The position numbers and the translations under genes are program-made. Under the pieces are notes generated by a model. That model had not been told where the DNA came from, searched no databases, and saw nothing but the letters and a program-made list of their open reading frames with translations. Of a DNA stretch of 29,797 bases, positions 1-29,797 are shown piece after piece. Origin of the DNA: a virus; the IMG/VR virus record IMGVR_UViG_3300025896_000136, positions 1 to 29,797 of that record; one strand, given 5' to 3'. Within the stretch, counting starts at the first letter, position 1, and every line of letters begins with the position of its first letter.

Positions 1-1045
1 TTCTTTGTATGCCAATTCAGCATATACTCAAGCAAATACTGCTACGACTAATGCCGCAACAGCAGATTCTAAGGCAGTAACAGCTGGTTCTTATGCCAAT
101 TCAGCATTCTTAAAAGCAAATAGTGCATATGGTTCACAGAACACCACTGGTTCTTATGCTAACTCTGCTTATACCCAAGCAAACACAGCAACAACCAATG
201 CTGCAACAGCAGATTCTAAAGCAATAACATCTGGTTCTTATGCTAACTCTGCTTATACGCAAGCAAACACAGCAACTACTAATGCAGCTGGCGCATCTTT
301 GTATGCCAATGGTGCTTTTATACAAGCAAACTCTGCTGCATCACAAGCAATTTTTGCTAGTTTGGCAGCTGCCAGTGCAGGTTCTTATGCAAATAGTGCA
401 TTTTTAAAATCAAATAGTGCTTTTGTATATGCAAATACTGTAGATTTATCAACACAAGATTTATATGACATCAAAGCAAATCTTGCATCTCCAACATTTA
501 CAGGAACTGCACGATCTGTCACTCCTTCCACAAATACCAGCAACACACAGATCGCAACAACAGCATATGTAACCGCTCAGATGAATACTGGTATAACATA
601 TGCACATAGCATTTCTGGTTTAGCATGTACAGCTAGTGCGTTATTAACAACAGGCAATTATCAAATACGAACTTTAGGCGTTAATACATCAGCAGATACT
701 GCAAATACAGGCAGTATTCGAGCAACAGGTGATATTACTGCTTTCTATTCTGACGAAAGATTAAAAACAAAATTAGGCAACATCGAGAATGCAGTCGATA
801 AAGTTATGAGTTTAAATGGATTTTATTATGAAGCTAATGATATTGCACAATCATTTGGTTATAACACAAATAGACAAGTTGGTGTATCTGCACAAGAAGT
901 TGAACGAGTTATGCCGGAAGTTGTGGCAGCTGCGCCGATTGATGACAAATATCTAACCGTTAAATATGAAAGACTTGTTCCACTATTAATTGAGGCAATT
1001 AAAGAATTGAAAGAAGAAATTGATATTTTAAAATCTGCAAAATAG
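1..1045 (+). CDS. Tail fibre with alanine-heptad stalk and C-terminal S74 chaperone (5' end outside window)
   Basis: This is the 3' part of a tail fibre gene. The frame is open to the left edge (base 2 starts a codon), so the true start lies upstream and the TTG at 5 is only an apparent start. The first ~145 visible residues form about twenty heptads of pattern A-x-x-A-x-x-x (ANSAYTQ, ANTATTN, AATADSK, AVTAGSY), which suits a trimeric alanine-zipper stalk. A short beta-rich segment follows. The last ~100 residues match the peptidase S74 intramolecular chaperone: SDERLK with its Ser codon at 749-751, then GFYYEAN, RQVGVSAQEVE, MPEVV, and a final KYERLVPLLIEAIKELKEE helix. In this family the chaperone trimerises the fibre and cuts itself off just before the Ser of SDxRLK. 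Cleavage here is inferred. A terminator follows the gene. Confidence 0.88.
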   Translation, partial: SLYANSAYTQANTATTNAATADSKAVTAGSYANSAFLKANSAYGSQNTTGSYANSAYTQANTATTNAATADSKAITSGSYANSAYTQANTATTNAAGASLYANGAFIQANSAASQAIFASLAAASAGSYANSAFLKSNSAFVYANTVDLSTQDLYDIKANLASPTFTGTARSVTPSTNTSNTQIATTAYVTAQMNTGITYAHSISGLACTASALLTTGNYQIRTLGVNTSADTANTGSIRATGDITAFYSDERLKTKLGNIENAVDKVMSLNGFYYEANDIAQSFGYNTNRQVGVSAQEVERVMPEVVAAAPIDDKYLTVKYERLVPLLIEAIKELKEEIDILKSAK

Positions 1046-1070
1046 TGTTGCATTTATAACAGCAATTCTA

Positions 1071-1107
1071 AAAACCTTCTCAACTAAATACATGAGAAGG
1101 TTTTTTT
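1071..1107 (+). terminator. Intrinsic terminator after first fibre gene
   Basis: AAAACCTTCTCA (1071-1082) is perfectly complementary to TGAGAAGGTTTT (1093-1104), giving a 12 bp stem with a 10-base loop followed by a run of T to 1107. It lies 25 bases after the fibre stop codon. The loop contains ACTAAATA, a weak resemblance to the T4 late promoter box. Confidence 0.88.
1083..1090 (+). promoter_or_regulatory. Weak late-promoter-like box inside terminator loop
   Basis: ACTAAATA matches 6 of 8 bases of the T4 late consensus TATAAATA and lies 33 bases before the ATG of the next gene. It falls in the loop of the terminator at 1071-1107. It may be coincidental, since the window is AT-rich. Confidence 0.3.
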
Positions 1108-1123
1108 ACATATAGGATACAAA

Positions 1124-1465
1124 ATGGCCGCAGGATATCAAGAACTTTTTCTGGAACAAGGTACCGATTTTAACACAACTATCACACTGGATGACGTTGA
1201 TGGTATTCCCTACGATTTGACTAATTATATCGCCAAGAGCCAAATAAAAAAATCATATTATTCCAACTCAACCACAGCACAATTTGTAATATCAATTAAT
1301 GACCCAATTAGTGGCACTATAGTTATGCAATTGAGTTCATCAAACACTGCAAATATTTCAGCAGGTAGATATGTTTATGATGTGGTAATTAAAAATTCTT
1401 CAAATAATATAACGAGAGTTTTAGAGGGAATAGTAAATGTTCTACCACAAGTTACGGTATTTTAA
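1124..1465 (+). CDS. Small beta-rich virion protein, baseplate-upper-protein-like
   Basis: This 113-residue protein has an N-terminus (residues 5-45) running LFLEQGTDFNTTITLDD, then G-x-P-Y-D-L-T-x-Y and A-K-S-Q-I-K-K. The pattern resembles the immunoglobulin-like N-terminal fold of phage upper-baseplate proteins that attach receptor-binding proteins. The rest (SAGRYVYDVVIKNSS, RVLEGIVNVLPQVT) reads as further beta strands with no catalytic motif. It is the first gene after a terminator and is followed at 9 bases by another small structural gene. It is probably a virion or baseplate-peripheral protein. The family assignment comes from pattern memory and was not searched. Confidence 0.6.
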   Translation: MAAGYQELFLEQGTDFNTTITLDDVDGIPYDLTNYIAKSQIKKSYYSNSTTAQFVISINDPISGTIVMQLSSSNTANISAGRYVYDVVIKNSSNNITRVLEGIVNVLPQVTVF

Positions 1466-1474
1466 AGGTAAATT

Positions 1475-1708
1475 ATGCCGATAGTAACAGTTTCACCACC
1501 AACAACAATTAAAGTACAAGTAGGCAACCAACGCGGTGGCACTGTACAATCTATTAGTTATGGTAACAAAACACTTAAAGGTTCATCAGATTTAATTATA
1601 GGATCTGCCAATACAGGCGATGTAATATCATATAATGCTAGCACACAATCTTTTAGTGTTGATCCAGTAACAGTTACAATTGCAGATGTGGATGCAGGAT
1701 ACTTTTAA
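1475..1708 (+). CDS. 77 aa structural protein ending in D-A-G-Y-F tag
   Basis: This small protein begins MPIVTVSPPTTIKVQVGNQRGG and contains GSANTGDVISYNAST, a beta-hairpin segment common in marine phage fibre proteins. Its last five residues are DAGYF, the first of four consecutive proteins that end in D-[AG]-G-x-F. The TAA stop shares its last base with the ATG of the next gene, so translation is probably coupled. I do not recognise a defined function. Context and composition point to a minor fibre or baseplate-periphery component. Confidence 0.6.
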   Translation: MPIVTVSPPTTIKVQVGNQRGGTVQSISYGNKTLKGSSDLIIGSANTGDVISYNASTQSFSVDPVTVTIADVDAGYF

Positions 1709-1905
1709 TGGCAAATACAACCATACAAATATTGCGGTCGTATACTACACCTGTACCGAATTCATTGCAAGATGGGGAATTGGCATATTCATTTGTGTCA
1801 AATACTCTTTTTGTTGGTGATAATACCAACAATGTTATTGCTATTGGTGGTCCAAATTACTTAGCAAATATAATAGTCAACTTAGTTGACGGTGGCACGT
1901 TCTAA
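1708..1905 (+). CDS. 65 aa standalone MANT-type module with D-G-G-T-F tag
   Basis: This protein is little more than an N-terminal adhesion module plus the C-terminal tag. Residues 1-45 (MANTTIQILRS, then LQDGELAYSFVSNTLFVGD) match the start of the 631 aa fibre-like gene at 1940 and of the fibre at 4414. The G-E-L-A-Y / L-F-x-G-D pattern resembles the N-terminal domain of phage major tropism determinants and similar fibre heads. It ends VDGGTF. The start overlaps the previous stop by one base (taATG). A standalone copy could be a connector, a decoy or a minimal fibre tip. Its function is unknown. Confidence 0.65.
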   Translation: MANTTIQILRSYTTPVPNSLQDGELAYSFVSNTLFVGDNTNNVIAIGGPNYLANIIVNLVDGGTF

Positions 1906-1908
1906 ATA
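1901..1908 (+). promoter_or_regulatory. Possible late promoter box TCTAAATA
   Basis: TCTAAATA differs from TATAAATA at one position and overlaps the TAA stop of the preceding gene, as the clearer late boxes in this window also do. It lies 32 bases before the ATG at 1940, which has its own purine-rich TAAGGA ribosome site. Confidence 0.45.
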
Positions 1909-1939
1909 TAAAAAACAGTCAAATTAAGGAAAAATAATA

Positions 1940-3835
1940 ATGGCTAATACTTCAATTCTTATCAAACGTTCGACTACAACTGGTCGCCCTTCATCTCTAA
2001 ATGCAGGTGAATTTGCATATTCATACCTGTCAAATACATTATTTCTAGGTACTTCGACTGGAACTGGTGTATTGAATGTTGGTGGCCAATTTTATACTTC
2101 AACTGTTGATGCTGCTACTTCAGCAAACGTTGCAAGTACTTTGGTTAAACGAGATGAGAATTTTGGTTTTTTTGGCGCACTATACGGAAATGCTAATTCT
2201 GCGACGGAACTTTTAAATTCTAGAAACTTTTCTGTATCTGGTGGAGATATCACAGCATCAGCTGTGGGTTTTAACGGCACAGGAAATGTAACATTAAATG
2301 CATCACTAAACAATATCTCAGGTTTAGGTGCAGGTATATATGGCGGAACGACCGCGGTGCCTGTAATCACTGTTGCAGCAAATGGTCGAATTATGGCCAT
2401 CAGCAATACAATGATTTCCACATCATTTAACTTATATGGTAATACAGGTTCGACTACAGTTGTTGGTGGGTCAAACTTCACCATCGATGGTGTAGGTGGT
2501 TCGGGTATTATTACCAACGCCAGTGGTGCAGAATTAACCATCAGTACAGATGATACAATATTACGTTCAAATACATCCGGTGTTGGACCACAAAATATTT
2601 CCACAGATTTAACTGTTGCAGGTAATTTAACAGTTACCGGAACACAAACAATCATCAATACAAAAACAGTAACCACTGATGACTCATTAATCAAATTAGC
2701 AGCAAATAATACTGTTGGTGATGTAGTTGATATTGGTTTTTATGGACAATCAAATATTGGTTCCATTGCATATCACGGTCTTGTCCGTGAAGGTTCCGGT
2801 GGATCATCAGCCGGAAATTTCTATCTATTCAAAGATTTGGCAACAGATCCAACTGGCAACACAGTCAATTATGGAGCATTAACAAAAGCTTCACTGATTG
2901 CTGACCTATCGCTCGCTACAGGGTACCCGACAGCAAATTTAACTGGTGTGCTTTCTGTATCACAAGGTGGTACAGGAACAACAACTTCGACAGGCACAGG
3001 TTCTGTTGTTTTAAGTAATAGCCCAACAATTGGTGGCACTGCTAACTTTGATGCAATCAACACTGCGTCAATTTCTGTTGGTACAACAACCTTCGTCGCC
3101 AACAATGTATTAGGTTCTTTCTCTGCCAACACCGATACATTTGCACAGTTTGTTATTCAAAATGCAAACACTGGTACATCAGCATCTGTTGATTTTATTG
3201 TAAATAATGACCAATCCACCAATGACACATTCTATGGTGATTTTGGTATGAACAGTTCCGGTTTTAGTGGACCTGGAGTTTTGGACACACCAAATGCTGT
3301 TTATCTATATTCAGCAGATTCTGATTTAGTAATTGGCACACATACCGCAAACTCAATACACTTTGTGGTTGATAATGGAACATCAGATGCAATGAACATT
3401 AGTTCATCTGGTGTAGTTACATTAGGTACTGCATTAGGAGTCGGTTCAGGTGGTACTGGTGCATCTTCATTCAGTGCTGGTCGTTTAATTGTTGGCAATG
3501 GTACAGGTGCATTAGTAACAATTGCCAATTCTTCATTTACAGCAACAGGATCTTCTGGTGTGTCAAATAATACAGTCACTTCTGTGTCTGTTGATGCTTA
3601 TGGTAGAACAACAGCAGTAACATATTCTGCAATTGCAGGACTAACTGTTCCACAAGGTGGCACTGGCGCGGCATCGTTTACCACAAAAGGCATTGTTTAC
3701 GGTAATGGCACAGATAGTATGTTAGTAACTGCAGCTGCAGGAACATCTGACCAAACATATTCAAATCAAATACTTACAACTACTAATGCAGGTGTTCCAG
3801 TGTGGTCCACAACATTAGACGGAGGTCAATTCTAA
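1940..3835 (+). CDS. Large tail fibre-like protein with MANT-type head and D-G-G-Q-F tag
   Basis: This 631-residue protein starts MANTSILIKRSTTTGRPSSL, then NAGEFAYSYLSNTLFLGTS, the same N-terminal module as at 1708 and 4414. Its middle carries phage fibre signatures: GVGPQNISTDLTVAGNLTVTG, TDDSLIKLAANN, IAYHGLVREGSGG, and repeated G-G-T-G segments (SVSQGGTGTTT, VGSGGTGASS, VPQGGTGAAS) spaced along the second half. It is almost entirely Gly/Ser/Thr/Asn/Val-rich beta structure, as in trimeric fibre shafts, and no enzyme motif is visible. It ends LDGGQF. It is likely a long virion fibre or baseplate-attached adhesin, followed by a coiled-coil partner with the same terminal tag. Confidence 0.75.
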   Translation: MANTSILIKRSTTTGRPSSLNAGEFAYSYLSNTLFLGTSTGTGVLNVGGQFYTSTVDAATSANVASTLVKRDENFGFFGALYGNANSATELLNSRNFSVSGGDITASAVGFNGTGNVTLNASLNNISGLGAGIYGGTTAVPVITVAANGRIMAISNTMISTSFNLYGNTGSTTVVGGSNFTIDGVGGSGIITNASGAELTISTDDTILRSNTSGVGPQNISTDLTVAGNLTVTGTQTIINTKTVTTDDSLIKLAANNTVGDVVDIGFYGQSNIGSIAYHGLVREGSGGSSAGNFYLFKDLATDPTGNTVNYGALTKASLIADLSLATGYPTANLTGVLSVSQGGTGTTTSTGTGSVVLSNSPTIGGTANFDAINTASISVGTTTFVANNVLGSFSANTDTFAQFVIQNANTGTSASVDFIVNNDQSTNDTFYGDFGMNSSGFSGPGVLDTPNAVYLYSADSDLVIGTHTANSIHFVVDNGTSDAMNISSSGVVTLGTALGVGSGGTGASSFSAGRLIVGNGTGALVTIANSSFTATGSSGVSNNTVTSVSVDAYGRTTAVTYSAIAGLTVPQGGTGAASFTTKGIVYGNGTDSMLVTAAAGTSDQTYSNQILTTTNAGVPVWSTTLDGGQF

Positions 3836-3872
3836 TTTGACTATATAATTTTTTACATGATAGGAGTTTGAG

Positions 3873-4409
3873 ATGGGAAATGAAAAATATTTGAATTATT
3901 ACATAGAAACATTAACGGCCACAATGACCGATTGTATTGTCCGTAATGTTTCTCTGCAAGCTAACGCGAAAGTCACTAACGAAGTTATTGAAAATCAATC
4001 AAAACAGATTGAAGAACTTCATGAACAATTGCAAGAATTGCGTAATAAGAATGATTTAAATGATAACCAAATTATAACAAATTTGCAATCTGTGGTAAAT
4101 CAGCAACAAACTGATATCACAAATTTAAATGCAGAAATTGGTAATTTGCGCAATATTAAAACTGAATACGACAATATAAAAACACAAGCAAATCACGTTG
4201 ACACATTTCGTACTGAATTGATTAAGTCCAGAAAAGAAACAGAAGATTTGAATAATTATTATGAACAAAAAATTAGTGAGCTAAATACTACCATAGAATA
4301 TTTGCAATTAACTCCTGCTAAAAGAAAAAAGGCTGATGAATTTAATAAAAAAGAAGAACCAATTTTAGTTTCATCAGAACTTATAACAAAGGACGGCGGA
4401 AGTTTTTAA
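3873..4409 (+). CDS. Coiled-coil structural protein with D-G-G-S-F tag
   Basis: This 178-residue protein is predominantly helical. Residues ~40-150 are a long coiled coil (QSKQIEELHEQLQELRNK, then repeated leucine/isoleucine heptads such as VNQQQTDITNLNAEIGNL and KISELNTTIEYLQ). A basic patch PAKRKKADEF precedes a short tail ending KDGGSF. The N-terminus (MGNEKYLNYYIETLTATMTD, then RNVSLQANAKV) looks like a short helical docking unit. An AGGAG site sits 7 bases before ATG. It is the only coiled-coil protein among the four tagged genes and could be a stalk or assembly partner of the adjacent fibres. Its role is inferred from context. Confidence 0.65.
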   Translation: MGNEKYLNYYIETLTATMTDCIVRNVSLQANAKVTNEVIENQSKQIEELHEQLQELRNKNDLNDNQIITNLQSVVNQQQTDITNLNAEIGNLRNIKTEYDNIKTQANHVDTFRTELIKSRKETEDLNNYYEQKISELNTTIEYLQLTPAKRKKADEFNKKEEPILVSSELITKDGGSF

Positions 4410-4413
4410 TTAA

Positions 4414-5601
4414 ATGGCAAATACCTCAATACAATTAAAAAAGTCAGGTTTCACAGGCAATACACCAATTGGGTTAAACTATGGTGAGTTGGCGATTAAC
4501 TACGCCGATGGTAAATTGTATTATAAAAATGGTGTTGGTGTCACATCATTTATTACCAACCAAAACACCTTTGCTACTGTTAATTCGAATTCTTCTTTAA
4601 TAATAGCCACAAGTGTATCAGATATACTAACAATTGTTCCTGGAAATAATATTACTATTTCCACAAACACCACAACAAAAACTATTACTGTTGATGGATC
4701 AACTGTTGATAATACTGCAAGAATTAGTGCTCAAGCATCTTTCAATAAAGCCAACAATGCATTATCAAACACAACTGGTGCAATATTTGGTGGTGATTTA
4801 TACATTACAGGAACAGCAAGATTAGTATCACAAGGTGGTGATGAAGGCGGTGAAATATTTTTAGGACAGGCGTTAACTAATAGCACTTTGAGTGGTGGTA
4901 TAACGATTGATTCTTATCAAAACAAAATAAGAATATTTGAACAAGGTGGTACTGCTCGCGGTGCATATATTGATTTAACTCAAGCAGCTGCAGGTGTTGG
5001 TACAAATTTATTGAGTCCTGGTACATCAACAGACCAATACGCAAGAGATACGGCAAATACAGCAACAACCAATGCTGCAACAGCAGATTCTAAAGCAGTA
5101 ACAGCTGGTTCTTATGCCAATTCAGCATTCTTAAAAGCAAACACAGCAACTACTAATGCTGATGGTGCTTCTTTGTATGCCAATTCAGCATTCTTAAAAG
5201 CAAATACAGCAGATTCTAAAGCAGTAACAGCTGGTTCCTATGCTAACTCTGCTTACACTCAAGCAAACACAGCAACAACCAATGCTGCAACAGCAGATTC
5301 TAAAGCAGTAACAGCTGGTTCCTATGCTAACTCTGCTTACACTCAAGCAAACTCTGCTTACACTCAAGCAAATGCAGCTTATAACAAAGCAAATTCAACC
5401 ACCGGTTTAACATATACAGCAAATACCACACCACCAAGTTCACCGAATAAAGGAGATCAGTGGTACAACACAAACACGGATATTTTATATGAATATATAA
5501 CGGATGGATCATCCAATGTATGGATAGACATACAATCACCAATCATATCTTCAGATCCATCACCGAACATATTATCTCCATTTTTGTTAGCTGGAATGTA
5601 A
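4414..5601 (+). CDS. Tail fibre: MANT-type head, 17-heptad alanine stalk, cap domain
   Basis: This 395-residue fibre protein opens with the MANT-type module (MANTSIQLKKSGF, GLNYGELAINYADGKLYYKNG). A beta region (VDNTARISAQASFNKANNALS, GDLYITGTARLVSQGGDEGGEIFLGQ) follows. Then come 17 uninterrupted heptads (bases 5053-5409) of type A-x-x-A-x-x-x, suited to a trimeric alanine zipper. The C-terminus is a compact cap, TYTANTTPPSSPNKGDQWY...DILYEYITDGSSNVW, which is shared almost word for word with the gene at 7892 and more distantly with the fibre at 10575. It starts 4 bases after the preceding stop. It lacks an S74 chaperone, unlike the first fibre, so trimerisation must be intrinsic or use another partner. 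Confidence 0.75.
   Translation: MANTSIQLKKSGFTGNTPIGLNYGELAINYADGKLYYKNGVGVTSFITNQNTFATVNSNSSLIIATSVSDILTIVPGNNITISTNTTTKTITVDGSTVDNTARISAQASFNKANNALSNTTGAIFGGDLYITGTARLVSQGGDEGGEIFLGQALTNSTLSGGITIDSYQNKIRIFEQGGTARGAYIDLTQAAAGVGTNLLSPGTSTDQYARDTANTATTNAATADSKAVTAGSYANSAFLKANTATTNADGASLYANSAFLKANTADSKAVTAGSYANSAYTQANTATTNAATADSKAVTAGSYANSAYTQANSAYTQANAAYNKANSTTGLTYTANTTPPSSPNKGDQWYNTNTDILYEYITDGSSNVWIDIQSPIISSDPSPNILSPFLLAGM
5053..5409 (+). repeat. 17 x 21 bp alanine-heptad repeat tract
   Basis: This in-frame tract has 21 bp units encoding A-x-x-A-x-x-x words in the order ANTATTN, AATADSK, AVTAGSY, ANSAFLK, ANTATTN, ADGASLY, ANSAFLK, ANTADSK, AVTAGSY, ANSAYTQ, ANTATTN, AATADSK, AVTAGSY, ANSAYTQ, ANSAYTQ, ANAAYNK, ANSTTGL. 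Within it, 5206-5268 and 5290-5352 are identical 63 bp copies exactly 84 bp apart (four units). Bases 5095-5141 are identical to 74-120 in the first fibre gene. Confidence 0.85.
5341..5426 (+). repeat. 86 bp perfect direct repeat, copy 1 (copy 2 at 8018-8103)
   Basis: This 86-base stretch is identical, base for base, to 8018-8103 in another fibre gene 2.7 kb downstream. It covers the last heptads of the stalk and the entry to the cap domain. Both copies are in the same coding frame and orientation, so exchange between them would fuse the two genes in frame. Confidence 0.9.
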
Positions 5602-5613
5602 AGAATCTTAAAA

Positions 5614-5943
5614 ATGACAATTAATTATAAAATATTAGGACAATTAAATCCTATAGCAAATACCCCATCAACACTATACACTGTTCCGGCAGATAGATCG
5701 GCCGTAATTTCCACTTTACAAATATGTAATATGAGTTCAAATGCTTCAACAATTCGAATATCTACAAGAATTGCTGGCGCAACATTGGCAAATAACCATT
5801 ATCTTGTATATGACACTGCAATTGGTGGGAACGACTCATTAAGTTTAACGATTGGTATCACATTAGCAAATACGGATATAGTTACCGTCAGCGCAAGTAC
5901 AAGTAATGTCGCATTTAATTTATTTGGATCGGAAATTGTGTAA
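5614..5943 (+). CDS. 109 aa beta-sandwich-like virion protein
   Basis: This small protein begins MTINYKILGQLNPIANTPSTLYTVPADRSAVISTLQICN. The segment after PST (L-Y-T-V-P-A-x-R-x-A-V-I-S-T-L-x-I-C-N) is a pattern seen in small structural proteins of aquatic T4-like phages that resemble receptor-binding or decoration domains. The remainder alternates hydrophobic strands (NHYLVYDTAIGGNDSLSLTIGI, DIVTVSAST, VAFNLFGSEIV). It starts 12 bases after a fibre gene and overlaps the next gene by one base (taATG). It is probably a minor adhesion-locus virion protein with no enzymatic motif. Confidence 0.6.
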   Translation: MTINYKILGQLNPIANTPSTLYTVPADRSAVISTLQICNMSSNASTIRISTRIAGATLANNHYLVYDTAIGGNDSLSLTIGITLANTDIVTVSASTSNVAFNLFGSEIV

Positions 5944-7496
5944 TGGGTTTTAAAAAAACTTCTGCACAAACTACCGCCAATAAATCGGCCAGAGCTGCAA
6001 TTGCCACTACCACAAATATTGTAACAATTGCACCTGCCAGTGTAACATCTGTTGCGCCGAGCATAGACGGACAAACGAGTTTGAGTATAGGTGGAAGTGG
6101 TCCGAGCGCACCGACCATAACCAATGTGCAAGTTGCCAATTCTACATTTGTAGTAATTCCAGCAACAGCTGTTGACGTTACCGGTGGGTATATTACAATT
6201 ACAGGAACAGGATTTGAATCAAATTCTTCTGTCTATATCAATAGCATATTGGTGACAAGTGTATATGTAAGTAGTACAAAAGTTAATGCAACAATACCAG
6301 AAACATCAGCTGGAGCTTACAATGTATTTTTATTCAATTCAACGGGTGTTGGAACAATTTACAATAATTATCTATTAGTTTCTCCATCTCCAACTTGGTC
6401 ACAGACAACTACCTATGCATCATTGTCACTCACAATATCTCAACAATTGAGTGCTACCGGCGATGCACCAATTTCTTATTCAGTAAAACCAGGCACTTCT
6501 TTGCCAACAGGGTTGAGTATAAGTAGTTCGGGATTAATTACAGGTACAGTGCCATCAATAAATACTTACACATTCACAATTCGTGCAACTGATGCACAAT
6601 ACCAAACAACCGATCAACTAATAACTTTGATTGCGACCGCACAAGTAACAATTGATTATTTGGTAGTTGCTGGTGGCGGAGGTGGTGGTAATGATGTGGG
6701 TGGAGGTGGTGGCGCTGGCGGTGTAATATATCAATCTGGTTTGAATGTTACTGCTGGTTTGCCATATACGATAACAGTTGGTGCTGGAGGATCAGGCGCC
6801 GGTGGTGGTGTCGCAGGATCTGTTGGTGCCAATTCAGTTTTATCTGGGCCATCAATAACCACAAAAACAGCAATAGGTGGCGGCGGTGGGGGCAGTTGGT
6901 CCGCAATATCCGGTACCACCGGAGGATCAGGTGGTGGCACAGCCTCCAACTTAACCAATACTGTTCCAGGAACAGCAGGGCAAGGTTATTCGGGCGGCCA
7001 AGGTGGTGGCGGCGGTTCGGGTAATGGGTATGCTGGAGCCTCTGGTGGTGGCGGCGCAGGCGGCGCCGGCGGAAATGGCCAAGACGCTATCACGGGTGCA
7101 GCATCAACAACAGTCGGCAATGGCGGCATAGGATTAGCAGATGGTGCCGTAGGAAATCTATTAACTTCGGCAACCGCAGGACAATTAGTAAGTACTACCA
7201 GGTACATTGCAGGTGGCGGTGGGTATTCATCAGATAATGGCACCAATTATGGTGCAGGTGGTAATGGTGGTGGCGCTGCAGGTAACGGCGTAGCAGGAAC
7301 ACCTAACACAGGCGGTGGCGGTGGCGGCGGCGGATCATTAAATGGTGGCCTTGGTGGCAACGGCGGCTCGGGTATTGTTATCATCAGATATGCATCAACA
7401 GAATCCGCAGCTAATACTACAGGATCACCTACAGTTACAGTCACCGGCGGTTATAGAACATATAAATTTACCGGCACCGGTACTATCACATTTTAA
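5943..7496 (+). CDS. Glycine-rich adhesin with IPT/TIG and putative-Ig domains
   Basis: This 517-residue protein has three visible parts. Residues ~57-147 look like an IPT/TIG immunoglobulin fold (PTITNV, then GGYITITGTGFESNSSVYING-like text and SSTKVNATIPE). Residues ~155-232 match a putative-Ig repeat (LPTGLSISSSGLITGTVPS, then YTFTIRATDA). Residues ~238-488 are extremely glycine-rich (DYLVVAGGGGGGNDVGGGGG, PYTITVGAGGSGAGGG, several G-rich runs), ending IVIIRYAS and YRTYKFTGTGTITF. Glycine-rich domains of this type occur in phage receptor-binding tips. In some T4-like adhesins they pack as polyglycine-II helices. The gene is GC-rich locally and unlike its neighbours in base composition. It is likely a receptor-binding adhesin of the fibre or baseplate. 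Confidence 0.78.
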   Translation: MGFKKTSAQTTANKSARAAIATTTNIVTIAPASVTSVAPSIDGQTSLSIGGSGPSAPTITNVQVANSTFVVIPATAVDVTGGYITITGTGFESNSSVYINSILVTSVYVSSTKVNATIPETSAGAYNVFLFNSTGVGTIYNNYLLVSPSPTWSQTTTYASLSLTISQQLSATGDAPISYSVKPGTSLPTGLSISSSGLITGTVPSINTYTFTIRATDAQYQTTDQLITLIATAQVTIDYLVVAGGGGGGNDVGGGGGAGGVIYQSGLNVTAGLPYTITVGAGGSGAGGGVAGSVGANSVLSGPSITTKTAIGGGGGGSWSAISGTTGGSGGGTASNLTNTVPGTAGQGYSGGQGGGGGSGNGYAGASGGGGAGGAGGNGQDAITGAASTTVGNGGIGLADGAVGNLLTSATAGQLVSTTRYIAGGGGYSSDNGTNYGAGGNGGGAAGNGVAGTPNTGGGGGGGGSLNGGLGGNGGSGIVIIRYASTESAANTTGSPTVTVTGGYRTYKFTGTGTITF

Positions 7497-7505
7497 GAAT
7501 ATACA

Positions 7506-7814
7506 ATGGCACATTTTGCAAAATTAGACGAAAATAATATTGTACTGGAAGTTGTAGTGGTTAACAATGATGTATTGTTGGATAATAATGGTATTGAACA
7601 AGAAACCAATGGAATAAACTTTTTGACACAAATTTATGGCCACGCCAATTGGAAACAGACCTCATACAATTCAATCTTCCGAAAAAATTATGCAGACATT
7701 GGTTCCAAATATGATTCAGATAAAAATGCTTTTATTTCGACTCAACCAATGTATCCGGTTTGGACATTGAATGAAGAAACTTACGAATGGGAATTGCCCG
7801 ATATTAAAAAATAA
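7506..7814 (+). CDS. Conserved 102 aa phage protein (MAHFAKLDENN family)
   Basis: This protein begins MAHFAKLDENNIVLEVVVVNND and has a central G-x-x-NWKQTSYNSIFRKNYADIGSKYD segment, then FISTQPMYPVWTLNEETYEWELP. I recognise this as a small conserved protein found in many aquatic myoviruses, often near tail fibre genes. Its function is uncharacterised. The aromatic C-terminal half (W-x-L-N-x-x-x-x-x-W) and the location fit a virion component or fibre-assembly accessory. It follows the adhesin after 9 bases, suggesting one transcript. Confidence 0.6.
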   Translation: MAHFAKLDENNIVLEVVVVNNDVLLDNNGIEQETNGINFLTQIYGHANWKQTSYNSIFRKNYADIGSKYDSDKNAFISTQPMYPVWTLNEETYEWELPDIKK

Positions 7815-7845
7815 AATGATTATACTCATATTATTATATTGTATG

Positions 7846-7853
7846 TATAAATT
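7846..7853 (+). promoter_or_regulatory. Likely late promoter box TATAAATT
   Basis: TATAAATT matches 7 of 8 bases of the T4 late consensus and lies in a 77-base gap, 46 bases before the ATG at 7892. A second, weaker box AGTAAATA sits at 7866-7873, so the effective box is uncertain. Confidence 0.5.
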
Positions 7854-7891
7854 ACACAATATATAAGTAAATAATAAACAAGGTAAAGACA

Positions 7892-8635
7892 ATGGCATTT
7901 CCGGTATCACCACTCAATGGTGCAACAACAATAGTAAACGGTATAACATACACATATAGTTCAGCAACCAATGCATGGACTAGAACCATTTCGTCTATAA
8001 TTAATACTGCGGCTTTCACTCAAGCAAACTCTGCTTACACTCAAGCAAATGCAGCTTATAACAAAGCAAATTCAACCACCGGTTTAACATATACAGCAAA
8101 TACGAATCCGCCGGCGATGGCAAACAAAGGCGATCAATGGTATGACACAACTACAGATATTTTATATGAATATTTAACCGATGGCACTTCAAATGTTTGG
8201 TTGGATATCACATCATCAACAATAAGTTCGAATGCAGTTTCTGGTGGTGGCAGTTCGGTTGCAAATACCAAAATATATTCTTACTCAGGAACAACAACAA
8301 ATTCAATTGAAACCGAAATATTTGTTAATGGCACTGCAAACAATAGAATGGTTCTCAATTCAAACACAACAATATTATACAACATTGATATTGTTGCTAG
8401 ACGAACAGATGTACAAGGTACTAATGCGGGGTATAATATAAAAGGCGTTATAAGTAAAAATATAAATACCGCAGCTGATGTTGGATTAATATATGAAATT
8501 GTTATTGCAAGAGACAATTCTTTTTATAATTTTGATGCAAGAGCAAATAATGGAACATTGTGTTTATATGCTAATGGTGTAAATGCGCATAGCATCACTT
8601 GGAATGCAATTTTAACAACCGTAGAGGTGAACTAA
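7892..8635 (+). CDS. Short fibre protein: FPxSP-type head, heptads, cap, receptor-type C-terminus
   Basis: This 247-residue protein starts with an FPxSP module (MAFPVSPLNGATTIVNGITY, ending NAWTR) shared with genes at 10575 and 12652. A four-heptad alanine stalk follows, then the cap TYTANTNPPAMANKGDQWY...DILYEYLTDGTSNVW, nearly identical to that of the fibre at 4414. The last ~120 residues (SIETEIFVNGT, YNIDIVARRTD, GYNIKGVISKN, VGLIYEIVIARDN, ANGVNAHSITWNAILTTVEV) form a beta-rich C-terminal domain of a type common at the ends of aquatic phage fibres. It appears to be a chimera of modules used elsewhere in this locus. An AAGG-type site precedes ATG. Confidence 0.72.
   Translation: MAFPVSPLNGATTIVNGITYTYSSATNAWTRTISSIINTAAFTQANSAYTQANAAYNKANSTTGLTYTANTNPPAMANKGDQWYDTTTDILYEYLTDGTSNVWLDITSSTISSNAVSGGGSSVANTKIYSYSGTTTNSIETEIFVNGTANNRMVLNSNTTILYNIDIVARRTDVQGTNAGYNIKGVISKNINTAADVGLIYEIVIARDNSFYNFDARANNGTLCLYANGVNAHSITWNAILTTVEVN
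8018..8103 (+). repeat. 86 bp perfect direct repeat, copy 2 (copy 1 at 5341-5426)
   Basis: It is identical to 5341-5426, in the same orientation and reading frame, and covers the stalk end and cap entry of this shorter fibre. See copy 1 for the consequences of exchange. Confidence 0.9.
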
Positions 8636-8637
8636 TA

Positions 8638-9135
8638 ATGGCTACTAGAAAACGCGGCATATTAATTGACAACACATTCAGTAAAATGTTTTCAAATATT
8701 GAGGCAACAACCAATGCAACAGCTGCACAATTAATTGCTGGAGGAAAAGTAAGTACAACAGCAATAATAATTAAACCTCCGGGTTTAGCCATACAGGTTG
8801 TTAAATCAATACAAGGAAAGTATTTTGGAAATCCAGGAATAATCACCGGTGCAACATATACATTCAATGCAGCAGGAACATCAACGGCATTAAAAGCTGC
8901 TTCTTTGCCAAAAAGTAAACCTGTGTTAGTTACTTTACGAAAAGTATCATCTGCTGGCGAAATAACTATTATTAATCAATATAGTCTGCTGGCAGGCGTC
9001 GCAACGGGTTCTATAAATACAGGAACTGTACAAATTGCAGTAGGTGATACATTTTTTTGGGATGTTAACCAAGTTGGCACCACGCAACCCGGACAAGGCC
9101 TATCTATAATAATGAATTATTACACAGGGTATTAA
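8638..9135 (+). CDS. 165 aa beta-rich virion protein
   Basis: The start is placed at the ATG at 8638, because GAGGTG (8624-8629) lies 8 bases upstream and the previous stop ends at 8635. An in-frame ATG at 8599 would lie inside the previous gene. The protein begins MATRKRGILIDNTFSKMFSNI and ends with VAVGDTFFWDVNQVG-like text (QIAVGDTFFWDVNQ, GQGLSIIMNYYTGY). It has an Ala/Thr-rich middle and regular strand patterns, consistent with a small jelly-roll-like structural domain. No catalytic motif is visible. It is followed by a 63 aa gene after one base. Confidence 0.6.
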   Translation: MATRKRGILIDNTFSKMFSNIEATTNATAAQLIAGGKVSTTAIIIKPPGLAIQVVKSIQGKYFGNPGIITGATYTFNAAGTSTALKAASLPKSKPVLVTLRKVSSAGEITIINQYSLLAGVATGSINTGTVQIAVGDTFFWDVNQVGTTQPGQGLSIIMNYYTGY

Positions 9136-9136
9136 A

Positions 9137-9328
9137 ATGTCAAACGAATATGTAAAAAGTAAATTAGGTGATGGTGCATGCATTTTTGAAGGCACAGTAG
9201 ATGAATTGGAACAATTCATGCAATCTTGCGGAATAAGTTTCAGTTATATGGTTGCTAATTATGGAACAGTATATTTTGTTACTCAAGGTGAATTGCCAGT
9301 AGATGCAAGAATTAGGGAGATGACATAA
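9137..9328 (+). CDS. 63 aa hypothetical protein
   Basis: This small protein begins MSNEYVKSKLGDGACIFEGT and continues DELEQFMQSCGISFSYMV, ending ELPVDARIREMT. It contains two cysteines and mixes helix and strand, unlike the Thr/Ser/Gly-rich structural proteins around it. It starts one base after the previous stop and shares one base with the next start (taATG), so it is translated as part of a tight four-gene set (8638-10565). I do not recognise a family. A fibre-assembly accessory is possible but unproven. Confidence 0.5.
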   Translation: MSNEYVKSKLGDGACIFEGTVDELEQFMQSCGISFSYMVANYGTVYFVTQGELPVDARIREMT

Positions 9329-10407
9329 TGTATGCAAAATTGATTGTTGGTGGAACAGTATATACACATTTCGCATATATGCGGGATATTGTTAAATTGG
9401 TGACAAGTGAAACACCAACTTTAAATGATGTTTCTGCATTTAGCAATACATCATCTGTATTGGTTGATGCAACTCCAGCTGGATGGACACTGGTGGGATC
9501 GACAAATGTAAATGATAGAATAACTATTCCGCCGAGCAGAACAACTTTGCCGGCAGTAGCATCAAATACCAATTTGATAATTTCTGCACCATGTATTGAT
9601 GAAGTTTTACCTTCAAAATATGCAGTATTCAGCACTGCTGGTGGAACATTAAACAGTATTGCGTTTACTTTGGCTGCGGCGTCCAATGCAACCAACGCAG
9701 GTGTAACCACAAACGAAAGCACACGGCTTGTAGATAATGCCAATCCATACACAAGTCACAATAGACATCTATATGCAAATACTGGTTCTGTTTTTCATGT
9801 ATTTTCCAATCCAAGACACATTACTGTAGTTGTTGAAAATAAAGGATTGATGGGTGTTTGGGAAGCTTCAGCGACAGATTTAAATTATTTTTACAATACT
9901 GCACCGCAAATTAATTACAGTCATCCATATACAACAGATACACAAAAGTTATATTATTCTACCGGTATTATAGCAGGACAACCGCTGAGCACAGGAACGA
10001 TATCGATTGCAACAGGAACATCTGTTAGTGGAAATCATTCACATTCAGTCGTTAAGATAACAGATCCAAATACGGCTAATGTATATTCTTCTATAGACTT
10101 AACTGATAGTTATTATGATGGCACAAATGCTCCATACCCAAGAAGAAATATAGGTAGTATGCTTATTAATGTGTCAAATAAATTTAATAATACACTTAAT
10201 CAATCTGGACAATTACGATATCTTATTTCTCCAATATATTTTTCTGTAGATCAATATGGTTATGCTACACAATTTGTGTCTGGTATTTCTCCAATATATT
10301 TTGCGAAGAATGGAATTGGACTGAGTGGTGATACGGTAACGATTAATAATAATCAATACTATTATATTGATTGTGGCAATTATGGACTAATGGTTGCGGG
10401 GTCATAA
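9328..10407 (+). CDS. 359 aa putative virion structural protein
   Basis: This protein begins MYAKLIVGGTVYTHFAYMRDIVKLVTSE. A long Thr/Ser/Asn-rich body follows, containing VLVDATPAGWTLVGSTN, HNRHLYANTGSVFHVFSNPRH, HSHSVVKITDPN, and a repeated S-P-I-Y-F element (ISPIYFSVDQYG at ~297, ISPIYFAKNGIG at ~321). It ends YYIDCGNYGLMVAGS. Composition fits an extended beta virion protein. The opening W-T-L-V-G-S segment resembles the ends of phage structural proteins that wrap DNA-independent tail parts. No enzyme motif is seen, and its exact role is not identified. Confidence 0.55.
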   Translation: MYAKLIVGGTVYTHFAYMRDIVKLVTSETPTLNDVSAFSNTSSVLVDATPAGWTLVGSTNVNDRITIPPSRTTLPAVASNTNLIISAPCIDEVLPSKYAVFSTAGGTLNSIAFTLAAASNATNAGVTTNESTRLVDNANPYTSHNRHLYANTGSVFHVFSNPRHITVVVENKGLMGVWEASATDLNYFYNTAPQINYSHPYTTDTQKLYYSTGIIAGQPLSTGTISIATGTSVSGNHSHSVVKITDPNTANVYSSIDLTDSYYDGTNAPYPRRNIGSMLINVSNKFNNTLNQSGQLRYLISPIYFSVDQYGYATQFVSGISPIYFAKNGIGLSGDTVTINNNQYYYIDCGNYGLMVAGS

Positions 10408-10409
10408 TT

Positions 10410-10565
10410 ATGGCAGAATTTGCAAATGGCATCACACTGATGGCCGGCACACAAGAAGATTTTAATTTATTGATGACAAAAAATATGTATGGGACAATTG
10501 ATCCATTAATGGATCCCACAGCTATTCGTCCAGAGTTATCATACTCGACCGATTCTACAGAATAA
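10410..10565 (+). CDS. 51 aa hypothetical protein
   Basis: The start is taken at ATG 10410, two bases after the previous stop. An ATG 39 bases upstream is inside the preceding gene. The protein (MAEFANGITLMAGTQEDFNL, later GTIDPLMDPTAIRPELS) is acidic and Met-rich with no recognised domain. It lies between a putative virion protein and a large S74-type fibre and is translated in series with them. It may be a small assembly factor. It could also be a virion peptide. Function unknown. Confidence 0.45.
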   Translation: MAEFANGITLMAGTQEDFNLLMTKNMYGTIDPLMDPTAIRPELSYSTDSTE

Positions 10566-10574
10566 GAGTTATTA

Positions 10575-12662
10575 ATGTCTTTTCCAAGCACACCAGCAAA
10601 TAATGAAACCACTATTGTAAATGGCATATCATACATTTACAATACCACAAAAAATTCGTGGACTCGCGTTCCGTCTACAATTATACAAACTGTTTATAAT
10701 CAGGCCAACACAGCAGCATCTGATGCCGCTGGTGCTTCTTTGTATGCCAATGGTGCTTTCGCTCGAGCAAATAATTCCATACGAGCAGACACCGGCGGAA
10801 CATCATTAGGCAATGTTGCTATATCGGTCACAGACAACACTAATGCAGCCCTGAGAATTACGCAGAACGGCGCTGGCAATGCGTTTGTTGTAGAGGATTC
10901 AGCAAGTCCTGATGCAACACCATTTGTTATCGATGCAATTGGCCAAGTTATTACCGGTTATACAACTGTTGTCCCAACTGTAAATTATGCTGGGAATGCA
11001 ATCACTCCAAATATGGAATTGCATGGCGGTTCAATGGCTCCCGGATCTATAGGAGCCTACGTTTGGAATGTAACAGGATCAAATGCTCCCAATCTTATTT
11101 TAAATAAAAGTGCATCAGGAACAACAGGAACACGAGGGGTTGTTGCAAGTGGCAATGCTCTTGGTGCAGTTTCTTTTAACGGTGATGATGGCACTTCATT
11201 TGTTGTTGGTGCGTCTATTACCGCTCTTGTGGACGGTATTCCATCAACCGGTTCTATGCCTGGACGTTTAATATTTAGCACAACCGCTAATGGTTCTTCA
11301 TCCACAACAGAACGAATGCGGATTGATAGTGCGGGCAACGTCGGCGTTGGAGTAACCCCTGCAATCAACTACACATTTCGAGTATCAAAAGCCGTAACTG
11401 GCGGAACCACAGCAGGAAACTTCTACGCATCCGGCGTAACGCAATCTGATGTAACTTCAGCAAATTATGGATTTTTGTCCCAATCAGGTACTGCGGCCAC
11501 TGCTTTTACATTGGCATCACAGTTCCACTTCAGAGCAATTCAAGGTACGTTTGGTGCAGGTTCTACCGTAACCAACCAGTATGGTTTTGCTGCGGATAAC
11601 GGATTAATTGGCGCAACTAACAACTTTGGATTTCATAGCGGACTTACAGCAAATACAGGACGTTACAACTTTTACGCTGCAGGTGACGCAGATAATTATT
11701 TTGCTGGCCAAATGGGCATTGGTGGTCTTCCATCAGGAACAAGTAGATTACAAGTATCAGGAAATACTAGCATCACAGGTAATCTAGTACTTTCTGGCAC
11801 AGGAAATGGTATTGTATTTGCTGACGGCACAAAAATGACAACTGCGGCCAGCGGTGGCGGCGGTGGCGCAGTATTGACATTCGCATCTACACCACCCGCA
11901 TCAGGTAATAATTCAGGTGATATATGGGTCGATAGTGGCGACGGAACATCATATACATATTATAATGATGGCGATTCATCACAATGGGTAGATTCATCTG
12001 TTCCTGGTTATGGTTTAGCAACATCAATTTCTGGTGGTTCAGCTGGTGCAATATTGTATCAATCGGCAACTAGCAATACTGCATTTGCTGCTGTTGGATC
12101 TGCTGGACAAATACTAACAGTAAATGGTAGTGCATCTCCTTCATGGATTGCACAAACAAGTTTAAGTATTGCAACAACACAGTTGACTGGTAACATTACT
12201 GGCACACAAATAAACACAACAGCTAATGTACAAATAGGCGCATTAGGTGTTGGTACACCATCTGGAAATACTGGTGAAATTCGAGCAACCAATAATATTA
12301 CTGCATATTATTCAGATAAAAGACTAAAAACCAACATTCGTTTGATTGATAATCCTATAGAAAAAATTAAAAAAATATCTGGTGTATATTATACTATGAA
12401 TGATGTTGCAAAAGAATTGGGTTATACCGACACATCAAGACAAGTTGGTGTCATTGCACAAGAACTTGAAGCTGTACTTCCTGAAGTTGTTACATTAGCA
12501 CCAATTGATACAATGGTTGATGAGAATGGAAATCTTGTATCAAAATCTGGACACAATTATAAAACTGTGTATTATGAAAAGATTATTCCTCTGTTGATCG
12601 AATCAATTAAAGAGCAGCAAAAGGATATTGAATATTTAAAAGGTATTATAAATGGCAATTAA
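10575..12662 (+). CDS. Large tail fibre with FPxSP head and S74 self-cleaving chaperone
   Basis: This 695-residue fibre opens with the FPxSP module (MSFPSTPANNETTIVNGISY, NSWTR) and a few alanine heptads (ANTAASD, AAGASLY, ANGAFAR). A fibre-shaft region follows (LHGGSMAPGS, FNGDDGTSFVVG, PGRLIFSTTANGSS, TERMRIDSAGNVGVGV), then a segment with repeated G-F-x-x-x-x-G motifs. A cap-like segment (PPASGNNSGDIWVDSGDG, YYNDGDSSQWVDS) comes next. The final ~115 residues are the S74 intramolecular chaperone: SDKRLKTNIR with Ser580 (codon 12312-12314), ISGVYYTMND, RQVGVIAQELE, LPEVV, and YYEKIIPLLIESIKEQQK. Self-cleavage before Ser580 is expected from the family. It overlaps the next gene by 11 bases. 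Confidence 0.88.
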   Translation: MSFPSTPANNETTIVNGISYIYNTTKNSWTRVPSTIIQTVYNQANTAASDAAGASLYANGAFARANNSIRADTGGTSLGNVAISVTDNTNAALRITQNGAGNAFVVEDSASPDATPFVIDAIGQVITGYTTVVPTVNYAGNAITPNMELHGGSMAPGSIGAYVWNVTGSNAPNLILNKSASGTTGTRGVVASGNALGAVSFNGDDGTSFVVGASITALVDGIPSTGSMPGRLIFSTTANGSSSTTERMRIDSAGNVGVGVTPAINYTFRVSKAVTGGTTAGNFYASGVTQSDVTSANYGFLSQSGTAATAFTLASQFHFRAIQGTFGAGSTVTNQYGFAADNGLIGATNNFGFHSGLTANTGRYNFYAAGDADNYFAGQMGIGGLPSGTSRLQVSGNTSITGNLVLSGTGNGIVFADGTKMTTAASGGGGGAVLTFASTPPASGNNSGDIWVDSGDGTSYTYYNDGDSSQWVDSSVPGYGLATSISGGSAGAILYQSATSNTAFAAVGSAGQILTVNGSASPSWIAQTSLSIATTQLTGNITGTQINTTANVQIGALGVGTPSGNTGEIRATNNITAYYSDKRLKTNIRLIDNPIEKIKKISGVYYTMNDVAKELGYTDTSRQVGVIAQELEAVLPEVVTLAPIDTMVDENGNLVSKSGHNYKTVYYEKIIPLLIESIKEQQKDIEYLKGIINGN

Positions 12663-13428
12663 TTTTCCAACAAGTCCTACAACTAATCAAATTTATACAT
12701 CCAATTCAAAATCTTGGATATTTACGGGTGTTGGTTGGAAAGGTTATGCAAACAATCCAACATTGGTAAATCCAACAATAATAGACGACACAACAACAAA
12801 TGCAAATAGATATTTAATATTCAGTTCTGTAACCAGTGGGAATGCATCTATATTAAATACTGATTCGACAGGATTGACGTTTAATCCAAATACTGGCCAG
12901 ATAAATGCAACAACTTTTTCGGGCACATCCAACAACTCTATATATTGGGGTGGCCGGCCTTTACCAACAGCAGGTGCAGTACCTGGTGCAAATGGCATTT
13001 CACGAGCGGATGCAAGTGGATATTCTTTTTTCAATTACATAAACAGTAATACATCTTCTGCTGAAAACCCAACAATTGGCAATGTTATTGTTACGAATAA
13101 TACAGATAATAACTATTACAGAAAATCAACACCAGCAAACTTATATACTGAATCTTGGTCGTCTTGGTATGCTGCACAAGTAGTCCATGGCCAATTAGGA
13201 TCATATGCATTTTTAGGTTATGCTGCAGCATCAGTTACAGCAATTACTGCCGGCACCAACCAAGCAGGTTCAGGATTAAGATTTTGGGGTTATCATGGCG
13301 CAGTCAATGCCGCAGTTGTAAGTACTGGTGCTGTAGGTGCAACACCATCAGGCACATGGAAACCAATGGGCACAGAAACATTAACAACATCATTAGTAAA
13401 ACATACTTTATGGGTAAGGGTAGCATAA
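12652..13428 (+). CDS. 258 aa fibre-like protein with FPxSP head
   Basis: It begins MAINFPTSPTTNQIYTSNSK followed by SWIFTGVGWKGYAN, a shortened form of the FPxSP module at 7892 and 10575. The body is Thr/Asn-rich (TTTNANRYLIFSSVTSGNAS, TGLTFNPNTGQINATTFSG) and ends in a Gly/Ala/Trp-rich part (GLRFWGYHGAVNAA, ATPSGTWKPMGTETL, TLWVRVA). The end resembles collar/adhesin tips with W-K-P-M-G. No S74 domain is present. Its ATG overlaps the end of the large fibre by 11 bases, so the two are probably coupled. It is likely a short fibre or a tip partner of the gene upstream. Confidence 0.62.
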   Translation: MAINFPTSPTTNQIYTSNSKSWIFTGVGWKGYANNPTLVNPTIIDDTTTNANRYLIFSSVTSGNASILNTDSTGLTFNPNTGQINATTFSGTSNNSIYWGGRPLPTAGAVPGANGISRADASGYSFFNYINSNTSSAENPTIGNVIVTNNTDNNYYRKSTPANLYTESWSSWYAAQVVHGQLGSYAFLGYAAASVTAITAGTNQAGSGLRFWGYHGAVNAAVVSTGAVGATPSGTWKPMGTETLTTSLVKHTLWVRVA

Positions 13429-13429
13429 T

Positions 13430-13837
13430 ATGATAGTAAAATTTGCAAAAGATCCTATTTGGTCGAGTACTGAAAAAGTTAGTATTAATTTGATTGTTCG
13501 TTTTGAGGGTGTCGATGAGGACTTTCCTTTTACAGCTACACCATGGGACACAATGGATTATGGCAGAGACATATACGAAAGAGCTCTTGCTGGAGAATTT
13601 GGTGTAGTTGCAGAATGGAAGGCACCATCACTCGAAGAAATGACTGCAATAAAGCGATATGAGAGAGATGTATTGTTACAAGAAATGGATGCATTGATAA
13701 GCAATCCTTTGCGATGGTCATCATATACTGAAGAATTTAAAGGACTATTAGGCACATATCGCCAAAATCTTCTTGATGTTCCTCAACAAACATACTTTCC
13801 TGACACTATTATCTGGCCAATAAAACCTTGGGCATGA
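13430..13837 (+). CDS. Tail-assembly-chaperone-like protein
   Basis: This 135-residue protein has a C-terminal half (residues ~77-133) reading YERDVLLQEMDAL, LRWSSYTEEFKGLLGTYRQN, LLDVPQQTYFPDTIIWPIKP. That is the R-D-x-L-L ... YRQ-x-L-x-D-x-P-x-Q ... FP-x-x-x-x-WP-x-KP pattern of small phage tail/fibre assembly chaperone domains. The N-terminal half is a short acidic beta unit (LIVRFEGVDEDFPFTATPWD). It sits at the end of the adhesion locus, one base after a fibre-like gene, which suits a chaperone that helps a fibre fold or trimerise. The specific client cannot be named. Confidence 0.68.
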   Translation: MIVKFAKDPIWSSTEKVSINLIVRFEGVDEDFPFTATPWDTMDYGRDIYERALAGEFGVVAEWKAPSLEEMTAIKRYERDVLLQEMDALISNPLRWSSYTEEFKGLLGTYRQNLLDVPQQTYFPDTIIWPIKPWA

Positions 13838-13839
13838 TT

Positions 13840-13847
13840 CATAAATA
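13840..13847 (+). promoter_or_regulatory. Late promoter box CATAAATA before gp13
   Basis: CATAAATA lies 29 bases upstream of gp13 and within 3 bases of the preceding stop. It is part of GATTCATAAATA (13836-13847), the same 12-mer found before gp18 at 18927-18938. This is a T4-type sigma-55 late box (TATAAATA) with one mismatch. Confidence 0.72.
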
Positions 13848-13876
13848 CCATTAATATACTCACATAGAAATATAAA

Positions 13877-14650
13877 ATGGCACAAATTATCAATAGACAA
13901 GAATTTAAAGATTACTGTTTACGTAGACTTGGATTTCCAGTAATTGAAATCAATGTTGATGACGACCAGGTAGAAGATCGTATTGATGACGCCTTACAAT
14001 ACTGGCAAGATTACCATTTTGACGGTTTACAAAAATTCTATTATATCAAAAAAGTCACACAGACTGATATTGATCAAAAATATATTGATGTTAGTGATGC
14101 CAAAGATACTTCAAACAACACCATGGAAATTATTGGTGTTACTAGAATCTTTCCAGTTACAGATTCACAATCATCAATCAGTATGTTCGATCTTCGTTAC
14201 CAATTAAGATTGAATGAGTTGTATGACTTCACATCAGCGTCCTACATCAATTATACATTAACTCAACAACATCTTCGTTCACTCGAATTGATGTTCGCAG
14301 GTGAAGTTCCTATTAGGTTCCAGAGACATATGCAGAGGTTATATATCGACTGGGCTTGGGGACAACAAGAAGCTCCTGTAGGAACAACGGTCATTGCAGA
14401 ATGTTATTCTTCTATCAATCCAGATGTGTATAAAAATGTATGGAATGATCGATGGTTGAAAGAATATGCAACAGCGTTAATTAAAAGAAGTTGGGGAAAT
14501 AATCTCAAAAAATTCTCAAACATACAATTACCAGGTGGTGTCATGTTAAATGGTGATAAAATATACCAAGAAGCTTCTGATGAAATTAATCTTTTGCATC
14601 AGCAAATGGAAACACAATATGGTGCACCATTAGAATTCTTTTTAAATTAA
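13877..14650 (+). CDS. 13: Neck protein gp13
   Basis: This 257-residue protein matches T4-like neck (head-completion) protein gp13. Its hallmarks include EFKDYCLRRLGFPVIEINVD, DQVEDRIDDALQYWQDYHFDG near residues 9-50, a Tyr/Arg-rich middle (FDLRYQLRLNEL, FQRHMQRLYIDWAWG) and NDRWLKEYATALIKRSWGNNLKKFSN. T4 gp13 is 309 residues, so this is a shorter aquatic-phage form. With gp14 it closes the portal after packaging and readies the head for tail joining. A late promoter lies just upstream. The next gene (gp14) starts 66 bases later, an unusually long gap for this block. Confidence 0.9.
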   Translation: MAQIINRQEFKDYCLRRLGFPVIEINVDDDQVEDRIDDALQYWQDYHFDGLQKFYYIKKVTQTDIDQKYIDVSDAKDTSNNTMEIIGVTRIFPVTDSQSSISMFDLRYQLRLNELYDFTSASYINYTLTQQHLRSLELMFAGEVPIRFQRHMQRLYIDWAWGQQEAPVGTTVIAECYSSINPDVYKNVWNDRWLKEYATALIKRSWGNNLKKFSNIQLPGGVMLNGDKIYQEASDEINLLHQQMETQYGAPLEFFLN

Positions 14651-14669
14651 GTAACAACTCATAGGCCAA

Positions 14670-14684
14670 ATGCCCTTTGAATAG
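14670..14684 (+). other. Four-codon mini-ORF MPFE in gp13-gp14 gap
   Basis: ATG CCC TTT GAA TAG occurs in the 66-base gap before gp14. It has no good ribosome site (only ATAGG upstream) and could be chance. A leader role for the gp14 start is speculative. Confidence 0.2.
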
Positions 14685-14716
14685 AAGAAGAAAAAATAAG
14701 AAGGTAGGAACCTAAA

Positions 14717-15598
14717 ATCGCAACTAGTGTTTATTTTAACAACTACAACTCTCTTGCTGAACAAAGAGTAGTTGAGGACCTGATTACAGAATCCATAAAG
14801 ATTATGGGTTTTGATGCTATGTATCTTCCAATTGAAAATGAACACGATAGAGACATTTTATTTGGTGAAGATCCAGTTAAAAAATTTAGTTCGGCATTTC
14901 CGGTTGAATTTTACTTATCTAGTGCATTAGAATATGGCGGCGAAAGAGAGTTTTTTTCCAAATTTGGTTTGGAGATCAAAAATAATATTACTATTATTGT
15001 TTCAAAAAGATCATTTTCTCAACGTGTTCCACAAAATCATTTTACTCGCCCAAGAGAAGGTGACTTAATTTATGTTCCATTTCTAAATGGTTCTGGTGAA
15101 TTATTTGAAATTAAATTTACTAATCAAACTAAAGATTTCTTTATGTTGGGTCGTAAAATTCCATTCTTTTATGAATTGGAACTTGAGAAATTTAAATATT
15201 CACAAGAACTTATTGATACCGGTGTGGCAGAAATTGATAGTGTTGTTACCAATTCTGCATATACAATTGAACTAAATGTTGGTGACGGTTCAGGACAATA
15301 TCAACAGAAAGAAATTGTATATCAATCACCGGATGACACACACGCCAATGCAACAGTGGTAGCTATAGTGCAAGAATGGAAACCTTTAGCAAATACTTTA
15401 CATGTAACAAATATTGCTGGTGAGTTTGTAGATAATCAAATGATTATTGGTGCTTCAAGTAATGCATCATTTAGATTAACCACATACGATCCATTGCAAG
15501 ATAATAGTCGTAATGAAACGTATGACAACAAATACATAGACAATCAAGCAAATTCAATTATTGATTTTAGTGAAACCAACCCATTCGGATCAATATAA
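14717..15598 (+). CDS. 14: Neck protein gp14, apparent ATC start codon
   Basis: Protein text from 14717 reads (M)ATSVYFNNYNSLAEQRVVEDL, then ITESIKIMGFDAMYLPIEN. This is the expected N-terminus of T4-like gp14, but the codon in the Met position is ATC. An in-frame TAG lies at 14705-14707, and the first canonical ATG (14804) would remove 29 conserved-looking residues. A purine-rich AAGGTAGGA (14701-14709) sits at ribosome-site distance. Length from ATC is 293 residues (T4 gp14 256). The C-terminal half carries a module (about 15265-15493: QYQQKEIVYQSP ... LHVTNIAGEFV ... IIGASSNASFRLTTYDP) also present in gp15. gp14 works with gp13 at the head-tail neck. A base error making ATG into ATC cannot be excluded. 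Confidence 0.85.
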   Translation: MATSVYFNNYNSLAEQRVVEDLITESIKIMGFDAMYLPIENEHDRDILFGEDPVKKFSSAFPVEFYLSSALEYGGEREFFSKFGLEIKNNITIIVSKRSFSQRVPQNHFTRPREGDLIYVPFLNGSGELFEIKFTNQTKDFFMLGRKIPFFYELELEKFKYSQELIDTGVAEIDSVVTNSAYTIELNVGDGSGQYQQKEIVYQSPDDTHANATVVAIVQEWKPLANTLHVTNIAGEFVDNQMIIGASSNASFRLTTYDPLQDNSRNETYDNKYIDNQANSIIDFSETNPFGSI

Positions 15599-16606
15599 AT
15601 GTCAAAAACATTCTATCATCGCATAATTCGTAAACTTGTTGTGGGATTTGGCAACCTATTCAATGATATTACATTGGTACGATACAATCCAGACTTATCA
15701 GAAGCGGAAAGATTTCTTGTTCCTATTGCATATGCATCAAAAGAAAAATATGTAATGCGTTTGGAAGAAGATTTTAATTTGGATAAAAAAGTTCAAATAA
15801 CATTACCAAGAATCTCTTTTGAGATGACTGGGTTTGCATATGATGCTTCAAGAAAACAAAATACGAATATCAAGAACTTTGCACAAACTTCTGCCGGCAC
15901 AATATCTCAATATAATCCGGTACCATACAACTTCGATTTTAGTATTTACATTTATGTAAGAAATATTGAAGATGGTACACAGATTATTGAACACATTTTA
16001 CCATATTTTACACCAGACTATACTATCAAATTAAACATGGTACCTGAGATGGGTATAGTCAAAGAGGTTCCTGTAATATTAAATTCAACAACACAAGATA
16101 TACAATATGAAGGCAACAGAGATAGTGATCCACGTTTAATTATCTGGACATTAAATTTCACAGTTAAAGCATTCATTTTTGGTGCGACATCTTCAGCTGA
16201 AATCGTTTATCATTCAATCACAAATATATTGAACAAAATTACACCAGAAGATTCTGTGCAATTCGTAATGGATCCGGACAGTGGCATCGGCAATTACCAG
16301 GTTGGTGAAATAGTGTATCAAGGTTATACTATAGATAATGCTGTAGCCATGGGTAAAGTTGTTACTTGGACAAATAATAATTTAGTATTAACCAACATTA
16401 ATGGTAATTTTGTTTCTTCAGAACCAATATATGGTGTAAAAAATAGTGCAAATTACAAATTTATTTCTTATACACCAACACCATACAAATTTGTTCAGAT
16501 TGATGCACAAGCAAATGTAGATAGTCATTCAATATCCTCAACGACCTCATCTACAGGAACCGCAGACAATACTACTGGACTAATAACAACAATAACTGAG
16601 AGTTAA
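15599..16606 (+). CDS. 15: Tail sheath terminator / stabiliser gp15
   Basis: This 335-residue protein resembles T4 gp15, which caps the sheath and joins the tail to the neck. Diagnostic text includes FYHRIIRKLVVGFGNLFNDI, RFLVPIAYASKEKYVMRLEED, QITLPRISFEMTGFAYD, SQYNPVPYNFDFSIYIYVRNIED, IIEHILPYFTPDY and LIIWTLNFTVKAFIFG. T4 gp15 is 272 residues. The excess is mostly a ~75-residue module (about 16255-16480, NYQVGEIVYQGYT ... LVLTNINGNFV ... GVKNSANYKFISYTPTP) that mirrors one in gp14. Its ATG begins directly after the gp14 stop. Confidence 0.88.
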   Translation: MSKTFYHRIIRKLVVGFGNLFNDITLVRYNPDLSEAERFLVPIAYASKEKYVMRLEEDFNLDKKVQITLPRISFEMTGFAYDASRKQNTNIKNFAQTSAGTISQYNPVPYNFDFSIYIYVRNIEDGTQIIEHILPYFTPDYTIKLNMVPEMGIVKEVPVILNSTTQDIQYEGNRDSDPRLIIWTLNFTVKAFIFGATSSAEIVYHSITNILNKITPEDSVQFVMDPDSGIGNYQVGEIVYQGYTIDNAVAMGKVVTWTNNNLVLTNINGNFVSSEPIYGVKNSANYKFISYTPTPYKFVQIDAQANVDSHSISSTTSSTGTADNTTGLITTITES

Positions 16607-16609
16607 AAA

Positions 16610-16804
16610 ATGACCAAACAAGTAATTAGTATTGGAACAAAAGCCAATGACGGTTCAGGTGATACTATTCGAGCAGCATTTACAAAAACAAATAATAATT
16701 TTACGGAATTATATTCGACCACAATTTCACTAGACACATTAAAAGGTGTTGTTGCAAATTCAACTAGTTTTACGGATTTTCAAACAAAAATTAGTGCATT
16801 ATAA
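16610..16804 (+). CDS. 64 aa small structural module protein
   Basis: It begins MTKQVISIGTKANDGSGDTI followed by RAAFTKTNNNFTELYSTTIS. The I-G-T-x-A-N-D-G-x-G-D-x-x-R-x-A-F-x-K-x-N-N-N-F-T-E-L-Y core is a widespread segment at the start of aquatic phage structural proteins. Here it is essentially the whole protein, with a short hydrophobic tail (TLKGVVANSTSFTDFQTKIS). It sits between gp15 and the terminase small subunit, an unusual place for a fibre-type module. It may be a standalone virion peptide or a remnant of a longer fibre gene. Confidence 0.62.
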   Translation: MTKQVISIGTKANDGSGDTIRAAFTKTNNNFTELYSTTISLDTLKGVVANSTSFTDFQTKISAL

Positions 16805-16806
16805 TA

Positions 16807-16814
16807 ATTAAATA
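16807..16814 (+). promoter_or_regulatory. Possible late promoter box ATTAAATA
   Basis: ATTAAATA lies in the 18-base gap between the 64 aa gene and gp16, only 8 bases before the gp16 ATG. It matches 6 of 8 consensus positions, but spacing to the gene start is very short, so it is doubtful for gp16 itself and may not be a promoter. Confidence 0.25.
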
Positions 16815-16822
16815 AAAAAATT

Positions 16823-17245
16823 ATGAATACTTTTGATAAAAATATGGAACAATTATTTGATGTATCTCCTACAGAAATAATAGAGTCACCCAAACAAACA
16901 CTGTTGCCTACATTAAAAGATACTAATCAGCCAGATTTAAAAGGTGATTTGGCTGATGCATATCAACAATCTAAAGATAACCTGCAAGAAATTATCGATC
17001 AAGGCAAAGATGCCATGGAAGAAATCTTGCAAGTTGCTAAAGCGGGTCAACATCCTCGTGCATTTGAAGTATATGGAACTCTACTAAAGAATATGGTAGA
17101 CGCTAACAAAGAACTCCTAAATATACAAAAGCAAATGCGGGACATGGATGGAAAGAAAAAAGATGGTGGAGACACTATCATTGATAAAGCTGTTTTTGTA
17201 GGTTCAACTAATGAATTGAGTAAATTACTAAAAAATGGCAATTGA
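16823..17245 (+). CDS. 16: Terminase small subunit gp16
   Basis: This 140-residue protein has the T4-like gp16 pattern: a variable N-terminus, then a helical middle (DLADAYQQSKDNLQEIIDQG, DAMEEILQVAKAGQHPRAFEVYGTLLKNMVDANKELLNIQKQM) and a C-terminal segment AVFVGSTNELSKLLKN. T4 gp16 is 164 residues and has PRHMEVFATLM and ATVFMGSPTELM in equivalent places. It forms a ring that regulates the terminase motor gp17. It overlaps gp17 by 11 bases, as expected for coupled subunits. Confidence 0.87.
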   Translation: MNTFDKNMEQLFDVSPTEIIESPKQTLLPTLKDTNQPDLKGDLADAYQQSKDNLQEIIDQGKDAMEEILQVAKAGQHPRAFEVYGTLLKNMVDANKELLNIQKQMRDMDGKKKDGGDTIIDKAVFVGSTNELSKLLKNGN

Positions 17246-18914
17246 TAATAAAGATTCATATCGTGACAATCCTCTACTAAAACGTGCAGGGGTACAATTA
17301 GAATATACACAAGAACAGGTTGATGAGTACATTAAGTGTGCCAAAGATCCTGTATATTTTGCCAAGAACTATATCAAGATCGTTAACGTTGATGAAGGTC
17401 TAATCAACTTTAAGATGTGGCCGTTTCAAGAAGAAATGTTGAATTTATTTAAAGACAACAGATTCGTAATCACAAAATGTCCTCGTCAGGTTGGTAAAAC
17501 CACCACAACAGTTGCATACCTTCTTCATGCAACACTATTCCAAGAAACACAAAACGTTGCCGTATTGGCCAACAAAGGTTCACTTGCACGAGACATTCTT
17601 GCAAAGTACCAGTTGGCATACGAAAACTTGCCTATGTGGTTGCAACAAGGTGTCATTACATGGAATAAAGGTAACGTAGAACTAGAAAATGGTTCAAAGA
17701 TTATTGCGGCATCAACCTCATCAAGTGCGATTCGAGGTGGTGCATTTAACATTGTATTCTTGGACGAGTTTGCGTTCGTTCCAGCAAACATTGCACACGA
17801 ATTCTTTAACTCTGTTTACCCTGTAATATCATCAGGTAAAAAAACAAAGATTATTATTGTATCTACACCAAACGGTATGAATCTATACTACAAGTTATGG
17901 ATGGATTCAATCAATAAGAAAAATAACTATGTGAATTTTGAGATTCATTGGTCGATGGTACCAGGAAGAACAGAGGAATGGAAAGAAGAAACAATCAGGA
18001 ACACATCCGAACGACAATTCAGACAAGAGTTTGAAACAGAGTTCTTAGGTTCTTCAAATACTTTAATTTCAGGTCATAAATTGCAACAAATGGTCTACAT
18101 AGACCCAATTGCCACACATGATATGATGAAAATATATGAAAAACCAATCAAGGCAGATGGTGAAAGACATAAACGAGATCACCTATACGCAATGACAGTT
18201 GACGTTTCAGAAGGTAAAAACCTAGACTCATCAGCATTCAGTGTATTTGATATCACAGAAACACCTTACCGGCAGGTTGCATCATATAGAAGTTCATCAA
18301 TTTCACCTATATTGTTTCCTACTGTGATATATAATGCTGCAAAATGGTATAACGATGCCTATATTTTGGTGGAAATAAATAACAATCCACAAGTGGCAGA
18401 CATGATACACCAAGATTTGGAGTATGAAAACTTATGGAAAATCTTTACAGGTAACAAAAAACCACAAGAATTATCATCCGGATTTGGTCGTGGTGTACAG
18501 ATGGGTCTCAAAATGTCCACTCAAGTTAAGAGAATAGGTTGTTCAAACCTAAAAACTCTGATTGAAGGTGACAAACTTATAATTAATGATTTTGATACAT
18601 ACTCTGAGTTAACTACATTTGTGGCGAACAAGACTTCATTTGCTGCTGAAGAAGGTGCAAATGACGACTCAGTAATGACTTTAGTTGTATTTGCATGGAT
18701 TACTACTCAGAAATACTTCAGAGAAATTGTAAACCATGATTTGAGAAAACAAATCCAACTGGAAAACATGAACCAGTTCGATGAAGAAAACTTGCCGGCA
18801 CCAATAATCGATGATGGTTTAGAACATGATTTTGATGTATTTGATGGTGACGTATGGGAAAATGCAAACGGCGGTGAGATTTACGCTTCATTCATTCGTG
18901 AATTGACGAGGTAA
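17235..18914 (+). CDS. 17: Terminase large subunit gp17 (packaging ATPase and nuclease)
   Basis: This 559-residue protein (T4 gp17 610) carries the full motor. Walker A is KCPRQVGKTTTT (K88), Walker B is NIVFLDEFAF (D177, E178), and the coupling motif is IIIVSTPNG (206-214). The C-terminal RNase-H-fold nuclease shows TVDVSEGKNLDSSAF (D323), YILVEINNNP (E380) and GANDDSVMTLVV (D477/D478). The ATPase drives DNA into the prohead through the portal, and the nuclease cuts concatemers. It overlaps gp16 by 11 bases and is followed by a late promoter before gp18. All key residues are present, so the protein should be active. Confidence 0.96.
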   Translation: MAIDNKDSYRDNPLLKRAGVQLEYTQEQVDEYIKCAKDPVYFAKNYIKIVNVDEGLINFKMWPFQEEMLNLFKDNRFVITKCPRQVGKTTTTVAYLLHATLFQETQNVAVLANKGSLARDILAKYQLAYENLPMWLQQGVITWNKGNVELENGSKIIAASTSSSAIRGGAFNIVFLDEFAFVPANIAHEFFNSVYPVISSGKKTKIIIVSTPNGMNLYYKLWMDSINKKNNYVNFEIHWSMVPGRTEEWKEETIRNTSERQFRQEFETEFLGSSNTLISGHKLQQMVYIDPIATHDMMKIYEKPIKADGERHKRDHLYAMTVDVSEGKNLDSSAFSVFDITETPYRQVASYRSSSISPILFPTVIYNAAKWYNDAYILVEINNNPQVADMIHQDLEYENLWKIFTGNKKPQELSSGFGRGVQMGLKMSTQVKRIGCSNLKTLIEGDKLIINDFDTYSELTTFVANKTSFAAEEGANDDSVMTLVVFAWITTQKYFREIVNHDLRKQIQLENMNQFDEENLPAPIIDDGLEHDFDVFDGDVWENANGGEIYASFIRELTR

Positions 18915-18930
18915 TGTAAATCCAACGATT

Positions 18931-18938
18931 CATAAATA
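18931..18938 (+). promoter_or_regulatory. Late promoter box CATAAATA before gp18
   Basis: CATAAATA lies 53 bases before the gp18 ATG. The 12-mer GATTCATAAATA (18927-18938) is identical to that before gp13. An AAGGAG ribosome site (18980-18985) follows 6 bases before ATG. High-level late expression of the sheath fits this placement. Confidence 0.75.
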
Positions 18939-18991
18939 TCTGTATGGTAAATTATCTACCACAGAACACATAATAATTCAAGGAGAATACA

Positions 18992-20695
18992 ATGGCGTTT
19001 CAAATCTCTCCAGGCGTAAATGTATCCGAAGTCGATTTAACAACCGTAGTTCCTTCGGTTCTTACTACTGCCGGTGCTTTTGCTGGAACATTTCCATGGG
19101 GGCCAGCAAATCAAGTAGTGTTGGTTGACAGTGAAATTAATTTAATTAAGAATTTTGCACCAAAAGGTCCAGATTCAGATTCATCTGTATCATTTTTTAC
19201 AGCAGCAAATTTTCTATCATACGGAAACAATCTACAATTGGTGCGAGCTGTTGGGGATAGTTCCAACAATGCATCAGCTGCGGCTTCTGTTCAGATTTTA
19301 AATAAAGATGAATTCGAAGGTGTATATTTAAATAATAACAATAACAATCAATTCGGTGCGTTTATTGCTAGATATCCAGGTTCAATAGGCAATTCATTGG
19401 ATATTTCGGTTTGTGCAAATACTTCGAATTATAGTACTTGGACATACAATAACTATTTCACATCAGCACCAGGAACATCAGATTATGCTACTGCATCTGG
19501 CGGTTCAAATGATGAAATGCATATTGTTGTTATAGATCGCGGCGGCCTATTCAGTGGTGTTGTGGGCACCGTATTAGAAACATTCGCATTTGCATCTAAA
19601 GCAATTGACGCAAAATCAAACGGATTAACTAATTATTACAAACAGGTAATCTTTAATAATTCAAAATATATTTTTGCTGTAGATCCAGTTGATTACACAA
19701 ATCAAGTAACTACTTGGGGAAAAACAGCATCTACTACATTTACCAATCCACCAACGAATGTATTAACATCATTAGCGGGTGGTTCGGATGCAGCACCAGC
19801 CAATAGTAATTTAGAAATGGCATATGATTTGTTCCAAAATAAAGAACTTATTGATATCTCATTAGTATTAACCGGTGACGCAGACAGTACAGTTCAAAAT
19901 TATGTTATTAGTACAATTGGTAACCCAGATCCATTAGTTTATGCTCGTAGAGATTGTGTAATTTTTATTTCACCACCACTAGCTAGTGTATTGAACCAAA
20001 TGGGTGAAGAAGTTACCAATATTCAAGCTTGGTCTTCAGCTGTTAATAAATCGTCATATGTTATGGCAGATTCGGGTTGGAAATATCAATTCGACAAATA
20101 CAATAATGTCTATCGTTGGATACCATTAAATGGCGACATTGCTGGATTATGTGTTAACACTGATACAGTAAGAGATCCTTGGTTCTCACCAGCAGGTTTC
20201 AATCGCGGTTCAATTAAAAACTGCATTAAATTGGCTTGGAATCCAAATAAATCACAACGCGATGTAATTTATTCAGCAGGTATTAATCCAGTCGTATCAT
20301 TTCCTGGTCAAGGAACGGTACTATATGGAGACAAAACATTGCAAAATAAACCTTCTGCTTTTGATCGTATTAATGTGCGTAGATTGTTTATTACATTAGA
20401 AAAATCGATTGCTACTGCATCTAAATTTTCTCTATTTGAATTGAATGATGAATTTACTAGAGCGCAATTTGTTTCATTAATTACTCCATTCTTACGTGAT
20501 GTACAAGGTCGTCGTGGTATTACAGACTTTAAAGTTGTATGTGATACAACAAATAACACCTCACAAGTTATTGATTCTAATCAATTTGTTGGTGACATTT
20601 ATATTAAACCTTCTCGTTCTATCAATTATATCCAGTTAAACTTTGTTGCTGTTGCAACTGGCGTTGATTTCACAACAGTCGTTGGTTCAGTATAA
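18992..20695 (+). CDS. 18: Contractile tail sheath protein gp18
   Basis: This 567-residue protein begins MAFQISPGVNVSEVDLTTVV followed by PSVLTTAGAFAGTFPWGP, the usual start of T4-like sheath proteins (T4 gp18 659). Late-sheath core motifs are visible: DRGGLFSG, PAGFNRGSIKNCIKLAWNPN, then an end region with INVRRLFITLEKSI, FELNDEFTRAQFVSLITPFLRDVQGRRG and GDIYIKPSRSINYIQLNFVAV, which forms the intersubunit mesh. It assembles as six-fold rings around the gp19 tube and contracts at infection. It shares a transcriptional unit with gp19, 26 bases later. Confidence 0.95.
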   Translation: MAFQISPGVNVSEVDLTTVVPSVLTTAGAFAGTFPWGPANQVVLVDSEINLIKNFAPKGPDSDSSVSFFTAANFLSYGNNLQLVRAVGDSSNNASAAASVQILNKDEFEGVYLNNNNNNQFGAFIARYPGSIGNSLDISVCANTSNYSTWTYNNYFTSAPGTSDYATASGGSNDEMHIVVIDRGGLFSGVVGTVLETFAFASKAIDAKSNGLTNYYKQVIFNNSKYIFAVDPVDYTNQVTTWGKTASTTFTNPPTNVLTSLAGGSDAAPANSNLEMAYDLFQNKELIDISLVLTGDADSTVQNYVISTIGNPDPLVYARRDCVIFISPPLASVLNQMGEEVTNIQAWSSAVNKSSYVMADSGWKYQFDKYNNVYRWIPLNGDIAGLCVNTDTVRDPWFSPAGFNRGSIKNCIKLAWNPNKSQRDVIYSAGINPVVSFPGQGTVLYGDKTLQNKPSAFDRINVRRLFITLEKSIATASKFSLFELNDEFTRAQFVSLITPFLRDVQGRRGITDFKVVCDTTNNTSQVIDSNQFVGDIYIKPSRSINYIQLNFVAVATGVDFTTVVGSV

Positions 20696-20701
20696 TAAAT
20701 A
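20694..20701 (+). promoter_or_regulatory. Probable late promoter box AATAAATA before gp19
   Basis: AATAAATA overlaps the gp18 stop and differs from TATAAATA at one position. It lies 20 bases before the gp19 ATG, with AGAGGAGAAAA as ribosome site. The spacing is tight but comparable with other late boxes here. Confidence 0.5.
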
Positions 20702-20721
20702 AACGATAAGAGGAGAAAACA

Positions 20722-21264
20722 ATGGCATTTAATGTATCGGAATTTAGAGCAAATATGGTTGGGGACGGAGCTCGCCCTAACCTATTTTCAGTCTCTTTAG
20801 TATTTCCAACAATAGCTTCAAACGGTAATGCGGCCGGCCAAAAAGTAACATTTATGGCAAAAGCAGCACAATTACCTGGTTCAACATTAGGTACTGTACC
20901 AGTATATTATTTTGGACGAGAAATGAAATTTGCAGGTAATAGAACATTTGCAGATTGGACATTAACAATTATTAATGATGAAGATTTCACAGTTCGCAAT
21001 GCATTGGAATCGTGGATGAATTCAATCAACAGTAACACTGGTAATGTGCGTAATAGTGTAGCAATTCGACCTGCGCAGTATTCAGTGGATGCAGAAGTTA
21101 TTCAGTACGGTAAAGCTGGCCAAGAACTGAAAAAGTATAAATTTGTTGGTATGTTCCCTATTGATTTAGCACCAATTGACTTAGATTGGGGTTCGAATGA
21201 TGTAATGGAAGAATTTACCACAACATTTGCATATCAATACTGGGAAGCAAACACAACTTCTTAA
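20722..21264 (+). CDS. 19: Tail tube protein gp19
   Basis: This 180-residue protein (T4 gp19 163) begins MAFNVSEFRANMVGDGARPN, the typical T4-like tube N-terminus. LPGSTLGTVPVYYFGREMKFAG, DWTLTIINDEDFTVRNALESWM and GMFPIDLAPIDLDWGSNDVMEEFTTTFAYQYW follow. It polymerises as stacked hexamers forming the inner tail tube. A strong hairpin terminator follows 11 bases after the stop, so the gp18-gp19 unit ends here. Confidence 0.94.
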   Translation: MAFNVSEFRANMVGDGARPNLFSVSLVFPTIASNGNAAGQKVTFMAKAAQLPGSTLGTVPVYYFGREMKFAGNRTFADWTLTIINDEDFTVRNALESWMNSINSNTGNVRNSVAIRPAQYSVDAEVIQYGKAGQELKKYKFVGMFPIDLAPIDLDWGSNDVMEEFTTTFAYQYWEANTTS

Positions 21265-21275
21265 TGATTTTATAT

Positions 21276-21309
21276 GGGAGGACTTTGGTCCTCCCTTTTA
21301 TGTTTTTTT
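21276..21309 (+). terminator. Intrinsic terminator after gp19
   Basis: GGGAGGAC (21276-21283) pairs with GTCCTCCC (21288-21295) around a TTTG loop, and TTTTATGTTTTTTT follows. An 8 bp GC-rich stem plus a U tract is a canonical rho-independent terminator. No clear late promoter box is seen between it and gp20 at 21333. Confidence 0.93.
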
Positions 21310-21332
21310 GATTTCGGAATTATACACAACAT

Positions 21333-23015
21333 ATGGCAAATACAAATAAATTTTCACTATTCGGTTTTACAATTGCTCGTAATAAAGAACAAGACGAGGA
21401 TGCGGCACAACCGTCATTTACACCACCTTCTTCGGATGATGGTGCATTAACCATTACGTCTGCGGCTTACTATGGTACATACGTTGACTTAGATGGTACA
21501 GCAAAAAATGAAGTAGAATTAATTTCTCGTTACAGAGAAATGGCTATGCAGCCAGAGATTGAATCGGCAATTGATGATGTTGTGAATGAAGCAATTTGTC
21601 AAGATGATGATGGTAAGATTACACAGATCGTTTTGGATGATTTACAACAACCAGAAAAAATCAAAAAAGCAATCAAAACAGAATTCCAAAATGTGTTGCG
21701 TCTATTGAACTATAAAAAAATGGCACAAGACATTTTCCGCAGATACTATATTGACGGTAGAATGTACTATCACATTATTATCGACAAAACAAATCCTACT
21801 GCTGGCATTAAAGAATTACGTTACATCGATCCACGCAAACTTCGTAAAGTTCGTGAGGTCAAAAAACAAAAAGATGAACGCACTGGTGCTGATATCATGA
21901 ATGTAGTTAATGAATACTACATCTACAATGATAAGGTAGTATCAGGAACGTCGTCCAGTTATGGTCCGGTTGGAGTTCGAATAACTCCAGACTCTATCGT
22001 TTCAGTAGTCTCAGGACTCATGGATTCTCGTCGTGCAGTCGTATTGTCATATCTACACAAAGCAATTAAACCTTTGAACCAACTTCGCATGATTGAAGAT
22101 GCAACGGTTATCTACCGGATCTCTCGTGCGCCAGAACGTAGAATTTTCTACATTGACGTTGGTAACTTACCTAAATTAAAAGCAGAACAATATCTTCGTG
22201 ATATTATGGTCAAGTACAAAAATAAACTTGTATATGATGCAAATACTGGTGAGATTCGTGATGACCGTAAGTTCCTATCGATGATGGAAGATTTCTGGTT
22301 ACCTCGTAGAGAAGGCGGTAAAGGTACAGAGATTACTACATTGCCTGGTGGTCAGAACTTAGGTGAATTGGAAGATGTAAAATACTTCCAAAAGAAACTA
22401 TATGGTTCATTGAATGTTCCAGTTTCTCGTCTTGAACCGAACCAAGGGTTCTCTATTGGTCGTGTTGCAGAAGTTACTCGTGATGAGTTGAAGTTTGCAA
22501 AGTTTGTTGACCGTATGCGTAACAAGTTTTCGGATGTATTCAACCAAGTTCTTCGTGTGCAATGTGTACTTAAAGGTATCTGTACCGACGATGAATGGGA
22601 CGAATTTAAAGAGAACATCTATTACGACTTTATCAGAGACAACAACTTCTCAGAATTAAAAGAAGCTGAGTTGATGACCAATAGATTAGAGTTGTTGAGT
22701 GCAGTTGATCCTTATACAGGTAGATATTTCTCCCAAAAATGGATTCAACAAAATGTATTGCGTTTAACTGATGATGATATCAAAGAAATGCAATCTGAAA
22801 TTGATAAAGAAAAAGAAGATGGACTTGGATTGCCAGTTGGTGTAACAAATGATATTGCACAACAACAAATGGCATCAACAATTCAAACTGACGCTTCTCA
22901 ACAACAAGCACAGAATCAATCAGATATTCAGTTGCAGGCAGCAAAAGATATGCCTCAACCAAAAGCAACAAAAGAAGAAATTGATACATTTACTAAACTG
23001 AAACGTATATTATAA
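21333..23015 (+). CDS. 20: Portal vertex protein gp20
   Basis: This 560-residue protein (T4 gp20 524) matches the T4-like portal. Key text includes ELISRYREMAMQPEIESAID, DDVVNEAIC, FRRYYIDGRMYYHIIIDKTN, KELRYIDPRKLRKVREVKKQ, SYLHKAIKPLNQLRMIEDA, VIYRISRAPERRIFYIDVGN and LNVPVSRLEPNQGFSIGRVAE. The C-terminus is Gln-rich (~500-545). It forms the dodecameric gate for DNA and starts head assembly. A perfect late box TATAAATA overlaps its stop codon. It follows a terminator but shows no obvious late promoter of its own. Confidence 0.95.
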   Translation: MANTNKFSLFGFTIARNKEQDEDAAQPSFTPPSSDDGALTITSAAYYGTYVDLDGTAKNEVELISRYREMAMQPEIESAIDDVVNEAICQDDDGKITQIVLDDLQQPEKIKKAIKTEFQNVLRLLNYKKMAQDIFRRYYIDGRMYYHIIIDKTNPTAGIKELRYIDPRKLRKVREVKKQKDERTGADIMNVVNEYYIYNDKVVSGTSSSYGPVGVRITPDSIVSVVSGLMDSRRAVVLSYLHKAIKPLNQLRMIEDATVIYRISRAPERRIFYIDVGNLPKLKAEQYLRDIMVKYKNKLVYDANTGEIRDDRKFLSMMEDFWLPRREGGKGTEITTLPGGQNLGELEDVKYFQKKLYGSLNVPVSRLEPNQGFSIGRVAEVTRDELKFAKFVDRMRNKFSDVFNQVLRVQCVLKGICTDDEWDEFKENIYYDFIRDNNFSELKEAELMTNRLELLSAVDPYTGRYFSQKWIQQNVLRLTDDDIKEMQSEIDKEKEDGLGLPVGVTNDIAQQQMASTIQTDASQQQAQNQSDIQLQAAKDMPQPKATKEEIDTFTKLKRIL

Positions 23016-23018
23016 ATA
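23011..23018 (+). promoter_or_regulatory. Late promoter box TATAAATA (exact) before gp67-like gene
   Basis: This exact match to the T4 late consensus overlaps the TAA stop of gp20 (23013-23015) and lies 19 bases before the ATG at 23038. It is one of two perfect boxes in the window and would drive the gp67-gp21 group. Confidence 0.8.
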
Positions 23019-23037
23019 ACTAGATTTGGAGATTAAT

Positions 23038-23220
23038 ATGGACAACGCAAGAGCAATTATTGATTATGCATACAACGACAATGGTAAAGAAATGCGTGAT
23101 GCTCTTTACTCTGCAATTCACGATAGAGTTGCGGCACATATCGATGCACAAAAAATTGAAATGGCACAAAGCCTAATCAAACAACCAGAACAAGCTGAAG
23201 TTGAAGATACTCCAGTTTAA
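23038..23220 (+). CDS. 67: Small prohead core protein, gp67-like
   Basis: This 60-residue protein is placed at ATG 23038 because GGAG (23028-23031) is 6 bases upstream. A further ATG 12 bases earlier has no ribosome site. The sequence (MDNARAIIDYAYNDNGKEMR, then VAAHIDAQKIEMAQSLI) resembles the helix of T4 gp67, with a run of charged residues then A-x-x-L-I, and it ends acidic (EQAEVEDTPV). Position between portal gp20 and protease gp21 is exactly that of T4 gene 67, a scaffold component needed for correct head shape. No obvious L-x-E or I-x-E cleavage site is visible in this short version. Confidence 0.75.
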   Translation: MDNARAIIDYAYNDNGKEMRDALYSAIHDRVAAHIDAQKIEMAQSLIKQPEQAEVEDTPV

Positions 23221-23235
23221 ACAGAAGGATAACAA

Positions 23236-23763
23236 ATGAGTAACGTATATACTTCGCAGGTACTAAAAGATACAACAGAACATGTTGTCATCAAATTGAC
23301 AGGTTCATTTGATGGTAGTGGTCAAGAAAGTAATGCGGTTCGTATTCAAGCAAACACACTATATGGTGCGTTAGATAGTTCAAAAGCAAATTTACTATCT
23401 TCCACAGCAAACACAGGACCATTATCATATTACGGACTTTCTGTTAATAGAATTTGGTACGATTGTGTCAATGCAACAAATTGTGATCTTGAATTGTTTT
23501 GGACCGCAGATACATCACAAACACTTGCACTTTTAAGTGGAACTTATGAATATGATGGCGCAGGCAATTGGATCACAATACCAAATGCGGCCGCAGGTAC
23601 CGCGAACTGTAAGGGTGACATTGGCATTGCGACAAGAGGTTATGCTGCAAATACATCTTATACAATCGTTATTGAGTTGCGTAAAGATAATGCGATGTAT
23701 CAACGTGGTCAATTTAATGATCCGGCAGCATTTAACTACCCTCCATACGGCGTTAGACCTTAA
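23236..23763 (+). CDS. 175 aa head-region protein of unknown function
   Basis: This protein lies between gp67-like and gp21, where T4 has gene 68, but it does not look like gp68 (a helical core protein). It is beta-rich: MSNVYTSQVLKDTTEHVVIK, then SYYGLSVNRIWYDC, CDLELFWTADTSQ, YDGAGNWITIPNA, CKGDIGIATRGYAANTSYTIVIELRK, ending YPPYGVRP. Three Cys are visible. A decoration or virion structural protein is plausible. It has no L-x-E/I-x-E site for the prohead protease, so it is probably not a core peptide. Function unknown. Confidence 0.6.
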   Translation: MSNVYTSQVLKDTTEHVVIKLTGSFDGSGQESNAVRIQANTLYGALDSSKANLLSSTANTGPLSYYGLSVNRIWYDCVNATNCDLELFWTADTSQTLALLSGTYEYDGAGNWITIPNAAAGTANCKGDIGIATRGYAANTSYTIVIELRKDNAMYQRGQFNDPAAFNYPPYGVRP

Positions 23764-23776
23764 TTAAGGCAATAAC

Positions 23777-24421
23777 ATGAAATTCATTAAAGAAGTAAAC
23801 GAGACAATCAACTATCTTGCTGAAGAAAAAGACGGCAAGAAAGTTTTGTATATTGAAGGACCATTTTTACAATCGGAAGTTGTTAACCGCAATGGCCGTA
23901 AGTACATGAAAGAGTCAATGGCTCGTGAAGTGGAAAGATATACAACAGAATATATTAATAAAAATCGTGCCTTTGGTGAACTGGGTCATCCAGACACCCC
24001 ATCAATTAACCTAGATAGAGTATCACACTTAACAGTGGGACTACGACAAGAAGGCAATGATTGGATAGGCAAAGCAAAAATTCTTGACACTCCTATGGGA
24101 AATATCGTTAAGAGTCTAATCGAAGGTGGTGCACAAATTGGTGTATCATCCAGAGGTATGGGTTCTCTTAAAAATGTAAACGGTATTAACATTGTGCAAG
24201 ACGACTTTCATCTAGCCACAGCGGCAGATATTGTAGCAGACCCTTCAGCACCTAATGCATTTGTTCAAGGCATTATGGAGGGTAAAGAATGGATGATGGT
24301 TGAAGGTGTTTGGACTGAAGTTCAACATCAAGAAGCTAAGTCTTTAATTCGAAAAGCAACTCAAAAAGAAATCGAAGCTGTTAGCTTACGAATTTGGGAA
24401 AACTTCATCAAAAAACTTTAA
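23777..24421 (+). CDS. 21: Prohead core protease gp21
   Basis: This 214-residue protein matches T4 gp21, the serine protease that matures the head. The catalytic elements are visible: GELGHP (His71) and GVSSRGMGSL (Ser124/125), with the supporting FHLATAADIVADPSAPNAFV segment typical of the family. It cleaves scaffold and capsid proteins after (L/I)-x-E. A TATAAATA box overlaps its 3' end, and gp22 and gp23, its substrates, follow. Confidence 0.93.
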   Translation: MKFIKEVNETINYLAEEKDGKKVLYIEGPFLQSEVVNRNGRKYMKESMAREVERYTTEYINKNRAFGELGHPDTPSINLDRVSHLTVGLRQEGNDWIGKAKILDTPMGNIVKSLIEGGAQIGVSSRGMGSLKNVNGINIVQDDFHLATAADIVADPSAPNAFVQGIMEGKEWMMVEGVWTEVQHQEAKSLIRKATQKEIEAVSLRIWENFIKKL

Positions 24422-24422
24422 T

Positions 24423-24430
24423 TATAAATA
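24423..24430 (+). promoter_or_regulatory. Late promoter box TATAAATA (exact) before gp22
   Basis: This perfect TATAAATA starts two bases after the gp21 stop and lies 31 bases before the gp22 ATG, which has an AAGGAG ribosome site. It is the second exact late box in the window. Confidence 0.8.
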
Positions 24431-24460
24431 TCCAGTATAAAAAAATCAAGGAGATTTTCA

Positions 24461-25717
24461 ATGGCAAAATTTAATCTGAGCGAAGCCGCTAAAGACATTC
24501 TAACCGGTAATGTTTCAGCTAAGCAAGGTGGTCAAGACAAAGCAGGAAAGTTACCAAGTTCGGTAGCGTATGGTACTAAAGATGCAGGAATGATTGGTCA
24601 TGATCCAGTAAGAGATCACGATGCTATACCTGACTACACAAAGGGTACACCAACGGCAACACCTCCAGGCGCAACACCGCCTGTTGGATCGGAACCAATG
24701 AAGAAACTAAAGGGTCAACCGCAAGAGACTGAAGGTTCACCACAAAAAACTGATATGCCGGAACCAACCGATTACGCATCAATTCGTGACCGTGTTAAGG
24801 CTAAACTAGCAAAACAATCAATGTCTGCAAATCCAGGTGCTGTTGCTCCTTACGTTCCAGAAGAAGTTGAAATGGAAGATGAAGATTTTGTTGCAGAAGA
24901 AAAAGAAGAAGGTCATGAGGATGAAGCAGAAGATAAGAAACTTATCAAGTCCATGATGAAAAAAGAAAAAATGAAAGAAAAAATGAAAGAAGATATTGAC
25001 GCTCTATTGGGTGAAGATAATCTTTCAGAAGAATTTGTTGCTCGCGCATCAACCATTTTTGAAGCAGCAGTTGTAACTCGTACAGAAGCAATTCTGGAAG
25101 AAATCGAGAATGAACTAGTTGACCAATTTGAAATGGCGGTAGAATCAATCAAAGAAGATTTGGCAGCTAAAGTTGATGACTACCTAAATTACATGGTACA
25201 AGAATGGGTTACAGAGAACAAACTGGCAATTGACAAAGGTATTCGTTCAGAGATCGTTGAAGATTTTATTGAAGGTCTAAAAGGTCTGTTTGAAGAACAT
25301 TATATCGATATTCCAGAAGATAAAGTTGATGTTGTTGAAGAACTAGTGACTAAAGTTGAAGAACTGGAAAACAGTCTAAACGAACAAATTAACACCGCTG
25401 TTCAATTGAAAAAAGAATTGAATGAGCAAAAAAAGATTGAGGCTATCCACACAGCAAGTGAAGGCCTGTCGCAAACTCAAGTGGAAAAAATGAAATCACT
25501 CGCAGAGAGTATTGAATTTACTACTGAGGATGAATTTGCAGGTAAAGTTGAAACTCTAAAGGAATCTTATTTCAAGAGTTCAGTTAAGACTGCCGATACA
25601 TCTGCTTTGGATGAAGAAGTAATGATTGAAGAAGAAAAGAAGAAGGCACCTGCCGGATCCGAAACTGCTTTAATCGAACAATATGCAAGAACAATTTCTC
25701 AAACATTGGTAAAATAA
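24461..25717 (+). CDS. 22: Major prohead scaffold protein gp22
   Basis: This 418-residue protein matches T4-like scaffold gp22. The N-terminal ~130 residues are Pro/Gln/Lys-rich and look disordered. The rest is strongly acidic and helical (EDEDFVAEEKEEGHEDEAED, MMKKEKMKEKMKEDIDALLG, ENELVDQFEMAVESIKED, DVVEELVTKVEELENSLNEQ). Many (L/I)-x-E sites (e.g. LGE, LSE, LNE, LKE) fit digestion by gp21 during head maturation. T4 gp22 is 269 residues, so this form is markedly longer. It ends AGSETALIEQYARTISQTLVK. gp23 follows after 40 bases. Confidence 0.92.
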   Translation: MAKFNLSEAAKDILTGNVSAKQGGQDKAGKLPSSVAYGTKDAGMIGHDPVRDHDAIPDYTKGTPTATPPGATPPVGSEPMKKLKGQPQETEGSPQKTDMPEPTDYASIRDRVKAKLAKQSMSANPGAVAPYVPEEVEMEDEDFVAEEKEEGHEDEAEDKKLIKSMMKKEKMKEKMKEDIDALLGEDNLSEEFVARASTIFEAAVVTRTEAILEEIENELVDQFEMAVESIKEDLAAKVDDYLNYMVQEWVTENKLAIDKGIRSEIVEDFIEGLKGLFEEHYIDIPEDKVDVVEELVTKVEELENSLNEQINTAVQLKKELNEQKKIEAIHTASEGLSQTQVEKMKSLAESIEFTTEDEFAGKVETLKESYFKSSVKTADTSALDEEVMIEEEKKKAPAGSETALIEQYARTISQTLVK

Positions 25718-25723
25718 TAAATA
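25716..25723 (+). promoter_or_regulatory. Probable late promoter box AATAAATA before gp23
   Basis: AATAAATA overlaps the gp22 stop, has one mismatch to TATAAATA and lies 34 bases before the gp23 ATG with its TAAGGAG ribosome site. A capsid gene is expected to have such a late signal. Confidence 0.55.
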
Positions 25724-25757
25724 CATTACCATAATAAGATACCTATAAGGAGAACTC

Positions 25758-27098
25758 ATGTATCTAACCGAAGAACTACAAAAAAAATGGAGTCCAGTTC
25801 TGGAACACGCAGAACTAGCTTCAATTAAAGATCCATACAAAAAGGCAGTCACTGCGTTGGTTCTAGAAAACCAACAGCAAGCGATGAACTCAGATCGTCA
25901 AGCTCTGAACGAAGCAAGCGCAACAGCACCAACTAACGTTGCTGGTGGTGTTTCTAACTTCGATCCAATCTTGATCTCTTTAGTTCGCCGTGCGTTGCCT
26001 AACCTGATCGCTTATGATGTTGCTGGTGTTCAACCGATGACTGGACCTACTGGTCTGATCTTCGCGATGCGCGCACGTTATGCTGCACAATCAGGTGCAC
26101 CAGGAAATGCAAACGAAGCATTCTACAATGAAGCAAACACACTGTTCTCAGGTACTGGTTCTGCTGCTAACCCATACGGTTTCCGTGGCAATAATGCAAC
26201 TGACATCGTAACCAACGCTGGTGCAGATTTAGTTGCAAACAGCTACACAACCGGTATCGGCCTGCCTACAGCAACTGCTGAAGCATTAGGTGCAGATAGC
26301 AATCCAGCATTCCAACAAATGGCATTTAGCATTGAGAAAGTTACTGTAACTGCTCAATCTCGTGCATTGAAGGCTGAGTATTCACTAGAATTAGCACAAG
26401 ACTTGAAAGCAATTCATGGTCTGGATGCTGAAACAGAACTGTCTAACATTCTGTCTACTGAGATTCTTGCTGAGATTAACCGTGAAGTTATTCGTACTAT
26501 CTACACAACTGCTGTTGCAGGTGCTCAATACGGTACAACTAACGCTGGTGTGTTCGACTTAGACACCGACTCAAACGGTCGTTGGTCTGTTGAACGTTTC
26601 AAAGGTCTAATTTTCCAAATCGAACGTGACGCTAACGTTATCGCTAAGCAAACTCGTCGTGGAAAAGGTAATGTAATGATCGTTTCGTCTGACGTTGCAT
26701 CTGCAATGGCAATGGCTGGCGTTCTTTCTTACACACCTGCGCTAAATGCTGATCTACAAGTTGATGATACTGGTAACACCTTCGCAGGTATGTTACACGG
26801 CCGCATCAAAGTGTACATCGACCCATACTTTGGTGGATACACAAGCAATCAAGAACTAGTTACCGTCGGTTACAAAGGTACATCACCTTACGATGCTGGT
26901 CTGTTCTATTGCCCATACGTTCCTCTACAAATGGTTCGTGCAGTTGACCAATATACATTCCAACCTAAGATTGGTTTCAAAACACGTTACGGTATGGTTG
27001 CAAATCCATTCGCAAACGGTTTGACATCAGGCAACGGTGCATTGAATGCTCGTAGCAACGTTTACTACCGCATCTTTGGTGTTAAAAACCTGATGTAA
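25758..27098 (+). CDS. 23: Major capsid protein gp23
   Basis: This 446-residue protein (T4 gp23 521) is an HK97-fold capsid precursor. Family text includes PILISLVRRALPNLIAYDVAGVQPMTGPTGLIFAMRARY, SFSIEK-like AFSIEKVTVTAQSRALKAEY, LSNILSTEILAEINREVIRT, and an end region PLQMVRAVDQYTFQPKIGFKTRYGMVANPF. A likely gp21 cleavage site is LNE|AS (L50-N51-E52), removing a 52-residue prohead peptide. Codons are unlike those of the fibre genes: CGT, CTG and AAC are frequent, typical of very high expression. A UUCG-loop terminator follows. Confidence 0.96.
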   Translation: MYLTEELQKKWSPVLEHAELASIKDPYKKAVTALVLENQQQAMNSDRQALNEASATAPTNVAGGVSNFDPILISLVRRALPNLIAYDVAGVQPMTGPTGLIFAMRARYAAQSGAPGNANEAFYNEANTLFSGTGSAANPYGFRGNNATDIVTNAGADLVANSYTTGIGLPTATAEALGADSNPAFQQMAFSIEKVTVTAQSRALKAEYSLELAQDLKAIHGLDAETELSNILSTEILAEINREVIRTIYTTAVAGAQYGTTNAGVFDLDTDSNGRWSVERFKGLIFQIERDANVIAKQTRRGKGNVMIVSSDVASAMAMAGVLSYTPALNADLQVDDTGNTFAGMLHGRIKVYIDPYFGGYTSNQELVTVGYKGTSPYDAGLFYCPYVPLQMVRAVDQYTFQPKIGFKTRYGMVANPFANGLTSGNGALNARSNVYYRIFGVKNLM

Positions 27099-27138
27099 GT
27101 TTGTAGTAACATAAAATCACCTTTAAGAGTGATATTTG

Positions 27139-27167
27139 AAAGACCACCTTCGGGTGGTCTTTTTTTT
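27139..27167 (+). terminator. Intrinsic terminator with TTCG tetraloop after gp23
   Basis: AAAGACCACC (27139-27148) pairs with GGTGGTCTTT (27153-27162) around TTCG, followed by T to 27167. TTCG loops on C-G closed stems are unusually stable. A small 5 bp hairpin (ATCAC 27116-27120 / GTGAT 27129-27133) precedes it. A new late box follows at 27172. Confidence 0.95.
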
Positions 27168-27171
27168 GCTT

Positions 27172-27179
27172 CATAAATA
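27172..27179 (+). promoter_or_regulatory. Late promoter box CATAAATA after gp23 terminator
   Basis: CATAAATA sits only 4 bases after the terminator T tract, 19 bases before ATG 27199, with TAAGGAG as ribosome site. It shares TTCATAAATA with the gp13 and gp18 boxes, giving a terminator-then-promoter switch between gp23 and the next unit. Confidence 0.72.
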
Positions 27180-27198
27180 GTAGTATAAGGAGATTTAC

Positions 27199-27717
27199 AT
27201 GACCGTATTAAATAGAAACCCTAGAAATACAAACTTTCTGCAACCCACAAAATATCTATTGACATTTGATAGAATCAGTGACGTTCAATATCAATGTCAG
27301 GCAGTTAATTTACCAGGTGTATCATTGGGTGTGGTTACAAGAGAAACTCCATTTATCGATATGTACTCTCCAGGCACCAAGTTGACATACAATGGTTTGG
27401 ATATTACATTTTATATTGATGAAGAACTTACATCGTGGAAGAATCTGCAAAATTGGTTTCTTTCTATTGCTAATCCTGATGGTTTCGAACAACGAGATCA
27501 CAGTAGAGAATTGAGAACTGAAGGACTAAAACATTTCTCTGATGCAACATTGACAATACTTTCTAATCTAAACAATCCATTGGTTCGAATCAAGTTCGCA
27601 AATGTATTCCCAACCAATCTAGGTGATTTAAATTTTGATACACAATTATCTGCGGATACTATCATGTCTGCAACCGCATCTTTTAAATACGACTTTTATA
27701 CAATAGAACCCGCATAA
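27199..27717 (+). CDS. Second tail-tube-like protein
   Basis: This 172-residue protein has the tail-tube pattern also seen in gp19: AVNLPGVSLGVVTRETPF, YNGLDITFYIDEELTSWKNLQNWFLSIANPDG, NVFPTNLGDLNFDTQLS, ATASFKYDFYTIE. The segments LPGxxLGxV, DITFxxDEExxSWxxLxxW and FPTxLxxLxF line up with LPGSTLGTV, LTIINDEDFTVRNALESW and FPIDLAPIDL of gp19. It probably is a tube-fold protein at a tube end or in the baseplate. Homologues in this position are sometimes annotated as gp3 (tail completion), which I cannot confirm. It has its own late promoter. Confidence 0.7.
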   Translation: MTVLNRNPRNTNFLQPTKYLLTFDRISDVQYQCQAVNLPGVSLGVVTRETPFIDMYSPGTKLTYNGLDITFYIDEELTSWKNLQNWFLSIANPDGFEQRDHSRELRTEGLKHFSDATLTILSNLNNPLVRIKFANVFPTNLGDLNFDTQLSADTIMSATASFKYDFYTIEPA

Positions 27718-27735
27718 CATTATTATTTTTTATTA

Positions 27736-28182
27736 TTGGAATTAATTATGGAAAACCTTGAACAAGTATTAAAAAACTGGGAAACTGATGCACAAATGGA
27801 TCAGACAGAACCTAGTAAAGAACTACTAAGAATACCATTGTTACACAGTAAGTATCTGAATATGCTTACTAAACACAAAATCGCATCCAAAAAAGCACAC
27901 TTTGATTATCTACGTATGCGTAAGATTAAATGGGAATACTTTACTGGTAAATTAAGTAAAGATGAACTTGAAGAATATGGATGGGAACAATTCCAATTTG
28001 CACTTAAATCTGACATCAATACATACTTAGAAGCAGATGGCGATCTAATTAAGTTGTTGGAGAAAAAGGTTTACCATGAAGAAGTTGTATCGGTCATTGA
28101 ATCTATCATGGCTGAATTGAAACAACGCACATGGCAATTGAGAGACTTTATATCATGGGAAAAATTCGTGAATGGCCAGTGA
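27736..28182 (+). CDS. uvsY: Recombination mediator UvsY
   Basis: The start is the ATG at 27748 or at 27736. MENLEQVLKNWETD at 27748 looks like the natural N-terminus, since 27736 gives only four extra residues (MELI). The ~144-148-residue helical protein has LLHSKYLNMLTKHKIASKKA, then FDYLRMRKIKWEYFTGKLSKDEL and YLEADGDLIKLLEKKVYHEEVVSVIES, matching the T4 UvsY pattern (137 residues: LYSKWLNKHS, KARLDYYSG, LSADKDVLK). UvsY loads UvsX recombinase onto gp32-coated single-stranded DNA. It overlaps uvsW by 11 bases. Confidence 0.85.
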   Translation: MELIMENLEQVLKNWETDAQMDQTEPSKELLRIPLLHSKYLNMLTKHKIASKKAHFDYLRMRKIKWEYFTGKLSKDELEEYGWEQFQFALKSDINTYLEADGDLIKLLEKKVYHEEVVSVIESIMAELKQRTWQLRDFISWEKFVNGQ

Positions 28183-29674
28183 TCTAGTAATATCCAAAAA
28201 AGACGAAGTATTTGCCAAGATAACTTGCGAAAAACATATTGCAAGAGAACTATCTGAGTATTTTACATTTATGGTACCAGGACACCAGTTTGTTCCTGCG
28301 TTCAGAAATAAAATATGGGATGGCAAGATTCGTCTTTTCAATCTACAAACATACACAATCTACCTAGGACTACTTTCATACATACAAGAATTTTGTGTGG
28401 AGAGAGGTTATGTCTGTGAATATGATGAGACTCGTGTTGATATTGAAGATGAATATTCTGTATATCACTTCAACAAATTCGTAGAGAGTCTCAACTTACA
28501 CTCACAAGACAAACCAATATCTGTCAGAGAACACCAACAAGACGCATTTATACATGCAATGCAAAGACGTAGAGCATTGTTATTGTCACCTACAGCGTCA
28601 GGTAAATCATTGATATTGTATTTGTTGTTCAGACAACTATTGGACTTTCAGGATTTAAAAGGTCTTATTATTGTTCCTACCACATCTTTGGTTGAACAGT
28701 TATACTCAGACTTCCAAGATTATTCTTCACACAATGGTTTTGATGTTGAATCAAGTGTACATAGAATCTATCAAGGTAAAAGTAAAAATACAGACAAGAA
28801 ACTAACCATATCTACATGGCAATCATTGTATGAACTGCCTAGTGATTACTTTGAACAGTTTGATTATGTTTTTGGTGATGAGGCACACTTATTTAAATCA
28901 CAATCATTGACTAAAATCATGACCGCTGCAGTGAATACAAAGTATCGTATTGGTCTAACTGGTACTTTGGATGGTACAAAAACACACAAATTAGTATTAG
29001 AAGGTTTATTTGGTGCCGAAGAACGTGTGATTACCACAAAAGAACTTATTGATAGAAAACAACTATCAGCATTTAATATCAAATGTTTAATTCTAAAGCA
29101 TCCTGATGATGTATGTGAGGAGATGAAAGACTGCACCTATCAAGAAGAAATCGAGTATTTAATATCTAATGAACAGAGAAATAAATTCATCAAAAATCTT
29201 GCAATTAGTTTAGGTACTAATACACTTATTCTATACCAAATGGTTGAAAAACATGGCGAAATACTGTATAATGCTATCAAGAACTCCGAAAAAATAGGAG
29301 ATCGAAAAGTCTTTTTTGTTCATGGTAAAGTAGATGCCACAGTTAGAGAAGATATACGAAAAATAATGGAGACAGAAAATGACGCTATTGTCGTGGCTAG
29401 TTTTGGTACCTTTTCTACTGGAACTAATATTAGGAACTTGCATAACATTATATTTGCGAGCCCTTCAAAATCAAGAGTGCGAAATCTGCAATCAATTGGA
29501 CGAGGTTTACGGCAGGCTGACGGAAAAGATATGGCAACTCTTTACGACATAGCAGATGATCTGAGACACAAGAAACATATGAACTTTACCTTAAAGCATT
29601 TTGTGGAACGAGTCAAGATTTATACAGAAGAAAAGTTTCCCTTTAAGTTGTACAATATAGGACTAAAAAAATGA
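28172..29674 (+). CDS. uvsW: Superfamily 2 helicase UvsW
   Basis: This 500-residue protein matches T4 UvsW (503). The N-terminal ~100 residues (ITCEKHIARELSEYFTFMVPGHQF, RNKIWDGKIRLFN) are the family's substrate-specificity region. Helicase motifs follow: Walker A SPTASGKS (139-146), DEAH at 236-239, GLTGTL (261-266), and motif VI NLQSIGRGLRQ (438-448). UvsW unwinds branched DNA and R-loops and promotes the switch from origin- to recombination-dependent replication. It follows uvsY with an 11-base overlap and its stop overlaps the next ATG (ATGA). Confidence 0.95.
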   Translation: MASDLVISKKDEVFAKITCEKHIARELSEYFTFMVPGHQFVPAFRNKIWDGKIRLFNLQTYTIYLGLLSYIQEFCVERGYVCEYDETRVDIEDEYSVYHFNKFVESLNLHSQDKPISVREHQQDAFIHAMQRRRALLLSPTASGKSLILYLLFRQLLDFQDLKGLIIVPTTSLVEQLYSDFQDYSSHNGFDVESSVHRIYQGKSKNTDKKLTISTWQSLYELPSDYFEQFDYVFGDEAHLFKSQSLTKIMTAAVNTKYRIGLTGTLDGTKTHKLVLEGLFGAEERVITTKELIDRKQLSAFNIKCLILKHPDDVCEEMKDCTYQEEIEYLISNEQRNKFIKNLAISLGTNTLILYQMVEKHGEILYNAIKNSEKIGDRKVFFVHGKVDATVREDIRKIMETENDAIVVASFGTFSTGTNIRNLHNIIFASPSKSRVRNLQSIGRGLRQADGKDMATLYDIADDLRHKKHMNFTLKHFVERVKIYTEEKFPFKLYNIGLKK

Positions 29675-29797
29675 TTAAAATTGTAAGACTCAAAGATAAT
29701 GGTTTTGATATCATATGTGATATGTTAGAACAAACAGCAGATTCAGTAACATTAGATCAACCCATGGAATTCGAAGTTCGCAATAAAGAACTTGCTA
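29671..29797 (+). CDS. Start of small conserved phage protein (3' end outside window)
   Basis: Only 42 codons are visible: MIKIVRLKDNGFDIICDMLE followed by QTADSVTLDQPMEFEV and on to the edge. The MIKI-x-[RK]-L ... D/E-x-x-x-x-V-T-L-x-x-P pattern resembles the small Sm-like-fold proteins often found next to uvsW in aquatic T4-like phages, but this is a tentative recognition. The ATG overlaps the uvsW stop by ATGA, so translation is coupled. Confidence 0.55.
   Translation, partial: MIKIVRLKDNGFDIICDMLEQTADSVTLDQPMEFEVRNKELA

What the first reader, a model, noticed from the sequence alone, without database searches (positions are those of the whole stretch)
1691..4406. Four consecutive proteins share a C-terminal D-[AG]-G-x-F tag
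The genes at 1475, 1708, 1940 and 3873 end DAGYF, DGGTF, DGGQF and DGGSF (bases 1691-1705, 1888-1902, 3818-3832, 4392-4406). The proteins are 77, 65, 631 and 178 residues, one of them a coiled coil, so the rest of each sequence is unrelated or only partly related. The codons differ at nearly every position (gat gca gga tac ttt / gac ggt ggc acg ttc / gac gga ggt caa ttc / gac ggc gga agt ttt), so conservation is at the peptide level. I infer a docking or sorting peptide, perhaps recognised by a common baseplate or neck partner. A small-protein/fibre attachment system using a shared C-terminal tag would be new as far as I can tell, but I could not search for it.
Basis: partly seen in the sequence, partly recalled or inferred. 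Interest (0 to 1): 0.75.

Follow-up and report, generated by a model that had tools for sequence, protein, structure and literature searches.

The report
Fibre-joining peptide at protein ends
Neighbouring tail genes of this T4-like virus end in the same short peptide, and the gene that follows almost always begins with the same cap domain; T4's long tail fibre has this pair where gp36 plugs into gp37, so the peptide is most likely a reusable plug for joining tail-fibre pieces end to end.

Summary
The four tags are the only C-terminal matches in the window. Among 102 related loci, 163 of 1219 distinct proteins end D[AG]GxF, against about 0.06 expected. The conservation is at peptide level.

The proposed partner (baseplate or neck) is not supported. 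The gene directly downstream of a tag usually begins with a ~48-residue cap domain (MANTxIxxKRS..P..L..GELA..). In 151 of 168 cases the gene upstream of such a domain carries a tag. Upstream of the related Mtd_N (RRG) type in the same loci it was 0 of 29. In 17 isolate genomes other than T4, tags and free K/S-type cap domains occur in equal numbers. A scan of IMG/VR for the DNA of DGGTF-stop alone again finds mostly fibre genes followed by a cap domain.

The cap domain is homologous to the N-terminus of T4 gp37. Its known partner, the C-terminus of gp36, ends DFGYY, the same D-x-G-x-[FY] pattern.

Best explanation: a generalised gp36–gp37 joint. The C-terminal peptide of one trimeric fibre segment docks on the N-terminal cap of the next, making a multi-segment fibre. 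Contact geometry is inferred, not shown. Why the coiled-coil protein also carries a tag is open.

The parts
1124..1465 (+). LtfC-like beta-sandwich protein (113 aa), directly upstream of the first tagged gene
   Evidence: PHROG 3304 'L-shaped tail fiber protein assembly' E 4e-24 and PHROG 1084; weak Pfam LtfC and PDB 8hqz_Q; the following gene carries the tag or a near variant in 44/45 relatives
1475..1708 (+). Family 1 donor: 77-aa protein ending IADVDAGYF
   Evidence: ORF; very divergent family, 73-207 aa in relatives, tag kept
1691..1705 (+). Tag 1, DAGYF (donor peptide)
   Evidence: -4 = Ala goes with the ILRS-type acceptor that follows
1708..1851 (+). Acceptor (cap) domain 1, N-terminus of the 65-aa protein (MANTTIQILRSY...GELAYSF...LFVGD...IAIGG)
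   Evidence: profile hits (E 1e-22; T4 gp37 profile alone E 3e-6); AlphaFold2 pLDDT about 84-90 over residues 11-50
1708..1905 (+). Family 2: 65-aa protein = cap domain plus short tail plus tag (DGGTF)
   Evidence: alignment A1 of 20 relatives
1888..1902 (+). Tag 2, DGGTF
   Evidence: tail region pLDDT about 61, no strand
1940..2086 (+). Acceptor (cap) domain 2, N-terminus of the 631-aa fibre protein (MANTSILIKRS...)
   Evidence: A5 E 1e-20
1940..3835 (+). Family 3: 631-aa fibre protein, cap domain at N-terminus and tag at C-terminus (VPVWSTTLDGGQF)
   Evidence: PHROG 15769; relatives
3818..3832 (+). Tag 3, DGGQF
3873..4409 (+). Family 4: 178-aa coiled-coil protein with variable tail ending KDGGSF
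   Evidence: 40/40 relatives tagged
4392..4406 (+). Tag 4, DGGSF
4414..4557 (+). Acceptor (cap) domain 3, N-terminus of the 395-aa fibre protein (MANTSIQLKKSG...)
   Evidence: A5 E 8e-22; T4 gp37 profile E 9e-5
4414..5601 (+). Untagged fibre protein (395 aa): presumed terminal segment of the chain
   Evidence: ends SPFLLAGM, no tag

Best explanation
The tag (consensus hydrophobic-D-x-G-x-[FY], with at most one extra residue) is the donor half of an end-to-end fibre joint. The ~48-residue N-terminal cap domain of the next protein is the acceptor half. A trimeric segment offers three C-terminal peptides that dock on the trimeric cap of the following segment, as gp36 (C-terminal DFGYY) joins gp37 (N-terminal MATLKQIQFKRS...) in the T4 long tail fibre. 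The window encodes a chain of such parts: small protein 1475 -> 65-aa adaptor 1708 -> 631-aa fibre 1940 -> (coiled coil 3873) -> terminal fibre 4414, probably attached near the LtfC-like protein 1124. Shown here: the tags, the cap domains, their genomic linkage, homology of the cap to gp37 and the matching gp36 end. Known from the literature: gp36 C-terminus binds gp37 N-terminus. Inferred: that the last five residues make the contact, the trimeric geometry, the order of the chain and the place on the virion.
For: (1) The gene upstream of a K/S-type cap domain ends in the tag in 151/168 deduplicated cases versus 0/29 for Mtd_N (RRG)-type domains in the same loci, P 4e-23. (2) Tag-first scan of IMG/VR with DNA for DGGTF-stop, no homology used: 78 of 81 hits end ORFs of at least 55 aa, 54 of them with a cap domain within 3 kb downstream; over all genes in those loci 74/119 tagged versus 30/560 untagged are followed by a cap domain within 150 nt, P 9e-43. 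(3) In 17 isolates the number of tags equals the number of free K/S cap domains: 0/0, 1/1 or 2/2 in every case. (4) Fusions: in DSL-LC03 family 1 runs straight into a cap domain (..WVVTNEIDG-QVNPTIKIKRTT..) where P-SSM2 has two adjacent genes in the same frame (..LDINGGNF* MASIIRIKRSS..); the Aeh1 gp36-gp37-like fusion has no detectable cap domain, and the HTVC008M family 1-fibre fusion has neither tag nor K/S cap at the junction. (5) Cap domain = T4 gp37 N-terminus, hhalign probability 98.2, E 4e-14; gp36 ends DFGYY in T-evens 18/18 (one with an extra Ser), DYGTY in Ac42, DFGTY in JD18, DFGAY in phiR1-RT. (6) Within family 1, residue -4 follows the acceptor subtype: Ala with ILRS 29/36, not Ala with other subtypes 21/23, P 4e-8. 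(7) gp36 C-terminus binds gp37 N-terminus (PMC9603124, PMC3004832).
Against: No structure of the contact: the AlphaFold2 job on a natural read-through of donor plus acceptor gave pLDDT 41 and says nothing. The window has four tags but three cap domains, so the coiled coil either accepts a tag in its own way or does something else. In seven isolates a cap-domain fibre lies far from the tagged gene, so gene adjacency is not required. Similar tags occur on a few proteins that are not obviously fibre parts (a membrane protein between gp43 and uvsX; small proteins near an AAA ATPase). In tag-first loci a few RRG-type domains also follow a tag, so the 0/29 control is not universal. Counts are not corrected for phylogeny.
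Confidence: 0.8

Rival explanations
1. Common-hub docking: all tags bind one shared partner, for example the LtfC-like protein, a neck protein or the baseplate, and the cap domains only happen to be neighbours.
For: The LtfC-like gene lies directly upstream of the cassette in nearly all relatives and is of a tail-fibre attachment family. The core of the tag is the same in unrelated proteins.
Against: HTVC008M has the LtfC-like protein and head-closure/baseplate genes but no tag. T4 gp36 has the tag pattern, and its known partner is gp37. Tag numbers equal cap-domain numbers. Residue -2 is typical of each family and not shared within a genome (4% identical, shuffled 9%). Residue -4 follows the next cap domain. 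None of this excludes a weak second site.
Confidence: 0.1
2. The tag is just the last strand or turn of an ordinary fibre fold, conserved for folding of each protein.
For: In families 1-3 the residue before the tag is usually hydrophobic, and the VPVW..xLDGGxF ending of family 3 is well conserved.
Against: The same peptide ends a variable tail in the coiled-coil family and a low-confidence coil in the 65-aa protein. Donor folds are unrelated. Presence depends on the next gene, not on the protein's own fold.
Confidence: 0.05
3. A nucleic-acid signal (Shine-Dalgarno or translational coupling for the next gene) that happens to encode DGGxF.
For: GGNGG can resemble a ribosome-binding site, and the next ATG often follows at once.
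Against: All Gly codons, both Asp and both Phe codons are used. Spacing to the next ATG varies from overlap to over 100 nt. Gene 3873 has its own GGAG just upstream, far from tag 3. D(-5) and F/Y(-1) are not explained.
Confidence: 0.02
4. An assembly or sorting tag recognised by a chaperone or membrane protein before assembly, with the cap domain of the next segment competing for it later; the tagged coiled coil would be such a chaperone-like placeholder.
For: Explains the extra tag on the coiled coil and tags on a membrane protein in three genomes. The coiled coil is untagged in P-HM1, P-SSM2 and L041 without loss of the other tags.
Against: No chaperone candidate that tracks the tags was found. 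For T4 the review lists gp12, gp34 and gp37, not gp36, as clients of the fibre chaperones.
Confidence: 0.15

Closest known systems
T4 long tail fibre gp36-gp37 joint (Straboviridae)
   Same: Donor ends D-F-G-Y-Y and the gene is directly followed by gp37, whose N-terminal domain is homologous to the window's cap domains. The C-to-N contact of two trimers is established (PMC9603124).
   Different: The T4 long tail fibre has one such joint; the window has four tags and three caps in a row. Donor bodies do not resemble gp36 (IWHQGNFPLNP type). Residue -4 is Gly/Ala instead of Phe/Tyr. The genes lie between the baseplate and neck genes, not in a gene 34-38 cluster.
Cyanophage T4-GC 113/114 (P-SSM2) and 508/509 (P-HM1) proteins
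   Same: Same order (small donor, cap-domain fibre with tag), directly before the coiled coil and gp13 in P-SSM2, and after the LtfC-like gene in P-HM1.
   Different: Annotated as hypothetical (508 as YadA domain). No 65-aa adaptor. The coiled coil is present but untagged.
Mtd_N (PF18454), N-terminal domain of the major tropism determinant, and phage hyaluronidase N-terminal caps
   Same: Similar length and position at the N-terminus of fibres; Foldseek hits to Mtd, phage hyaluronidases and the collagen XVIII trimerisation domain, all weak.
   Different: The RRG-type domains in these genomes match Mtd_N (E 2e-13) while the gp37 and window domains do not match Pfam. In the cassette loci no RRG-type domain follows a tag.
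LtfC / L-shaped tail fibre assembly (PDB 8hqz)
   Same: Gene 1124 belongs to PHROG 3304/1084.
   Different: It carries no tag and is present also where there is no tag (HTVC008M).

Membership tests
gp36-gp37-type fibre joint | Donor C-terminus D-x-G-x-[FY] | tested here: met
   All four window tags; T4 and relatives DFGYY, DYGTY, DFGTY, DFGAY
gp36-gp37-type fibre joint | Acceptor N-terminal domain homologous to that of gp37 | tested here: met
   hhalign Prob 98.2, E 4e-14; T4-type profile alone hits window genes 1708 and 4414 at E 3e-6 and 9e-5
gp36-gp37-type fibre joint | Donor gene directly upstream of acceptor gene | tested here: met
   1475-1708, 1708-1940 and 3873-4414; 151/168 in relatives
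gp36-gp37-type fibre joint | Physical contact of donor C-terminus with acceptor N-terminus | not testable with these tools
   Known for T4; no complex could be predicted here
gp36-gp37-type fibre joint | Donor and acceptor are trimers | not tested
   T4 gp36 and gp37 are trimers (PMC3004832); only weak fold similarity of the cap to trimerisation domains
gp36 itself | gp36 body (IWHQGNFPLNP... N-terminal region) | tested here: not met
   By reading, none of the four window donors has the gp36 N-terminal sequence, and none matches a gp36 family in PHROGs
Mtd_N (PF18454) | Match to the Pfam model above its cut-off | tested here: not met
   No match for window genes 1708, 1940, 4414; RRG-type domain matches at E 2e-13
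LtfC family (gene 1124) | Profile match | tested here: met
   PHROG 3304 E 4e-24; Pfam LtfC below cut-off

The most novel reading that the evidence does not exclude
D-x-G-x-[FY] at the C-terminus is a general plug for modular assembly of phage tail fibres, shared by T4 and its relatives, marine T4-like viruses and, judging from the tag-first scan, other phage types. Residue -4 (Ala, Gly or Phe/Tyr) and the cap subtype (ILRS, KRS/KKS, gp37 type) form a pairing code that fixes which segment joins which, so fibre chains can be lengthened by inserting tag-plus-cap adaptors such as the 65-aa protein.
Probability: 0.55. Interest if true: 0.8.

Novelty: new variant of a known kind. Interest (0 to 1): 0.7.

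Why it matters
No atomic structure of a whole T4 long tail fibre was available according to a 2022 review (PMC9603124), and how trimeric fibre segments find their correct neighbour is open. A five-residue end peptide paired with a ~48-residue cap domain gives a concrete, testable rule. It lets fibre order be read from sequence in uncultured marine phages, where such proteins are mostly 'hypothetical', and it could explain how fibre chains gain or lose segments. I found no description of the peptide in the open-access library searched; subscription papers were not searchable.

Tried and rejected
Chance: rejected. Nucleotide-level signal: rejected by codon variation. Common hub partner: lowered by HTVC008M, by T4 and by family-specific -2 residues. 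Direct DNA or protein similarity of the cassette in INPHARED phages found nothing; the link to isolates came through the LtfC-like neighbour and the cap profile. A scan for family 1 relatives found none, the family being too divergent for short seeds. PDB sequence search with families 2 and 3 found nothing. Foldseek of the 65-aa model gave only E above 0.2. AlphaFold2 on the natural read-through of family 1 and family 2 in L053 (TAA read as Gly) failed, pLDDT 41. A first idea that Mtd_N-type domains are acceptors was dropped for the cassette loci (0/29), though a few RRG-type domains follow tags in other phages. Pattern hits that are not real tags were set aside: S-PM2 (in-frame stop inside the match), P-SSM4 55-aa ORF, T4 26832, DSL-LC03 25444 and P-HM1 147428 (antisense inside PHM1_170).
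Full report
Setting. The window is a 29.8-kb virus record (IMG/VR type) from a T4-like myovirus: after a fibre region come, by position and sequence, the neck genes, terminase, sheath, tube, portal, protease, scaffold and capsid genes. The capsid protein is 66% identical to that of Methylophilales phage Melnitz and 62-65% to Pelagibacter phages. The finding lies in the region where T4 has genes 9-12 and wac, between the baseplate and neck genes.

Observation. The four C-terminal peptides are exactly as described and are the only C-terminal matches in the window. In 102 loci fetched with proteins 1708, 3873 and 1940 as queries, 163 of 1219 distinct proteins end in D[AG]GxF, while the motif occurs internally only 18 times in 380,872 residues apart from one-residue extensions. 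In sets defined without the tag, essentially all coiled coils, short MANT proteins and genes following the LtfC-like gene carry the tag or a near variant. Codons vary freely. Positions -1, -3 and -5 are invariant or nearly so while the residues before the tag are variable. In 20 whole records searched with a degenerate DNA pattern, real matches lie almost only in this cassette; tags on a membrane protein between DNA polymerase and UvsX in three genomes are the main exception.

Anatomy. The cassette is conserved: S74-type long fibre; LtfC-like protein; family 1 (73-207 aa, DAG[FY]F); family 2 (61-88 aa, DGGxF); family 3 (~500-1000 aa fibre, LDGG[QT]F); family 4 (coiled coil, KDGG[ST]F); then an untagged fibre. 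Families 2, 3 and the untagged fibre begin with the same ~48-residue domain. AlphaFold2 folds that domain in family 2 (pLDDT 84-90) and leaves the tag as a low-confidence coil.

From tag to partner. Isolates were reached through the LtfC-like gene. P-HM1, P-SSM2, Mosig, Melnitz, S-T4, S-CAM7, DSL-LC03, S-SRM01, S-SKS1 and ACG-2014f have one or two tags; HTVC008M, Syn9, S-RIM2, S-SSM7, S-PM2, P-SSM4 and DLP6 have none that stand up. A profile of the N-terminal domain shows that the number of free domains of the K/S type equals the number of tags in each of these 17 genomes. In DSL-LC03 family 1 is fused to a cap domain at the very place where its tag would be, and keeps one tag at the far end; P-SSM2 shows the unfused, in-frame state. 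Fused proteins in Aeh1 and HTVC008M have no detectable K/S cap at the junction.

Tests of linkage. Over all fetched loci, the gene upstream of a K/S-type cap domain ends in a tag in 151 of 168 deduplicated cases; the exceptions are mainly an untagged coiled coil in between, isolated fibres elsewhere in the genome, and ORF-call slips. Upstream of RRG-type (Mtd_N) domains the figure is 0 of 29. A tag-first scan of IMG/VR with the DNA pattern for DGGTF-stop returned 80 loci; 78 of 81 hits end ORFs of at least 55 aa, mostly fibre-like proteins, and tagged genes are followed by a cap domain within 150 nt far more often than untagged genes of the same loci (74/119 versus 30/560). Within family 1 the residue at -4 goes with the subtype of the following cap domain.

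Link to T4. The cap profile, built without T4, hits T4 once: the N-terminus of gp37. Profile-profile comparison gives 98.2% probability, E 4e-14. The upstream gene, gp36, ends VQDFGYY; 18 of 18 T-even relatives end DFGYY, one with an extra Ser, and Ac42, JD18 and phiR1-RT end DYGTY, DFGTY and DFGAY. Reviews state that trimeric gp36 binds the N-terminal region of gp37 and that the C-terminal end of gp36 does so (PMC3004832; PMC9603124). I take the D-x-G-x-[FY] peptide to be the donor element of this joint. That step is inference; I found no residue-level description.

Mechanism. Each tagged protein is a donor whose three C-terminal peptides dock on the cap of the next segment. The 65-aa protein, a cap plus a tag and little else, is an adaptor that adds a joint. 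The untagged 4414 protein would be the distal segment. In P-HM1, P-SSM2 and L041 the coiled coil is present but untagged, which favours a role that can be dropped.

Limits. No complex was modelled: the one attempt failed. Counts are not corrected for phylogeny. Some tags sit on proteins with no known link to fibres. Family names rest on profiles, not on experiments.

Verdict. It works like, and by homology of the acceptor and identity of the donor pattern probably is, a multiplied form of the T4 gp36-gp37 joint.

Noticed in passing
L145:4399-5427 (-), L122, L129; homologues L155, L158, L163-L167: A 307-441 aa membrane protein (two N-terminal hydrophobic segments, a coiled coil, one more segment, cytosolic tail), between DNA polymerase gp43 and UvsX in L145, ends DGGKF/DGGTF in three cassette-bearing genomes and ASGKF in a fourth; distant relatives in Mosig, Salicola SCTP-2, Stenotrophomonas and Flavobacterium phages lack the tag. 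No PHROG match.
   Followed up: partly
L265, L273, L318: Small (72-82 aa) proteins with M.QLNTLPIE-like starts ending MDGGTF or FDGGTF, upstream of a conserved ~130-aa protein and, in L265 and L273, an AAA ATPase; not obviously fibre parts. Possibly a second use of the peptide or a convergent strand ending.
   Followed up: no
window 9328-10407: The 359-aa protein ends YYYIDCGNYGLMVAGS: a DCGNY, close to the tag pattern, seven residues before its C-terminus.
   Followed up: no
L129 protein (441 aa), L152-L154 proteins: C-terminal parts of some of the membrane proteins resemble tail-fibre modules (S74-like 'VAQEIASVIPEAV', and 'KGDMFVRTDYLPTRLYKYNGNKWI').
   Followed up: no
L252, L271, L290, L297, L298, L303, L307, L311: A further fibre family 'MANTIRIKRRASG..GAPSSLENAEL' ending DGGTF; in L298, L303 and L286 the following gene starts 'LxKGQIALDPxNDLLYYVN', which looks like a cap domain without its first strand.
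   Followed up: partly
window 16610-16804: A 64-aa ORF (MTKQVISIGTKANDGSGDTIRAAFTKTNNNFTELY...) that looks like a stand-alone fibre or structural module between the neck and terminase genes.
   Followed up: no
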